Origin: an uncultured Erythrobacter sp.
GTDB taxonomy: Bacteria; Pseudomonadota; Alphaproteobacteria; Sphingomonadales; Sphingomonadaceae
Assembly: GCA_947499095.1 (NCBI GenBank)
Contig: CANMMR010000001.1
Span: 186,001-250,000, forward strand
Direction of reading: 5' to 3'
Length of the DNA stretch: 64,000 nt
Shown here: one piece after another, positions 1 to 64,000 of the stretch
How the letters are laid out: every line of letters starts with the position of its first letter
Numbering within the stretch: position 1 is the stretch's first letter
Position numbers and translations under genes: made by a program
The notes under the pieces: generated by a model
Seen by the model: only the letters and a program-made list of their open reading frames with translations
Database searches by the model: none
Told to the model about the DNA's origin: nothing

Positions 1-21
1 GCAGCAGCCGACAACCCGGGA

Positions 22-1182
22 ATGGACCCGGACACCTTCGACCAGTTCCTCGAACAGCTCGACCGCTATGTGCGCGAAAGGCTGATCCCGGCAGAGAAAG
101 ACGTCATCGAGAACGACGCGCTGCCGCCGGAAATCATCGAAGAGATGAAGGAGATGGGGCTGTTCGGCCTGACCGTGCCGGAAGATTATGGCGGCGCAGG
201 CCTCAACGTCACGCAATATGCCAAGGTCGTGCAGACCATGGCCTATGCCGCCCCTGCTTTCCGCAGCATCTTCTCGATCAACGTCGGAATGTTCAATTCG
301 GCGATCAAGAACGGCGGTACGGATGCGCAGAAGGCCGAATGGTGGCCCAGGATCGCCGAAGGCGCGATCGCCTGCTTCGGCCTGACCGAGCCCGGCAGCG
401 GCTCCGACAGCGCGGCCATGGCGACCTTCGCCAAGCCCGATCCCGACGGCAATGGCTGGATCCTCAACGGTACCAAGCGCTACATTACCAATGCGCCCTA
501 CGCCGATGTCGGCCTGATCATGGCGCGCACCGAAAAGGACGCGCAGCCCAAGAACGCGCATGTCAGCGCCTTCATCGTGCCGATGGACGCGCCCGGCGTG
601 TCGGTCGGCAGCCCGGACAAGAAGATGGGCCAGTCGGGCAGCCACATCGCCGACATCATGCTCGACGATGTGCATGTGCCGGGCGACGCCCTGCTGGGCG
701 GGGAAACGGGCCAGGGCTTCCGCTTCGCCATGATGAGCCTCGACAACGGCCGTATCTCGGTCGGCGCGGCGAGCACCGGCTATGCCCGCCGCGCGCTGGA
801 CAGTGCGGTCCGCTATGCCAATGAGCGCAAGGCCTTCGGCGAACCGATCGCGAACTTCCAGTTGATCCAGCAGATGCTGTCCGAAAGCTGGACCGAGATT
901 TACGCCGCCGAAGCGATGATGGCGGACGTCACCGCGCGCGTCGATCGCGGCGAGAACACGGTGAAACACGCTGCCGCCTTCAAGGTTTTCGCCAGCGAGA
1001 TGTGCGGCCGCGTGGTCGACCGGGTGGTGCAGGTCTATGGCGGCGCGGGCTACCTCGCCGAATACGATGCCGAGCGCTTCTTCCGCGATGCGCGCATTTA
1101 TCGCATTTACGAAGGCACGACGCAGATCCTCCAGCTCCAGATCGCCAAGCACATGATGCGGGATTTCGCGAACAGTGTCTGA
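22..1182 (+). CDS. Acyl-CoA dehydrogenase
   Basis: FAD-dependent flavoenzyme that introduces a 2,3-trans double bond into an acyl-CoA thioester and passes electrons to ETF. The 386-residue length fits the family. The substrate/FAD-loop motif CFGLTEPGSGSDS lies at about residues 118-130, and the catalytic glutamate is in IYEGTTQ (about Glu364). The reading frame is open to the left edge of the window, so the true start could be a few codons upstream, but the domain looks complete from this ATG. It leads a same-strand cassette with a CoA-transferase, thiolase and MaoC-like hydratase, which suggests catabolism of one particular acyl-CoA. The substrate cannot be told from sequence. Confidence 0.93.
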   Translation: MDPDTFDQFLEQLDRYVRERLIPAEKDVIENDALPPEIIEEMKEMGLFGLTVPEDYGGAGLNVTQYAKVVQTMAYAAPAFRSIFSINVGMFNSAIKNGGTDAQKAEWWPRIAEGAIACFGLTEPGSGSDSAAMATFAKPDPDGNGWILNGTKRYITNAPYADVGLIMARTEKDAQPKNAHVSAFIVPMDAPGVSVGSPDKKMGQSGSHIADIMLDDVHVPGDALLGGETGQGFRFAMMSLDNGRISVGAASTGYARRALDSAVRYANERKAFGEPIANFQLIQQMLSESWTEIYAAEAMMADVTARVDRGENTVKHAAAFKVFASEMCGRVVDRVVQVYGGAGYLAEYDAERFFRDARIYRIYEGTTQILQLQIAKHMMRDFANSV

Positions 1183-1202
1183 TCGGCTCGCCTGACGGCT
1201 CG

Positions 1203-1285
1203 GCTGTTCCGTCCCGCTCCCCCACCCGGCCTCCCATACAATACCGTGCCGTGGGTGGCCGGGTGGGGGAGCGGGACGGAACAGC
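1203..1285. repeat. Long perfect intergenic inverted repeat (hairpin)
   Basis: Two 29-base arms (1203-1231 and 1257-1285) are exact reverse complements around a 25-base centre. The pairing continues inward (CCCA with TGGG) after one T-T mismatch. It fills most of the gap between the acyl-CoA dehydrogenase and CoA-transferase genes. There is no T-run after the stem, so it is not a standard terminator. It could be a REP-like or miniature mobile palindrome, or an mRNA processing or stability element inside the operon. I saw no second copy in this window. Confidence 0.85.
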
Positions 1286-1330
1286 AAGGGCTGGACGGAT
1301 GTCCAGCCCGCACGCAAAAAGGAATCTCCC

Positions 1331-2587
1331 ATGTACGACTTCCTTTCCGGCCTCTCCGTCCTCGAAATCTCCAGCTTCGTCGCCTCGCCGACGGTCGGCC
1401 TGTACTGCGGACAGTTCGGGGCCGAAGTCATTCGGGTCGACCACAAGGAAGGCGGGCTCGATTACGATCGCTTCATGCTGGCGGACAACGGCCGTTCGCT
1501 GGCGTGGGAGAATCTCAACCGCGCAAAGAAATCGGTCGCGCTGGATCTGCGCAGCGGCGAGGGGCGGGAGCTGTGCGTCGAGCTTGCCAGCGCCGTGGGC
1601 CAATGTGTCACCAATTTGCCGGAAAAGAGCTTCCTCGGCCACGCTGCCATGGCAAAGGCGCGAGAGGACATGATCTCCGTTCGCATCATGGGCTGGCACG
1701 ACGGGCGCCAGGCGATGGATTTCACCGTCAATGCCGCCAGCGGCTATCCGCTGATGACGGGCCCCGCCGACTGGGACCCGGAAACCGCGCCGCCGGTTAA
1801 CCAGCTGATGCCGGCGTGGGACTTTCTGACCGGCGCCTATTGCGCCTTCACCCTGCTCGCGGCGCTGCGCCACCGTGACGCCACCGGCGAAGGCGCCGAG
1901 ATCCGCGTGCCGCTGGGCGACGTCGCCATCGGCACGCTCGCCAATAGCGGCACGATCGCCGAAATGCTGTTCCGCGGCGGCGACCGGGAGCGGCTCGGCA
2001 ACGCCATCTGGGGAGCATTCGGCAGCGACATGATTACGCGCGATGGGGTCCGCTTCATGGTCGCTGCGCTGACCGCCAAGCAATGGCACGGCATCGTCGA
2101 AGCCTTCGGGCTGGAAGACGAGATCGCCGCGCTCGAGGCAGAGCTCGGCGTGCGCTTCGCCGATGGCGACACGCCGCGTTTCCAGCATCGCGACCGGCTG
2201 CTCGGCCTGTTCCAGTCCGTCGCCGGCCAGCACGATTATGCCGAGCTGGAAAGGCGCATGGCTGCGGCGGGCACGACTTACGAGCGCTACCGCACGCCTT
2301 ACGAAGCGGCGCAGGACCCGCAGCTGGTGGGCGACAATCCGCTGTTCGGGCGCACGCCGGACAATCCGAGCGGTTTCGATTATCCGGTTGCCCGCAGCTT
2401 CGCCAACATGCCGGACAAGCCGCGTGGCGAGCCGCAACGCGCGCCCTATCTGGGCGAACATACCGAACAGGTGCTGGCCGACACTCTCGGCCTGTCCTCC
2501 GGAGCGATCGGCAAGCTGATGGACAGCGGTATTGCCGCCCCGAGCGATGAAGCCCACGACTATTCCAAGACCAGGATCATGCCATGA
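1331..2587 (+). CDS. CaiB/BaiF (class III) CoA-transferase family protein
   Basis: 418 residues, the normal length for class III CoA-transferases, which move CoA between carboxylic acids through an aspartyl-CoA thioester. The N-terminal VLEISSFVASPTVG segment and the downstream PAWDFLTGAY motif fit the family. Asp164 in that motif is the likely catalytic aspartate by comparison with alpha-methylacyl-CoA racemase and formyl-CoA transferase. AAGGA lies 8 bases before the ATG. The stop overlaps the next start (ATGA), so the thiolase is probably translationally coupled. A racemase role is possible, but the cassette favours activation of a catabolic acid. Confidence 0.88.
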   Translation: MYDFLSGLSVLEISSFVASPTVGLYCGQFGAEVIRVDHKEGGLDYDRFMLADNGRSLAWENLNRAKKSVALDLRSGEGRELCVELASAVGQCVTNLPEKSFLGHAAMAKAREDMISVRIMGWHDGRQAMDFTVNAASGYPLMTGPADWDPETAPPVNQLMPAWDFLTGAYCAFTLLAALRHRDATGEGAEIRVPLGDVAIGTLANSGTIAEMLFRGGDRERLGNAIWGAFGSDMITRDGVRFMVAALTAKQWHGIVEAFGLEDEIAALEAELGVRFADGDTPRFQHRDRLLGLFQSVAGQHDYAELERRMAAAGTTYERYRTPYEAAQDPQLVGDNPLFGRTPDNPSGFDYPVARSFANMPDKPRGEPQRAPYLGEHTEQVLADTLGLSSGAIGKLMDSGIAAPSDEAHDYSKTRIMP

Positions 2588-3828
2588 CGTCACCCAGCCA
2601 GTCCCTCCGCCGCGTCGCCATCTGCAAGCCGCTGCGCACGCCGGTGGGCAAGTTCCTCGGCACGCTCGCCCCTCTGGAGGCAGGCGAGCTGGGCGCAATC
2701 ATCATCAAGGCGCTGGTCGAGCGCAGCGGCGTCGATCCCATGCGCGTCGACGATGTCGTTTTCAGTCAGGGATACGGCAGCGGCGAGGCACCGGCCATCG
2801 GGCGCTGGAGCTGGCTGGCAGCGGGCTATCCGATCGAAGTGCCCGGCTTCCAGCTCGACCGGCGCTGCGGCTCCGGCCTCCAGGCCGTCGCGACGGCAGC
2901 AATGATGGTGCAGACCGGCGTCGCCGATTGCGTGCTGGCGGGCGGCGTGGAGAGCATGTCCAATGTCGAGCATTACACGACCAAGGCCCGCATGGGCGCG
3001 CGCATGGGCGACATGGTGCTGTGGGACCGCCTGACGCGCGGACGCCTGATGAGCCAGCCGATCGAGCGCTTCGGCGTCATCACCGGCATGATAGAGACGG
3101 CGGAGAATCTCGCCAAGGATTACGATATTTCCCGCGAGGCGTCGGATGCGTTTGCTGTACGCAGCCACCAGAACGCCGCCAAGGCTTGGGAGGAGGGAAA
3201 GTTCGACGAGCAGCTGGTGCCGGTCGAGATCCCGCAGCGCCGCGGCGATCCGGTCGTCTTCGCAAAGGACGAAGGGTTCCGCGCCGATGCCGACATGGAA
3301 ACGCTGGGCAAACTGCGCGCCATAGATCTGAAGCGCGATCCCGACGCCATCGTGACCGCCGGCAATGCCAGCCAGCAGAACGACGCCGCGGCTGCTTGCC
3401 TCGTGGTAGCGGAAGACAAGATCGAGGAGCTCGGTCTCGAACCGATCCTGTGGTTTAACAGCTGGAGCGCGGCGGGCTGTGACCCCAGCCGCATGGGCAT
3501 CGGCCCGGTCCCGGCGGTCGAGAAGCTGTTCGAGCGCACCGGCATGGGCTGGGACGACATCGGCCTGATCGAGCTAAACGAAGCCTTCGCGCCGCAGGCC
3601 CTTGCCGTGCTGAAGGGCTGGGGTTTTGCCGAGGACGACAGCCGCCGCGAGATCGTGAACGTAAACGGCTCGGGCATTTCGCTCGGCCATCCTATCGGCG
3701 CGACCGGCATCCGCATCCTCGCCGACATGGCGCACGAAATGCAGCGCCGCGAAGTCCGTTACGGTCTCGAAACCATGTGCATCGGCGGCGGCCAGGGCAT
3801 GGCTGCCATCTTCGAACGCGCTGCCTGA
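2584..3828 (+). CDS. Thiolase family acetyl-CoA acyltransferase
   Basis: 414-residue thiolase that cleaves a 3-ketoacyl-CoA with CoA or performs the reverse condensation. The active-site cysteine is Cys95 in LDRRCGSGLQ. The catalytic histidine is in GHPIGATG (about 369), and the C-terminal cysteine is in MCIGGGQGMA (about 399). It overlaps its neighbours by ATGA junctions on both sides, so it belongs to the acyl-CoA dehydrogenase/CoA-transferase cassette. It differs clearly from the second thiolase at 15.2-16.4 kb, which suggests a pathway-specific rather than general beta-oxidation enzyme. Confidence 0.92.
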   Translation: MTSPSQSLRRVAICKPLRTPVGKFLGTLAPLEAGELGAIIIKALVERSGVDPMRVDDVVFSQGYGSGEAPAIGRWSWLAAGYPIEVPGFQLDRRCGSGLQAVATAAMMVQTGVADCVLAGGVESMSNVEHYTTKARMGARMGDMVLWDRLTRGRLMSQPIERFGVITGMIETAENLAKDYDISREASDAFAVRSHQNAAKAWEEGKFDEQLVPVEIPQRRGDPVVFAKDEGFRADADMETLGKLRAIDLKRDPDAIVTAGNASQQNDAAAACLVVAEDKIEELGLEPILWFNSWSAAGCDPSRMGIGPVPAVEKLFERTGMGWDDIGLIELNEAFAPQALAVLKGWGFAEDDSRREIVNVNGSGISLGHPIGATGIRILADMAHEMQRREVRYGLETMCIGGGQGMAAIFERAA

Positions 3829-4697
3829 TGGGCGACGCCGCCGCGCAGGACTGGTCCGCCTGGCTCGGCCGCGAGCAGGTCTCGTACGACCGGCTCGATC
3901 CGGCGCTCGCAGCGCGCTGGGCGGGGACTTTCGACCTTCCGGAACCCGGAGCGGGCGAGATGGCACAAGGCATCCATCTTTGCCTGTGCACGCCGGATGC
4001 GCCGACCGCGGCGTTGGGCGAGGATGGGCACCCCCGACGCAGCGACAGTGCCGACAGCTTCTTTCCGCCGGTACCGCTCCCCCGCCGGATGTGGGCAGCG
4101 AGCAAGATGCAGTTCCATGTGCCCTTGGCCATCGGCGCGCAGATCGAGCGCGTGTCCCGAATCGCATCGATCGAGGAGAAATCTGGCCGCAGCGGAACGC
4201 TCTTCTTCGTCGATGTCGATCACCGCACCAGCGCCGATGGCACTCTGGCGGTAACCGAACGGCAGACGCTGGTTTACCGCGAAGGGGCGGAAAGCGATGC
4301 CCCGCTAAGCCCGCCACCCGCGACAGGGGGTCCATTCGACCCGGCGAAGTGGGACGCGCATCATACGCTCGTGCCCGATCCCCGCCTGCTGTTCCGCTAT
4401 TCGGCGCTGACCTTCAACACGCACCGCATCCATTACGATGCGCCCTATGCGCGCGATGTGGAGCGTTATCGCGGGCTGGTAGTGCACGGCCCGCTGATGG
4501 CGAGCCTATTGCTGCAATTGGCAGCGCGCGAGGTCGGCGACAATCGACTCGTCAGCTTCGGCTTTCGCGCGATAAGCCCGGCCATCGCCGACGAGCCACT
4601 CCATCTGGCGCTGCGACAGGGCGAGGCGGGCATCGAACTCGCCGCGATCGCTGCCGACGGGCGCGAATGCCTCAAGGCCCGCGCCAGCGTCACCTAG
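3828..4697 (+). CDS. MaoC/FAS1-type dehydratase domain protein (mesaconyl-CoA hydratase-like)
   Basis: Double hot-dog-fold hydratase/dehydratase-like protein of 289 residues from the ATG that overlaps the thiolase stop (ATGA). A longer in-frame start would lie inside the thiolase and was not chosen. The C-terminal half has FNTHRIHYD at about 196-204 followed by VVHGPLMASLL, a pattern typical of mesaconyl-C4-CoA hydratase and itaconyl/mesaconyl-CoA hydratase relatives. It probably hydrates an enoyl-CoA made by the dehydrogenase in the same cassette. The exact substrate is inferred only. Its last four bases overlap the end of the convergent PPK2 gene. Confidence 0.82.
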   Translation: MGDAAAQDWSAWLGREQVSYDRLDPALAARWAGTFDLPEPGAGEMAQGIHLCLCTPDAPTAALGEDGHPRRSDSADSFFPPVPLPRRMWAASKMQFHVPLAIGAQIERVSRIASIEEKSGRSGTLFFVDVDHRTSADGTLAVTERQTLVYREGAESDAPLSPPPATGGPFDPAKWDAHHTLVPDPRLLFRYSALTFNTHRIHYDAPYARDVERYRGLVVHGPLMASLLLQLAAREVGDNRLVSFGFRAISPAIADEPLHLALRQGEAGIELAAIAADGRECLKARASVT

Positions 4698-5464
4698 CAG
4701 AGCGGATAGGGTGCAATCGGCTCGAGTACCGAATAGCTTTCCGCGGACGGATCGCGCGCCAGCTCGGGAAAATCGATCGCGGGCGGATCGACATGGGTGT
4801 CGGGCAGGCGGTCGAGCAGGTCGCGCACCAGCGTCAGTCGGCCGCGCTTCTGGTCGTTGAAATCGACCAAGGTCCAAGGCGCATGTTCGGTGTGCGTCGC
4901 GGCCAGCATGGCCTCCCGCGCAGCCGTATAGGCATCGTACTTTGCGCGCGCGGCGAGATCGATCGGCGACAGCTTCCACCGCTTCAGCGGATCCTCCAGC
5001 CGTTCGCGCAGCCGCTTCTCCTGCTGCGTCTGATCGGTGGTCAGCCAGTACTTGAACAGCAGTATGCCATCGTCGATGAGCATCTTCTCGAACACCGGCG
5101 CCTGTTCCAGGAATGCATTGACCTCGGTTTGTGAGGCATAGCCCATCACTTGCTCCACCCCGGCGCGATTGTACCAGCTGCGGTCGAACAGGACGATCTC
5201 GCCCGCGCTGGGCAGGTGCTGGACATAGCGCTGGAAATACCATTGCGTCTGTTCGGCCTCGGTCGGCTTGGACAGCGCGACGACGCGGCACTGACGCGGA
5301 TTGAGCCGTTCGCGCACCGCCTTGATCGCGCCGCCCTTGCCTGCCGTGTCGCGGCCCTCGAACAGCACCACGATCCGCTGCCCGGTCGTGCGTGCCCAGC
5401 GGGCCATGCCGACGAGTTCCTCCTCCATCGGATCGAGCGCGGCTTCGTATTGCTTGCGTTTCAT
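4694..5464 (-). CDS. ppk2: Polyphosphate kinase 2 family protein
   Basis: 256-residue PPK2 nucleoside (di)phosphate:polyphosphate phosphotransferase of the P-loop fold. Walker A GRDTAGKGG is at residues 37-45 and the Walker B/lid motif VLFDRSWYNR at 91-100. This is the single-domain class, which exchanges phosphate between polyphosphate and ADP or GDP; the preferred nucleotide cannot be read here. GGAG lies 8 bases before the ATG. It is transcribed toward the acyl-CoA cassette with a 4-base tail overlap and is divergent from the phenylalanine hydroxylase gene. Confidence 0.93.
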   Translation of the reverse strand: MKRKQYEAALDPMEEELVGMARWARTTGQRIVVLFEGRDTAGKGGAIKAVRERLNPRQCRVVALSKPTEAEQTQWYFQRYVQHLPSAGEIVLFDRSWYNRAGVEQVMGYASQTEVNAFLEQAPVFEKMLIDDGILLFKYWLTTDQTQQEKRLRERLEDPLKRWKLSPIDLAARAKYDAYTAAREAMLAATHTEHAPWTLVDFNDQKRGRLTLVRDLLDRLPDTHVDPPAIDFPELARDPSAESYSVLEPIAPYPLC

Positions 5465-5523
5465 CGGGTGATCTCCGGCTTCGTTTGAACAAAGGACGCA
5501 AACCCAGTATCACCGGTAACGAT

Positions 5524-6480
5524 ATGGCGACACTTACAGATCACGAACAGGCAAATTCCGAACAGGACTTTAGCCGGCTGCCGGACCTTCCGGCAGATGT
5601 CTTTACCGCTCCGCTCAAACGGCCCGAGCATGTGGGCGAGGACTGGCTGGAGCCGAAGCAGACCGAATACGACAGCAAAGACGATGCGATCTGGGACGAC
5701 CTCTTCGCGCGGCAGATGAAAGTTCTCCCCGGGCGGGCGGCGACAGCCTTCATGGAGGGCACCGAAAAGCTCGACCTCGGCCGCGGCGGTGTGCCCGAAT
5801 TCGGCATGCTGAGCGAGGAACTGGACAAGCTCACCGGGTGGAGCGTGGTGCCAGTGCCAATGTTGATCCCGGACCACGTTTTCTTCTGGCACCTCGCCAA
5901 TCGCCGGTTCCCCGCTGGAAACTTTATCCGCACGCGCGAGACCTTCGATTATATCCAGGAGCCGGACGTCTTCCATGACGTCTTCGGCCATGTGCCGATG
6001 CTGACCGATCCGGTTTATGCCGACTACATGCAGGAATACGGCCGCGCCGGGTGGAAGGCGATGCGCTACAACCGGCTAAAGGCGCTGGGCGCGCTATATT
6101 GGTACACAGTCGAATTCGGCCTGTTGCAGGAAGCGCCGGGCGACATCCGCGCCTATGGTGCAGGCATCCTCTCCGGCCCGACCGAAGTGGTTTATGCGAC
6201 CGAGGCGCAGAGCCCCAACCGCATCATGCTCAACGTCGATCGCGTAATGCGCACCGATTACGTGATCAGCGATCTTCAGCCGACCTATTTCGTGATCGAG
6301 AGCTTCGAGGATCTATATCGGCAGACGGTAGAACGCGACTTCGACAAGCTCTATCGCAGCCTGGGCCCGGGCTTTACCTATGCCAATACGGCGGTGATCG
6401 ACGTCGATTACGTGGTCAACGAAGGCACGCTGGAATATACGCTGCGCGGCGGGCGTGGCAGCGGCGCGGAAGCGGTATGA
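5524..6480 (+). CDS. phhA: Phenylalanine 4-monooxygenase
   Basis: Pterin-dependent, non-haem-iron enzyme that converts phenylalanine to tyrosine. The 318 residues match a bacterial single-domain enzyme without the regulatory ACT domain. The iron ligands are visible as His151 and His156 in DVFHDVFGHVP and Glu197 in YTVEFGL. The upstream in-frame extension overlaps the divergent PPK2 gene and does not look like protein, so the ATG giving MATLTDHEQ was used; its Shine-Dalgarno sequence is weak. No pterin-recycling gene (phhB) is adjacent. A strong bidirectional terminator follows. Confidence 0.94.
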   Translation: MATLTDHEQANSEQDFSRLPDLPADVFTAPLKRPEHVGEDWLEPKQTEYDSKDDAIWDDLFARQMKVLPGRAATAFMEGTEKLDLGRGGVPEFGMLSEELDKLTGWSVVPVPMLIPDHVFFWHLANRRFPAGNFIRTRETFDYIQEPDVFHDVFGHVPMLTDPVYADYMQEYGRAGWKAMRYNRLKALGALYWYTVEFGLLQEAPGDIRAYGAGILSGPTEVVYATEAQSPNRIMLNVDRVMRTDYVISDLQPTYFVIESFEDLYRQTVERDFDKLYRSLGPGFTYANTAVIDVDYVVNEGTLEYTLRGGRGSGAEAV

Positions 6481-6510
6481 TCATTCGGGCATAGCCAGTC
6501 TGACAAACAA

Positions 6511-6540
6511 AAACGGCCCCGGATCGCTCCGGGGCCGTTT
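6511..6540. terminator. Bidirectional Rho-independent terminator
   Basis: A perfect 13-base-pair stem (6511-6523 with 6528-6540) closes on a TCGC loop. The stem itself begins with AAA and ends with TTT, giving a short T-run in both directions. It sits between the convergent phhA gene and the acidic lipoprotein gene. Confidence 0.9.
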
Positions 6541-6590
6541 CGCTTCGACCAAAACACAAAAGCTTGGCCGAAAAGACTTCGTAAGCGAGA

Positions 6591-6857
6591 TTACATCTCG
6601 TTGCCGTCCATCTCTTCACCGACGGTGTCGGCCATCTCTTCGCCCTGGTCTTCCACGGCATCAGCCTGGTCTTCCATAGCTTCGACTTCGGCTTCCGGAG
6701 CACCGGCGTCTTCCATGGCTTCAGCCTGTGCGTCGAGTTCTGATTCCTGCATCTCTGCATTATCTTCCATGGCCTCTTCAGTCGGGCCGTCACATGCTGC
6801 GAGGCCGAGGCTGAGAGCGGCGGCCGAAGTGACGATCATGGTCTTGTTGAACTTCAT
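6591..6857 (-). CDS. Small acidic lipoprotein
   Basis: 88-residue precursor starting MKFNKTM, with a hydrophobic stretch and a lipobox ending LAAC (Cys22). After lipidation it leaves a very acidic 67-residue chain rich in Glu, Asp, Met and Ala, in which EAMED occurs three times. AAGGGGA lies upstream of this ATG; a longer in-frame start would overlap the neighbouring gene's coding strand and lacks support. I do not recognise a family. The acidic, probably disordered body could bind cations or basic partners in the periplasm, but that is speculation. Confidence 0.8.
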   Translation of the reverse strand: MKFNKTMIVTSAAALSLGLAACDGPTEEAMEDNAEMQESELDAQAEAMEDAGAPEAEVEAMEDQADAVEDQGEEMADTVGEEMDGNEM

Positions 6858-6931
6858 GTTTGTTCCCCTTGTATTGGCGAGCCACTGCAGAATGCCGCAG
6901 CTCGTTTCGTGGTACGATTGCAGTCTATCGT

Positions 6932-7186
6932 TTACTGATAGGCACGCTGGCGCACGAAATTGAAAATGCCGATTGCGGCGGCTGCTCCGGCAACGGCCCA
7001 CAACAGAGCGATGCCGCTGACCGCGCCGACCACGGATCCGCCGCTGGCAATGAGGCCGGCGAGCAGTGATCCGAGGACGCCGACACCTGCGTTCATCGCA
7101 ATGGTGCGGCCGTCTTCGATCCTGAGAACGATGGTCGCCAACCATCCGAGGATGGCGCCGACGACAATCAGAATGAGAAGACCCAT
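6932..7186 (-). CDS. GlsB/YeaQ/YmgE family stress-associated membrane protein
   Basis: 84-residue, glycine-rich inner-membrane protein with three predicted hydrophobic segments. It begins MGLLILIVVGAILGWLA and ends with a short basic tail, the usual layout of the YeaQ/YmgE transglycosylase-associated family. The ATG at 7186 is preceded by AAGG at suitable distance. Relatives are often induced by general stress. A loose GGAAC-N16 motif upstream resembles an EcfG promoter, but the -10 half is poor. Its biochemical role is unknown despite the family name. Confidence 0.85.
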   Translation of the reverse strand: MGLLILIVVGAILGWLATIVLRIEDGRTIAMNAGVGVLGSLLAGLIASGGSVVGAVSGIALLWAVAGAAAAIGIFNFVRQRAYQ

Positions 7187-7281
7187 TTCTGGCGTACCTT
7201 CGTGACTACATTCAGCACCATAAGCTTGGCCGTCATGTTTGGTTCCAGACTTTATGACCAAAATTCGGCGGTGGCGGCACG

Positions 7282-8091
7282 TTACGCAAGGACGAACCAG
7301 TAAAATCCGATGCTACCGATCACAATCCGATACCAGGCAAAAGGAGCGAAGCCGTGCTTTGCGACGTAAGCAACGAACAGCCGAATGACTGCCAGAGCGG
7401 TCACAAAGGCTGCGGTGAAGCCCAACGCGATTTCCGCCCATCCGATGGCCGCAGTGCCTGTCAACAGAGCCGGCTCGTCGAAAATCTTGACCGTCGCTGC
7501 CCCGAGCATCGTCGGAACCGCAAGAAAAAAGGAAAATTCAGCTGCAGTCTTCCTGCCCACCCCCATCGCCAGCGCCCCAAGGATGCTCGACGCGGATCGG
7601 CTGGTGCCGGGTATCATCGCGAGGCATTGGGCCAAGCCGATTGCCAAACAAACCTTCCAAGTCAATGCGGCAACGCCAGTGTCTTCGCTTGGCGGGATAA
7701 CCTTTTCCAGTACCAGAATGGCGACGCCTCCCAGGACCAGCGCCACAACAACAACCACCGGGCTCCCGAGCATGACATCGATGGTATCCTTAGCGAGCAA
7801 ACCGATAATCGCCGCCGGTACGAAACCTAGGACGATATTGCGCACAAAACGTACCGACTCCGTTTCCCATCTGAGGAAACCGGTGCCCATTCGCCAGAAT
7901 AAAGACCAGTAGGACACGACAACCGCAAGGATGGCACCTAGCTGGATGACGACGTTGAACTGGCTCCATTGAGCGGGATCGTAGCCGAAAAACCCTTGAG
8001 CGAGGATCAGGTGCCCAGTCGACGATACCGGCAGAAATTCGGTCAGACCTTCGAGAATACCGAGCAGAATGGCAGTGATGGTGGTGTTCAT
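7282..8091 (-). CDS. uppP: Undecaprenyl-diphosphatase (BacA type)
   Basis: Integral membrane phosphatase of 269 residues that recycles undecaprenyl pyrophosphate to the lipid carrier used for peptidoglycan and surface polysaccharides. Both family signatures are present: LEGLTEFLPVSSTGH at about 13-27 and PGTSRSASS at about 161-169. Multiple hydrophobic helices run through the whole length. It is likely monocistronic, since a terminator-like hairpin lies just upstream, after the M13 peptidase gene. It supports the many envelope genes in this window. Confidence 0.95.
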   Translation of the reverse strand: MNTTITAILLGILEGLTEFLPVSSTGHLILAQGFFGYDPAQWSQFNVVIQLGAILAVVVSYWSLFWRMGTGFLRWETESVRFVRNIVLGFVPAAIIGLLAKDTIDVMLGSPVVVVVALVLGGVAILVLEKVIPPSEDTGVAALTWKVCLAIGLAQCLAMIPGTSRSASSILGALAMGVGRKTAAEFSFFLAVPTMLGAATVKIFDEPALLTGTAAIGWAEIALGFTAAFVTALAVIRLFVAYVAKHGFAPFAWYRIVIGSIGFYWFVLA

Positions 8092-8106
8092 TGCCGCCGG
8101 TGCATG

Positions 8107-8139
8107 AAGAAAGGGCGGGACAAGTCAAGTGACCCGCCC
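8107..8139 (-). terminator. Terminator-like hairpin after the M13 peptidase gene
   Basis: A GC stem of seven pairs (8113-8119 with 8133-8139) is followed, on the minus strand, by a CTTTCTT stretch. It lies downstream of the M13 peptidase gene and upstream of uppP. The broken T-run makes it only moderately convincing. Confidence 0.5.
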
Positions 8140-8173
8140 CGCCCGTTCGATGTTTTTGCGGCAAGCCGCGCCG

Positions 8174-10318
8174 TTACCAGATGCGGATGCGCTCTTCCGG
8201 CGGCAGGTAGAGATCGTCCTCCGGCGTCACGTTGAACGCTTCATACCATTCGTCGAAGTTCCGCACGACACCGTTCACTCGGTAATAGGGCGGGCTGTGC
8301 GGATCGGTGCGCAGCTGCTGACGCAGCGCATCGTCGCGCTGTGCCGTTCGCCAGACCTGTGCCCAGGCGAGGAAGAAGCGCTGGTCGCCGGTCAGCCCAT
8401 CGATCACCGGCACGTCCTTGCCCTCGGTCGCCAGCTTGTAGGCGCGGTAGGCCATCGACAGGCCGCCGAGGTCGCCGATGTTCTCGCCCAGCGTAAGGCG
8501 GCCGTTGACGCAGGTTTCACCATCGTCGAGCGGGCAGAAGCCGTTGTACTGCTCCACCAGCGCATCGGTCAGGCCGTCGAAATTGGCGCGATCCTCGTCA
8601 GTCCACCAGTTCTCAAGCGCGCCAGTGGCGCTGAACTTCGATCCCTGGTCGTCGAAACCGTGGCCGATCTCGTGTCCGATGACGCCGCCGATTGCACCGT
8701 AATTGACTGCGGGGTCCGCATTCGGACCGAAGAACGGCTGCTGCAGGATACCGGCAGGGAACACGATCTCGTTCTTCAGCGGGTTGTAATAGGCGTTCAC
8801 CGTCTGCGGCAGCATGCCCCATTCGGTGCGGTCGATCGGACCGCCAAGCTTGTCGAGCATGTCGCGCCACGCCCAGTGTGCCGCCGCCATCCGGTTGCCG
8901 AGCGGATCGCCCGCCTTCACGTTGAGACCTTCGTAAGTCTCGAGATTGTCGCGATAGCCGATCTTCGGATCGAAGCTGTCGAGCTTGGCCATGGCCTGCT
9001 CTTTCGAGGCTTCGCTCATCCAGTCGATCTCGGCGAGCGATTCGGCAAGCGCGATGCGCAGGTTCGCGACCAGTTCGTCCATCGCTTCCTTGCTGGCGGG
9101 CGGGAAATACCGCTCGACATAGGATGCGCCGAGCAGTTCGCCGAACTGGCTTTCCGTTTCGCCGATAGCGCGCTTCCAGCGCGGACGCTGTTCGGGCGTG
9201 CCGCGCAGCAGCGTCCCGTAGAACGCGAAGTCGGCTTCATCGATGTCGGAGCCGAGGATGGCGGCGTTGTTGTCGAGGAATTCCTTGATCGTCCACGCCT
9301 TGAGCGTGGCGAGGTCGGTCGTTCCGAGCAGTTCGAGCATACCGGTGAAGCCCTTACCAAGCTTCGCCATGGCTTCCGCGTCGAGGCCGATTTCTTCCGC
9401 CCGCTCCGCGCTCGGGCGCAGGTTGGTCACGACGAAGCGATCCGCCTCACCGAAGCCGGAGGCCTCGATCATGGTCTCGATCGGGAAATCGCCCGCGAGC
9501 TCGCCGAGTTCGGCGGGGGTGAAGGGATTGTAGAACAAGTCGACATTGCGGCTGGCCGCGCGGTCGCTCGAAATCGTGCGGGCGATGGTGTCCTCGAAGG
9601 CGTAAACCGCCATCGCGGCTGCAGCGGGATCCTCGTAAGCGGCCTTGCCCATCAGAAAGGTGAGGTATTCCTTGTACTTCGCCTTGATGTTTTCGCCCTT
9701 CTCGCTGGTGTCGGTATAATAATCGCGATCGGGCAGGCCGAGGCCGCCGGAGCTGAGATAGACCGAGTAGCGATCGGTTTCCTTGGCATCGACATTCACG
9801 CCGCCGCCAAGAGGCGAAGGGTATCCCGGAGTCGCCCACAGCGTCAGCAGAGCGTCAATGCTGTCGGCGGCCTGGATACGCTCCAGATACGGCTGGGCGG
9901 CAGACATGCCGGCGGCATCGATAGCATCCGTATCAAGGTAGGAATCGTAGACCGCCACGATTCGCTTCTCGTTCGCAGTCAGCGAGGCCGGGTCCTTGGC
10001 GTTCAGTTCGTCCACCAGCGTTTTCACGTCGCTGGTGGATTTTTCGCGCAACAGGTTGAAGGCGCCGAAACTGCTGAACTCGGCAGGCAGGGGGTTGGCG
10101 TCGAGCCATTCCTGGTTCGCATAGGCGAAGAAGTCGTCACCCGGATCGACATCCGGGGAAAGCGTCGCCGGATCGAAGCCCCATTCGCCGAAGCTCATGG
10201 TGGGCAGTTCGTTAGTTTCCTCGGCCATGTTGGCTTCGGTATGGTCGTCGGCGAGGGCCGGGGTCGCCAGGCCGAGCGCAAGAGCGCTCGCACCGGCGGC
10301 AAGCATGGTACGGATCAT
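8174..10318 (-). CDS. M13 family zinc metallopeptidase (neprilysin/PepO-like)
   Basis: Secreted or periplasmic zinc endopeptidase of the neprilysin family, 714 residues from the ATG preceded by GGGAGA. The first about 23 residues (MIRTMLAAG...ATPALA) form a Sec signal peptide. The zinc motif HEIGH is at about 549-553, with the downstream ligand Glu in GENIGDLGG at about 612. The start used here gives a cleaner signal peptide than an ATG 19 codons upstream. It probably degrades oligopeptides in the periplasm. A long open frame on the opposite strand across this gene is a composition artefact. Confidence 0.93.
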   Translation of the reverse strand: MIRTMLAAGASALALGLATPALADDHTEANMAEETNELPTMSFGEWGFDPATLSPDVDPGDDFFAYANQEWLDANPLPAEFSSFGAFNLLREKSTSDVKTLVDELNAKDPASLTANEKRIVAVYDSYLDTDAIDAAGMSAAQPYLERIQAADSIDALLTLWATPGYPSPLGGGVNVDAKETDRYSVYLSSGGLGLPDRDYYTDTSEKGENIKAKYKEYLTFLMGKAAYEDPAAAAMAVYAFEDTIARTISSDRAASRNVDLFYNPFTPAELGELAGDFPIETMIEASGFGEADRFVVTNLRPSAERAEEIGLDAEAMAKLGKGFTGMLELLGTTDLATLKAWTIKEFLDNNAAILGSDIDEADFAFYGTLLRGTPEQRPRWKRAIGETESQFGELLGASYVERYFPPASKEAMDELVANLRIALAESLAEIDWMSEASKEQAMAKLDSFDPKIGYRDNLETYEGLNVKAGDPLGNRMAAAHWAWRDMLDKLGGPIDRTEWGMLPQTVNAYYNPLKNEIVFPAGILQQPFFGPNADPAVNYGAIGGVIGHEIGHGFDDQGSKFSATGALENWWTDEDRANFDGLTDALVEQYNGFCPLDDGETCVNGRLTLGENIGDLGGLSMAYRAYKLATEGKDVPVIDGLTGDQRFFLAWAQVWRTAQRDDALRQQLRTDPHSPPYYRVNGVVRNFDEWYEAFNVTPEDDLYLPPEERIRIW

Positions 10319-10441
10319 TATATGCAGTCTCCCAATCGCAGTCACCCGGCCGGGGGGCCGGAATCGGATAATCATTAACTAACAGCTTTCGTCGCGCGTG
10401 CGATGCAGTTTATCGGCTCAATCAAGGGCTTGAGCGAGGAA

Positions 10442-12268
10442 TCAGGCGGTTTCGAGCACGAATTGCAGCTTCGCGAGCCGCGCATAAAGACCGCCGTTCG
10501 CCGAAAGCTGGTCATGCGTGCCCTGCTCGACGATCCGCCCGTCCTCCATCACCACGATGCGATCCGCAGCCCGCACGGTCGACAGGCGGTGCGCGATGAC
10601 GAGCGTGGTACGCTCCGCCATAAGGTGCTCGAGCGCATCCTGCACCAGCCGCTCGCTTTCCGCATCGAGCGCGCTGGTCGCTTCGTCCAAGAGCAGGATC
10701 GGCGCATCGCGCAACAGCGCGCGAGCGATGGCCAGCCGCTGGCGCTGCCCGCCCGATAACTGCGTGCCGCTTTCGCCGAGATAGGTATCGAGGCCCTTTG
10801 GCAGTTTTTCGAGAAACTCCGCCGCATTGGCCGCCCGCGCGGCGGACCAGATCGCCTCGTCGCTCGCCTCCCAATTGCCATAGCGCAGATTGTCGCGGGC
10901 ATTCGCGCTGAACAGCACGCCTTCCTGCGGGACATAGGCCATGCGGCGGCGGATCTCCGCCGGGTCCGCGCCGGTCAGCGGCACGCCGTCGAGGCGGATG
11001 GATCCAGCCTGCGGGTCGTAGAACCGCTCTGCCAGCTGGAAGATGGTCGATTTGCCCGCCCCGGAAGGCCCGACGATGGCCACGGTTTCGCCCGGTTCGA
11101 CTTCGAGGTTGAAGTCAATCAGCGCCGGTGCCTCCAGCCGCGTGGGGTAGCGGAACGTCACGTTGCGGAACGACAGGCTGCCGCGCGGTGGCTCGGGCAA
11201 GGTCTGCGGGCGGGCAGGCGGAGTGATCGTCGGCGTTTCCTCGAGCAGTTCGGCGAGGCGGCTGGCGGCTCCGGAACCGCGCAGCAGGTCGCCATAGACC
11301 TCGGTCAGCGCGCCGAAGGCACCTGCCACGAGGCCTGCCGTCAGCACGAATGCGGCTATGGTACCGCCCGATATGCTGCCCTCGCCCACGGCTTCCGCGC
11401 CGCGCCAGACCAGCAGGGTGATCCCGCCGAAGACGCACAGGATGACCACGGCGGTCATGATCGCACGAATGATGACGCGCCGCTTGGCGACGATGAAGGT
11501 CCGCTCGACGGCGGCCTCGAAGCGTTCGTGCTCGCGACTTTCCTGGTTGAAGCCTTGCACGATCTTCATCGCGGAGAGCACCTCGGTCACCATGGCGCCG
11601 ATATCGGCCACCCGGTCCTGGCTGGTGCGGCTGACCTTGCGCAGACGCCGTCCGAAATAGGTGATCGGGACGACGATTGCCGGGATTACCAAGAACAATC
11701 CCATCGTGAGGCTCGGCACGAGCCAGAAGAGATAGGCCGTCCCGCCGATCGCCATCAGCGTATTGCGCAGCGCCACCGAGATCGTGGTGCCGACCACCGT
11801 CTCGATCAGCGCGGTATCGCTGGTCATGCGGCTGGAAATTTCCTTGGGGCTATTTTCTTCATAGAAGCCCGGGGCCAACCGCAGGAGGTTGCGCTGCACG
11901 CGCAGGCGGATGTCGGCCACGACGCGCTCGCCCAGCCAGCTGACGAAATAGAACCGCATCGCCGTGCCCACCGCGAGTACGCCGACGATGCCGAGCAGCG
12001 ACTGGAACCAGAAGCGCATTTCGTCCGCATTGCCGCCTTCGGCAAAGCCGCGGTCGATCACCATCTTGAACCCCGCCGGAATGGCCAGGGTCGCGCCGGC
12101 GGTGATGAACAATGCGAGGATCGCCAAAGCGACATGGCCGGGGTACCGCTTCGCGGATTGCCAGACCATGCGCAGCGGTTTGAGCGAGCGCGGTTGCTGC
12201 TCGTCCCCGCGCCCCCTGCGCTGGAACAACCGCTTTTTCCGCGGTGCAGTATCGGCTGGCCCGTCCAT
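10442..12268 (-). CDS. ABC transporter, fused permease and ATP-binding protein (MsbA-like exporter)
   Basis: 608-residue half-transporter with an N-terminal six-helix transmembrane domain (about 40-345) and a C-terminal nucleotide-binding domain. The ATPase motifs are complete: Walker A GPSGAGKST (400-408), signature LSGGQRQR (504-511), Walker B ILLLDEATSALD (from 524) and the switch His in IAHRLSTV (about 560). It would work as a homodimeric exporter. Lipid, lipopolysaccharide or drug export are all possible. The start at 12268 was chosen because the upstream in-frame stretch overlaps the divergent promoter region and is not protein-like. Confidence 0.88.
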   Translation of the reverse strand: MDGPADTAPRKKRLFQRRGRGDEQQPRSLKPLRMVWQSAKRYPGHVALAILALFITAGATLAIPAGFKMVIDRGFAEGGNADEMRFWFQSLLGIVGVLAVGTAMRFYFVSWLGERVVADIRLRVQRNLLRLAPGFYEENSPKEISSRMTSDTALIETVVGTTISVALRNTLMAIGGTAYLFWLVPSLTMGLFLVIPAIVVPITYFGRRLRKVSRTSQDRVADIGAMVTEVLSAMKIVQGFNQESREHERFEAAVERTFIVAKRRVIIRAIMTAVVILCVFGGITLLVWRGAEAVGEGSISGGTIAAFVLTAGLVAGAFGALTEVYGDLLRGSGAASRLAELLEETPTITPPARPQTLPEPPRGSLSFRNVTFRYPTRLEAPALIDFNLEVEPGETVAIVGPSGAGKSTIFQLAERFYDPQAGSIRLDGVPLTGADPAEIRRRMAYVPQEGVLFSANARDNLRYGNWEASDEAIWSAARAANAAEFLEKLPKGLDTYLGESGTQLSGGQRQRLAIARALLRDAPILLLDEATSALDAESERLVQDALEHLMAERTTLVIAHRLSTVRAADRIVVMEDGRIVEQGTHDQLSANGGLYARLAKLQFVLETA

Positions 12269-12336
12269 GCGGCTCACGTAAGCGCGGCAGACGCGAAAAT
12301 CCACAGCGGACGCGGCATTCGGCACATTTCCTTCCC

Positions 12337-12351
12337 TTGTGCATTGCACAA
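12337..12351. promoter_or_regulatory. Palindromic operator candidate between the ABC exporter and phaZ
   Basis: TTGTGCATTGCACAA is a perfect 15-base palindrome with 7-base arms. It lies 81 bases before the phaZ start and 68 bases before the divergent ABC gene start. Its TGC...GCA core resembles sites described for PhaR-type PHB regulators, so it may control phaZ. The identity of the regulator is inference. Confidence 0.45.
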
Positions 12352-12431
12352 TGGGCGCACAGCCGTCAGGATACCCGACTTTCAGGTCGCGGCACGGTAA
12401 AAGACGAACCACCGGCCAGCAGGGGACGAAC

Positions 12432-13670
12432 ATGTTATACCACGCCTATGAACTCCAGCGCAGCTGGCTCAACTCCGCCAGCGCCTGGGCTTCGATCGGG
12501 GCGGAGATGCTCTCCAATCCGTCGAACCCGATGAACTACGTCGGCCCGATGGGCTATATGGGCCTGGGCTCGACCGCTGCGAGCGCGCTGGAAGTTTTCG
12601 CCCATGCCGCCGCGCCTTATGGCAAGCCTGCCTGGGGTATCGAGGCGGTCAAAGTGGACGGCAAGGCCGATCCGGTGATCGAGGCAACCGTCATGAATCG
12701 CCCGTTCGGCGATCTGAAGGAATTCTACCGCGAGAGCCTGCCCGAGGATGCGCCGCGCCTGCTGGTTGTCGCGCCGATGAGCGGCCACTTTGCCACCCTG
12801 CTCCGCGGCACGGTGGAGCGGATGCTGCAGAACTACCGCGTCTTCGTGACCGACTGGGCCGATGCCAAGACGGTCCCGCTGCACGAGGGCGAGTTCGATC
12901 TCGACGATTACATCGATTACGTGATCGGCTTCCTCGAGCATATCGGTGAAGGCGCGAATGTGATGGCCGTGTGCCAGCCGTCGGTGCCGGTCTTCGCCGC
13001 AACTGCGATCATGAATCGCGACAAGCACCCCTGCACGCCGAAGACACTGACCATGATGGGCGGCCCGATCGATACGCGCTGTTCGCCCACCACGGTCAAC
13101 GATCTCGCCATGGATCGCCCGATCGAGTGGTTCCGCCACAATGTAATCGCTACCGTGCCGATGCAGTATCGCGGTGCGGGGCGGCGGGTCTATCCCGGCT
13201 TCATGCAGCTCGCCGGATTCATGAGCATGAATCTGGGCAATCATCTCATGAGCCATTACGAGATGTTCAAGCACCTCACCGCAGGCGACGAGGAAAGTGC
13301 GCAGGCGACGAAGGATTTCTACGACGAATATCGCAGCGTCGCCGACATGACGGCGGAATTCTATCTCCAGACGGTGGAAGTCGTCTTCCAGGACCACGCC
13401 CTGCCGAACGGCACCTTCGCCCATCGCGGCAAGCGCGTCGATCTCGGCGATATCGCCGAGACCGCGATCCTCGCCATTGAGGGCGAACGCGACGATATAT
13501 CGGGGCTAGGCCAGACGCGCGCCGCGCTTGAACTGACGCCGGGTCTCGACGCGTCGAAAAAACGCTATTTCATGGCGGAAGGCGCAGGCCACTACGGCAT
13601 CTTCAACGGCAGCCGCTGGCGCACCAAAATCGCCCCGGTGGTCGAGGAATTCATCGCCGCGCATGGCTAG
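12432..13670 (+). CDS. phaZ: Intracellular polyhydroxyalkanoate depolymerase
   Basis: 412-residue alpha/beta-hydrolase that mobilises stored polyhydroxybutyrate inside the cell. The nucleophile is a cysteine, Cys181 in MAVCQPSVP, matching the catalytic cysteine of the Ralstonia PhaZ1 family rather than a serine lipase box. The N-terminal YHAYELQRSW segment and the overall length also match. AGGGGAC lies just before the ATG, which excludes the longer in-frame start. The gene is divergent from the ABC exporter across a palindromic operator candidate. phaB lies elsewhere in the window, at 40.4 kb. Confidence 0.95.
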   Translation: MLYHAYELQRSWLNSASAWASIGAEMLSNPSNPMNYVGPMGYMGLGSTAASALEVFAHAAAPYGKPAWGIEAVKVDGKADPVIEATVMNRPFGDLKEFYRESLPEDAPRLLVVAPMSGHFATLLRGTVERMLQNYRVFVTDWADAKTVPLHEGEFDLDDYIDYVIGFLEHIGEGANVMAVCQPSVPVFAATAIMNRDKHPCTPKTLTMMGGPIDTRCSPTTVNDLAMDRPIEWFRHNVIATVPMQYRGAGRRVYPGFMQLAGFMSMNLGNHLMSHYEMFKHLTAGDEESAQATKDFYDEYRSVADMTAEFYLQTVEVVFQDHALPNGTFAHRGKRVDLGDIAETAILAIEGERDDISGLGQTRAALELTPGLDASKKRYFMAEGAGHYGIFNGSRWRTKIAPVVEEFIAAHG

Positions 13671-13675
13671 GTGGC

Positions 13676-14278
13676 TCAGGCGACCGGTGGTTCCTTGCGG
13701 CGCCCGAACAGCTTGCCGATAATGCGCCGGGCGATGACCAGAAGCCAGATCGTCAGGCCGAGCAGCACGACCGCGATGCCCGCTGCGATCAGCGGGAATT
13801 CGTAGGCGAGATAGAGCAGGCCGACGGTCGCCACGTCCTCGGCAGTCGATACGGCGACATTGCTGACCGGTTCGGGGCTCGCATTGACCACGCCGCGCGC
13901 CCCGGCCTTGCCTGCGTGCGCAGCAAAGCTGGCACCGCCGCCGAGCAGGAAGGCGACGACCTGCACTGCCGGGTCCGACGGATCGACGATGGCCAGTGCG
14001 AGCAGCGCCCCGCCGATCGGCCGCACGAAAGTATGCACGGCGTCCCAGATCGAATCGAGCCACATCACCTTGTCGGCGAAGAACTCCGCCACGGCAGCCA
14101 GCGCGGCGATGCTCATCACCCACGGGCTGGCGAGCACATCGAGGCTGGCAAGATGCTCGGGCAGGGGAACGACGTCCATCCGCATGGCGAGGCCGGTGGC
14201 GAAGATGCAGAGATAGAGCCGCCAGCCGGCCAGCAGGCTGACGCTCCCGGCGATGCCGATGATTTCCATGATGCCCAT
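13676..14278 (-). CDS. DUF4126 domain-containing membrane protein
   Basis: 200-residue integral membrane protein of the DUF4126 family. It starts MGIMEIIGIAGSVSLL, has several glycine- and alanine-rich hydrophobic segments, and ends in a basic cytoplasmic tail (GKLFGRRKEP). The family has no assigned biochemical function. An in-frame ATG 15 codons upstream exists, but the extension is polar and unlike the family. It converges tail to tail with phaZ with only five bases between. Confidence 0.8.
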   Translation of the reverse strand: MGIMEIIGIAGSVSLLAGWRLYLCIFATGLAMRMDVVPLPEHLASLDVLASPWVMSIAALAAVAEFFADKVMWLDSIWDAVHTFVRPIGGALLALAIVDPSDPAVQVVAFLLGGGASFAAHAGKAGARGVVNASPEPVSNVAVSTAEDVATVGLLYLAYEFPLIAAGIAVVLLGLTIWLLVIARRIIGKLFGRRKEPPVA

Positions 14279-14413
14279 GGACGCGCAGCATAAGCCTGAA
14301 TGGCGCGCTTCGTCCAACGACATTCGCCGCCCGACGGACTGTCGATGCGCGGATTGACCGCCGCTCCCTCGATCGCGTAACGTTTACACCTGTAAACAAA
14401 CGGGAGATCGATA

Positions 14414-15172
14414 ATGACGAAACTGACAATTTTGACTGCGAACTGCAGCGCACTTGTCGCGCTGGCAGCCTGCGGCGGGGCGACAGCGGGCGACAAGGGC
14501 GCGTGGAAAGCCTCGAGCTACGGATATGGCGACACCCAGCTCATCGGTTCCGGCGAGCTCGTGACCGAGAGCCGCGCGATCGGCAGCTTCGACCGACTGG
14601 CGATCGACGGCCCGGTCGATGTCGTCATCCGCCAGGGCGCAACCCGGTCGCTGGTGATCACCGCGGAGGACAATCTGATCGATCTGGTCCGCGCGCGCAG
14701 CGAGGGCGGGACGCTGTCGCTCGACACGAACGGCAGCTTTCGCACCCGTATCGGTATCCGCGCCGTACTGACCGTGCCGCGCATCGATGCGGTCGCGATC
14801 AATGCCAGTGGTGACGTGCAGTTCGACGGCTGGAATGCACGCGCGATCGATCTTGCGATCCGCGGGTCTGGAGATATCGAGCTGGGCGGCGAGGTGAGCG
14901 ATGTCCGCGCGCTGATCGGCGGCTCCGGCGATATCGACCTTGCCCCTGCGCGCTTGTCTTATGTCGATGCCGACATCGAAGGCTCGGGCGAAATCCGCAT
15001 GGGTTCGCTGCGCAAGCTGGACGCGACTCTGAACGGCTCGGGCATGATCGAGGCGGGAGACGTGGGCGAACTCGATGCCGTGCTCAACGGCTCGGGCGAA
15101 ATCCGCTACCGTTCGGCGAAGCGCATCCGGCGCTTGGAGCGCAACGGCTCGGGCCGCATCGCGCGGCGCTGA
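14414..15172 (+). CDS. DUF2807 (GIN domain) lipoprotein
   Basis: 252-residue precursor with a lipoprotein signal (MTKLTIL...LVALAAC, Cys about 20) followed by a DUF2807 putative auto-transporter adhesin head GIN domain. The body is a repetitive beta structure marked by recurring GSG turns (RGSGDIELGG, GGSGDIDL, EGSGEIRMG, NGSGMIEAG, NGSGEIRYR, NGSGRIARR), consistent with a right-handed beta-helix. GGGAGAT precedes the ATG. It is probably anchored in the outer membrane, facing the periplasm or surface. The function of the family is unknown. Confidence 0.85.
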   Translation: MTKLTILTANCSALVALAACGGATAGDKGAWKASSYGYGDTQLIGSGELVTESRAIGSFDRLAIDGPVDVVIRQGATRSLVITAEDNLIDLVRARSEGGTLSLDTNGSFRTRIGIRAVLTVPRIDAVAINASGDVQFDGWNARAIDLAIRGSGDIELGGEVSDVRALIGGSGDIDLAPARLSYVDADIEGSGEIRMGSLRKLDATLNGSGMIEAGDVGELDAVLNGSGEIRYRSAKRIRRLERNGSGRIARR

Positions 15173-15190
15173 GCCAGCGGCTCATGCGAA

Positions 15191-15216
15191 AAGGGGAGCG
15201 GTCACCCGCTCCCCTT
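15191..15216. terminator. Bidirectional Rho-independent terminator
   Basis: An 11-base-pair perfect stem (15191-15201 with 15206-15216) with a TCAC loop lies between the convergent DUF2807 and thiolase genes. Short T-rich flanks are present on both strands. Confidence 0.85.
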
Positions 15217-15243
15217 CTTCGTTTCAAGGCTGGCTAAGCGAAA

Positions 15244-16422
15244 TCAGAAGATCTCGAACAGACCCGCTGCGCCCATGCCGCCGCCGACGCACATGGTGAC
15301 GACGCCGTACTTGGCACCGCGACGCTTTCCTTCGAGCAGGACGTGGCCGGTGCAGCGTGCGCCGGTCATCCCGTAAGGGTGGCCGATCGAGATCGAACCG
15401 CCGCTGACGTTCAGCTTTTCGTTATCGATGCCGAGCTTGTCGCGGCAGTAGAGCACCTGCACGGCGAAGGCTTCGTTCAGTTCCCAGATGCCGATGTCGT
15501 CGACGCTGAGGTCGAAGCGCTTGAGCAGCTTGGGGATCGCGAAAATCGGTCCGATGCCCATTTCGTCGGGCTCGGTCCCGGCGACTGCCATGCCGACATA
15601 GCGGCCAAGCGGTTCGAGGCCGCGCTGTTCGGCGACCTTGGCTTCCATCAGCACGCTGGCCGAGGACCCGTCAGACAGCTGCGAAGCGTTGCCGGCGGTG
15701 ATCGTGGTTCCTTCGCCCATCACCGGCTTCAGACCCTGCAGACCTTCCAGCGTGGTCGAGGGGCGATTGCCCTCGTCCTTGGCGATGGTGATATCGACAT
15801 CCGAAATTTCGCCGGTTTCCTTGTCCTGCACCTTATGGGTGGTGCTGACGGGCACGATTTCGTCGTCGAAGCGGCCTTCTTCCTGGGCCTTGGCAGTGCG
15901 CTGCTGGCTCTGGAGGGCGTATTCGTCCTGTGCATCGCGGCTGATGCCGTAGCGCTGGGCGACAGTCTCGGCGGTCTGCAGCATCGGCATGTAGATTGCG
16001 CCATGCATCGCGATCAGCTCGGGATCGGGCATCACGCGCATTTCCTTGGTCTGGACCAGCGAAATGCTTTCCTGGCCGCCGGCCGCGACCACGTCCATGC
16101 GGTCTGTGATGATCTGCTTCGCCGCCGTGGCAATGCTCATCAGGCCCGAAGAGCACTGGCGGTCGATGGTCATGCCGCTGGTGCCGATCGGGCAGCCGGC
16201 GCGCAGCGCGACCTGGCGGGCGAGGTTACCGGCCTGCGTGCCCTGCTGGAGCGCTGCGCCCCACAGCACGTCGTCGACTTCGCCGGCTTCGATACCGGCA
16301 CGCTCGATCGCGGGCTTCAGGGAGTAGGAGCCGAGCGTCGGGCCTTTGGTGTCGTTGAACCCGCCCTTGTAGGCGCGGCCGATGGCGGTGCGGGCGGTGG
16401 AGACGATGACTGCGTCACGCAT
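15244..16422 (-). CDS. Acetyl-CoA acetyltransferase (thiolase)
   Basis: 392-residue biosynthetic/degradative thiolase. The nucleophilic Cys90 is in IDRQCSSGL, the catalytic His is in GHPYGMTGA (about 348), and the C-terminal Cys is in [11 protein letters not shown] (about 378). AAGGAAA precedes the ATG. A MaoC-domain hydratase gene lies 56 bases upstream on the same strand, so the two are probably co-transcribed. It could serve as FadA-type 3-ketoacyl-CoA thiolase or feed acetoacetyl-CoA to the PHB pathway; the motifs do not decide between these. Confidence 0.93.
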
Positions 16423-16478
16423 GGGTATTTCCTTGAATTGCTATTGGGGTCCGATGCCTCTTGGGGAGGAGGGTGAAA

Positions 16479-16928
16479 TCAGACGAAAAGCTGGGTGATC
16501 CATTCGGTGATCAGGGCGGGCTTGTCCTCGCCTTCGATCTCCATCGTGATCTCGCTGGTCTGCTGCCACTGGCCGGGGCGCTTCTCGATCATTTCGACCA
16601 GCTTCCAGTGGCCGCGGATGCGCTTGCCGCTGCGGACGGGGCTGATGAAGCGCGTCTTGTTGCCGCCGTAGTTCACGCCCATCTTCACGCCGTCGATCTT
16701 CGGCATGTCCGAATTCGCGCCGAGATATGGGATCATCGACAGGGTCAGGAAGCCATGCGCGATGGTGCCGCCGAACGGCGTCATCTTGGCCTTTTCCTCG
16801 TCGATATGGATGAACTGGTGATCGCCGGTCGCATCGGCGAACTGGTTGATGCGTTCCTGGCTCATCTCGACCCATTCGCTGGTGCCGATATTCTCGCCGA
16901 CCTTCTCTGCCAGTTCCTGCGGGCTCAT
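16479..16928 (-). CDS. MaoC family (R)-specific enoyl-CoA hydratase-like protein
   Basis: 149-residue single hot-dog-fold protein. The catalytic dyad is visible as Asp36 and His41 in ATGDHQFIHID, followed by GTIAHGFLTLSM, the classic R-hydratase/MaoC signature. It would hydrate trans-2-enoyl-CoA to the (R)-3-hydroxyacyl-CoA, which can link beta-oxidation to PHA monomers. GGAGACG precedes the ATG. It sits just upstream of a thiolase gene on the same strand. Confidence 0.9.
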   Translation of the reverse strand: MSPQELAEKVGENIGTSEWVEMSQERINQFADATGDHQFIHIDEEKAKMTPFGGTIAHGFLTLSMIPYLGANSDMPKIDGVKMGVNYGGNKTRFISPVRSGKRIRGHWKLVEMIEKRPGQWQQTSEITMEIEGEDKPALITEWITQLFV

Positions 16929-17039
16929 AGACGCGTCTCCTCTTCGCGAAATCCTAGGGTTTGCGCGACTCTGCAGCCGCGCGTGCGGCGCGACTCATGG
17001 CGCATGGACAGGACCGACGCAACCGCGCCGATGCTGACC

Positions 17040-18422
17040 TTACGGCATCGCGGGATTGGCCGAGGCAGCCGCGCGGCGGGCGTCACGCGCGGCCTTGCGG
17101 GCGAGCTCGACCTTCGCCGACTCGCGCTTCTTGCAATAGGTCCACAGGCCGATCTGCAGGCCGACGAGCATCAGGACAAACGGCTGGAAGGCGATACCCT
17201 GGAAAGTCGCGCCGACGAGGTAAATGATCTGCGCGAACTGCAATGCGCTGGCGAGCGGGGCCTGCCATTGCTCGCTTGCCGCCTTGCGTTCGCGCCAGCG
17301 CTTGCGGATCTTTTCCATCTGCCACAGGCCGACGGCATGAAGGGCCAGCCACAGGAACAGGCCCGGCCAGCCCTGTTCGCCGAGCATCTCGAAGATCGAG
17401 CTGTGATAGGCCCGCCCGCCGTCGGTGATCTCCTTGTACTCGACGGAGGTCGTGGTTCCGTCGGTTTCGACCACCGGCAGGTTATAGGTGAAGCTGTTGC
17501 CGCGATAGGCATCGAAGCCGCCACCCAGCGGCCGCTCCGAAACATAGTCGAGCGTCCAGCCCCAAACCTGCATGCGGGTGGAGGCCGACTGGTCCTGCTG
17601 CACCGAGCCCAGGGTGGACATGCGCTCGTAATAACTCGCCGGGAGGAACGGCAGTGCGGCGAGACCGAGCAACGCTGCGCCGGCGAGGTAGAGCATGCGC
17701 TTTTTCACATCGCGCAGCATGAGCACGCCGAGTACTGCAATGCAGACCAAGCCAGTACGCGCTTCGGTCCCCACCGGGATTGTCAGGCAGGCGAAGATGA
17801 GCAGGGCGGCAAAGGTCTTCACGCGCCAGTCGGGCGGATAGATCGTCGAGTGTTTCGCCAGCCACAGGATGATCGGGATGATTGCGATGGCCACCGTGGC
17901 CAGGGTGGAGCTTTCATACATGTTCGAATTGTCGTTCACGAACAGGTAAAGGTCGCCATAGCCTCCGCCGCCGAGCACGGTCTTCATGCCGGCGGAAATG
18001 ATGATCGCGCTTGCCGTTAAAACCATGACCAGAGTCGCTGCCTCGATCCGCAGCCGCGTGATCAGCGTGACCGGCAGGAAAATGCCGAATACCAGCGCCT
18101 TCCACACCCAGTCCCACTTGGCCTGCGCCGAATCCGGGAAGTCGGCCCATTGCAGCGTCATGAAACACCAGCCGAGCAGCGCCAGCAGGATGCCTTGTCG
18201 CACAGTGAACTGGGTGTTCGCCTTGGTATCACCGATCATCCACCCGGCGAAGGCAAGGAGGAATGCGATCAGCGAAATCGGCAGCGACTGGAGCAGTGAC
18301 CAGCTCATTTTCTGCGGCGCAAGGATATCGATGTAGAGATAGGCGAGCACCCAGATGAAGGGCCGCCTGATTCCCAAGGCGAGCATTATCGCCACCGTCA
18401 GGAAAAGCGCGATATCAAGCAT
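17040..18422 (-). CDS. O-antigen ligase-like protein, exosortase-A-associated type (DUF5935)
   Basis: 460-residue polytopic membrane protein with about ten to eleven hydrophobic helices and a large loop after GTEARTG. It ends in a basic tail. The N-terminal LALGIRRPFIWVLAYLYIDI and NDNSNMYESSTLA segments recall the DUF5935/exosortase-A-associated O-glycosylation ligase family (PEP_O_lig). Such proteins attach or polymerise surface glycans. Its start overlaps the end of a small membrane-protein gene by eight bases. The divergent neighbour is a glycosyltransferase of the same association, which supports the assignment. Confidence 0.85.
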   Translation of the reverse strand: MLDIALFLTVAIMLALGIRRPFIWVLAYLYIDILAPQKMSWSLLQSLPISLIAFLLAFAGWMIGDTKANTQFTVRQGILLALLGWCFMTLQWADFPDSAQAKWDWVWKALVFGIFLPVTLITRLRIEAATLVMVLTASAIIISAGMKTVLGGGGYGDLYLFVNDNSNMYESSTLATVAIAIIPIILWLAKHSTIYPPDWRVKTFAALLIFACLTIPVGTEARTGLVCIAVLGVLMLRDVKKRMLYLAGAALLGLAALPFLPASYYERMSTLGSVQQDQSASTRMQVWGWTLDYVSERPLGGGFDAYRGNSFTYNLPVVETDGTTTSVEYKEITDGGRAYHSSIFEMLGEQGWPGLFLWLALHAVGLWQMEKIRKRWRERKAASEQWQAPLASALQFAQIIYLVGATFQGIAFQPFVLMLVGLQIGLWTYCKKRESAKVELARKAARDARRAAASANPAMP

Positions 18423-18633
18423 CGCCGCTTCGCTTTCCGGCCTGGCGCGCCCGCCGCTTGTCGCGCGGCGAGGGCGGCGGCGCAGGGACAGTCTCCGGCT
18501 CGTCCGCCAGCGGGTCTTCGCGGTCGAGATCGGGCCGCACCAGCACGCGCAGCAGCGCCAGCATGATCAGCGCATGCGTCAATCCGAGGGCGATATAGTC
18601 GATCAAGCTGCGGTCCGTCCTTTGTGCGGCCAC
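18415..18633 (-). CDS. Small membrane protein upstream of the O-antigen ligase-like gene
   Basis: 72 codons from a GTG start. It has one hydrophobic helix (YIALGLTHALIMLALLRVLV) and then a charged Pro/Arg/Lys-rich tail. Its stop overlaps the next gene's ATG by eight bases, which argues for real translation and coupling. An alternative TTG start nine codons inside has a better Shine-Dalgarno (AAAGGA), so the N-terminus is uncertain. No family recognised. Confidence 0.55.
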   Translation of the reverse strand: MAAQRTDRSLIDYIALGLTHALIMLALLRVLVRPDLDREDPLADEPETVPAPPPSPRDKRRARQAGKRSGDA

Positions 18634-18687
18634 TACCAGCTTATGGTTGACGCGCTCTTAAGCCTGTTGTGTCACAAGCCTGCACAA

Positions 18688-19896
18688 ATGACACGCGTCC
18701 TGCACATCCTCGACCATTCGCTACCGCTGCATTCCGGCTACACCTTCCGCACCCGCGCGATCATGACAGCGCAGGCAGCGGCGGGGCTGGAAGTGCGCGG
18801 CATCACCGGGCAACGGCATTTTGCCGAGGGGCCTGCGATGGAGCAGGTAGAGGGCCTGACTTTTCATCGCACCTCCGGAAGCGCCTCCGGCCCTCCCGGC
18901 CTTCGCGAGTGGCGCGAGATCGAGGCGCTGCGAGGAGCGATCGAGACGCTTGTCGCCGAGTGGCAGCCGGACGTCATCCACGCTCATTCGCCGGCCCTGT
19001 GCGGCATGGCGGGATTGCGTGCTGCAAAGCGGCTGGACCTCCCGTTCGTCTATGAAATCCGCGCATTCTGGGAGGATGCGGCGGTGGGCAATGGCACGGG
19101 CCGCGAGGGATCGCTCAAATACCGGCTGACGCGCTGGCTGGAGGACCGCGTGGTGCGCGAGGCCGACGCGGTCTTCACCATCGCTAAGGGCCTGCGCGAC
19201 GATCTCGTCGCCCGAGGGCACGACGGCTCGACAATCGGCCTGTCGCCCAATGGCGTAGACCTGACGCTGTTCGGCGAGCCGGTCCTGCGCGACGACGCAC
19301 TCGCTGACGAGCTCGGAATCGGCAGTGGACCGGTGATCGGCTTCGTCGGCAGCTTCTACGACTATGAAGGGCTCGACGATCTCATCGCCGCCCTCCCGCT
19401 GCTGCGCGAGCACCTTCCTCAAGCCCAGCTTCTGCTGGTCGGCGGCGGGCCGATGGACGAGGCCCTGCGCGCGCTGGCAGCGGCGTCACCGGCGGCAGAC
19501 GCGATAGTCTTCACTGGCCGAGTCCCGCATGGCGAGGTCGAGCGCTATTATTCGCTGATCGATATCCTCGCCTATCCGCGCAAGCGTTCGCGGCTGACCG
19601 AACTGGTCACCCCGCTCAAGCCGCTCGAGGCGATGGCGCAGGGCCGGATCGTGGCGGCGAGCGATGTCGGCGGCCATCGCGAGCTGATCGCGGACGGTCA
19701 GACGGGAGTCCTCTTTCCGCCTGACGATCCCGCCGCGCTCGCCAACTCGCTCGCGGACCTGGTGGAGGCGAAAACCGGCTGGCCTGCCATGCGCGAAGCG
19801 GCGCGCAGCCATGTGGCACAGAACCACGACTGGGCGCGAAACGTGGATCGTTATCTCGGCGTTTACCAAAAACTGCTAAGCGCAAGAGCCAAGTAG
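18688..19896 (+). CDS. Family 4 glycosyltransferase, exosortase-A-associated type
   Basis: 402-residue GT-B-fold glycosyltransferase. The opening VLHILDHSLPLHSGYTFRT is characteristic of the PEP-CTERM/exosortase-A-associated glycosyltransferase family (TIGR04063). The C-terminal domain has GFVGSFYDYEGLDDLI and the donor-binding region PLKPLEAMAQGR. It probably adds sugars to an exopolysaccharide repeat unit at the cytoplasmic face of the membrane. The start at MTRVLH was preferred to an ATG 15 codons upstream because it matches the family N-terminus; neither has a strong Shine-Dalgarno. It is divergent from the ligase-like gene. Confidence 0.88.
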   Translation: MTRVLHILDHSLPLHSGYTFRTRAIMTAQAAAGLEVRGITGQRHFAEGPAMEQVEGLTFHRTSGSASGPPGLREWREIEALRGAIETLVAEWQPDVIHAHSPALCGMAGLRAAKRLDLPFVYEIRAFWEDAAVGNGTGREGSLKYRLTRWLEDRVVREADAVFTIAKGLRDDLVARGHDGSTIGLSPNGVDLTLFGEPVLRDDALADELGIGSGPVIGFVGSFYDYEGLDDLIAALPLLREHLPQAQLLLVGGGPMDEALRALAAASPAADAIVFTGRVPHGEVERYYSLIDILAYPRKRSRLTELVTPLKPLEAMAQGRIVAASDVGGHRELIADGQTGVLFPPDDPAALANSLADLVEAKTGWPAMREAARSHVAQNHDWARNVDRYLGVYQKLLSARAK

Positions 19897-19944
19897 GCGA
19901 GCCGGAACGCCCGCGCGCACTTTGCGAAGGAACGACGACGAGAG

Positions 19945-20925
19945 ATGAGCGGCACCGAAACCAGATTGCCGATCAGCAGCCACCCCGCCTTTCCATGGGT
20001 GGTGGGGCTCTATTTCGCCGCGCTGTTGGCCGGCGGTCTGTTCGTTATGCCCGATGCGGTCCATGCGAACCTGCGTAGCTGGCTGGGGATCGAAGCGCTG
20101 GTAGGCAACGCCCTCGCAGCCAAGCTGGTCCTGAGCGTTCTGGCCGGCATCCTCGGCATGCTTGTCGGCATCGCAATCGCCAAGCGCGTTTCGGGCGCGA
20201 AGGCGAAAAAGCTTTCCGACGAAAGCAGCGACACCGAATTTGTCGCGCCGCCCATCGATCCTGAGGATAGCGCTCACGACGACAGCGAACCAGGCGATGA
20301 TGCGGTGTGGCTGGCTGACGATGATACAGGCGAAGAGCCAGAAGTGGTGCTGCCTGAGGAAACTCCTCGCCGGATGTTCAATCCCCGCGACTATCTGACC
20401 GAAGACGGTCTCGAAACCGAAGCCGAGATCGAGCGCGACGCCATCGCCACCGCCGAACCGGTGGACGCCGAATTCGAAGAGGTGGAGGCCGCAGCGGAGT
20501 CCGGCCACCTCGAACCCGACGATGAGGATCGAGGTGCCGAACCAGACACTGCGGACGAGTGGTTCGACGTCGGGTCCGAGCAAGACGCAGAAGAGCTTGA
20601 AGAGCCGACAGTAACTACCGCCGATTTGCTCGAGGCGACCGAGCAGGAAACCCAGCCCGTCCTGCCGCGCAGCGAAGCGATGGGCGACCTGTCGCTGAGC
20701 GAATTGACCGAACGGCTCGAACGGGCCCTCGCCGCGCAGCGCAAGGCAGAGGACGGGGACGCACAACCGATTGCTCCCAATGCCGACCCTGTGATCGCCT
20801 TCCTGCGCCGCGAAGCCGACCGCACCGCCCCTGCGGCATCGGGTCCGAACGAGGACGACGAGGACACGCAGGCCAGCCTCAGAAGCGCGCTCGATCGCCT
20901 GTCGCAGGTAGGCAAACGGTCCTGA
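19945..20925 (+). CDS. Acidic protein with two N-terminal transmembrane helices
   Basis: 326 residues. Two hydrophobic helices (about 16-37 and 50-77) form an N-terminal hairpin, joined by a short loop. The remaining about 240 residues are strongly acidic and low in complexity, rich in Glu, Asp, Ala and Pro, with a more regular helical tail (LSLSELTERLERALAAQRKAE). Both ends are likely cytoplasmic. I do not recognise the family. It lies between the glycosyltransferase gene and gltB and has no clear functional tie to either. Confidence 0.75.
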   Translation: MSGTETRLPISSHPAFPWVVGLYFAALLAGGLFVMPDAVHANLRSWLGIEALVGNALAAKLVLSVLAGILGMLVGIAIAKRVSGAKAKKLSDESSDTEFVAPPIDPEDSAHDDSEPGDDAVWLADDDTGEEPEVVLPEETPRRMFNPRDYLTEDGLETEAEIERDAIATAEPVDAEFEEVEAAAESGHLEPDDEDRGAEPDTADEWFDVGSEQDAEELEEPTVTTADLLEATEQETQPVLPRSEAMGDLSLSELTERLERALAAQRKAEDGDAQPIAPNADPVIAFLRREADRTAPAASGPNEDDEDTQASLRSALDRLSQVGKRS

Positions 20926-21174
20926 ACCGGCCCTTGCGACCCTTCGTCGCTAAAAATTTTCCATCGACCGTGGCGCAAGTATAGCGCCAATCCGTGCGGA
21001 AATCTTCGGGCGGGTGAAATAATGCTTCTCTCTTCGCAGTTGCAAAATAGCGAGCGCACCGCCATGACGAGGCTTCGCGCAATTTTGCGGTGCCGACAGG
21101 GCACCTGGAAACCTGTCCCCGGTTCGCTTCGTTGAGGAAGAGGGCGGGCGGGCACGGAGGAGGACGCTTCGCTT

Positions 21175-25844
<4,670 letters not shown>

Positions 25845-25845
<1 letters not shown>

Positions 25846-27281
25846 TGGGCAAGGAAACCGGCTTTCTCGAATACGAGCGCGAGGATCGCACTTATCGCGA
25901 TCCCGAAGAACGCCTGAACCATTACAAGGAATTCGTCGTCCCGCTGTCGGAGGACCAGCTCCGCACGCAGGCGGCGCGCTGCATGAATTGCGGTATTCCC
26001 TACTGCCACAACGGCTGTCCGGTGAACAACATCATCCCGGACTGGAACCACCTCGTCTATGAGGACGACTGGAAGAACGCGCTCGAGGTCCTGCACTCGA
26101 CCAACAACTTTCCGGAGTTCACCGGCCGCGTCTGCCCTGCCCCGTGCGAGGCGGCCTGCACGCTGAACCTCATCGACAGCCCGGTCACGATCAAGTCCAT
26201 CGAATGCGCGATCATCGATCGCGGTTTTCAGGAAGGCTGGGTCAAGCCGCAATTGCCGGAGAAGCGCAGCGGGAAATCGGTCGCCGTGATTGGCAGCGGC
26301 CCCGCGGGCCTCGCTTGCGCTCAACAGTTGGCGCGCGCCGGCCATGCCGTCACCGTGTTCGAAAAGAGTGATCGCATCGGCGGGCTCCTTCGCTACGGCA
26401 TTCCCGACTTCAAGATGGAGAAGCATCTCATCAATCGCCGCGCGGTGCAGATGGAGGCCGAAGGCGTCCAGTTCCGCACCAGCAGCGAAGTGGGTGTCGA
26501 GGTCAGCTTCCAGGCATTGCAGGAGAATTTCGACGCCGTCGTGCTGGCGGGCGGCGCTGAAGAAGCGCGCATGCTCGACATTCCCGGCTCCGAGCTGAAT
26601 GGCGTGCGCCTGGCGATGGAATTCCTCACCCAGCAGAACAAGCGCAATGCGGGCGACGACGAAGTGCGCGCTGCGCCGCGCGGTTCGCTCACGGCAACCG
26701 GCAAGCACGTGATCGTGATTGGCGGCGGCGACACCGGCAGCGACTGCGTCGGCACCAGCAATCGCCAGGGCGCGGCCAGCGTCACGCAGCTGGAAATCAT
26801 GCCCAAGCCGCCCGAAAGCGAAGACAAGGCGCTGACCTGGCCCGACTGGCCGGTGAAGCTGCGCACCTCCTCCAGCCACGAGGAAGGCGTGGACCGCGAC
26901 TGGGCCGTGCTGACGAAGCGCGTGATCGAAGAGAACGGCGATGTCGCCGGACTCGAATGCGTCCGCGTCGAGTGGAAAGACGGCAAGATGCAGGAAATCG
27001 AGGGCAGCGAGTTCACGCTCAAGGCCGACCTCATCCTGCTGGCGATGGGCTTTACCGGGCCCAAGCGGCGCGGGCTGCTCGACCGGGCTGGCGTCGACCT
27101 CGACGGGCGGGGCAATGTGGCGGCGGATACCGAATGGTACCTCACCAGCGAGCCGAACGTGTTCGCCTGCGGCGACATGCGGCGCGGTCAGAGCCTCGTC
27201 GTGTGGGCGATCCGCGAAGGGCGGCAGGCGGCGCATGCGGTTGACAAGGCACTGATGGGCGAGACCCAGCTGCCGCGCTAG
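25845..27281 (+). CDS. gltD: Glutamate synthase (NADPH) small subunit
   Basis: 478-residue FAD/NADPH subunit that passes electrons from NADPH through iron-sulfur centres to GltB. The N-terminal cysteine clusters are seen in [14 protein letters not shown] and CPAPCEAAC. The FAD-binding motif is GSGPAGLAC and the NADPH-binding motif GGGDTGSDC. Its ATG shares one base with the gltB stop, so the two subunits are translationally coupled in the usual order. Confidence 0.97.
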
Positions 27282-27351
27282 GCGCGTGGCCGCTCTTGGG
27301 GTGGGAAGGCGAAGGGCGGGTTTTAATTCGGCTAGCTCCAAATGCCGAGGA

Positions 27352-28428
27352 TCAGCCGCGTTTCAGCACAACAGGTCCAATTATGTCTTCATCCGTGATG
27401 GTCGGCATCTCACCGCGGATGCCGCTCGCGATCCGCACTCTAGCCAATAGCTCGACTAATTGATCAGTAACGCGCCACGCATACTCGAGCGCGTCCTCGC
27501 TGCCATCTGACCAAGTTTTGTAACGCTCGATCGTCGCGCGAGCACGCGCATCGTCTGCAAAATCAGCATCTACGGCATCGTCAAATAGTTTTCCATCGCT
27601 TCCGAATAGCGGATAATGCAGTCGCGGGATGATGCCTTCGCCCAATTGGTGTGCGCGAACTGTGGCGTCTCGCATACCGCGTCCGCCAATCGGCGCGGCG
27701 TGAGTGATACCATTTCGAAGCATGGATAACTGGTCAAGCCATCCACCTTTAGCCGCGAACCATAATTCGTCTCCGATTGGTTGCGTGCCGACTTTGTCTT
27801 TGTAAAATTTGAGAAAACGCTCGATCTTACGTACAGGCTGATCGCCAAGTTTTAGGAGTTTCCAAGCGGCCTCTACAATTAAATCGCGAAAGCTTGCGGC
27901 GTCGGCTGCGAAGGCGTGGATCGCAGCCTCCAACGCTGTTACGAAACCGTCTCGGTATAGAAGGCCGATTTTCTGCCTCACATCGCTGTCATGATCGAAC
28001 GAAATCAGTACGCGACTGTAACAGTTGCTCAAGTCAAAGAGGCGGATCGCTGCCAAATCGAGATAGGTGAACGCACGGTTTGCTAGATCAGCGTCAAACT
28101 CTCGTCCTTCCCGTTGCGCGAGAGTCCTCACTTGTGCCCAAGCATTGCGTTCGTCACACAATGCGAAACCTCTCAATGGAGAAGCTGCTTCCCAATCGGG
28201 TGCTGCGACACCTCGTAAAGTGTCGACCGTGGGGAATTCTACTCCGATCGTAGGCAAGCCTATCTGCGCGACCGTGGAATAGACCTGTGAATACTCCGGA
28301 GTTACTATGCTCGCGTAAATCTTGCGATCATGAAGTTGAAGAAATACTTTGTCAGTCCGCTCATCAAGTAGCCGCAAACCGCCTGGAAGGTGGAGCAGCC
28401 GGGGTGGCAAGGGCGGAACCTCAAGCAT
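27352..28428 (-). CDS. Orphan protein with HEPN-like RNxxxH motif
   Basis: 358 residues with no family I can name. GAGGGA precedes the ATG. The sequence looks soluble and mixed alpha/beta at the N-terminus, then mostly helical. At about 238-243 it carries LRNGITHA, an R-N-x3-H motif like the catalytic motif of HEPN ribonucleases, set between predicted helices as in that fold. Codon use and base composition are visibly more AT-rich than the neighbours, and it sits alone next to 0.6 kb of gene-free DNA between two core genes, so it was probably acquired. A defence or toxin role is only inference. Confidence 0.75.
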   Translation of the reverse strand: MLEVPPLPPRLLHLPGGLRLLDERTDKVFLQLHDRKIYASIVTPEYSQVYSTVAQIGLPTIGVEFPTVDTLRGVAAPDWEAASPLRGFALCDERNAWAQVRTLAQREGREFDADLANRAFTYLDLAAIRLFDLSNCYSRVLISFDHDSDVRQKIGLLYRDGFVTALEAAIHAFAADAASFRDLIVEAAWKLLKLGDQPVRKIERFLKFYKDKVGTQPIGDELWFAAKGGWLDQLSMLRNGITHAAPIGGRGMRDATVRAHQLGEGIIPRLHYPLFGSDGKLFDDAVDADFADDARARATIERYKTWSDGSEDALEYAWRVTDQLVELLARVRIASGIRGEMPTITDEDIIGPVVLKRG

Positions 28429-29039
28429 GAACTATTGTCCCTCGAATGATGTCAGAAAGCAATCGGTTAGAAGTGACTTCTCTAACCCGCCCAGTCGTTG
28501 TGACTGAAGTCAATTGATAGCAGCTTTGAACGACTGTCAGGTATCAGCGGAATGTCCGTCATTAGGGTCGTTAGCGGACCTTCGACTTACCCTCGCAAAG
28601 GCCAAACATTGCACGACGCGGGAATCATGCGGCCAACGCTTTTCGGCTATCTCGTTGCCGCTAACTGTGCACCACCCCATTCGCCTTCGCCGAGCCGGGC
28701 CTAGTCTCGGGTCATGAAAAGTGTTTTCCTACAAACATCTGTCGGTGGCATGACGGGGTCATGTCGATCGCCAAACTGTCAGACCGAAGCCCCATTTACA
28801 CAGGACTGCATCAGCCAGTCCAGCTGTTCGCAGGCATGGGCAAAGGTGACACCTTGAATGTGAAAGTATCTTCTAAGCTATTGGAAAGCATTTTCTTTTC
28901 CAATGATCAGAGTTTCTCAAAAACCCCCGGTCAGTGTCAAACTAGCGGCGCACTCTGCCGCGCCCATGCTCTTGCGAAAACGCATTCGCGCGCGTCGGGC
29001 CTATCGCGAACAACGAGAAGACGGTTTCAGCGAGCCGGC
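28429..29039. other. AT-richer gene-free stretch of the accessory insert
   Basis: 611 bases without a convincing gene. Composition is more AT-rich than the surroundings, most clearly around 28690-28930. On the minus strand around 28770-28880 a short frame reads GVTFAHACEQLDWLMQS and ends in a stop. It has no start codon and looks like the tail of a lost gene. A competing 26-codon frame overlaps it. No inverted-repeat ends or target duplication could be seen. Confidence 0.5.
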
Positions 29040-29822
29040 TCACCCTTGCGTGCGCCCCCTCTCCTGCACTGCCGCGCGGCGCGCCTCGACTTCCTCCGGG
29101 CTGACCGCACTGTTCTTCGCAGAAGACAGCTTGTGCTCAATCGCAAGCCCCTCGCCGAAGCTCGCGGCATAGCCTTCGTCGATCAGCGCCTTGTATTGCG
29201 CGAGGAAGGCGGGGTCGATGCTCGACATATCGGCGGCGATGCGGTGTGCCTCCGCCAGCAGCTCGCCGGGCGCGACCACTCGGTTGACGAGCCCCCAGCG
29301 CTCGGCCGTTTCGGCGTCGAGGAAATTGCCGGTGAAACTCAGTTCCTTCGCCCGGCTGATGCCGATCAAGCGGCTGAGCTTTTGCGACAGGCCCCAACCC
29401 GGCGCGATGCCGACCCGCGCGTGGGTATCGGCGAACCGCGCGTTGGTGCTGGCGATCAGCACGTCGCAGGCCAGCGCCACCTCGAAGCCGCCGGTAATCG
29501 CCACCCCGTTGATCGCTCCAATCACCGGCTTGCGGCAGACCTCGATCGCCTTGACCGGGTTTTCGTCTGCGCCCTCGGCATTGGCGGCGCCGAGCGCGCC
29601 CTCTTCGCTGCCGAGTTCCTTGAGGTCGAGGCCAGCGGTAAAGGCGCGCTCGCCCGCTCCGGTCATGATTACCGCGCGCACGCTGTCATCGGCGTCGAGC
29701 TGGGTCATCACCTCATAGAGCCGGTGGCGTAGCGCCTTCGACAGCGCATTCATCGCTTCGGGACGGTTGAGAGTGACGGTCGCGATGCCATCGGCGATTT
29801 CGGTGAGGATGAGATCGGTCAT
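29040..29822 (-). CDS. Enoyl-CoA hydratase/isomerase family protein
   Basis: 260-residue crotonase-fold protein that hydrates 2-enoyl-CoA or performs a related reaction. The oxyanion-hole segments are RAFTAGLDLKELG and INGVAITGGFEVALACD. The positions usually holding the two catalytic glutamates are partly changed (GGFEVAL keeps one Glu; the second region reads ARVGIAPGWG), so the precise activity could differ from classical hydratase. The start was set at MTDLILTEI, because the longer frame overlaps the promoter of the divergent SDR gene. Confidence 0.88.
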   Translation of the reverse strand: MTDLILTEIADGIATVTLNRPEAMNALSKALRHRLYEVMTQLDADDSVRAVIMTGAGERAFTAGLDLKELGSEEGALGAANAEGADENPVKAIEVCRKPVIGAINGVAITGGFEVALACDVLIASTNARFADTHARVGIAPGWGLSQKLSRLIGISRAKELSFTGNFLDAETAERWGLVNRVVAPGELLAEAHRIAADMSSIDPAFLAQYKALIDEGYAASFGEGLAIEHKLSSAKNSAVSPEEVEARRAAVQERGRTQG

Positions 29823-29911
29823 GCCGTGCAGCCTAGCGAATAGGTTGCAGCTTGCAATCGGCCCGTCTCTCGCGTTGAGTGAGCGAGAGAAAAACGAGAG
29901 GAGACGCGCAA

Positions 29912-30691
29912 ATGGCATTCCAACCCTTCGACCTCACCGGCAAGGTGGCCGTGGTGACCGGCGGCAATGGCGGCATCGGGCTGGGCATGGCCGAAGGGCT
30001 CGCCGCGGCTGGGGCCGATGTCGCCATCTGGGGCCGCAATGGATCGAAGAACGCCTCCGCTCTTGAGCGGCTCAAAGCGCATGGCACGCGCGTCGAGGCG
30101 CTGGAAGTCGACGTGTCCGACGAGCAGGCGGTCGTCGATGCCATGGCGGAATGCCTGTCGCGCCTCGGTCGGATCGACACCTGCATCGCCAATGCGGGCG
30201 TCGGCGGCGGCGCCCCGCTCACCGAACAGACCACCGAGCAGTGGCGCAAGGTCACCGCGGTCAATCTGGACGCAGTGTTCTGGACCTTCCGCGAAGCCTC
30301 GAAGCACATGGTCGAGCGCGCGGAGAACGGCGAAAAGGGCGGATCTCTGCTGGTGACCTCTAGCGTGTCGGCCATTCACGGCGCACCGCAGAACCAGGCC
30401 TATGCCGCGACTAAGGCCGGCGTGCTGGCAATGGTGCGCGGTACGGCGGTAGAGCTCGCCCGCCACGGCATTCGCGCCAACGCGGTGCTGCCCGGCTGGA
30501 TCGCCACCGAAATGACCGAGCGCCTGCAGAATTGGGATGCCTTCAACGAAAAGGCCATTGGCCGCGTCCCAATGCGCCGCTGGGGTGAGGGCGAGGATTT
30601 CGCCGGCATCGCCGTCTATTTCGCCTCCGATGCCAGCAAGTTCCACACCGGCGATTCGGTGGTCATCGACGGGGGGTATTCGATTTTCTAA
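29912..30691 (+). CDS. SDR family oxidoreductase
   Basis: 259-residue classical short-chain dehydrogenase/reductase with a Rossmann fold. The cofactor motif is TGGNGGIGLGMA (about 16-27), NAGVGGG marks beta-4, and the catalytic Ser and YAATKAG lie near 161-178. The tail VVIDGGYSIF is typical of FabG-like enzymes. GAGAGGAGA precedes the ATG, excluding the longer frame. Divergent from the enoyl-CoA hydratase gene, it may act on a 3-hydroxyacyl substrate; the substrate is not determinable. Confidence 0.9.
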   Translation: MAFQPFDLTGKVAVVTGGNGGIGLGMAEGLAAAGADVAIWGRNGSKNASALERLKAHGTRVEALEVDVSDEQAVVDAMAECLSRLGRIDTCIANAGVGGGAPLTEQTTEQWRKVTAVNLDAVFWTFREASKHMVERAENGEKGGSLLVTSSVSAIHGAPQNQAYAATKAGVLAMVRGTAVELARHGIRANAVLPGWIATEMTERLQNWDAFNEKAIGRVPMRRWGEGEDFAGIAVYFASDASKFHTGDSVVIDGGYSIF

Positions 30692-30706
30692 ACGGCCTGC
30701 TGAAAG

Positions 30707-31393
30707 CTACAGCCGCCAGTCGATAGCGCCGCGATCTCGGCTTTCGAGAAACGCATTCGTCCGGCTGAAGGGCTTCGATCCGAAGAAACCGCGATGGGCG
30801 GAGAGCGGGCTGGGGTGCGGGCTTTCGATCACGCAATGCCTTCCATCGCGCAGGCCGGGAATGCGTTTGGTCTTGGCCTGCGCATGGCTGCCCCAGAGGA
30901 CGAAGACGCTCGGAGTCTGACGCGCCGCGACTGCTGACACGCAGGCATCGGTAATCGCGTCCCACCCGCGCCCGGCATGGCTGCCCGCCTGCCCCGCCTC
31001 GACCGTCAACGTATTGTTGAGCAGCAGCACGCCCTGCCGCGCCCAGGCCGACAGATCGCCATGCGTCGGTCGCGCAATGCCGAGATCGCTTTCCAGCTCC
31101 TTGTAGATGTTCATGAGGCTCGGCGGAACTTTAACGCCTTCCGGCACGGCGAAACAGAGGCCCATCGCCTGCCCCGGACCGTGGTAGGGGTCTTGCCCGA
31201 GAATGACGACCTTGACCGCATCGAGCGGAGTGAGCTCCAGTGCCCTGAGACGACAACCGCGTGCAGGGTAGATCGTTTTGCCGGCGTCTTCCTCGGCGCG
31301 CAGCCACCCCCCAAGGCGTCGCGCTTCCTCGCTATCGAGGACCGGGTCGAGCGCCGGTTTCCAGCTGTCGGGAATGGTTTCTGCCAAGGCCAT
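30707..31393 (-). CDS. ung: Uracil-DNA glycosylase
   Basis: 228-residue family 1 uracil-DNA glycosylase that removes uracil from DNA as the first step of base excision repair. The catalytic motif GQDPYH is at 66-71 (Asp68 activates water), and the DNA-intercalation loop HPSPLSA starts at about His193. LLNNTLTVEAGQAGSH is also diagnostic. The gene converges with the SDR gene and is divergent from rnd. Confidence 0.96.
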   Translation of the reverse strand: MALAETIPDSWKPALDPVLDSEEARRLGGWLRAEEDAGKTIYPARGCRLRALELTPLDAVKVVILGQDPYHGPGQAMGLCFAVPEGVKVPPSLMNIYKELESDLGIARPTHGDLSAWARQGVLLLNNTLTVEAGQAGSHAGRGWDAITDACVSAVAARQTPSVFVLWGSHAQAKTKRIPGLRDGRHCVIESPHPSPLSAHRGFFGSKPFSRTNAFLESRDRGAIDWRL

Positions 31394-31536
31394 CGTCCTG
31401 CGGGATCGAGCGAAGCGGCGAGACGTGGACGTTGCCGCCCCGCCACTTCGCTCTCAACCGAAAGGGATAGAGACAGGCGCGCCGATGAACCAGCACCCCT
31501 TCCCAGCAATCCCCAATGGGCCTAAGGCTCCGGCCC

Positions 31537-32154
31537 ATGGCAGTGCATTTCCACGAAGAAGACCTCCCCGCAGGCGTGCTCGCCGATGGCCCCGTAGCCG
31601 TCGATACCGAAACGATGGGGCTGATTACCAAGCGCGACCGGCTGTGCCTGGTGCAGATCAGCGACGGTAACGGCGACGAGCATCTCGTTCGCTTCGGACC
31701 GGACAGCAATTACGATGCGCCCAATCTCAAGGCGGTGCTGGGCGATCAAAACCGCCTCAAGCTTTATCACTTCGCGCGTTTCGACCTCGCGGCGATCGAG
31801 CATTACCTCGGCGTGATGGCGGCGCCCTGCTATTGCACCAAGATCGCCAGCAAGCTGGTGCGTACCTATACCGACCGGCACGGGCTGAAGAACCTGGTCG
31901 ACGAACTGCTCGGCGAGAGCATGTCCAAGGTCCAGCAAAGTTCCGACTGGGGCGGGCCGGACATCAACGAGGCACAGCGCGAATATGCGGCGAGCGACGT
32001 CCGCTTCCTCCACCGCATGCGCGAGGAATTGAATCGGCGGCTGGAGCGCGAGGGCCGGATGGACATGGCGCAGGCCTGTTTCGATTTCCTGCCCACCCGC
32101 GCCCGGCTCGATATCGCCGGCTGGGCCGATCACGACATCTTCAGCCACGCGTAA
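31537..32154 (+). CDS. rnd: Ribonuclease D (3'-5' exonuclease)
   Basis: 205-residue DEDDy exonuclease without a C-terminal HRDC domain, the short form common in alphaproteobacteria. The catalytic residues are visible as Asp23 and Glu25 in AVDTETMGL, an Asp in YHFARFDLAAIEHYL, and the YAASDVRFL tyrosine-aspartate motif. AAGG lies nine bases before this ATG; another ATG seven codons upstream has less support. It heads an rnd-lptC-lptA series. Confidence 0.92.
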   Translation: MAVHFHEEDLPAGVLADGPVAVDTETMGLITKRDRLCLVQISDGNGDEHLVRFGPDSNYDAPNLKAVLGDQNRLKLYHFARFDLAAIEHYLGVMAAPCYCTKIASKLVRTYTDRHGLKNLVDELLGESMSKVQQSSDWGGPDINEAQREYAASDVRFLHRMREELNRRLEREGRMDMAQACFDFLPTRARLDIAGWADHDIFSHA

Positions 32155-32178
32155 GGAGCGAAAGGGCAAGCCCGCGCC

Positions 32179-32850
32179 ATGGTGTTCCGGCAACGCAGGA
32201 TCGAAACGGACGATGCGAAGGCGCTGCGGAGCCGGCGGCAGGACTGGGCCGAGCCCGGCGGATCGCACGACAAGCTTGTGGGTTTCCTGGCCAAGGCACT
32301 GCCGATGGCAGTGGGCGTGCTCGCGGCCTTCATGGTCATCACCCCGCTCAGCCCGCGGGGCGAGATCAGCTTCCTGCTCGACCGGGACAAGGTCGCGGTT
32401 ATCGACGAGCGCTTGCGGGTCGATAATGCCCTGTACCGTGGCGAGGATAATGACGGTCGCCCGTTCTCGCTGACCGCCGGCGAGGCGGTGCAGCGATCGA
32501 GCGCGGAGGGCATCGTGCGGATGAACGATCTGGTCGCCCGGTTGCTGCTGAACGACGGGCCTGCGCGCGTCTCTGCCAATGGCGGGCAATACGAACTCGA
32601 CGATCAGATCATCTCCGTGAACGGCCCGCTGCTGATGGTCGCTGCCGATGGCTATCGCATGGTGGCGCGAGGCGTTTCGGTGAACCTAGCGGAGAAGACC
32701 GTAACCGGCGAAGGCGGTGTCGAGGGAGCCATTCCTGCAGGGACCTTCAGCGGCAATCGCCTGAATGCCGATCTCGAAGCCCGCACCATTTCCCTGTCCG
32801 GCAATGCGCGCTTGCGCATGGAACCCGGAAAGCTGAGAATGCCGAATTGA
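32179..32850 (+). CDS. lptC: LPS export protein LptC
   Basis: 223-residue bitopic inner-membrane protein of the Lpt bridge that hands lipopolysaccharide from LptBFG to LptA. A basic cytoplasmic N-terminus and one transmembrane helix (about 36-57) are followed by a periplasmic beta-jellyroll domain. Typical alternating beta strands end with TISLSGNARLRME. It lies between rnd and lptA, the conserved alphaproteobacterial order, with lptA starting 12 bases after its stop. Confidence 0.85.
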   Translation: MVFRQRRIETDDAKALRSRRQDWAEPGGSHDKLVGFLAKALPMAVGVLAAFMVITPLSPRGEISFLLDRDKVAVIDERLRVDNALYRGEDNDGRPFSLTAGEAVQRSSAEGIVRMNDLVARLLLNDGPARVSANGGQYELDDQIISVNGPLLMVAADGYRMVARGVSVNLAEKTVTGEGGVEGAIPAGTFSGNRLNADLEARTISLSGNARLRMEPGKLRMPN

Positions 32851-32861
32851 GGATGCCCGAT

Positions 32862-33416
32862 ATGACCAAGCTCGTTCCCACCATGGCCCGCTGGGGTATT
32901 GCCGGTTTCGTGGCCACTCTGGCCGCGGTCGGCGGGATGCAATTGCAGGCGCAGGCGATCGCGGGGCACAATTCCAACGCGCCGGTTTCATATGCCGCCG
33001 ACCGGATCGAATTGCAGGACCGGCAGAACCGCGTGGTGCTGTCGGGTAGCGTGCGCATCACGCAGGCCGGGCTGTCGCTCAATGCCGGTCGCACCATCGT
33101 GAATTACTCGGACGCGGGCAGCCTCCAGATCCAGCGGATCATGGCCACCGGCGGCGTCGACGTGCAGCGCGGCAACGAGCGGGCACGCGGCGACACGGCG
33201 GTCTACGACTTCAACCGGCGGATCATCACCATGGCCGGCAACGTCCGCCTCAATCGCGGGGGGGACACGCTGAACGGCGGACGACTGGTGATCGACCTTG
33301 CGAGCGGTGTTTCCAGCGTGGACGGCAGCGCGAGCGGCTCGTCTTCGGTAACCGGGCAGAGCTCGACCACTTCGGGCGGCCGCGTCACCGGGACTTTCTC
33401 CGTCCCCGAAAACTGA
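32862..33416 (+). CDS. lptA: LPS transport periplasmic protein LptA (OstA-like)
   Basis: 184-residue periplasmic bridge protein with an N-terminal signal peptide (about 1-32, ending LQAQA) and an OstA-like beta-jellyroll. Recurrent strands such as RVVLSGSVRITQ and ITMAGNVRLNRGG are characteristic. The tail is Ser/Gly/Thr-rich and low in complexity. The start MTKLVPT was chosen because GAGG lies nine bases before it. The family's usual next gene, lptB, is not here. Confidence 0.85.
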   Translation: MTKLVPTMARWGIAGFVATLAAVGGMQLQAQAIAGHNSNAPVSYAADRIELQDRQNRVVLSGSVRITQAGLSLNAGRTIVNYSDAGSLQIQRIMATGGVDVQRGNERARGDTAVYDFNRRIITMAGNVRLNRGGDTLNGGRLVIDLASGVSSVDGSASGSSSVTGQSSTTSGGRVTGTFSVPEN

Positions 33417-33426
33417 GGCGCGGCCC

Positions 33427-34574
33427 ATGGACGGGCTGCCGATCGACCTGTTGCTGACCGAACTGGTCGGCCGCCGACCGCTCGATGATGAGCGCTGGCG
33501 TGGCCTTTCGGCGAGCGACTGGAAGGTGCTCGAACGCTTGGCGGACGACCATCGCTGCCGTCCGGCGCTTCACCGCTTGCGTGGCGAGGAGCAGCTAATT
33601 CCGCGAAACATTCGCGCGGGTTGGGCCGAAAGCTTCCGCGCCTCGACACTGGCAGCGCTTGCCAAGCGCGCGGAACTGGTCCGCATTGCACGCGATCTGG
33701 GTGGGGCGAAGATCGCCATGGCCGCGTTGAAGGGCGCATGGCTGGCGTGGGACGTCTTTCCCGAACCCGGACTGCGGCCGCTCAGGGATTTGGACATTCT
33801 CGTCCCGCAGGATCGCGCGGTTGAGGCCCGCGCCCGACTGTTCGCCCTTGGTTACGAGCAATGGGACGAGACTGCGCTTCCACTGGAAGAACGGGTGGCG
33901 CGCTTCAAGCACCTGCCCGCACTCGTATCGCGCGAGGGTCATGTGGTCGAAATCCACACCCGGCTTTGGGACGATGACGGGCGCATGCCGCTGCATCCTA
34001 CCGCCCTGCTCGAACGGCGCGTCGAGAGCGCAGCCTTGCCGGGCCTGTTCGTACTCTCCCCATCGACAGCGTGATGCATCTGGCGGTCCATGCCGCATTC
34101 CATCGCTTCGACGGCGGCCCCCTGATGCTGCTGGATTTCGCCACGCTGGCCGAGACGGCCGATGCGCTAGACCTGCCCGCCCTATGGGATCGCGCCGCTC
34201 GAGAGGGTTGGGACCGCCATGCGGCGCTTTGCGTCCACGCCGCCGATCGGTGGACGATGTCTGGGACGGCGGAGGCACTCGCATGTCCCGTCACGGTGCC
34301 GGAGGAGATGCTATCCGACGTGCCGACCTTAATTGGAAAACCACTCGACGTTCGCGAGAGCGACATTGCTGCGGCCAAGCTGGCCCGAAAAGACATCGGC
34401 GTCGGCGAGAAACTGCGCCGCGTCCTAATCCGGCGCGAGCGTTACGACAGCCTGTCGGACTATGGCCGCTGGGTCGGGGGCGAACTCCGCAACACTTTCG
34501 CCAAGGGCGCCAAACCGGACGCCCGCATGCGACACGATGCCATCGCTCGGCTCGACGACTGGCTGCTTGCCTAA
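33427..34574 (+). pseudogene. Frameshifted nucleotidyltransferase-family protein
   Basis: Two overlapping frames make one protein. The first (33427-34074, 215 codons) has the nucleotidyltransferase-like core LKGAWLAWDVFPEPG and RPLRDLDILVP (Asp121, Asp123) and then runs out as LFVLSPSTA-stop. The second (from about 34062 to 34574) continues as IDSVMHLAVHAAFHRFDGGPLMLLD, as expected after LFVLSP in PF14907-like proteins. Adding one C to the run at 34058-34061 restores a single frame of about 382 residues. Either a one-base deletion has inactivated the gene, or it is a sequencing error in the C run, or -1 frameshifting occurs. The role is unknown. Confidence 0.7.
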
Positions 34575-35617
34575 CGCCGCCCCGCGCCGGCCAGCTGGGC
34601 GATATTGGTGAGGCCCTGCGCCAGCAACAGCTCGGCAGCCTGGCTATTGGTCAGCAAATCGCGATGCATCTTGGTGAGGCCGTGAGTCAGCCGGTCGAGC
34701 CGCCCCTTGCCGCGCCAGCGCGAGACTTGCTGACCGATCTCGCGATCCTCCTTCCAGAAGATGCCCAGCCGCGCCTTCTCACCCTTGTCGAGATCGCCAT
34801 AACCCCGCGATCCCAGCGCCGCCGCGATCCGCGCCAGTTGCGCCGCGCGCCGCTCGAACGCCAGCAACACGCCGACCGGGTTGAGGCCAAGCTGCTTCAT
34901 CCGCGCGATCTCCGGTGCGACCTTCGCGCTCTGCCCGCCCATCACCGCGTTGACGAGCGGCATGAAGCCATCCTCTTCGCTCACCGCGCCGACCGCGTCG
35001 AGATCTTCGGCGGTCGCGGGTTTCGGACTTTGCGGGCTGGCGTCCAGGTAGGTCGCGAGCTTGGTCACTTCGCTCTGCGCCAGCCGCACATCGAGATTGG
35101 CGCCGCGCGCCACGCGCTCCGCCAGATCGCCGCCGAGTCGCACGCCCGCCGCATCGCCCATCGCGCGAACGCTCTGCGAAACCGAGCGCAGGTCGGGCGG
35201 ATAGAACAGCGCCACGACCGCATCCTTGCGCTTTTCCAGCAGCTTGGCGGTGCGCGACTTGTCGGTGGCGGAGGTGGCGACGACGATCACCGGGCACGCT
35301 TCGCCCGCGCCCATATCGCCGGTTTCGAGCAGCGTTTTCAAAGCATCATGCGCCTCGTCACCGCTTGCCCTGACCCAGATGTGGCGCTTGTCTCCGAACA
35401 GCGAGGTGGAGCGTGCTTCGTCACCCAACCGGGCAGGATCGCCGCGCAGGTCGGCGCCGCTCATCTCCACGCGCTCGCCCGGTTCGGAAAGCCAGCTAAC
35501 GAGGTCGCTTGCCGCCGCACTTGCCCCGGCCTCGTCCTGGCCGCAAAAGAAGAACACGCCGCAATCCTGCGCCGCGTTGCGGCCCTTGGCGGCGAAGTCC
35601 TTGCTGGTGAGTTTCAC
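34571..35617 (-). CDS. holA: DNA polymerase III delta subunit
   Basis: 348-residue clamp-loader delta subunit that opens the beta sliding clamp. The AAA+-like fold lacks a functional P-loop, as is normal for delta. Recognisable stretches include VFFFCGQDEAGASAAASDL near the N-terminus, FGDKRHIWVR, and the C-terminal helical collar (MHRDLLTNSQAAELLLAQGL). It begins with a GTG that overlaps the lptE stop (GTGA), so it is coupled to the leuS-lptE operon. Confidence 0.9.
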   Translation of the reverse strand: MKLTSKDFAAKGRNAAQDCGVFFFCGQDEAGASAAASDLVSWLSEPGERVEMSGADLRGDPARLGDEARSTSLFGDKRHIWVRASGDEAHDALKTLLETGDMGAGEACPVIVVATSATDKSRTAKLLEKRKDAVVALFYPPDLRSVSQSVRAMGDAAGVRLGGDLAERVARGANLDVRLAQSEVTKLATYLDASPQSPKPATAEDLDAVGAVSEEDGFMPLVNAVMGGQSAKVAPEIARMKQLGLNPVGVLLAFERRAAQLARIAAALGSRGYGDLDKGEKARLGIFWKEDREIGQQVSRWRGKGRLDRLTHGLTKMHRDLLTNSQAAELLLAQGLTNIAQLAGAGRR

Positions 35618-36102
35618 GAGTCCCCGCGCAGCGTCAGCGCCAGGCGCGTCACGATCCGCTGCGCCACATCCTCCGCGAGATTCTCGAGTGCGGTCTGCTC
35701 TGCGGCGATAGTGGCGTATTCGCTGGAAACGACGTCGATACCGGCATCGGAGCCAGCCGTCGCATCGAGCACGATCTCTCCGCTGGCTAGGTCGATCAGC
35801 TGATAGCGCGCCCGTAAAGTCCGGCGCTCGCGGCTGACAGTGTCGTCACGCAGGATTGCGAGCCCTTCGAGCTGGTCGTCGAGCCGCACGTCGAGCCGGT
35901 ATTGGGGGCTGGCCGCGCCGGCGGCACCGAGCCGGTCGTTAAGCGCGTTGCGGACCAGCCAGCCCGCCTGCCCCTCGATCGGCGCGACATCGACCGCAGC
36001 AAGTCCGCGCGCCACTGCGCCATCGCCGCCGCCCGCATACATGGGCGAGAGGCCGCAGGCGGTCAGCAGCAGGGCGGAAATGGAGGCGAGAAGCGCGCGC
36101 AT
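35614..36102 (-). CDS. lptE: LPS assembly lipoprotein LptE
   Basis: 162-residue outer-membrane lipoprotein that forms the LPS translocon plug with LptD. It has a lipoprotein signal with the lipobox LLTAC (Cys about 16), followed by GLSPMYAGG as in alphaproteobacterial LptE. The ATG shares one base with the leuS stop (TGATG). A GTG one codon earlier is possible. The leuS-lptE-holA order is the conserved arrangement and supports the call. Confidence 0.88.
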   Translation of the reverse strand: MRALLASISALLLTACGLSPMYAGGGDGAVARGLAAVDVAPIEGQAGWLVRNALNDRLGAAGAASPQYRLDVRLDDQLEGLAILRDDTVSRERRTLRARYQLIDLASGEIVLDATAGSDAGIDVVSSEYATIAAEQTALENLAEDVAQRIVTRLALTLRGDS

Positions 36103-38630
36103 CACGTGACGATATTCACCAATCTGTCGGGCACGACAATGACCTTGCGGATTTCGGCCCCGTCGATCGAGCGCTGTACCTTTTCGCTGGCGAGTGCCAT
36201 CGCTTCGAGATCCTCCCTGGCCGCGCCTTTCGGAGCGGTGAGCGTATCGCGCAGCTTGCCCTTGTGCTGGACGGCGATGGTGACCTCATCCTCGACCAGC
36301 AGCGCCGGATCGACTTCGGGCCAGGGCGCGTCGGCCACGAGTCCCTCCATGCCCATGCCCGCCCAAGCCTCCTCGGCTAGATGCGGCATCATCGGCGCGA
36401 CGAGCTGGACCAGCGTGCGAATCGCAGCGGAGCGGCTGGCTGAAGGAGCTGCCTTCTCGACCGCACCGGTGAGTTCGTAGATGCGCGCAACCGCCTTGTT
36501 GAAGCCCAAAGCCTCGATGTCTTCCGCCACAGCGGCCACAGTCTGGTGCGTCTTGCGGTCAAGCGCCTTGTCCTCGCCCTGCGCAGAACCCTCGTGGGCC
36601 GAGAACAAGCGCCACAATCGGTACACGAAGCGGCTGCAACCTTCGATGCCCGCTTCCGACCACGGCAGGTCGCGCTCGGGCGGACTGTCGGAGAGCATGA
36701 ACCAACGCACTGCATCGGCGCCGTAACTGTCGATGATCGTGTCGGGGTCGACGACGTTCTTCTTCGACTTCGACATCTTGATGACGCGGCCGATCTCGAC
36801 CTCGCCGCCATCTGCCGACAACAGCGCGCGATCGGCCTCGCGGCTGATCTCGTCAGGTGCGTAATAGACCGTCTTGCCGCCTTCTTTCCGGCTGTAAGTT
36901 TCGTGCGTGACCATGCCTTGCGTAAAGAGCGAGGCAAAGGGCTCCTTCACTTCGATCTGCCCCATATGCGCCAGCGCGCGGGTCCAGAAGCGGGCGTAGA
37001 GCAGATGCAGGATCGCGTGCTCGATGCCGCCGATATACTGCTCGACCGGCAGCCACTTGGCGACCTCTTCCGCATCGAACGGCTTGTCCGCGGGCTGGCT
37101 GGCGAAGCGCAGGAAGTACCAGCTCGAATCCACGAAAGTGTCGAGCGTGTCGGTCTCGCGCTCCGCCTTGCCGCCGCATTTCGGACAGTCGACATGCTTC
37201 CACGTATCGTGGCGGACAAGCGGATTACCGGGCGTTTGGAAATCGACATCCTCGGGCAGTGTGATGGGCAGGCTGTCCTTGCGGGCAGGCACGACCCCGC
37301 AGGCCTCGCAATGGATGAAGGGGATCGGCGTGCCCCAGTACCGCTGGCGCGAAACGCCCCAGTCGCGCAGTCGCCAGACTGTCTTGCCTGTCCCCAGCCC
37401 CTGCTTCTCGATGCGGCGGATGATCTCGCGCTTGGCGTCCTCGACACTCATGCCGTCGAGAAATTCGGAATTGACGATCACCGCCCCGGAGTCATTGGCG
37501 CCCGCCTCGGCCTCGCCGTCGAAAGGCTTGCCCGCTTCGTCTAGATTCGGGGCGACGACGCGCGGAATGGGCAACCCGTATTTCGTGGCGAATTCGAAGT
37601 CGCGCTGGTCGTGGCCCGGGACGGCCATGATGGCGCCGGTGCCGTAATCCATCAGCACGAAGTTCGCGATATAGACCGGCAGGTCGGCGCCGGTGAACGG
37701 GTGCTTGGCGGTGATGCCGGTGTCGAAGCCGAGCTTCTCGGCGGTTTCGAGTTCGGCAGCCGTCGTTCCGCCGCGTTTGCACAGCGCGATGAAATCACGC
37801 GCTTCTTCGCTGTCGATGGCCTGCGCGACGGGATGGTCGGCTGCGACCGCGACGAAGCTCGCGCCGAAGATCGTGTCGGGCCGCGTGGTGTAGACCGGAA
37901 GCTTTTCGCCGTTCGACAAGTCGAAACTGAACTGCAGTCCCTTCGATTTGCCGATCCAGTTTTCCTGCATCAAACGGACCTTGTCGGGCCAGTTCTCGAG
38001 GCTACCCAACCCTTCGAGCAATTCTTCGGCGAAATCGGTGATCTTGAGGAACCACTGGTTCAGCTTGCGCTTCTCGACTTCCGCGCCGCTGCGCCAGCCC
38101 TTGCCGTCGATTACCTGCTCGTTGGCGAGCACGGTCATGTCGACCGGGTCCCAGTTGACCTCGCTTTCCTTGCGATAGACGAGGCCAGCTTCGTAGAGGT
38201 CGATGAACAGCGCCTGCTCGTGGCCGTAATAGTCCGGCTCGCAGGTCGCCAGCTCACGGCTCCAGTCGAGCGCGAAGCCGAGGCGCTTCAGCTGCGCCTT
38301 CATATGTTCGATATTGTTTCGGGTCCAGCCGCCCGGATGCACGCCCTTCTCCATCGCGGCGTTTTCCGCCGGCATGCCGAAGGCGTCCCAACCCATGGGG
38401 TGCAGCACTTCGTGCCCGGTCGCCTTCTTGTAGCGCGCGAGCACGTCGCCCATCGTGTAATTGCGCACGTGGCCGATATGGATGCGCCCCGAAGGATAGG
38501 GAAACATCTCCAGCACATAGCTCTTGGGCTTGGGAGAATCGCTGTCGGCGCGGAAGGTCTGCGCCTCCTCCCACGCCTTTTGCCAGCGCGGGTCGGCGCT
38601 GGCGGGATCGAAACGGGTATCGCTGCTCAT
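36102..38630 (-). CDS. leuS: Leucyl-tRNA synthetase
   Basis: 842-residue class I synthetase. The HIGH motif is at 51-54 ([12 protein letters not shown]) and KMSKS at 618-622. The CP1 editing domain and a zinc-binding region ([12 protein letters not shown] and DCPKCGG) are present. The length and domain order are normal. It is the first gene of a tightly coupled leuS-lptE-holA operon. No leucine-rich leader peptide is visible in the short upstream gap. Confidence 0.97.
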
Positions 38631-38671
38631 GCGAGCGGCCTTACCCGTTTTGCGCGTGATTTAAAGGCGGT

Positions 38672-39118
38672 TTAGCTGACGGCCTGACGGCGTAATTCGC
38701 GCGCCTTGGTCAGGATGATGTCTTCCAGCTTCTGCACGGTCGCGGCCTGCACCGGTGCATCGACCCAGCCACCGCCCTGCGCGACCTGGCGGCTGGCGGC
38801 GACCCGCAGCGCATCGGCGCGCAGGTCCTGGTCGAGGATCGTGATCGTCACCTTCACGCGCTCGCCCGGATTGCTGGGATTGGCGTACCAGTCGGTCACG
38901 ATCACGCCGCCATTGCTATCCGCCTGCAGCAGCGGGGCGAAGCTGACTGCTTCGAGCGAAGCGCGCCAAAGATAGGAGTTCACGCCGATTGTGGTGACCT
39001 GCGAGGCGGCCAGATCGGCCTCCGGACGCTCTCCACCACCGCAGGCTGCGAGAGTGGCGCTGGCGGCAAGCGCCATGGCAAGGGTTGCAGGGCGAGGGAG
39101 ATTGGCGAAAGCGCTCAT
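38672..39118 (-). CDS. DUF3576 lipoprotein
   Basis: 148-residue predicted lipoprotein with the lipobox LAAC near residue 26, followed by a DUF3576 domain (TTIGVNSYLWRASLEAVSF, then ITDWY-like strands). The start MSAFANLPR was chosen because AAGG lies six bases upstream; two in-frame alternatives are slightly longer. The family is common in alphaproteobacteria directly upstream of leuS, as here, but its function is not known. Confidence 0.88.
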   Translation of the reverse strand: MSAFANLPRPATLAMALAASATLAACGGGERPEADLAASQVTTIGVNSYLWRASLEAVSFAPLLQADSNGGVIVTDWYANPSNPGERVKVTITILDQDLRADALRVAASRQVAQGGGWVDAPVQAATVQKLEDIILTKARELRRQAVS

Positions 39119-39466
39119 GTTCATCCTTAGCAATTCCAGCCGCTCTTCCACGGCGATGATCTTTCCGGCTCTATAAAGCCTGAGAGGAAGCGAGCAAGTT
39201 TTCCCCGCCGTCGGAGCCAGTCATGCCATGCAAAGCCGTGAATGCGTCCTGAATTTCCAGGCCGCCGAAGCCTTTGTGGGCAAAGCGCAACACTTTCTCG
39301 CAATCGAAAGGCGGGCCCTGTGGAAAAGCTGGCCATGCGTGCAATGCGTCCATAGGTTGTCAAAACGATAACGGCTGCGGAACGAGTCGCGTCAGGGTGC
39401 ATTCAGGCCCTGTTCGATAAATTCCGATGTTTCCGGTGGTCGCCGACAGGGAAGAGTGAACGGATA
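39119..39466. other. Intergenic region with one weak small frame
   Basis: 348 bases between the divergent DUF3576 and secreted-protein genes. A 60-codon minus-strand frame (39171-39353, beginning MDALHAWPAF) has a protein-like composition but no Shine-Dalgarno sequence and no recognised family. TTGACA lies just before it. This region should also hold the promoters of both flanking genes. Nothing else could be supported. Confidence 0.35.
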
Positions 39467-40225
39467 ATGGCACGCAAGGTCAACAGCATCAGCGCAAGGC
39501 GGGCGATCCCCGTGGCGTTGGCCGCTGCCGGGCTTGCACTGGCCATTCCGGGCGCGGGCCTTGCGGTCGGCACAGGTAATAGCGCGATCGAAGCGGCCGA
39601 TATCGTATCGCTGCCTTTCACCCCTGCCAATATCGATCCGCAGCTGGCCCGCCAGGTCGCCGCGATCATCGGCGAGGATGGCCTGCGCTTCACTCCCGCC
39701 ACCAAGATCCAGCGCCAGGCCGAGCGCACGGTCACCGTGGCCGTGCGGGTCGACGATGCGACGGCGCGGGCGATTTCCTTCCGCACCGCGCCCACCTCCG
39801 TCGCTGCAGAGCAGGGCCGGGAGCGCGCGCTCGAAATCGCTCCGACACGCTACAATCTGGGCATCGCCCGCGGTTATCAGGGCTTCGCTCAGCCGGAAAA
39901 GATTGCGACGCTGCCTGCCGGCGTGCGTGACCTGTCGATGCCCGACCTTTCGACCTATCGCCCGGCGGAAGAAACTTCTGGCAAGCCAAGCCGCTTCGGA
40001 TCGCGCCTTGCGATCGAAAGCGACAACAAGGCCGGGCGGTCGCCGCGCACTCTGGAAGGCCTCGGCGAACAGAGCGTCGATCTGCAAGGCTCCTATCGCG
40101 TGAAGGGCAACCTCAACGTGACCGCAGGCGTCCGCCTGTCGCAAGATCGCAATCGCCTCTCGCCGCTGACCGACGGGGTCGAGGACGACCAGGCCGTCTA
40201 CGTCGGGACGCAGCTTCGCTTCTGA
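39467..40225 (+). CDS. Secreted protein with outer-membrane-like C-terminus
   Basis: 252 residues with an N-terminal signal peptide (about 1-33). The mature chain starts with a polar, Ala/Arg-rich region. The last about 50 residues alternate polar and hydrophobic residues and end in VYVGTQLRF, the aromatic C-terminal pattern of outer-membrane beta strands (SYRVKGNLNVTAGVRLS precedes it). I do not recognise a named family. AGGGAAGAG precedes the ATG. It may be a periplasmic protein with a short barrel-like or adhesin-like tail. Confidence 0.75.
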   Translation: MARKVNSISARRAIPVALAAAGLALAIPGAGLAVGTGNSAIEAADIVSLPFTPANIDPQLARQVAAIIGEDGLRFTPATKIQRQAERTVTVAVRVDDATARAISFRTAPTSVAAEQGRERALEIAPTRYNLGIARGYQGFAQPEKIATLPAGVRDLSMPDLSTYRPAEETSGKPSRFGSRLAIESDNKAGRSPRTLEGLGEQSVDLQGSYRVKGNLNVTAGVRLSQDRNRLSPLTDGVEDDQAVYVGTQLRF

Positions 40226-40356
40226 TCGGGCTTTAGCCCTCTCCAACAGATTGAATACGATTGATTGCAGCCCTCGTGCTGCCGAATGGCTTTGCGCACT
40301 CCGAATTCTCTGCCAAGACCCCGGCAAACGCTACGGAAAGCTTGGGAGAGCGAAAT

Positions 40357-41082
40357 ATGGGACGTGTTGCTATCGTAACCGGAGGAACGCGCGGAATCGG
40401 TCGCGCGATCTGCGAAAGGCTGCGGGACGAGCGGGGCTGCACCGTCATTGCGAATTATGCCGGCAATGACGATGCAGCGAAGAAATTCACCGATGACACC
40501 GGCATCCCGACAGTCAAGTTCGATGTCGGCGATTACGACGCCGTGCAGGCTGCTTGCAAAAATGTCGAACAAGAGCATGGCGCGGTGAATATCGTGGTCA
40601 ACAATGCCGGCATCACGCGTGACGGCACGCTGCTAAAGATGAGCTACGAGGATTGGGACGCGGTCATGCGCACCAACCTCGGTGGATGCTTCAATATGGC
40701 AAAGGCAACCTTCGCCGGCATGAAAGAGCGCGGCTGGGGCCGGATCGTCAACATCGGGTCGATCAACGGGCAGGCAGGGCAATATGGCCAGGTCAATTAT
40801 GCCGCCGCCAAGTCCGGCATCCATGGCTTCACCAAGGCACTGGCCCAAGAAGGCGCACGCTTCGGCATCACCGTCAACGCGATCGCTCCAGGATATATCG
40901 ACACCGACATGGTGGCTGCCGTGCCCGAGCCGGTGCTGGAAAAGATCGTCGCCAAGATCCCCGTCGGCCGCCTCGGCCAGGCCAGCGAAATCGCGCGCGG
41001 GGTGAGCTTCCTGTGCTCTGAGCATGCCGAATTCGTGACCGGCTCGACCATGAGCATCAACGGTGGGCAGCACATGTATTGA
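40357..41082 (+). CDS. phaB: Acetoacetyl-CoA reductase
   Basis: 241-residue SDR enzyme that reduces acetoacetyl-CoA to (R)-3-hydroxybutyryl-CoA for PHB synthesis. It has the NADPH motif TGGTRGIGRAI at about 8-18, NNAGITRD, and the catalytic NYAAAKSGIHGFTKALA. The NINGQAGQYGQVNY context is typical of PhaB rather than FabG. GGGAGAG precedes the ATG, excluding the longer frame. No phaA or phaC is adjacent; phaZ is 27 kb away in this window. Confidence 0.92.
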   Translation: MGRVAIVTGGTRGIGRAICERLRDERGCTVIANYAGNDDAAKKFTDDTGIPTVKFDVGDYDAVQAACKNVEQEHGAVNIVVNNAGITRDGTLLKMSYEDWDAVMRTNLGGCFNMAKATFAGMKERGWGRIVNIGSINGQAGQYGQVNYAAAKSGIHGFTKALAQEGARFGITVNAIAPGYIDTDMVAAVPEPVLEKIVAKIPVGRLGQASEIARGVSFLCSEHAEFVTGSTMSINGGQHMY

Positions 41083-41476
41083 GCATGGCGGAGGCCCTGA
41101 TTCGAGAAGGATACCCACCGGCTTCCAGACCCCCTCTTCCTTCTGGAGCGTCACGGTTTCAAGCACTCGTTCATCATTCGCTAAGCGCGTGGCGAAGGCG
41201 ACTTCCTGGTAGCCAAGCGGCGGCGCGTTGAGATAGCGGATCGTGAGCAGTTCGCGCGAGAGCACCGCGCCAAGCGGTTCGCGAACCTGCCGGGGTAAAA
41301 TTGTCCACCCAGCGATCGTATTGGCTTCACGAGCGGCGCGCCACGCGCAGGCGCTCGTTGATCGTATGCACGGACAGGTCGAGCTCTGCCGCTATGCTCT
41401 TTGCATTGTCCCCGCGCACGATCAGGCGCAGCGCCTGCTTTCCCTTCTCGGTCAGCTCGTCCAGCGCTTGCTTCAT
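41083..41476 (-). pseudogene. Decayed LuxR-type HTH/DUF4019 regulator gene
   Basis: The ATG at 41476 opens a frame with a clean LuxR-type helix-turn-helix (LDELTEKGKQALRLIV, then LSVHTINERLRVARR) that stops at 41327. In another frame directly downstream the code continues as REPLGAVLSRELLTIRYL...LETVTLQKEEGVWKPVG, which matches the C-terminal half of DUF4019. In intact relatives both parts lie in one protein, joined by a longer middle section. Here that section is missing and the frame is shifted. The tail runs to the phaB stop without its own clear end, so the gene is probably dead. Confidence 0.6.
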
Positions 41477-41560
41477 GCCCCAGACGTACGATCGCCATTT
41501 CTGGCCAGCCACCCGAAAAAATCGTGGGCGCGGAAGCCGGTGGTTTGTAGAGGGGACGCG

Positions 41561-41830
41561 ATGATTCCCCCCTACCATCCTCCGAAGAAATATTCCGTTC
41601 GCATTGCCGGCCATCGCACCTCGATCAGTCTCGAACCGGTGTTCTGGGAAATGCTCGGCAAGGCGGCCTATGCCCGCGCGCAGTCGATCAATGCGCTGGT
41701 CGCGGAAATCGATGCCGAGCGTATTCAGGCCGACAATCCACCCGGCCTCGCCGGTGCGATCAGGATCTGGCTGATTACCTATGAAAAAAGCGGCTGGATC
41801 GCTCCAGCCGCCCTTCCGTCCGGCAACTAG
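41561..41830 (+). CDS. Ribbon-helix-helix domain protein
   Basis: 89-residue small protein with the RHH_4-type motif HRTSISLEPVFWEMLGKAA followed by SINALVAEID, which resembles arylsulfate-sulfotransferase-associated or DNA-binding ribbon-helix-helix proteins common in alphaproteobacteria. AGGGGACGCG precedes the ATG. The last about 15 codons overlap a perfect terminator stem of the opposite strand, so the C-terminal tail may be incidental. Its target is unknown. Confidence 0.82.
   Translation: MIPPYHPPKKYSVRIAGHRTSISLEPVFWEMLGKAAYARAQSINALVAEIDAERIQADNPPGLAGAIRIWLITYEKSGWIAPAALPSGN
41784..41811 (-). terminator. Rho-independent terminator inside the RHH gene tail
   Basis: A perfect 9-base-pair stem (41790-41798 with 41803-41811) has a GCGA loop on the minus strand, followed there by six T residues. 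It terminates the minus-strand gene at 41852-42076. The element lies within the coding end of the convergent RHH gene. Confidence 0.85.
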
Positions 41831-41851
41831 CCGGAAAATGATCTCGCCGCG

Positions 41852-42076
41852 TCAGTATTTCGCGGTGGCATCGCTCGCCGGATAGGTCTCGTCGAGTGCT
41901 TCGTCGGTCGAGCTCATCCGGTCATGCGACGCGGTCGAGGCTGCACCGGCATTGCGAAACGCGCCTTCCGGTTCACCGCCTGCGAAGGCAACGCCGTTTT
42001 CATCGACACGGTTCTTTTCATAATAGCGATATCCAGCGTATCCGAGACCGCCGAGCGCGAGAAGCTTGAGCAACAT
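41852..42076 (-). CDS. Small protein with N-terminal hydrophobic segment
   Basis: 74 residues. A short hydrophobic start (MLLKLLALGGLGYAGYRYY) is followed by a polar, mostly acidic chain ending ASDATAKY. AAGGAG lies eight bases before the ATG, which strongly supports translation. No family recognised. It may be a membrane-anchored stress or envelope protein. It is followed by a strong terminator and preceded by murA on the same strand. Confidence 0.78.
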   Translation of the reverse strand: MLLKLLALGGLGYAGYRYYEKNRVDENGVAFAGGEPEGAFRNAGAASTASHDRMSSTDEALDETYPASDATAKY

Positions 42077-42146
42077 GATTACGACTCCTTGAATTGGGTT
42101 ACTCCAAAGCAACGAGCGCGCGGCGGGAAAGGTCCTGAAGCTGTGC

Positions 42147-43430
42147 TCAGTCGTCGCCCACACGTTCGATATCAGCGCCGACCAGCTGCAGTTTCTCCTC
42201 AAGCCGCTCGTAACCGCGGTCGAGGTGGTAGAGCCGCCGCACCGTGGTCTCCCCCTGTGCTGCCAGCCCGGCGATCACCAGGCTCATCGATGCGCGCAAG
42301 TCTGTCGCCATGACTTCGGCCCCGGTCAGCTCGCAGGGTCCGCGCACGATCGCCGTGCGGCCTTCCGTTTCGATATTTGCACCCATCCGCGTGAGTTCGG
42401 GCACGTGCATGAAGCGATTCTCGAAGATCGTTTCCTTGAGCACGCTGGTACCTTCGGCCTTGCACAACAGGCTCATCAGCTGCGCCTGCATATCGGTCGC
42501 GAGACCCGGGAAAGGCGCCGTTGTGAGATTGTATGCCTTGAGCGGTCCGTTGGCGGCGATTTTCATGCCCTCCTTTTCGGTTTCGACCTCGACACCGATG
42601 TTACGCAAGGCATGGAGCGTCGAGCCCATGTCGCCCGCATCCGCGCCCTGCAGCATCACCTCGCCGCCCGTGATCGCGGCGGCGCAGGCGTAGGAGCCGG
42701 CTTCGATCCGGTCGGGCATGACGCGATAGGTCGCCCCGTGGAGCTTCTTCACGCCGTGGATCGTCAGCTCAGACGTCCCGACCCCCTCGATCTCCGCCCC
42801 CATGGCGGTGAGCAAATTGCACAGGTCCACGATTTCCGGCTCACGCGCGGCATTGCGCAGCACGCTGGTCCCGTTGCACAGCACGGCGGCCATCACGGCA
42901 TTCTCGGTCGCGCCGACCGACACGACGGGAAAATCGAAATCACCGCCCGGCAGGCCACCGTCGGGTGCACTGGCCTTCACGTAGCCCTGCGCCAGTTCGA
43001 TCTGCGCACCGAACGCTTCCAGTGCCTTCAAGTGAAGGTCGATCGGCCGGTTGCCGATGGCGCAGCCGCCGGGCAGCGAAACCGTCGCTTCGCCGGTGCG
43101 CGCGAGCAGCGGGCCGAGTACGAGGATCGAGGCGCGCATCTTGCGCACCAGATCGTAAGGCGCGACCGAACTGGTGATGCGCATGGCTTCAAGCGTCACA
43201 TTGCGCCCGAATTCTTCCGGCCGCTTGCCGGGAATCGTGTGGCTGACGCCGAATTGCGTCATCAAGTGCTGGAAGCCGTCGATATCGGCGAGCCGCGGCA
43301 AGTTCCGCAACGTCACCGCCTCTTCGGTCAGCAGTGCACAGGGTATCAGCGTGAGGGCGGCATTCTTCGCACCCGAAATGGGAATGGTCCCGGAAAGGCG
43401 ATTGCCGCCACGTACGATCAGTTTGTCCAT
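42147..43430 (-). CDS. murA: UDP-N-acetylglucosamine 1-carboxyvinyltransferase
   Basis: 427-residue first committed enzyme of peptidoglycan synthesis, which transfers enolpyruvate from PEP to UDP-GlcNAc. The catalytic cysteine is Cys123 in [10 protein letters not shown] (the fosfomycin target), and Lys22 in SGAKNAAL contacts substrate. Length and domain symmetry are normal. It is divergent from galU. Confidence 0.97.
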
Positions 43431-43558
43431 GTAGTCTCCTTAATCGCACGCGCGCCGCTGGCAAGCGTCACACCGGTGTTACAAAAGGCGCTCAGCGGGG
43501 CCGCACGCTTAACTTATGGCAATTGACCCCCTTCGATAGCGGACCTACGCCTTCGCCC

Positions 43559-44464
43559 ATGACCCACCATGAAACTTCGCAGCATAAACCCATCAGGAAG
43601 GCGGTGTTTCCCGTCGCCGGTCTGGGCACTCGTTTCCTTCCCGCAACCAAAGCCATCCCGAAAGAGCTGCTGCCCATCGTCGACCGCCCGCTGATCCAGT
43701 ATGCGGTGGACGAAGCGCGCGAGGCGGGAATCGAGCAGATCATCTTCGTCACCGGCCGCGGCAAGACCGCGATCGTCGAGCATTTCGACGTCGCCTACGA
43801 GCTCGAATCGACCATGGAAGAGCGCGGCAAGGACATGACCGTGCTCGATCCCACGCGAGCGACGCCGGGCGATATCATCACCGTGCGCCAGCAGGTGCCG
43901 CTGGGCCTCGGCCACGCGATCTGGTGCGCCCGCGCCATCGTCGGCGACGAGCCTTTCGCCATCCTGCTGCCCGACGAGTTGATGGTCGCGCAGAAGGGCG
44001 GCGGCACCGGCTGCATGAAGCAAATGGTCGAGGCCTATAACGAAGTCGGCGGCAATCTGATCTCGGTGCTGGAAGTGCCGCAGGACGAGGTTTCAAGTTA
44101 CGGCGTCATCGCGCCGGGCGAGATCAAGTCGGACACTCTCACCGAAGTCACCGGCCTGGTCGAGAAGCCGCCGGTGGCCGAAGCCCCGTCGAACAAGATC
44201 ATCTCCGGCCGTTACATTTTGCAGCCCGAAGTCATGCGGGTGCTGGAAGACCAGGAAAAGGGCGCAGGCGGCGAGATCCAGCTGACCGACGCGATGGCCC
44301 GGATGATAGGCAATCAGGCCTTCCACGCCGTGACCTTCGCCGGCCGCCGCTTCGACTGCGGCAGCAAGGCCGGCTTTGTCGAAGCGACGCTGGCGCTGGC
44401 GCTGGAACGCGAGGACATGGGTGCCGAGGTGCGAGCCATGGCAGAGCGGTTGCTGGCCGACTAG
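43559..44464 (+). CDS. galU: UTP-glucose-1-phosphate uridylyltransferase
   Basis: 301-residue nucleotidyltransferase that makes UDP-glucose for surface polysaccharides and glycolipids. The N-terminal motif AVFPVAGLGTRFLPATKAIPKE and LLPIVDRPLIQYAVDEA are diagnostic. The ATG at MTHHETSQ was chosen; a TTG start 12 codons upstream is possible and neither has a strong Shine-Dalgarno. It fits the exopolysaccharide and LPS genes in the window. Confidence 0.95.
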   Translation: MTHHETSQHKPIRKAVFPVAGLGTRFLPATKAIPKELLPIVDRPLIQYAVDEAREAGIEQIIFVTGRGKTAIVEHFDVAYELESTMEERGKDMTVLDPTRATPGDIITVRQQVPLGLGHAIWCARAIVGDEPFAILLPDELMVAQKGGGTGCMKQMVEAYNEVGGNLISVLEVPQDEVSSYGVIAPGEIKSDTLTEVTGLVEKPPVAEAPSNKIISGRYILQPEVMRVLEDQEKGAGGEIQLTDAMARMIGNQAFHAVTFAGRRFDCGSKAGFVEATLALALEREDMGAEVRAMAERLLAD

Positions 44465-44492
44465 GCCTCCTCGTACCGCCGAACTGCGTAAA

Positions 44493-44518
44493 AAAGGGGA
44501 CGCCGCGGCGTCCCCTTT
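44493..44518. terminator. Bidirectional Rho-independent terminator
   Basis: A 12-base perfect inverted repeat (44493-44504 with 44507-44518), with A-run and T-run flanks on both strands, lies between the convergent galU and flotillin genes. Confidence 0.9.
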
Positions 44519-44536
44519 CTCGTTGCGATCGATCGA

Positions 44537-46297
44537 TCAGGCTTTTGGTGCGTCGCCTTCGCCATTCGCCTTGGCAGGCCTCTTGGCGTTGACATCGACC
44601 TCTTCGACTTGCTCGGCGATGTCGTCGAGCACCTCGGCGAGGCGCGGAGTGTCCTTGGGAGCCTCGGCAGCCGCCGGGCCTTTGACCAGCCCGTCGAGCG
44701 AAGAGCCGTCGAGACCCAGCTCCTTCATCAGCCCGTCGAGGACCGGGGCCTGAGCGCGGTAGGCCAGCGCCGCGCTGACCGCGTCGGTCGCGAGGTTGCC
44801 GGAACCGCCGCCCGATCCACCGGCACCGCCCGACGACTTGCCGCCACCATTGGTGAGGCCGTCGACCTGCACGATCTTGATGCTCTCGATCGCTTCCATC
44901 GGCTTGGCGCTCTCGCGCACGAGGTCTGGCATGACCTTGAGCAGGGCCAGCTTGGTCTGCAGGCTGATCTGGTCGGACGAGAGGATGTTTGCCGCTTCGT
45001 TGATCGCCCGCTGACCGGCCGCCTCGACTTCGAAGCGCACGCGGGCGGCTTCGGCCCGCAGCTTCTCGGCCTCGGCCTCGCCCTGTGCTTCCAGCCGCAG
45101 CGCTTCGGCGCGATTGGTGGCGGCGTCCTTTTCCGCCTCGGCTTCGACGCGGACGCTGATCGCGTCGCGTTCCGCCTGCTTGGAAGCTTCGATCAGCTCG
45201 ATACGTTTCTGACGCTCGGCGATTTCGGTCTCGCGGCTGGTTGCGACCTGTTCCTCGGCGGCAACCGCCTTGGCACGCGCTTCATCGGCTTCGGCCTTGG
45301 CCTGGCTTTCCTCGCGGCTCTTGTTCTGGACCGCGATCTGCTGCTCCTGCCGGGCGATTTCGAGCGCACGCTGCTGGTCGATCCGCGCTTCCTCGACGAG
45401 CCGGTCGGCCTCGATCTGCTGGGCATCGACCTGCTTCTTCGCCTCGATCCGCGCGGCATCGGCCTCGCGAGTCCGTTCGGCCTGTTCGCGGGCGATTTCC
45501 GAGCTTTGTGCAGCACGCCGGACCTCGACCTCGCGCTCCTGTTCCAGCCGGGCGTATTCGGTGTCGCGGCTGATCTGGAAGCTGCGCGCATCGGCTTCGA
45601 GGTTCTTGGCCTCCATCTGCACGCGCGTGTCTTGCTCGATATCGTTGCGCAGTTTCTTGCGCGCCTCGATCTGCTCGGTCAGCTTGGTGAGGCCTTCGGC
45701 GTCGAAGGCGTTGTTGGCGTTGAAGTGTTCGATGCTCGTCTGGTCGAGACCGGTCAGCGAGACCGATTCCAGTTCCAGCCCGTTCATGGCGAGGTCGTTG
45801 GACGAGACCTGCTGCACCTTCTGGACGAAGTCGGCACGCTGCTCGTGCAGCTCGTTCATGGTCATCCCCGCCGCGACCGAGCGCAGCGCGTCGACGAACT
45901 TGCCCTCGACGAGGTCCTTCAGCATTTCCGGCTGCATCGTGCGTTGGCCGAGCGTCTGCGCGGCCATGGCGATCGCTTCGCTATCGGGCTTCACGCGGAC
46001 GTAGAATTCCGCCTTCACATCGATCCGCAGGCGGTCGAGCGTGATCAGAGCCTCGCCGTCGCGGCGGACGACCGAGAGCACCAGCGTGTTCATGTTCACC
46101 GGCATGGTCTCGTGGAACACCGGCAGCACCAGCGCGCCTCCGTTCATTACGACCTTCTCGCCGCCGACACCGGTGCGCACGAAGGCGATTTCCTTCGACG
46201 CACGGCGATACATTTTCAGCAGGAAGGTGATGATGATGATGCCGAGTAGAGTGGCACCTCCGATCATGACCAGCGATGTTCCAAACAGATTGTCCAT
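44537..46297 (-). CDS. Flotillin family protein (YqiK-like)
   Basis: 586-residue membrane-anchored scaffold. One N-terminal transmembrane helix (about 8-29) is followed by an SPFH/PHB domain to about residue 200. A long coiled coil then runs from about 205 to 440 and is extremely rich in Glu, Ala and Arg. The C-terminal tail contains a Gly/Ser-rich linker. GAAGGAGGGG precedes the ATG. The upstream same-strand gene is the YqiJ-like partner, 12 bases away. Flotillins organise membrane microdomains; the cargo here is unknown. Confidence 0.92.
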   Translation of the reverse strand: MDNLFGTSLVMIGGATLLGIIIITFLLKMYRRASKEIAFVRTGVGGEKVVMNGGALVLPVFHETMPVNMNTLVLSVVRRDGEALITLDRLRIDVKAEFYVRVKPDSEAIAMAAQTLGQRTMQPEMLKDLVEGKFVDALRSVAAGMTMNELHEQRADFVQKVQQVSSNDLAMNGLELESVSLTGLDQTSIEHFNANNAFDAEGLTKLTEQIEARKKLRNDIEQDTRVQMEAKNLEADARSFQISRDTEYARLEQEREVEVRRAAQSSEIAREQAERTREADAARIEAKKQVDAQQIEADRLVEEARIDQQRALEIARQEQQIAVQNKSREESQAKAEADEARAKAVAAEEQVATSRETEIAERQKRIELIEASKQAERDAISVRVEAEAEKDAATNRAEALRLEAQGEAEAEKLRAEAARVRFEVEAAGQRAINEAANILSSDQISLQTKLALLKVMPDLVRESAKPMEAIESIKIVQVDGLTNGGGKSSGGAGGSGGGSGNLATDAVSAALAYRAQAPVLDGLMKELGLDGSSLDGLVKGPAAAEAPKDTPRLAEVLDDIAEQVEEVDVNAKRPAKANGEGDAPKA

Positions 46298-46309
46298 TAC
46301 CCCTCCTTC

Positions 46310-46948
46310 TTACGAACTGTGTGTTGGCGACAGGCGGCGCTCGGCGAGCGCGGTCGCATAGAACTGGTTGCCCTCGCGGCGGACGAGCAGGACCTCGTCG
46401 CCGGCGTGGATTTCGGATGAGACTTCATGCGGCTCCACCATTATGTGATGGGTCTGCCCGTGAATGTCCTTCACCTTGGCGCGGGCGGGCGAGTTGGCCC
46501 GCGCCACGCCATCGGTGATGGTCGCCCTGCGTCCGATGAGGCTTTCCGTGCTGACGGCCGTCGTATGGTCCTTGGGCATGATACGCCCCAGCGGCCGCGC
46601 GAAGACGCCCGTCACGGGGACGGCTGCCGACCCGGCGAACAGGACCGCCAGCCAGCTATAGAGCGGGCTCCCGGTCAGGTTTTGCGCAAGCTCCTGGATC
46701 GACAGGCCGATGCCGGCGAACAGGAACAGGAACAGCGCCAGCCAGATGGTCAGCGGCACGCGCCCGATGCCGAGCAGCGTAAGCAGCCCGTCGAACATGC
46801 TGGGGTCCGGCATCCCGTCGACGTCGCCGCCCGAATCGAGATCCGTGCCGCCGAAATCGGCCACGCCGATCAGCTGGACGAGGGCCAGGACGAGTATCAC
46901 CACCAACGCCGCCGCAAAGGGCAGGTTGTGCGGTTCGAGCAATGTCAT
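46310..46948 (-). CDS. YqiJ-like membrane protein (flotillin partner)
   Basis: 212-residue inner-membrane protein with three hydrophobic segments (about 11-30, 65-90 and 97-115) and a C-terminal NfeD/OB-fold-like beta domain from about residue 135 (SLIGRRATITDG, VKDIHGQTHHIMVEP, GDEVLLVRREG). Proteins of this type are encoded next to flotillins and are thought to work with them. The 12-base gap to the flotillin gene indicates an operon. Confidence 0.85.
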   Translation of the reverse strand: MTLLEPHNLPFAAALVVILVLALVQLIGVADFGGTDLDSGGDVDGMPDPSMFDGLLTLLGIGRVPLTIWLALFLFLFAGIGLSIQELAQNLTGSPLYSWLAVLFAGSAAVPVTGVFARPLGRIMPKDHTTAVSTESLIGRRATITDGVARANSPARAKVKDIHGQTHHIMVEPHEVSSEIHAGDEVLLVRREGNQFYATALAERRLSPTHSS

Positions 46949-47155
46949 GTGACCCCTTTCCGAATGCGCAGGACTACCCTTCTCCGACCGGGCCGAAAGC
47001 GCGTCGTCCTACTGTTTTAATCATGTGGAACACTTAGCAGAAAACGCGCAAATTGGCGAGGAGAATCGGAATTCGCGCGTCCGATTTTCGCCGCGATTAC
47101 TGGGCGCGAGGCGTGGCGGGACTTGGACCGCGACGCCGCCGCGAGCCTGGGGACT

Positions 47156-48457
47156 TCAGGCGGCGGTGAAGCGCAGCGGCAAGGTCTTGAGGCCGCCTAC
47201 GAAGGTCGATTTGGACCGTGCCGGTTCGCCTGCCAGTTCGATGCGGTCGATCCGGTCGAGCAAGGTCTCGAACAGGATGCGCATCTCCAGCCGGGCGAGA
47301 TGCAGGCCGAGGCACTGGTGCGCGCCGGCCCCGAAAGCGAGGTGGCGGTTGGGGCTGCGGGCGGCATCGAACTTGCGCGGATCGTCGAACACGCTGGGAT
47401 CGTGGTTGGCGGCGACATAGTTCATCATCAGCCAGTCGCCCTTGGCGATCGCCTGCCCGCCGACTTCGGTGTCTTCCGCCGCCGTGCGCATGAAATGCTG
47501 CACCGGAGTAGTCCAGCGGATCGCTTCCTCGACAATCCCGCCGAGCAGCGAACGGTCGGCTTTGACCCGCGCCCATTGCTCGGGGTCCTGCGCCAGTGCG
47601 AGCATGGCGCCCGCCGTGCTGGCGCTGGTGGTGTCGTGCCCGGCAGCGGCGAGGATGATGTAATAGCCCATCATGTCGCGATCGTTGAGCGGTTTACCGT
47701 CGATCACCGCATTGGCGATCGTGCTGGCGACGTCATCGGTCGGATTGGCGCGCCTTTCCGCGGTCAGCTTGGCGAAATAGGCCTCGAAATCCGCGACGGC
47801 TCCGGCCACCAGCTGGGTGATCGCCTCGGGTGGCAGATCCTTGATGCCCGACTGGTTGAGATCGTCGTCCTGCCCGCCGAACAATTGCTGGGTCAGCATC
47901 AGCATGCGCGGCTCGTCTTCTTCGGGCACGCCCATGATCTGCATCACGACATGCAGCGGATAGGGCGCGCTGACGAGCTTGCAGAAATCGGCCTCCGGGC
48001 CGGCCGCAATCAACCGATCGACGGCATCCTTCGCAATGCCGCGAATCTCGTCTTCGACGGTCCGCAGGTTCTTGGGCATGAACCAGTCCTGCGTCAGCTT
48101 GCGATATTTGCGGTGCGTATCGCCGTCGAAAGTGACGAGGCTGGCCACGAGATGCTCGCTGCCGCCGGTCATCGCCTTGGCGAATTCGATCCCCTCGGTC
48201 AGGCTGAAGACCACCGTGTGCGGATTGTTCAGGAAGGTCGCATTGTCCTTCGACATGCGCATGACGTCGTCATAGCGGCTCACCAGCCAGAAGGGCGGAT
48301 GGGCATGGTCGTCCTGCGATTCGACCCAGGCGACCGGCTTTTCCTCGCGCAGGCGGTCGAACGTGTCGAGCAGCGGATCCCATGCAGCGTAGCTCGCCGG
48401 ATCGATGACCGTCCGTGCGGTCGCAGGGTCGAGCGTGGGCCGGTCCCTGGTCGCCAT
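47156..48457 (-). CDS. Cytochrome P450
   Basis: 433-residue soluble bacterial P450. The haem-ligand loop FGAGAHQCLGLHLA places the cysteine at about 382. The I-helix oxygen-binding motif AGHDTT is at 272-277, and the ExxR motif is in EEAIRW. Its ATG shares one base with the stop of the acyl-CoA synthetase gene (TAATG), so the two are co-translated. A steroid, terpenoid or fatty-acid hydroxylase is likely. No ferredoxin or reductase gene is adjacent. Confidence 0.93.
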   Translation of the reverse strand: MATRDRPTLDPATARTVIDPASYAAWDPLLDTFDRLREEKPVAWVESQDDHAHPPFWLVSRYDDVMRMSKDNATFLNNPHTVVFSLTEGIEFAKAMTGGSEHLVASLVTFDGDTHRKYRKLTQDWFMPKNLRTVEDEIRGIAKDAVDRLIAAGPEADFCKLVSAPYPLHVVMQIMGVPEEDEPRMLMLTQQLFGGQDDDLNQSGIKDLPPEAITQLVAGAVADFEAYFAKLTAERRANPTDDVASTIANAVIDGKPLNDRDMMGYYIILAAAGHDTTSASTAGAMLALAQDPEQWARVKADRSLLGGIVEEAIRWTTPVQHFMRTAAEDTEVGGQAIAKGDWLMMNYVAANHDPSVFDDPRKFDAARSPNRHLAFGAGAHQCLGLHLARLEMRILFETLLDRIDRIELAGEPARSKSTFVGGLKTLPLRFTAA

Positions 48458-50004
48458 TACGCCTGCTCCGTCTGTTCTTCGGCCTTGCGCTGGTATTCGT
48501 CGCGCAGCTCGCGCTTGTAGAGCTTGCCGTTCGCCTCGCGCGGCAGGTCGGGCCGGAAGTCGAACAGCTTGGGCATCTTGATCTTCGCGAGGCTGGGCGC
48601 GAGGAAATCGCGCAGCTCCGCCTCGAGCCCGTCCCCGGCTTCGCCCATATCCATCGGCTGCACCACGGCGACCACCTTCTCGCCGAAATCGGGACAGGGC
48701 GCGCCGATCACGGCAGCGTCCATCACCTTGTCATGGGTGACGAGCAGGTTCTCGATCTCCTGCGGGTAGATGTTGACCCCGCCGCTGATGATCATGTGGC
48801 TCTTGCGGTCGGTGAGATAGAGATAACCGTCTTCGTCCACGTGGCCGATATCGCCCAGCGTCATCCAGCCCTTGGGATGCATGGCCTCGCGCGTCTTCTC
48901 CGGATCGTTGTGATAGGTCGGGATGAGGTCGTTTTCGAAGTAGAGCAGCCCGTCCTGTCCGGCAGGCACTTCCTCGCCGTTCTCGTCGCAAACATGCAGC
49001 GTGCCGTGGATCGCCTTGCCCACGCTGCCGGGATGGTCGAGCCAGTCTTCCGCCTTGATCAGCGTCATGCCGATGCCTTCGGACCCGGCGTAATATTCAT
49101 TGATGATCGGCCCCCACCATTCGATCATCTCGCGCTTGATCGGGACCGGGCACGGCGCAGCGGCGTGGAGCGCGCGCTGGTGGCCCGACAGATCGTATTT
49201 CGTGCGAACCGATGGATCGAGCTTGAGCATGCGGACGAAATGCGTCGGCACCCACTGGCTGTCGGTCACCTTGTATTTCTCGATCGTTGCCAGCGCGCTT
49301 TCGGGATCGAACTTCTCCATCACCACCACCGTGCCGCCGAGGCGGTGCGCGGTGGTGCACCAGCCGAGCGGGGCGGCGTGATAGAGCGGCGCGGGCGAGA
49401 GATAGACCATCGATCCATCGGCCGGCATGCCCGCGCCCATCACCGCCAGGCCGACCAGCGGGTTCACCGCCTGGATGTCGTCATCCGCCGGCGGAGCGGG
49501 GCGCACGCCCTTTGGTCGCCCGGTCGTGCCACTGGAATAGAGCATGTACTGCCCGGGCAACTGGTCCGCGATCGGCTCTGCGCGCTGGGCGGCGAGCGCA
49601 TCCTCCAGGCTCTCGTCACCTTTGCCGCTGGCAATCAGCATGGGGATATCCGGGCACTCGCCGCGAATGTCGCCGAGCACGTCGTCGAAATAGGTGGAGG
49701 TGAGCAGCAGCTTCGTATCGCTGTCCTGCAGGATGTAGCAGATCTCCGGCGCGGTCAGGCGGGTGGAGATCGGCACCATCATGATGCCGCTGCGCTGCGC
49801 GCCCCAGACCATCTGGAGATAATGCGGACTGTTCTCCATCAGGATCGCGACGTGGTCGCCGCGACCCAACCCACGCGCGCGCATCAGCTGGGCAAAGCGA
49901 TTGGCATAGGCATCGAGCTCACCGTAAGTGACGGTCTCTCCGCTCGAGGCCATGATAAGGGCGGGATGGTCGGGGCGCGCCTGCGCGTGAACGATCGGGT
50001 GCAT
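48457..50004 (-). CDS. Acyl-CoA synthetase (AMP-forming)
   Basis: 514-residue ANL-superfamily ligase that activates a carboxylic acid as an adenylate and then a CoA thioester. The P-loop-like A3 motif is YSSGTTGRPKGV, the A5-like region YYAGSEGIG, and the hinge/A8 region GYLYLTDRKSHMIISGG. The C-terminal lysine domain has REANGKLYKREL. AGAGGAAG precedes this ATG, ten codons inside the longest frame. Translationally coupled to the P450 gene, it probably handles the same substrate. Confidence 0.93.
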   Translation of the reverse strand: MHPIVHAQARPDHPALIMASSGETVTYGELDAYANRFAQLMRARGLGRGDHVAILMENSPHYLQMVWGAQRSGIMMVPISTRLTAPEICYILQDSDTKLLLTSTYFDDVLGDIRGECPDIPMLIASGKGDESLEDALAAQRAEPIADQLPGQYMLYSSGTTGRPKGVRPAPPADDDIQAVNPLVGLAVMGAGMPADGSMVYLSPAPLYHAAPLGWCTTAHRLGGTVVVMEKFDPESALATIEKYKVTDSQWVPTHFVRMLKLDPSVRTKYDLSGHQRALHAAAPCPVPIKREMIEWWGPIINEYYAGSEGIGMTLIKAEDWLDHPGSVGKAIHGTLHVCDENGEEVPAGQDGLLYFENDLIPTYHNDPEKTREAMHPKGWMTLGDIGHVDEDGYLYLTDRKSHMIISGGVNIYPQEIENLLVTHDKVMDAAVIGAPCPDFGEKVVAVVQPMDMGEAGDGLEAELRDFLAPSLAKIKMPKLFDFRPDLPREANGKLYKRELRDEYQRKAEEQTEQA

Positions 50005-50114
50005 GGGCTTCCTCTCTTTTCCGTCGGTCCGCATCTATCGGCGGGACTCGTCCGGTTGCCGGATGAAACCTACCCGACATGCGCGCATGAGCAAGGAAAA
50101 TTGGGCTGCATGAG

Positions 50115-50148
50115 AAAAGGGGCCGCGGATCGCTCCGCAGCCCCTTTT
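50115..50148 (-). terminator. Rho-independent terminator after the M23 peptidase gene
   Basis: A 15-base stem (50115-50129 with 50134-50148) has a single mismatch, a GCGA loop on the minus strand and four T residues after it. It ends the M23 peptidase transcript before the acyl-CoA synthetase gene. Confidence 0.85.
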
Positions 50149-50172
50149 CATCAATCCCGAAAGGCGTTTGGC

Positions 50173-50853
50173 TTATTCGTCGCCGCCACCCTGGCCGCCT
50201 TCACCCATGGCGAGGGCATACGCGCGCTGTGCTTCCGATTCGACCATGTAGGGAACCGGATTGACCGGCTTGCCGGCGATGCGGACTTCATAATGCAGGT
50301 GCGGACCGGTCGAACGGCCGGTCGAACCGACGTAGCCGATCAGCTGGCCCTTCTTGACGCGCGTTCCCGAAGTAACGGCGATGTCCGACATGTGAGCGAA
50401 GCGCGTCTGCAGGTTTGCGCCATGTTCGATCGAGACGTACTTGCCGTAGCTGGAGAACCATTCAGCCTTGCTGACGTAGCCGTCGGCGGTGGCGTAGATC
50501 GGCGTGCCGGTCGGCGCGGCGAGATCGACGCCATTGTGCGAGCGACGGCCGCCGAGCACCGGATGGGTGCGCATGCCGTAATCGCTGGTCAGGCGGGTAT
50601 CGTCGAGCGGCATGCGGCTCGGCACGGAGACCACGGCCTGCGCCGGTGCGGGGCGATCCAGTTCTTCCCACTTGGCGAACAGCTGCTGGAACTGCGCGTC
50701 GTCACCCTTCTCGGTAACGCCGGAAACCTTCGACATGTCGATGGCGCCAACTGCGGCGGCGGTGTTCGTTTCGCCGGCATGTGCCGGTGCGGCGGCGATG
50801 GTAAGTCCTGCAGACATGATCGCCAGTGCAAGCGTGGTGCGCTTGTTTGCCAT
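50173..50853 (-). CDS. M23 family metallopeptidase
   Basis: 226-residue secreted protein with a signal peptide (about 1-26, ending APAHA). A spacer is followed by a LytM/M23 zinc peptidase domain. The zinc and catalytic residues appear in RRSHNGVDLAAP and GPHLHYEVR, so the enzyme is probably active. It would cut peptidoglycan cross-bridge peptides or activate amidases in the periplasm. A C-terminal Gly/Glu-rich tail is low complexity. A terminator follows. Confidence 0.93.
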   Translation of the reverse strand: MANKRTTLALAIMSAGLTIAAAPAHAGETNTAAAVGAIDMSKVSGVTEKGDDAQFQQLFAKWEELDRPAPAQAVVSVPSRMPLDDTRLTSDYGMRTHPVLGGRRSHNGVDLAAPTGTPIYATADGYVSKAEWFSSYGKYVSIEHGANLQTRFAHMSDIAVTSGTRVKKGQLIGYVGSTGRSTGPHLHYEVRIAGKPVNPVPYMVESEAQRAYALAMGEGGQGGGDE

Positions 50854-50929
50854 TGCTAAACCCGTCCGACGCCTCGGGGCGCCTTTTCCCTGCGATCATC
50901 GCGCCGTCCCTGACGTTTGATCGCTTTTT

Positions 50930-51805
50930 TCAGTCACTGCCGGAACCCCCCGGCGTCTCGTGAGTATTGGGTAACGGCGAAGAAGTTAACGAGGCAATAG
51001 GCCCGTAGAACTCCAGCGGCAGACCGCCTGCCAAACGCGCCGAGTCGTTGAAAGGCGGCTTCAGACCCCCTGAAAAGTGAATTCTGACAAGATTTTGCCA
51101 CGCTTCGCGCGGGCTTTCGTCGCGCATGGCGCACAGCTCGTGGAAGTGCCTTGACCCGATGCCCACGTGGCGAATCTCGTCGTCAAGGATCCGCTGGAGA
51201 ATTTTCGCGCCGTTCTCGTCGCCCTGCGCGCGGACACGTTCCAGCGTGGCGGGCGTGACGTCGAGCCCGCGGGCCTCCAGCACCATCGGCACGATCGCAA
51301 GCCGCGCGGCCACGTCATGCGCCGTGTTCTGCGCTGCGCTCCACAAGCCATCGTGGACAGGCAATGCGCCATAGGCCGAGCCGAGCGTTTCCAGCTTTCG
51401 CGCCAGCAGGGCGAAATGCAACGCCTCGTCCGCGGCGACCGAGAGGAAGTCCGAGACGAAACCCTCGCCCATCGATTCGCCGAAGCGGCCCGCCATGTCG
51501 AGCGCAAGGTCGATCGCCACGAATTCGATATGCGCGAGCGAATGCCACAGCGCGATGCGATTGCGCTGCGAACCCATCTTGCCGCGCTTGGGCATGTCGC
51601 GCGGTGGGAGGAGTTCGAGGGTCTCCGGCCAGGCCGGCCGGTCGGGCATGGCGACGTCGAAGGCGAAATCGAGCCGGCCCAACCGCCAGTCGCGCGCCAC
51701 CTGCCGCGCGGCGAAGACCTTCGCCGTCGGGTCGGCTGTCAGCAGCGCCGAGCGGATTGCGGCAGCCACACTTCGCCGCGGGGACGTCACCGACATTGCC
51801 GTCAC
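50930..51805 (-). CDS. DUF455 ferritin-like domain protein
   Basis: 291-residue protein of the DUF455 family, which has a ferritin-like helical fold. Carboxylate/histidine pairs suitable for a di-metal site are seen in HIEFVAIDL, DEALHFALL and DEIRHVGIGSRHF. It starts with a GTG that overlaps the bcp stop (GTGA); an ATG three codons further in is possible. The biochemical role is unknown. Coupling to a peroxiredoxin gene hints at oxidative chemistry, but this is inference. Confidence 0.85.
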   Translation of the reverse strand: MTAMSVTSPRRSVAAAIRSALLTADPTAKVFAARQVARDWRLGRLDFAFDVAMPDRPAWPETLELLPPRDMPKRGKMGSQRNRIALWHSLAHIEFVAIDLALDMAGRFGESMGEGFVSDFLSVAADEALHFALLARKLETLGSAYGALPVHDGLWSAAQNTAHDVAARLAIVPMVLEARGLDVTPATLERVRAQGDENGAKILQRILDDEIRHVGIGSRHFHELCAMRDESPREAWQNLVRIHFSGGLKPPFNDSARLAGGLPLEFYGPIASLTSSPLPNTHETPGGSGSD

Positions 51806-52275
51806 AGGGCGCGCGCGGCCTCCAGCACCTCTTCGGCATGGCCCTTGACCTTAACCTTCGGCCAAATGCGGGCGATCGACCCGTCCTCGGCAAGCAGATA
51901 GGTCGAGCGCACCATCCCCATGAAGGTCTTCCCGTACATCTTCTTCTCGGCCCACACGCCGAGCGCGTCGGACAGCCCGCCCTCTTCCGCATCGGTCGCA
52001 AGATCGACCGTCAGATCGTGCTTGGCGATGAAGTTCTGGTGCTTCTTGGGCGAATCCTTGCTGACGCCGAGCAGGGCGACGCCCGCCTTGTCGAATTCCG
52101 GCTTGAGCGCAGTGAAATCCTTCGCCTCGGTCGTGCAGCCGGGGGTGTTGTCCTTGGGGTAGAAGAAGATCACCGCCTTCTTCCCTGTGAAGTCGGCCGG
52201 GCGCACCGTGCCCCCATCGGGGGTTTCCATCGCGATATCGGGCATCGGATCGCCTTCGCCGGGGGGTGTGCTCAT
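51802..52275 (-). CDS. bcp: Thioredoxin-dependent peroxiredoxin (Bcp/PrxQ type)
   Basis: 157-residue thiol peroxidase that reduces hydrogen and organic peroxides. The peroxidatic Cys47 lies in NTPGCTTEAKDF. No other cysteine exists in the protein, so it lacks the resolving cysteine that E. coli Bcp has five residues later and must work by a one-cysteine mechanism. It is coupled to DUF455 downstream by a GTGA overlap and overlaps the glnE start-side neighbour by four bases. Confidence 0.93.
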   Translation of the reverse strand: MSTPPGEGDPMPDIAMETPDGGTVRPADFTGKKAVIFFYPKDNTPGCTTEAKDFTALKPEFDKAGVALLGVSKDSPKKHQNFIAKHDLTVDLATDAEEGGLSDALGVWAEKKMYGKTFMGMVRSTYLLAEDGSIARIWPKVKVKGHAEEVLEAARAL

Positions 52276-54953
52276 TCATCCATCTCCAGTGTTTCGCCGA
52301 ATATCTCGCCCCACGCCGCCGCGACGTCACGCCGTGCCTGGGCGAAGCGACCGGTGAGGCAATCGTAATCCTCACACCCGCTCTGCCGCGCCAGGATCGC
52401 CGCCGCGGCATCGTTGGGGCGCGTCAGGTCCGGTGCCAGCAGGCGCGTACCCACCAGCAGGCGGATCATCAAGTCATGCGCCGGAGCGATCGTCTCTGGC
52501 AGCAGGCCCTCGGCGGCCAATGCGGCAATGGCGTCCGCGAGACGCGGCGTCAGCGCGCTGCGGTGCTCGAGCTGGCGGAAGTGGACGAGGAACTCGATGT
52601 CCACCAGGCCGCCGCGCAACAGCTTGGCGTCGAGCGGTCCGCGCGCTTCCTTATGCCGCGCCATCTCGCCGCGCATTTTGAGAACGTCCTTGCGCAGCTG
52701 CTCCGCGTCCCGCTCCATCTCGAGGATCGACGTCACGACGGACTGCACCTGTTTGCGCGCCGCCTCCCTGCCCACTAGCACCCGCGCGCGTTCCAGCGCC
52801 ATATGCTCCCAGGTCCACGCATCCTCGCGCTGGTAGCGTTCGAAACTTTCGACGCTGACGGCAAGCGGTCCCTGCGCACCCTGCGGCCTGAGGCGCGTGT
52901 CGACTTCGTAGAGCGCGCCCTGCGCGGTCGGGACACTGAGGGCGGCAGTCACCCTCTGGGCGAAGCGATTGAAATAGAGCGTCGCCCCGAGCGGGCGCTC
53001 GCCATCGGATTCGGCGTCGTGCGATCCGGTGAAGAGGTAGATAATGTCGAGATCGGAGGCATGGGTCAGCAGGCCACCACCCAATCGGCCCAAGCCGACA
53101 ATGACGAGTTCGCTGCCCTCGATCCGCCCATGCTTGGCGGCGAATTCGTCCTCCGCCGCTGCCACTGCGACCTGCAGGGCCGCTTCCGCCGTTCGCGAAA
53201 GCGCTTCGGCCACGGCGATCGGATCGCGCGCGCCTTCGATCAGCTGGACGCCGAGCCCGAACCGCGATTCTCCGGTGACGATGCGGATGCGGTCGAGCCG
53301 GTCCTCGTAATCGTCCCCCCGCTCGCGCTGCGCCATCGCCGCCGCAAGCGCGGCCACATCGCCGGGCAGGTCGAGCGCGGTTCGATCGATCAGCGCATCG
53401 AGCAAATCCGGCCGCCGCGACAATTCGTCGGCCAGCGGCGGGGCGAGCGTGAGACATTTCGCCAACAGGTCGAACAGGCCGGGGCGCGCTTCGAGCAGGC
53501 GGAACAGGTTGATCGCGCTCGGCAGCCGGCCCAGCAAGGTCTCCCACCGTGCCAGGGTCCGCTCCGGATCCTCCGACGCCGCGACGGACTGGAGCAGGTC
53601 AGGCCGGATCGCATCGAACGCCGCTAGCGCCGCCGGGCTACGTAGGGGCGGATAGCGCCCGTCGCTCCATTCGGCGACGCGCGCGACTATGTCCTGCGGA
53701 ACCGGAGTCGCCGCGCCGTCGGTGCCCGCTACGTGCAGCGCATGCCCCGGCACCGACACCCGATCCTCATCGAGCAGGGCATCGAACCGCTCGCCTACCG
53801 GCGCCGTGACGTCATTTAGCAGCGAAACCAGTGCAGTGCCGTCATCCAGCCCGTGGAGCCGCGCGACATTTTCCAGCGCCTCGCCGGAGGGAAGCGAGTG
53901 CGTCTGCTGGTCCCGCACCATCTGCAATCGGTGCTCAATGGTGCGCAGCGTATCGTAACTCTCGCCCAGCACATGAGCGTCTTCTTCCGCTATGCGCCCG
54001 CTTGCCGCCAGCGCGTCGAGCGCCGCGCGCGTTCCTCGTCTTCGCAGGGAGGGATCACGCCCGCCATGGATCAGCTGGTGGGTCTGGGCGAAGAACTCGA
54101 TCTCGCGAATGCCACCCCGCCCGAGCTTGAGATTGTAACCCGGCCCAGGCTGCTGCGGCCCGCTCTGCTGCTCCCGGATGCGGCGCGTCAGGCGACGGAT
54201 TTCGTCGATCGCGCCGAAATCGAGGCTGCGGCGCCACACGAACGGGCGGATATGATCGAGGAAGGCCTCGCCCGCCGCAATATCGCCCGCACAGGCGCGC
54301 GCACGAATGAACGCCGCCCGCTCCCACGCCAGCGCCGAGCTCTCGTAATGCGCCGTGGCGGCATTCAGCGGCAGCGCCAGCGGGCTGACTTCGGATTGCG
54401 GGCGCAGGCGCAGGTCCACGCGGAAGACATAGCCCTCCGCCGTTACTTCGGAGAGCAGGCGGACCACTTCGCGGGCATAGCGCTGCGCCGCCTCCCCCGG
54501 CTCGTCCCGCTCGCGGCGGGGCAGGGTTTCGGGATCGAACAGCAGGATCGGATCGATGTCGGAGGAATAGTTGAGTTCGCCCGCGCCATGCTTGCCCAGC
54601 GCGAGGCCGATCATGCCTTCGTTGCGGGCATCCTCCACCCGCCGCGCAATCGCTGCGCCGATGGCGTCATGCAGCGCCCGGTCGGCGAAGGTCGACAGCT
54701 CGCGCATCACCTTGTCGAGATCGAACGCGCCGGCGAGATCGCCCACCGCCAGCACCAATGCGAGGCCGAGACGTTCGCTCCGCAACGCCGCCGCGACGTC
54801 ACTTTCGCGCATCCTCTTCGCCGCCAGCAGCGCATCCTCGCCGCGCCCCTGCTCCAGCATCGTTGCCAGGTCCTCGCGTTTCTCCAGCGCGCGCGCCAGA
54901 AACGGCGCATGCGTGCGCGCCCGATCGAGGGCGGAGGTCCAGTCGGCAGCCAT
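52272..54953 (-). CDS. glnE: Bifunctional glutamine synthetase adenylyltransferase/deadenylase
   Basis: 893-residue enzyme that adds and removes AMP on glutamine synthetase in response to PII. It has two nucleotidyltransferase halves: the N-terminal one with GKHGAGELNYSSDIDPI and the C-terminal one with GLGRLGGGLLTHASDLDII. The repeated RVDLRLRPQ and EVDTRLRPQG motifs also fit. The frame stays open far upstream, across two genes of the opposite strand, but MAADWTS with AGGGA upstream fits the family start. Its stop overlaps the bcp start by four bases. Confidence 0.95.
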   Translation of the reverse strand: MAADWTSALDRARTHAPFLARALEKREDLATMLEQGRGEDALLAAKRMRESDVAAALRSERLGLALVLAVGDLAGAFDLDKVMRELSTFADRALHDAIGAAIARRVEDARNEGMIGLALGKHGAGELNYSSDIDPILLFDPETLPRRERDEPGEAAQRYAREVVRLLSEVTAEGYVFRVDLRLRPQSEVSPLALPLNAATAHYESSALAWERAAFIRARACAGDIAAGEAFLDHIRPFVWRRSLDFGAIDEIRRLTRRIREQQSGPQQPGPGYNLKLGRGGIREIEFFAQTHQLIHGGRDPSLRRRGTRAALDALAASGRIAEEDAHVLGESYDTLRTIEHRLQMVRDQQTHSLPSGEALENVARLHGLDDGTALVSLLNDVTAPVGERFDALLDEDRVSVPGHALHVAGTDGAATPVPQDIVARVAEWSDGRYPPLRSPAALAAFDAIRPDLLQSVAASEDPERTLARWETLLGRLPSAINLFRLLEARPGLFDLLAKCLTLAPPLADELSRRPDLLDALIDRTALDLPGDVAALAAAMAQRERGDDYEDRLDRIRIVTGESRFGLGVQLIEGARDPIAVAEALSRTAEAALQVAVAAAEDEFAAKHGRIEGSELVIVGLGRLGGGLLTHASDLDIIYLFTGSHDAESDGERPLGATLYFNRFAQRVTAALSVPTAQGALYEVDTRLRPQGAQGPLAVSVESFERYQREDAWTWEHMALERARVLVGREAARKQVQSVVTSILEMERDAEQLRKDVLKMRGEMARHKEARGPLDAKLLRGGLVDIEFLVHFRQLEHRSALTPRLADAIAALAAEGLLPETIAPAHDLMIRLLVGTRLLAPDLTRPNDAAAAILARQSGCEDYDCLTGRFAQARRDVAAAWGEIFGETLEMDE

Positions 54954-55058
54954 CGCCGCTTCCCTGCCGCCGTCGCGCTTAACGCGCAAGCTTGCCCTCG
55001 CGCCGCCATGCTGCAAGAAGCGGGCCGAGAACGGGACACGAGAGAGAGGTTCGCACCG

Positions 55059-56762
55059 ATGAAACGCCTGACCCTTGCCGCAACGACAGCGCTGCTGCTG
55101 TCCGCCTGCACGACCATGGAACCGGCTGGCGACATGAGCGCCGCCCCGGCCGGCATCGATGTGCCGCAGGTCGCCGAAGGCACATTGTCCGAGCAGACGA
55201 TGAAGACCGTGACCGAGCGTCTTTCCTCCGACGAGTTCGAGGGCCGCGCCCCCGGCACGGCAGGCGAGGAGAAAACCGTCGCCTATCTGATCGAGCAGTT
55301 CGCGCGCGCCGGACTGACGCCGGGCAATAACGGCAGCTGGGTGCAGAACGTGCCGCTGGTGGAGATCACCGGCAAGAATTTCGCCCCGCTCACCATTGCA
55401 GGCGGCAGCGGCGGACCGATGAGCCTCGACTTCGGCGACGACTGGGTCGGCGTCTCCTACCGCGAGGACGCGGCGACCTCGCTCGAGGATAGCGAGCTGG
55501 TCTTCGTCGGCTACGGCATCAATGCGCCCGAAAAGGGCTGGAACGATTATGCCGGGCTCGACATGCGCGGCAAGACGGCGGTCATCCTTGTCAACGATCC
55601 CGATTTCGGCGCGCAGACGCTGGAAGGGCCGTTCGGCGGCAAGGCCATGACCTATTACGGGCGCTGGACCTATAAATACGAAGAAGCCGGCCGCCAGGGC
55701 GCGGCGGGCGCGATCATCATCCACGATACGGCGCCTGCTTCCTACGGCTGGAACGTCGTCGAAAGCAGCTGGAGCGGTCCGCAGGCCTATGCCGCGCGCG
55801 GTGCGAATGCGCCGATGATGACGAAGATGAACGGCTGGGTGCAGAAGTCCGTCGCCGAACGGATCATGCAGGCAGCGGGTCAGAACCTCGCGCAGCTTTC
55901 CGCAGCAGCCAAGCAGAAAGGTTTCCAGGCCGTGCCGCTCGGCCTGACCGCCTCGACCAGCTTCGAGAACGATATCCGCACTTTCCAGTCGCGTAACGTC
56001 ATCGGCATGCTGCCGGGTAGCGAGCGGCCGGACGAATATGTCATGCACACGGCCCACTGGGACCACCTCGGACGCTGCAAGCCTGCGCCCGATGGCGACG
56101 ACATCTGCAATGGCGCGGTCGACAATGCGACCGGCACTGCGGCACTGGTCGCGCTGGCCGAAGCGCATGCCAAGGCGGGCGCGGCAGACCGCAGTCTCGT
56201 CTTCCTCGCCGTGACGGCCGAGGAGTCGGGCCTGCTGGGCGCGGACTATTACGCGGCCAATCCGGTCTTCCCGCTCGACCAGACGGTCGGCGGCATCAAT
56301 ATGGACGCTTTCCAGGTTGCCGGTCCCGCCAGGGACGTGACCGTCGTCGGTCCGGGCAAGTCCGAGCTCGACCTGTTCATGAATGCAGCGCTGGAATCCG
56401 AAGGCCGGGTAGCGACGCCCAACTCCAAACCGGAAGCAGGCTATTACTACCGCTCCGACCATTTCGCCTTCGCCAAGCGCGGCGTGCCGATGCTCTACAT
56501 CGACGGCGGCGAGGACCTGGTGGCAGGCGGCACGATCGCCGGGGCAGAAGTCGCGCGTGACTATACCGAGAACCGCTATCACGGGCCGAAGGACGAATAT
56601 GACCCGAACTGGGACTGGTCCGGCGTGATGAGCGATCTCGAACTGTTCTATCGCATCGGGCGCATGCTGGCGGAAAGCGACAGCTGGCCGAACTGGAACC
56701 CGGGCGACGAGTTCAAGGCCACGCGCGATGCCGATTGCGCGGACGGGCCCTGCGGGTCGTAA
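55059..56762 (+). CDS. M28 family zinc metallopeptidase (PA domain), lipoprotein
   Basis: 567-residue secreted aminopeptidase-like protein. The lipobox LLLSAC places the lipidated Cys at about 17. A protease-associated insertion precedes the M28 catalytic core. Zinc ligands and catalytic acids are visible in HTAHWDHLG, GAVDNATGTAAL and TAEESGLLGADYY, with a final His in YRSDHFAFAK. It probably trims peptides at the cell envelope. AGAGAGAGG precedes the ATG. An agmatine deiminase gene follows 27 bases later. Confidence 0.93.
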   Translation: MKRLTLAATTALLLSACTTMEPAGDMSAAPAGIDVPQVAEGTLSEQTMKTVTERLSSDEFEGRAPGTAGEEKTVAYLIEQFARAGLTPGNNGSWVQNVPLVEITGKNFAPLTIAGGSGGPMSLDFGDDWVGVSYREDAATSLEDSELVFVGYGINAPEKGWNDYAGLDMRGKTAVILVNDPDFGAQTLEGPFGGKAMTYYGRWTYKYEEAGRQGAAGAIIIHDTAPASYGWNVVESSWSGPQAYAARGANAPMMTKMNGWVQKSVAERIMQAAGQNLAQLSAAAKQKGFQAVPLGLTASTSFENDIRTFQSRNVIGMLPGSERPDEYVMHTAHWDHLGRCKPAPDGDDICNGAVDNATGTAALVALAEAHAKAGAADRSLVFLAVTAEESGLLGADYYAANPVFPLDQTVGGINMDAFQVAGPARDVTVVGPGKSELDLFMNAALESEGRVATPNSKPEAGYYYRSDHFAFAKRGVPMLYIDGGEDLVAGGTIAGAEVARDYTENRYHGPKDEYDPNWDWSGVMSDLELFYRIGRMLAESDSWPNWNPGDEFKATRDADCADGPCGS

Positions 56763-56789
56763 GCTCCCGCTAAGCGAAAGAGCCGATCC

Positions 56790-57782
56790 ATGCCCTACAC
56801 GATGCCGCCCGAGTGGGCGCCGCAGGACTGGCTGTGGATCGGCTTCCCGCACGATGCCGATGAATGGCCCGAAGTCCTGCCACGTGCGCAGGAGCAGATC
56901 GCGGCATTCGCCAACGAGGTAGCCGAAAGCGGGCAGGAGGTGCGCCTGCTGGTCCGCGACGGGGCGAACGAGGCGCGGGCGCGGCAATTGGTCACCGGAT
57001 CGGTCGAGCTGGAGCGTCGCACCTATGGCGATGTCTGGCTGCGCGATACCGGACCGCTGGTGCTGGCCGACCGCGAGGGCAAGCGCATGGCGCGGCGCTT
57101 CAGCTTCAACGGCTGGGGCGGCAAGTTCCTGATGGAGGGCGACCAAACGGTTGGCGCGGAACTGGCGGAGGATGCGGGCCTGCCGCTCGAGGTTTCCGAC
57201 TGGATCCTCGAAGGCGGGGCGATCGATGGCGATGGCGGGGGCCTTGTCGTCACGACCGAGCAATGCCTGCTCAACCCCAATCGCAATCCGCAGCTCTCGC
57301 GCGAGGAAATCGAGGCCCGGCTCCAGCGCGATCTCGGTTTCGAGCGCGTGCTCTGGCTCGGCAACGGGCTGATCAACGACCATACCGACGGGCACGTCGA
57401 CAATCTCGCGCGCTTCGTCGGCCGCAATACGCTGTGCCTGCCGCGCGCGACCGGCAGAGACGATCCGAATGCCGCGATCTACGCTGACGCAAAGCGCCGC
57501 GCCGAGGAGGCGGGCGTCGCAGTCGCCGAGATCCCCTCGCCCGGCCTCGTCACCAGCGGCGATCATGTAGAGCCCGCCAGCTACGCCAATTTTGCGATCA
57601 CCAGCCATCTCGTCGTCGTGCCGACCTTCGGCAGTCCGCATGACGAGGACGGGGTGGCGGCCATTTCCGAACTCTTCTCCGACCGCGCGACAGTCGGCCT
57701 GCCGGCCGATGCCGTGCTTGCCGGCGGCGGCGGTTTCCATTGCGCCAGCCAGCAAATGCCCGCGGCGAGAGCCATACTTTAA
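56790..57782 (+). CDS. aguA: Agmatine deiminase
   Basis: 330-residue guanidino-group-modifying enzyme that converts agmatine to N-carbamoylputrescine and ammonia. The catalytic residues are visible: DVWLRDTGP, LEGGAIDGDG, NDHTDGHVDN and the nucleophile Cys318 in GGGGFHCASQQ. The motif set matches AguA rather than arginine deiminase. It follows the M28 peptidase gene closely and is probably co-transcribed. The partner N-carbamoylputrescine amidase (aguB) is not in this window. Confidence 0.95.
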   Translation: MPYTMPPEWAPQDWLWIGFPHDADEWPEVLPRAQEQIAAFANEVAESGQEVRLLVRDGANEARARQLVTGSVELERRTYGDVWLRDTGPLVLADREGKRMARRFSFNGWGGKFLMEGDQTVGAELAEDAGLPLEVSDWILEGGAIDGDGGGLVVTTEQCLLNPNRNPQLSREEIEARLQRDLGFERVLWLGNGLINDHTDGHVDNLARFVGRNTLCLPRATGRDDPNAAIYADAKRRAEEAGVAVAEIPSPGLVTSGDHVEPASYANFAITSHLVVVPTFGSPHDEDGVAAISELFSDRATVGLPADAVLAGGGGFHCASQQMPAARAIL

Positions 57783-57816
57783 CGCTTCGTTAGGATTTGG
57801 CCGCGACAATGGCGGT

Positions 57817-57945
57817 ATGGCCAAGGCTATCGCTCTCGCCCGCACGCATGTCGCCCCGATCTCGGCGACCGAACTTACGCGCTTGCTGATCGTGAGCGGA
57901 TGCGCCCTCGCACTGGCCCTCGCCGGGCCGGTCCTGCCGTTCTGA
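57817..57945 (+). CDS. Candidate 42-residue membrane protein
   Basis: A short frame starting MAKAIALARTHVAPIS and ending in a hydrophobic helix (RLLIVSGCALALALAGPVLPF). It lies between aguA and the convergent TSUP gene. The ribosome site is weak. Composition and helix length look like a single-pass membrane peptide, but no family is known to me and it may be untranslated. Confidence 0.35.
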   Translation: MAKAIALARTHVAPISATELTRLLIVSGCALALALAGPVLPF

Positions 57946-57954
57946 CACGCTAAA

Positions 57955-58701
57955 TCAGCCGAACGCCTTCCACAGCGCGGCGAGCGCCGCCCCGCCCAGC
58001 ACCGCGCCCACACAAATGCGCCAAGTGCGATCCTCTATCCGGCCCGAAACCCTGTTGCCGAGCCAGTTGCCGAACAGGATGAGGGGGAACAGAAGGGCGG
58101 CGAGCAGCGCCAGCGACCAGTCCATTACGCCGACAACCGCCGCCGTGGCGAGGCCGAAGACCGGCGCGAACGTAAAAATTAGCATCATTGACGCCTTGGC
58201 CACCTCGCGCGGGATGTCACGGCCAACGTAATAGGGGACGACAGGCGGACCGGGCATTCCGGCATATCCGGTCATGAGACCGCTGAGCGCGCCGACGCCC
58301 CCTGTCGTCGCCATGTGATGATCCACCGCACCACGCCGGGGCAGCAGGATGGCGAAAAAAGCCGTCAGCGCGATCAGCGCAATGACGACACGGGCGATGG
58401 CGGGTGTGGTCACGCTGAGGAGATAAAAACCAACAGGTGTCGTCACCGCGACGAACCCGATGATGATCCAGGCCGATCTTTCGGCATTGCGCACCAGTCT
58501 TCGAATTTCCGACAAGCCGATGAAGACCGACAGGAAATTGGCCAGCAGCACCGCATGGACCGGCGTCAGCGCCAGCGCGAGGATCGGCACGAGCAGGATC
58601 GCCATGCCGAACCCGGTCAGCCCGCGCACGAAGGCCGAGCCGAATGCGGCAACCAGCGCGGCGATGATTGCAGCGGTGCCGTAGCCCGCGAGTGGGTCCA
58701 T
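57955..58701 (-). CDS. TSUP family (TauE/SafE) membrane transporter
   Basis: 248-residue membrane protein with about eight hydrophobic helices and the family's internal repeat: GFGMAILLVPILALAL in the first half and MTGYAGMPGPPVVPYYV in the second. TSUP proteins export sulfite, sulfoacetate or related anions. The ligand is not predictable. It starts seven bases after the thrS stop on the same strand and is probably in the thrS transcript. Confidence 0.9.
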   Translation of the reverse strand: MDPLAGYGTAAIIAALVAAFGSAFVRGLTGFGMAILLVPILALALTPVHAVLLANFLSVFIGLSEIRRLVRNAERSAWIIIGFVAVTTPVGFYLLSVTTPAIARVVIALIALTAFFAILLPRRGAVDHHMATTGGVGALSGLMTGYAGMPGPPVVPYYVGRDIPREVAKASMMLIFTFAPVFGLATAAVVGVMDWSLALLAALLFPLILFGNWLGNRVSGRIEDRTWRICVGAVLGGAALAALWKAFG

Positions 58702-58708
58702 GTGCGAC

Positions 58709-60730
58709 CTAACCCTCGCGCAGGTCGGGCGGCGTCGCTTCGGCCTTGAGCATGGCGATCGCCTCGGCGAGGCTCATCACGCGCTGCTCCTTTTCGCCCA
58801 GCGTGCGGATGGCGACGGTGCCTTCCTCCGCCTCGCGATTGCCGACCACCAGCAGGTGCGGAACCTTGGCGTGGCTGTGCTCGCGCACCTTGTAGTTGAT
58901 CTTCTCGTTGCGAAGATCGCTCTCGACGCGGATGCCCGCCGCTTCCAGCCTGGCTACGGCTTCCTTCGCATAGTCGTCGGCGTCGGAGACGATGGTCGCC
59001 ACCACCGCCTGCACCGGCGCGAGCCACACGGGCAGGCGGCCCGCGAAATGCTCGATCAGAATGCCGATGAAGCGTTCGTAGCTGCCGAAGATCGCGCGGT
59101 GGAGCATGACCGGGCGGTGCTTCTCGCCATCCTCGCCGACATAGCTCGCATCGAGGCGGTCGGGCAGCACGCGGTCGCCCTGGATCGTGCCGACCTGCCA
59201 GGTGCGGCCGATCGCATCGGTGAGGTGCCATTCGAGCTTGGGCGCATAAAAGGCGCCCTCGCCGGGCAGCTCTTCCAGCTTGCCATCGCCTTCGCCCTGC
59301 ATGTCGCTGACCGCGACGGCATCGCGCAATTCCTGCTCCGCCTTGTCCCAATCCTCGTCCGAACCGAACCGCTTTTCGGGGCGCAGGGCGAGCTTGACGT
59401 CGTAGGTGAAGCCGAAGTCGCGATAGACCTGGTCGGCCAGTTCGATGAAGGCCTTCACCTCCTCTACCACCTGCTCTTCCGTGCAGAAGATATGCGCATC
59501 GTCCTGCGTGAACTGGCGCACGCGCATCAGCCCGTGGAGCGCGCCATGCGGTTCGTTGCGGTGGCAGCACCCCATTTCGCCGAGCCGGATCGGCAGGTCA
59601 CGATAGGAGGTGATGCCCTGCTTGAAGACCAGCACATGCGCCGGGCAGTTCATCGGCTTGATCGCCATCCAGTCCGCATCGGGCGCGACGCTGGGGTTGG
59701 CTGGACCATCGCCCAACTCCTCCACCTCGGGCACCATGTCGGGCACGGCGAACATGTTCTCGGCATATTTGCCCCAGTGGCCGGACTGCTCCCACTGGCG
59801 CACGTCCATCAGCTGCGGCGTCTTGATCTCGCGATAGCCGGCCTTGTCCATCTTGCGGCGCATATAGGCCTCCAGCTCGCGCCAGATGCGATAGCCCTTG
59901 GGGTGCCAGAAGACACTGCCATGCGCCTCTTCCTGCAGGTGGAACAGGTCCATCTCGCGGCCCAGCTTGCGGTGGTCGCGCTTGGCAGCTTCTTCCAGCC
60001 TGGTGAGATGCGCGTTGAGCTGCTTCTTGTTCAGCCAGCCGGTGCCGTAAATGCGCGTGAGCTGCGGATTGTTCTGGTCGCCGCGCCAATAAGCACCGGC
60101 AACGCGCGTGAGCTTGAAGGCCTGCGGATCGAGCTTGCCCGTGCTGGCGAGATGGGGCCCGCGGCACATGTCGAGCCAGTCCTCGCCAGACCAATAGACC
60201 GTGAGCTCCTCGTTCTCGGGCAGTTCCTTGGCCCATTCGGCCTTGAAGACCTCGCCTTCGGCCTCCCACTTGTCGATCAATTGCTGGCGGCTCCAGACTT
60301 CGCGGCGCAGCGGCTTGTCGGCCTTGATGATGCGGCGCATTTCCTCCTCGATATCGGGGAGGTCGTCCATACTGAACGGCTCGCGGTCGGCGGGTGCCTT
60401 CACATCGTAATAGAAGCCGTCGTCCGTCGCCGGGCCGAAAGTGATCTGCGTCCCCGGGTAGAGCGACTGGACCGCTTCGGCGAGGACATGGGCGAAATCA
60501 TGCCGCGCCAGTTCGAGCGCGTCTTCCTCGTCGCGGCTCGTAACCAGTGCCAGTTCGGCATCGCCTTCGAATGGCCGGTTGATGTCGCGCAGTTCGCCGT
60601 CCACGCGCGCGGCGATGGCGGCCTTGGCAAGGCCGGGGCCGATCGCAGCAGCGACATCGCCGGGCGTGCTGCCGGGTTCCATCTCGCGCACCGATCCATC
60701 GGGCAGGCTGATCTTGAGCAGTTCCGTCAT
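58709..60730 (-). CDS. thrS: Threonyl-tRNA synthetase
   Basis: 673-residue class II synthetase with the usual domains. The N-terminal TGS domain (about 1-63) and the editing domain ([12 protein letters not shown]) are followed by the catalytic core and the C-terminal anticodon-binding domain. The zinc-site region [11 protein letters not shown] and class II motif [17 protein letters not shown] are present. A threonine-rich leader frame and inverted repeats occupy the upstream gap, so expression probably responds to charged tRNA-Thr. A TSUP transporter gene follows after seven bases. Confidence 0.97.
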
Positions 60731-60747
60731 CGTATCTCGTCCGTCGT

Positions 60748-60854
60748 TTGGCGCGCCATGACACAGGCGCGCGCGCCAATGAAGCGGCGTTTGCGTTATT
60801 TCCGATTTCGAGAGGAACGCCGCGCCACCCGAAACCGGGCAGCGGTGGCTGCGG
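60748..60854 (-). promoter_or_regulatory. Putative attenuator region of thrS
   Basis: Between the leader stop and thrS are three stacked inverted repeats. GCCACC/GGTGGC pairs 60844-60849 with 60824-60829. GCGGCGTT/AACGCCGC pairs 60816-60823 with 60784-60791. TTGGCGCGC/GCGCGCCAA pairs 60771-60779 with 60748-60756, just before the ribosome site. The GGGTGG of the first stem can also pair with the ACC-rich threonine codons, giving alternative folds. No strong U-run follows any stem, so control could act on transcription or translation. Confidence 0.6.
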
Positions 60855-60926
60855 TCAGGCCGCGACCATCCGCCCCCGGAGACCCGGGGTGGTGGTAGTC
60901 GTAGTGGTGAAGCGCAGCTTCGTCAT
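60855..60926 (-). CDS. Threonine-rich leader peptide upstream of thrS
   Basis: A 23-codon frame reading MTKLRF, then seven consecutive threonine codons (ACC ACT ACG ACT ACC ACC ACC), then [10 protein letters not shown] and a stop. Several different threonine codons are used. The ATG has no Shine-Dalgarno but lies seven bases after a good -10 box, so the transcript would start at or next to the ATG (leaderless). This resembles amino-acid attenuator leaders such as thrL. It lies 124 bases upstream of thrS on the same strand. Confidence 0.75.
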
Positions 60927-60933
60927 GGCTGGA

Positions 60934-60962
60934 CAGATAGCGCGGGTGCCTGCGCTTCTCAA
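60934..60962 (-). promoter_or_regulatory. Sigma-70-type promoter of the thrS leader
   Basis: On the minus strand TTGAGA (60957-60962) and TATCTG (60934-60939) are separated by exactly 17 bases. The -35 box overlaps the stop codon of phoD. The expected start point falls at the A of the leader ATG (60926). Confidence 0.7.
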
Positions 60963-62620
60963 GTCGCTTGCAGCTTGCGACTGCCTGCCAGCGTGGTCAT
61001 GCGGTGGGTCGCAGAAATGCCCGCGCCCTTATCGCGCACGCTGGAGAGGAAGCGGAACTCGCTCGAAGCGCTGCCGGGCGTGAGTTCCACCGCCATATAG
61101 CCGCGCCGCGCCGAATCCATCCATTGGAGCTGCGGATTATGGCTGACGATCGCACTCTCCAGCCGGTCCTTCGGAATGAACGACAGATAGCTTTCCAGCC
61201 CCGGCGAGGTCACGCCCTGGACGCCGAATTCGACGCCGACCGATTGCCCCGCATGGTCGAGATCGAAGGCCCAGGCATTGTGCGTGTCGCCGGCGAGGCT
61301 GATGACGTTCGCGTTCGCCTCCAGCGCTGCCCGGAACACACGCTCGCGCGCGGCCGGATAGCCGTCCCACGCATCCATGTTGAGCGGCAGTTCCGCCCGC
61401 CCTGCCATCGCGCCTGCCAGGATGCGCTGGCGGATGAAGTCGGGCAAATCGCCCGGCAAGCCCTCGGTGAGGCCGGGCGCGGTGGAGAGGTTGCCCATCA
61501 GCACCTGCTGCACCAGCACCTGCCACGGCTTGCCCGCCCCGGCAGAGCGCCTCATGCTATCGGCGAGCCACGCCTGCTGCCGCGCGCCGAGCAGTTCGCG
61601 CGAGGCATCGCGATAGTCGCCCTCGCGGAAGGCCGTCAGTGCGGCCAACGCCTCGTCGGCGGAGGTCTGGCCGGTCAGGATATCGCCATAGGAAAACTGC
61701 TCCGCCCGCGCGGTCAGGCGCGTTTCCAGCCGGAACAGCGTGGCGAGATCGCCGATCTCGTAGGCCGCCCAAGGCTCGTCCGAGACGGGCATCCACTCGC
61801 GATAGGCCTTGATCGCCGCTGCCTTCCGCACCGACCATTCGCCTTCGCTGTCGGGCTGGTGGTTCTGGGCGCAGCCTTCCCACGAATCGTTCGCGCTCTC
61901 GTGATCGTCCCAGCCGCTGATCATCGGGTACATCTGGTGGAGGCGGCGCAGATCGGGGTCGCTGCGATAGAGCGCATAGCGGCGGCGGTATTCGTCGAGA
62001 CTGACGATCTCCTTCGCCGGGAACAGCGTACGGCCGGACAAGGCCTCGTCATTCGAGGGATAGGTGCCGGGGCCGTATTCATAGAAATAATCGCCCAGAT
62101 GCAGCGTGCAGTCGAAGGCGTTCGCATCGGCGGCATGGGCATAGGCGTTGAACCAGCCGAAGCCGATGTTGGAGCAGGAGAATACCGCCATGCGGAACCG
62201 CTCGGTCGGGCCTTCGGGCAGTGTCTTCGTGCGGCCGACATCGGACATCGAACCGTCGGGCGCGACGAAGCGGAAGTAATAGAAGCGCGCCGGGGCAAGG
62301 CCGCTTGCGGTCGCCTTGCAGCACCAGTCGTTATCCGCGCTGGCCGTGACCGTGCCGCCCGAAGCGATAGTGGCGAAGTCGGCGCTCTCCGAAAGTTCAT
62401 AGGTCAGCGCCGTGTCCTGCCCGGCGACGAATCGAGTCCACACCAGAACGCCGTTCGCCGCAGGCTCGCCGCTCGCGACTCCATGCGTGAAGCCGCGACC
62501 GGGCACTTGCGCGGCCAGTGGCATGCCGGCGAGGCCCGCGCCGAGCATGCCGCCCTTGATCAGGCTCCGGCGATCGAGCGACGGCAGCTTCGCGGCAACA
62601 GGCGGTTCGGTGGCAATCAT
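60959..62620 (-). CDS. phoD: Alkaline phosphatase D family protein, Tat-exported
   Basis: 553-residue PhoD-type phosphomonoesterase/phosphodiesterase. The N-terminus has a Tat signal (DRRSLIKGGM, then a hydrophobic stretch ending LAAQ). The core shows VASGEP and WTRF of the N-terminal fold, metal-site segments CTLHLGDYFYEYG and SGWDDHESANDSW, and ISLAGDTHNAWAFDL. GAGGAGAAACG precedes this ATG; the frame extends 54 codons upstream but without a signal peptide. A Pho-box-like repeat lies 36 bases upstream. It ends at the promoter of the thrS leader. Confidence 0.93.
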   Translation of the reverse strand: MIATEPPVAAKLPSLDRRSLIKGGMLGAGLAGMPLAAQVPGRGFTHGVASGEPAANGVLVWTRFVAGQDTALTYELSESADFATIASGGTVTASADNDWCCKATASGLAPARFYYFRFVAPDGSMSDVGRTKTLPEGPTERFRMAVFSCSNIGFGWFNAYAHAADANAFDCTLHLGDYFYEYGPGTYPSNDEALSGRTLFPAKEIVSLDEYRRRYALYRSDPDLRRLHQMYPMISGWDDHESANDSWEGCAQNHQPDSEGEWSVRKAAAIKAYREWMPVSDEPWAAYEIGDLATLFRLETRLTARAEQFSYGDILTGQTSADEALAALTAFREGDYRDASRELLGARQQAWLADSMRRSAGAGKPWQVLVQQVLMGNLSTAPGLTEGLPGDLPDFIRQRILAGAMAGRAELPLNMDAWDGYPAARERVFRAALEANANVISLAGDTHNAWAFDLDHAGQSVGVEFGVQGVTSPGLESYLSFIPKDRLESAIVSHNPQLQWMDSARRGYMAVELTPGSASSEFRFLSSVRDKGAGISATHRMTTLAGSRKLQAT

Positions 62621-62655
62621 TCGTTTCTCCTCACTCGCGGTGCTGCCTGCGCCGG

Positions 62656-62673
62656 ATGACCCCTGCATGACAA
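62656..62673 (-). promoter_or_regulatory. Pho-box-like direct repeat upstream of phoD
   Basis: On the minus strand TTGTCAT and GGGTCAT are spaced by four bases (11-base period), as in PhoB sites built from CTGTCAT repeats. The first half matches six of seven consensus positions and the second five of seven. The position before a phosphatase gene supports it, but no clear -10 box follows. Confidence 0.4.
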
Positions 62674-62781
62674 GCCTTTCAACACCGCTGGAAAGGTCGC
62701 ACTCCATATTGGAAAGCGTGCTCGACATAGGCCGCTCTCCATGACAAACAAGCTTTACACCATAGCAAGGGAGCTTGACCA

Positions 62782-62964
62782 ATGAACCGTACTATCCTTT
62801 CCAGTGGCTTCGCCATTGCCATGCTGCTGACCGCGTTCGGCGTGTCCGTGGGCGCAATTGACGCTGCGGTGGGTGAAACGATGCTGATTGTTTTCCCGGC
62901 ACTGGCCATCGCGACGATCCGGCCGCGCAAATGCTGCGCGTCGCTCAAAGGCGTGTTCTCGTGA
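62782..62964 (+). CDS. Small two-helix membrane protein
   Basis: 60 residues with two hydrophobic segments (about 5-26 and 32-46) and a short basic tail. AGGGAG precedes the ATG at good distance. The stop overlaps the GTG start of the next gene (GTGA), which supports real, coupled translation. No family recognised. It is the first gene of a three-gene module ending in an XRE regulator and is divergent from phoD. Confidence 0.65.
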   Translation: MNRTILSSGFAIAMLLTAFGVSVGAIDAAVGETMLIVFPALAIATIRPRKCCASLKGVFS

Positions 62965-63578
62965 CCAAGAGTAGCGAAAATGCGCTCCGTAGTTCGGTGC
63001 CACTATGGGCCGGGCTGACCTTCGCCAGCTTCGGCGCGGTGATGGGGCTCGCGCTGAGAGATGCCATCAATTCGGCCAGCGCCATGATCCTTCTGATCGT
63101 TCCGGCAGCGCTGTTCTTCCAGACGATGCGTGCGGCCAATCGTGCAGCAAACAATCGAGGGCCGTGCAGCGCAAAGGGCGAGGCGCAGCAACGCTATATC
63201 AAGCGGGTCGTGGTATTCAGCAGCGCCTATCTGGTCGCCATCGCGCTGCAGGTCTCGTTGCTGAGCGACAGCGATCCGTCGACTGCCGCCCGCGTGGCGC
63301 TGGCGCTGCTGCCCGCCTTCGCGATCATCGGCGTGTTCTGGGCGATCGGCCGCCTGATCGTGGAGGAGCAGGACGAATTCCTGCGCATGCTAATCGTCCG
63401 CCAGGCGCTGATCGCCACCGGCTTCGCACTCGCCGCCGCCACGCTGTGGGGTTTCCTCGAATCGACTGGCGTGGTCATTCGTCTCGACGCTTACTGGTGG
63501 GCGGTCGCGTGGTTCTTCGGCCAGTTCGTCGGAGCGGTCGCAAACCGCATCAGCTACGGCACCTGGGGCGCGCTATGA
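62961..63578 (+). CDS. Four-helix membrane protein of an XRE-paired module
   Basis: 205 residues from a GTG that overlaps the preceding stop. Four or five hydrophobic helices are separated by polar loops; the acidic stretch EEQDEFLRML follows the third. The arrangement resembles membrane proteins encoded immediately before small YozG/PH0730-like XRE regulators. Its stop overlaps the regulator's ATG. Function unknown; the membrane protein may sequester or signal to the regulator. Confidence 0.8.
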   Translation: MTKSSENALRSSVPLWAGLTFASFGAVMGLALRDAINSASAMILLIVPAALFFQTMRAANRAANNRGPCSAKGEAQQRYIKRVVVFSSAYLVAIALQVSLLSDSDPSTAARVALALLPAFAIIGVFWAIGRLIVEEQDEFLRMLIVRQALIATGFALAAATLWGFLESTGVVIRLDAYWWAVAWFFGQFVGAVANRISYGTWGAL

Positions 63579-63769
63579 AGAACCGCCTCAAGGTGCTGCG
63601 CGCCGAACGCGACTGGAGCCAGCAGCAGCTTGCCGACCTTCTCGAGGTGAGCCGCCAGAGCGTAAACGCGATCGAGACCGGGCGTTACGACCCGTCACTG
63701 CCGCTGGCCTTCCGGATTGGCGAAGTCTTCGAACTGGCGATCGAGGAAATTTTCCAGCGCGAAGCATAA
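63575..63769 (+). CDS. Small XRE-family helix-turn-helix regulator
   Basis: 64-residue single-domain DNA-binding protein. The helix-turn-helix reads WSQQQLADLLEVSRQSVNAIETGRYDPS, followed by ALEIF-like tail residues ELAIEEIFQ. It matches the short YozG/PH0730-type transcription factors that lack an effector domain. ATGA overlap with the membrane-protein gene indicates a coupled operon, and it probably autoregulates. A strong terminator follows. Confidence 0.92.
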   Translation: MKNRLKVLRAERDWSQQQLADLLEVSRQSVNAIETGRYDPSLPLAFRIGEVFELAIEEIFQREA

Positions 63770-63790
63770 TCAGCGCTGCGATTGACACGG

Positions 63791-63837
63791 CCCCTTCGAT
63801 CCCCGAGCATCCACGCGACGGGATCGAAGGGGTTTTT
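63791..63837 (+). terminator. Rho-independent terminator with embedded Shine-Dalgarno
   Basis: A perfect 13-base-pair stem (63791-63803 with 63820-63832) with a 16-base loop and five T residues ends the XRE operon. Its right arm contains GAAGGGG, which lies 12 bases before the next ATG and is the only ribosome-site candidate for that gene. Confidence 0.9.
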
Positions 63838-63844
63838 GCGCATC

Positions 63845-64000
63845 ATGCACGGTAAATACGACAGCGAGGGCGGCGAAAGCGCTTTCGTGTTCGAAGGCAA
63901 CTGGCGCGAATTCGCACCGATCGCCTTCACCAATCTGTTGCTGACCATCGTCACGCTGGGCATCTACCGCTTCTGGGCCACCACGCGCGAGCGGCAATAT
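63845..64000 (+). CDS. DUF898 family membrane protein (partial, runs off the window)
   Basis: The first 52 codons of a YjgN/DUF898-type protein. After a polar start (MHGKYDSEGGE) comes FVFEGNWREFAPIAFTN and then LLLTIVTLGIYRFWATTRER, the repeated family signature of a helix followed by a YRFW motif. The rest lies beyond the right edge. Its ATG is only seven bases after the T-run of a strong terminator hairpin, so its own promoter is not evident. Confidence 0.85.
   Translation, partial: MHGKYDSEGGESAFVFEGNWREFAPIAFTNLLLTIVTLGIYRFWATTRERQY

What the first reader, a model, noticed from the sequence alone, without database searches (positions are those of the whole stretch)
60731..60962. Leaderless threonine-codon attenuator candidate upstream of thrS
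Directly seen: TTGAGA-N17-TATCTG, then seven bases, then a 23-codon frame with seven consecutive Thr codons, then three inverted repeats before thrS. Known: Thr-rich leaders control thr operons in enterobacteria, E. coli thrS instead uses a tRNA-mimic translational operator, and the trpL leader of Sinorhizobium meliloti starts at its AUG. Inference: ribosome stalling at Thr codons masks the ACC-rich strand and changes pairing of GGGTGG, setting thrS (and the coupled TSUP transporter) to tRNA-Thr charging. I do not recall this arrangement being described for thrS.
Basis: partly seen in the sequence, partly recalled or inferred. Interest (0 to 1): 0.85.

Follow-up and report, generated by a model that had tools for sequence, protein, structure and literature searches.

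The report
Threonine-codon attenuator before thrS
In many relatives of Sphingomonas and Erythrobacter a tiny reading frame packed with threonine codons sits before the threonyl-tRNA synthetase gene, and the RNA after it can fold in two rival ways, so ribosomes that run short of charged threonine tRNA probably switch the synthetase gene on.

Summary
Of 107 thrS upstream regions (111 less four duplicates), 44 carry a short Thr-rich frame, against 1 on the reverse strand and a mean of 0.95 in shuffles. A covariance model finds the element in 143 of 397 sampled family genomes at E<=1e-5 and in no sampled genome outside the family above 30 bits. All 52 strong hits comparable with thrS positions lie upstream of thrS. 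In 112 of 120 leaders a TA sits 12-14 nt before the start codon, with a conserved -35 and no Shine-Dalgarno, so the leader mRNA is probably leaderless. Segment-swap tests, repeated on 78 held-out sequences, support competing helices: B:C5' with C3':G, against C5':C3' with D:E. Folding with the ribosome at the Thr codons or at the stop codon favours these two states on average, with exceptions that include the window. Best explanation: a ribosome-mediated attenuator tuned to Thr-tRNA charging. The weak step is the output: the presumed terminator D:E has a poor U-tract. Nearest relatives are codon-run leaders of other synthetase genes.

The parts
60934..60962 (-). P1 promoter: -35 TTGAGA (60962-60957), 17 nt, -10 TATCTG (60939-60934)
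   Evidence: Read. Conserved position: TA at -14 to -12 of the leader start in 112 of 120 leaders, information peaks at -35 to -32 and -13 to -11, no Shine-Dalgarno seen.
60855..60926 (-). Leader [26 protein letters not shown], probably translated from a leaderless mRNA
   Evidence: Thr-rich frame in 44 of 107 thrS upstream regions chosen by ThrS similarity and in 79 of 81 further hits of model R1, which itself contains the leader.
60888..60908 (-). Seven consecutive Thr codons (regulatory codons)
   Evidence: 120 leaders have on average 6.9 Thr codons, using all four codons ACC/ACT/ACG/ACA (446/184/156/41).
60886..60899 (-). Segment A (3' part of the Thr codons), can pair with B
   Evidence: A:B can pair (-10.3 kcal/mol mean) but shows little covariation: z -0.9, -1.7.
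60869..60881 (-). Segment B, core CCGGGGGCGG, inside the leader ORF; pairs with A or with C5'
   Evidence: B:C5' swap test z -2.1, -4.5 (held out).
60837..60847 (-). Segment C5', 5' arm of the central hairpin; alternative partner of B
   Evidence: C5':C3' z -3.4, -5.9; one of its pairs is G-C 18, A-U 9, G-U 7 of 36.
60823..60836 (-). Segment C3' with its loop (GGTTTCGGGTGGCG); pairs with C5' or with G
   Evidence: C3'-loop:G z -9.0, -11.5.
60816..60823 (-). Segment D (GCGGCGTT), 5' arm of the terminator-like stem
   Evidence: D:E z -7.2, -10.9; best stem of 5-10 bp in each of 40 (which has no chance control).
60802..60815 (-). Segment G (CCTCTCGAAATCGG), partner of the C3' loop
60784..60791 (-). 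Segment E (AACGCCGC), 3' arm of the terminator-like stem, followed by a weak U-tract TTCATT (60783-60778)
   Evidence: the 8 nt from CTT on hold only 2 T in 21 of 40 sequences.
60755..60784 (-). CTTCAT-N18-CATGGC: conserved element with fixed spacing before thrS, possibly a second, thrS-proximal promoter P2
   Evidence: The alignment columns of CTT and TGTG are 19 nt apart in 40 of 40 leader sequences; a similarly spaced CTTGC[C/G]...GGCATA, GCAAAG or CATAAG occurs in 19 of 63 loci without a leader within 420 nt (counted by eye).
58709..60730 (-). thrS, threonyl-tRNA synthetase, the regulated gene
   Evidence: TIGR00418 641.7 bits, cut-off 383.65; Pfam TGS, tRNA_SAD, tRNA-synt_2b, HGTP_anticodon.
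57955..58701 (-). TSUP/TauE-type transporter downstream of thrS, possible co-regulated gene
   Evidence: Pfam TauE 87.1 bits; adjacent to thrS in 34 of 111 loci.

Best explanation
A ribosome-mediated attenuator that sets thrS expression by the charging of tRNA-Thr. P1 makes a leaderless mRNA whose first codons are a 23-aa, Thr-rich leader. When charged tRNA-Thr is plentiful, the ribosome runs to the leader stop codon and covers B; C5' then pairs with C3', leaving D free to pair with E, a terminator-like stem, and thrS stays low. When charged tRNA-Thr is scarce, the ribosome stalls on the Thr run; B is free and pairs with C5', C3' is released and pairs with G, and this traps D in the loop so that D:E forms late or not at all and transcription continues into thrS. 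Shown here: the conserved Thr leader, its promoter spacing, covariation of the helices, and predicted folding in the two ribosome positions. Inferred: the exact transcription start, ribosome stalling, mutual exclusion of C3':G and D:E in time, and that D:E stops transcription.
For: Thr-specific leader far above chance. 143 of 397 family genomes at E<=1e-5; all 52 such matches in the 149 genomes also searched for thrS lie upstream of thrS, 49 directly and 3 with about 570-590 nt between (compared by eye). Leaderless promoter spacing. Swap test: C3'-loop:G, D:E, C5':C3' and B:C5' beat swapped partners in the training set (40) and in 78 held-out sequences, while ten non-predicted pairs among the same segments stay between z -1.0 and +3.0. 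Simulated stall, before E is made: B:C5' 6.6 and C3'-loop:G 7.6 expected pairs, with C3'-loop:G above C5':C3' in 36 of 40; simulated stop: C5':C3' 5.9, above C3'-loop:G in 35 of 40, and D:E 5.0 once E is made (means of 40). Column counts for A:B, C5':C3' and D:E: 92.5% of cells paired, 34 double-change cells and covariation score 0.218, each reached by 0 of 500 shuffles. Precedent for synthetase attenuators in Alphaproteobacteria: cysS uORFC-8-2 (section 24 of PMC8632094).
Against: The U-tract after D:E is poor: 2 T in 8 nt in 21 of 40, 5 or more in only 2 of 40. The terminator scan finds nothing, though it only accepts loops of 3-8 nt. At equilibrium with E present, D:E and C3'-loop:G are mixed in the stalled state (2.8 and 2.5 pairs), and in the window D:E wins (5.9 against 0.0), so the switch must be kinetic. 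In the window C3'-loop:G also forms in the stop state before E is made (7.6 pairs against 1.8 for C5':C3'), as in 4 other sequences; D:E has under 2 expected pairs in the stop state in 11 of 40. A:B shows little covariation, and in the training set B:C5' (z -2.1) is hardly stronger than two pairs I had not proposed, B:Fb and E:Fa (-1.9 each). In one search two measures are unremarkable: pairs with a double change (7, reached by 24 of 500 shuffles) and further pair types (19, by 198 of 500). Accessibility of the thrS ribosome site does not change, so if D:E does not terminate, no other output on thrS is seen. A thrS-proximal promoter would bypass the attenuator. Swap z-scores are inflated by relatedness, though the control pairs suffer the same.
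Confidence: 0.72

Rival explanations
1. The same Thr sensor acts on translation or RNA stability rather than by transcription termination: D:E blocks ribosome access or marks the transcript for decay.
For: Poor U-tract after D:E. In six loci (L016, L031, L150, L163, L165, L195) the leader precedes a different gene, and by reading, D:E abuts or overlaps a Shine-Dalgarno-like sequence just before its ATG with no U-tract.
Against: For thrS the ribosome site is equally accessible in both states (mean unpaired probability 0.47 in each; more open on stalling by over 0.1 in 2 of 40, less open in 1 of 40). In the five other loci scored, site accessibility differs little at equilibrium and in L016 and L165 is slightly lower on stalling, the wrong way (L163 was not scored).
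Confidence: 0.15
2. C3'-loop:G and D:E form together as a pseudoknot, a fixed or ligand-bound structure, and the Thr leader gates its folding.
For: Both crossing helices covary strongly, and the strand order C3'-D-G-E is that of an H-type pseudoknot.
Against: C5':C3' competes with C3'-loop:G and also covaries, which fits a switch better; nested folding in the stop state already makes C5':C3' and D:E on average. Pseudoknots were not modelled.
Confidence: 0.06
3. The leader peptide or the short leader RNA has a job in trans, as reported for peTrpL and rnTrpL of Sinorhizobium meliloti, and thrS control is secondary.
For: The C-terminal part (RGRSVAR-like) is conserved; trans roles of peTrpL and rnTrpL are in print (passages of PMC7298713, and PMC10117765).
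Against: The conserved C-terminal codons contain segment B (CCGGGGGCGG), whose pairing explains their conservation; the element stays upstream of thrS in 52 of 52 compared genomes.
Confidence: 0.03
4. Chance or an ordinary GC-rich intergenic region.
For: The single-sequence fold is weak (z -1.70); one genome of the same genus lacks a match (G305).
Confidence: 0.01

Closest known systems
uORFC-8-2 motif before cysS in Rhodobacterales (PMC8632094, section 24 read)
   Same: Alphaproteobacterial aminoacyl-tRNA synthetase gene; short uORF with cognate codons; presumed ribosome stalling; in the section read it is proposed from conservation.
   Different: Two tandem Cys codons; two prominent stems and a U-run terminator; different order. 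Here a Thr run, a chain of five helices and a weak U-tract.
Caulobacter trpS small leader CDS (PMC4117421, passages read)
   Same: Leader CDS before a synthetase gene in an alphaproteobacterium, found with ribosome profiling.
   Different: Trp enzyme; no attenuator structure is given in the passages read.
Sinorhizobium meliloti trpL attenuator (PMC7298713 and PMC10117765, passages read)
   Same: Leaderless leader mRNA starting at the AUG, codon run, alternative structures.
   Different: Controls the biosynthesis gene trpE(G), not a synthetase; its RNA and peptide also act in trans.
E. coli pheST attenuator and his leader (recalled, no paper read)
   Same: pheST: codon-run leader of a synthetase. 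his: chain of competing helices.
   Different: Canonical U-run terminators (recalled); here the terminator arm D is trapped in a loop by a crossing helix instead of being paired directly.
E. coli thrS translational operator (recalled; the one passage seen in PMC2965389 only says that the enzyme regulates its own expression)
   Same: Same target gene, autoregulatory purpose.
   Different: There the enzyme binds tRNA-like hairpins by the ribosome site (recalled); here a codon-run leader.

Membership tests
Ribosome-mediated transcription attenuators with a codon-run leader | Short upstream ORF rich in the cognate codon | tested here: met
Ribosome-mediated transcription attenuators with a codon-run leader | Downstream gene belongs to the metabolism of the same amino acid | tested here: met
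   thrS; 49 of 52 compared matches directly upstream, 3 with about 570-590 nt between.
Ribosome-mediated transcription attenuators with a codon-run leader | Conserved mutually exclusive RNA helices, one set overlapping the ORF | tested here: met
   B lies inside the ORF. Mutual exclusion of C3':G and D:E is inferred from strand order.
Ribosome-mediated transcription attenuators with a codon-run leader | Intrinsic terminator: stem followed by a U-run | tested here: inconclusive
   Stem D:E found in each of 40 and covarying; U-run weak.
Ribosome-mediated transcription attenuators with a codon-run leader | Readthrough rises when the charged tRNA falls | not testable with these tools
   Needs an experiment.
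uORFC-8-2 (cysS) | Tandem Cys codons before cysS with a U-run terminator | tested here: not met
   Thr codons before thrS.
T-box leaders, the enterobacterial Thr operon leader (that Rfam holds both is recalled), and any other Rfam 15 family | Match to the family model at the gathering score | tested here: not met
   No match in the window; in 60720-60980 at E<=5 only RF02424, 18.5 bits against a gathering score of 70 (E 0.03).
E. coli-type thrS translational operator | ThrRS-binding tRNA-like hairpins controlling the thrS ribosome site | not tested
   No such model or binding test was run; predicted accessibility of the thrS site is the same in both states.

The most novel reading that the evidence does not exclude
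A portable Thr-tRNA sensor with a two-step RNA relay that can drive different outputs: transcription into thrS in most of the family members that carry it, and, in a sublineage, translation of an exonuclease-like gene placed between the leader and thrS, where the last stem covers or abuts the ribosome-binding site instead of ending in a U-tract. The relay works by topology: a helix crossing over the terminator arm traps it in a loop.
Probability: 0.25. Interest if true: 0.75.

Novelty: new variant of a known kind. Interest (0 to 1): 0.6.

Why it matters
thrS is an essential gene, and its known controls (recalled) are a tRNA-mimic operator in E. coli and T-boxes in Firmicutes. A Thr-codon attenuator spread over dozens of genera would be a third, independent solution. 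Together with the cysS and trpS leaders it suggests that alphaproteobacteria often control synthetases by ribosome position, here starting from a leaderless mRNA. The crossing-helix relay is a specific, easily tested mechanism, and the sublineage with another gene behind the leader offers a natural comparison of outputs.

Tried and rejected
Chance or low complexity: rejected. Known RNA family: none at the gathering score. Leader peptide as a known protein family: no hit up to E 1 in NCBIfam or Pfam. Control of thrS translation by site occlusion: no predicted difference. A tRNA-Thr anticodon mimic in the TGTG loop before thrS: considered by eye and dropped, because the U before the anticodon-like triplet is not conserved and a similar spacing occurs in genomes without the leader, which fits a promoter better; the arms of that inverted repeat do covary modestly (z -3.4), so an RNA role is not excluded. 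RNAalifold alone on A1 gave only 12 pairs and no D:E, probably because E is misaligned there.

Mends and rows dropped: one search overlooked loci lying on the other strand (37 of 111) and is replaced (48 of 111). Three cut ends computed (L006, L025, L040) were too short and were lengthened by hand. Of the 44 distinct leader loci, four (L014 degenerate, L038 lacking D to E, L083 and L094 divergent) were left out of A1; A2 and model R1 used 36 of the 40 rows of A1 (L027, L037, L043, L044 left out). From the 30 loci I used 21 as held-out (9 came from genomes already in the training set), plus 60 stretches picked by hand from further down its list; 3 duplicates of training rows were then removed, leaving 78 of 81. 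Held-out rows are relatives of training rows. D:E and C5':C3' are part of model R1, so their columns in the held-out alignment lean towards them; C3'-loop:G and B:C5' are not part of it. Thr content is partly selected for, since the frame finder asks for 4 Thr in 8. The tree holds the window twice (L001, L002).

Full report
What is there. On the minus strand, the region 60962-60731 holds TTGAGA, 17 nt, TATCTG, 7 nt, and a 23-codon frame [23 protein letters not shown] (60926-60855 with its stop), followed by thrS at 60730. The upstream neighbour is a PhoD-like phosphatase gene (ORF 60959-62782), and the -35 box overlaps its stop codon. The downstream neighbour is a TSUP/TauE transporter (57955-58701). 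The most similar ThrS among the named loci is that of Qipengyuania sp. XHP0207, 97% identical (L101).

Is it more than chance? I collected thrS upstream regions by ThrS similarity alone. 48 of 111 loci carry a Thr-rich short frame. After removing four duplicates the count is 44 of 107, against 1 of 107 on the reverse strand and a mean of 0.95 (maximum 2) in 20 dinucleotide-shuffled sets. The loose criterion also catches Arg-rich (35) and Ala-rich (24) frames, as GC-rich DNA will. With at least 5 in 8 residues and an ATG/GTG start, Thr gives 39 of 107 and no other amino acid more than 5. The frame finder looked at 420 nt; in two further loci (L016, L031) the leader lies farther upstream.

How far does it reach? 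A covariance model built from 36 sequences (R1) matches 157 of 397 family genomes at E<=0.01. Of these, 143 are at E<=1e-5; the other 14 are weak, and the three whose places I compared with thrS (G008, G039, G106) are not at thrS. The family is unnamed in that tool; named loci with the leader belong to Erythrobacteraceae, Sphingomonadaceae, Sphingopyxidaceae and Blastomonadaceae as labelled. Of 385 genomes sampled across the class, 17 match at E<=0.01; the four above 31 bits are all in this family, and the other 13 score 30 bits or less. In 147 genomes of the order, 31 match, and the only one from another family scores 25.6 bits. These scans of over 40 genomes use stricter filters that can lose weak matches. 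In the window's own genome there is one match. I compared by eye: all 52 strong matches in the 149 shared genomes lie upstream of thrS on its strand, 49 directly and 3 (G006, G059, G100) about 570-590 nt away. On a ThrS tree of 108 rows the label needs 11 changes against 35.3 when shuffled; 40 of 46 rows of the clade that holds the window carry the leader (the window counted twice), and 7 carriers lie outside it. That fits an old element with repeated loss, but transfer is not excluded. One genome of the same genus (G305) has no match.

Leaderless start. In 120 non-redundant leaders, information peaks at -35 to -32 and at -13 to -11 relative to the leader start. In 112 of 120 a TA dinucleotide sits at -14 to -12. 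No Shine-Dalgarno is seen between the -10 box and the start, and position -1 is C in 94 of 120. With a -10 box ending about 8 nt before the start codon, transcription should begin at or within a base or two of the AUG. This is inferred from spacing; no 5' end has been mapped. The Thr codons use all four ACN codons (446 ACC, 184 ACT, 156 ACG, 41 ACA).

The RNA. I named these segments: A (the last Thr codons), B (CCGGGGGCGG in the ORF), C5' and C3' (the two arms of a central hairpin, the C3' side including its loop), D, G and E. In each of 40 sequences a best stem D:E of 5-10 bp was found, with variants such as GGCGTTT/AAACGCC, GGTGTC/GACACC and GGCATC/GATGCC (a best-stem search without a chance control). 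To test pairing without depending on one alignment of pairs, I compared duplex energies of native segment pairs with pairs swapped between genomes. In the training set (40): C3'-loop:G z -9.0, D:E -7.2, C5':C3' -3.4, B:C5' -2.1, A:B -0.9; ten non-predicted pairs among these segments lay between -0.6 and +3.0; three more tests with segments of the element before thrS gave Fa:Fb -3.4, E:Fa -1.9 and B:Fb -1.9. In 78 held-out sequences: -11.5, -10.9, -5.9, -4.5 and -1.7; ten non-predicted pairs lay between -1.0 and +1.9. Relatedness inflates such z-scores, but it does so for the controls as well. Column counts on A2 for A:B, C5':C3' and D:E give 92.5% paired cells, 34 double-change cells and a covariation score of 0.218, each reached by 0 of 500 shuffles; the number of pairs with a double change (7) is reached by 24 of 500 and the number of further pair types (19) by 198 of 500.

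The switch. I folded the RNA with the ribosome either on the Thr run (B free) or at the leader stop codon (taken to cover B and about 8 nt beyond the stop). Mean expected pairs over 40 sequences: stalled, before E is transcribed, B:C5' 6.6, C3'-loop:G 7.6, C5':C3' 0.7; at stop, C5':C3' 5.9 and C3'-loop:G 1.2 before E, and with E present C5':C3' 6.1 and D:E 5.0. C3'-loop:G exceeds C5':C3' in 36 of 40 in the stalled state before E (not in L007, L009, L018, L068), and C5':C3' exceeds C3'-loop:G in 35 of 40 at stop before E (not in the window, L012, L013, L020, L101). D:E has under 2 expected pairs at stop in 11 of 40. On average this is the behaviour expected of an attenuator with an added relay. 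The last step in the stalled state is not settled by equilibrium folding: with E present, C3'-loop:G has 2.5 and D:E 2.8 pairs, and in the window D:E wins (5.9 against 0.0). So antitermination must be kinetic, or the two helices may coexist as a pseudoknot, which was not modelled.

The output. D:E is followed by CTT and a poor U-tract: 2 T in 8 nt in 21 of 40, 3 in 9, 4 in 8, 5 in one and 6 in one. So it is not a textbook terminator. The thrS ribosome site is equally accessible in both states, which argues against direct translational control. I therefore favour transcription attenuation at D:E, perhaps helped by other factors, with this as the least secure step.

A second gene behind the same leader. 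In L016, L031, L150, L163, L165 and L195 the leader is followed, 158-163 nt after its start in the five measured, by another gene. In L016 and L031, where it was read whole, it encodes 168 aa with weak, below-cut-off similarity to the Rv2179c-like exonuclease family (17.6 and 12.9 bits against 27; L031 also has a below-cut-off CH-domain hit of 15.4 bits), and thrS starts 55 and 70 nt after it. By reading, D:E there abuts or overlaps a Shine-Dalgarno-like sequence just before that gene and has no U-tract. Predicted site accessibility differed little between states in the five loci scored, and in two it was slightly lower on stalling, so a translational output is a hypothesis.

A possible second promoter. 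Between E and thrS, the alignment columns of CTT and TGTG are 19 nt apart in 40 of 40 leader sequences (not every row has exactly these letters), and 19 of 63 loci without a leader within 420 nt have CTTGCC or CTTGCG followed at nearly the same distance by GGCATA, GCAAAG or CATAAG (counted by eye). I read this as a thrS-proximal promoter, closer to consensus where the leader is absent. It is not proven, and the flanking arms covary modestly (z -3.4).

What is known. Eight literature searches showed me no title or abstract start that describes a Thr-codon leader before thrS. I saw listings only, five of them cut (13 of 14, 20 of 21, 20 of 25, 20 of 58 and 20 of 22 papers listed), and the library lacks most subscription papers, so this is not proof of absence. 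Close precedents seen: the cysS uORFC-8-2 motif of Rhodobacterales (section 24 of PMC8632094, and passages), a small leader CDS before trpS in Caulobacter (passages of PMC4117421), and the leaderless trpL of S. meliloti (passages of PMC7298713 and PMC10117765). PMC11109978 has no occurrence of the six terms I looked for. In PMC2965389 and PMC4833913 I saw passages only, none about a Thr leader. pheST, the his leader, T-boxes and the E. coli thrS operator are from memory.

Verdict. It is a new variant of a known kind: a codon-run attenuator of a synthetase, with a probable leaderless start, a crossing-helix relay and an unusual terminator.

Noticed in passing
window 60784-60755 (-); thrS upstream regions without the leader: Two short motifs at fixed spacing just before thrS (columns of CTT and TGTG 19 nt apart in 40 of 40 leader sequences; CTTGC[C/G]...GGCATA, GCAAAG or CATAAG in 19 of 63 loci without a leader within 420 nt), possibly a thrS-proximal promoter.
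   Followed up: partly
L016, L031, L150, L163, L165, L195: The Thr leader precedes a different gene (168 aa in L016 and L031, weakly similar to Rv2179c-like exonucleases) with the last stem next to its ribosome site; in L016 and L031 thrS follows it.
   Followed up: partly
L008 and L011: In these near relatives no Thr leader is found within 420 nt while the TGCCATGG element before thrS remains; in L008 a TATCTC box stands close to it.
   Followed up: no
window 57955-58701 (-): A TSUP/TauE transporter follows thrS directly; this neighbourhood recurs in 34 of 111 loci, with and without the leader.
   Followed up: partly
window 63791-63837: Inverted repeat CCCCTTCGATCCC...GGGATCGAAGGGG followed by TTTTT, a textbook terminator-like site seen by eye; a contrast to the weak U-tract after D:E.
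   Followed up: no
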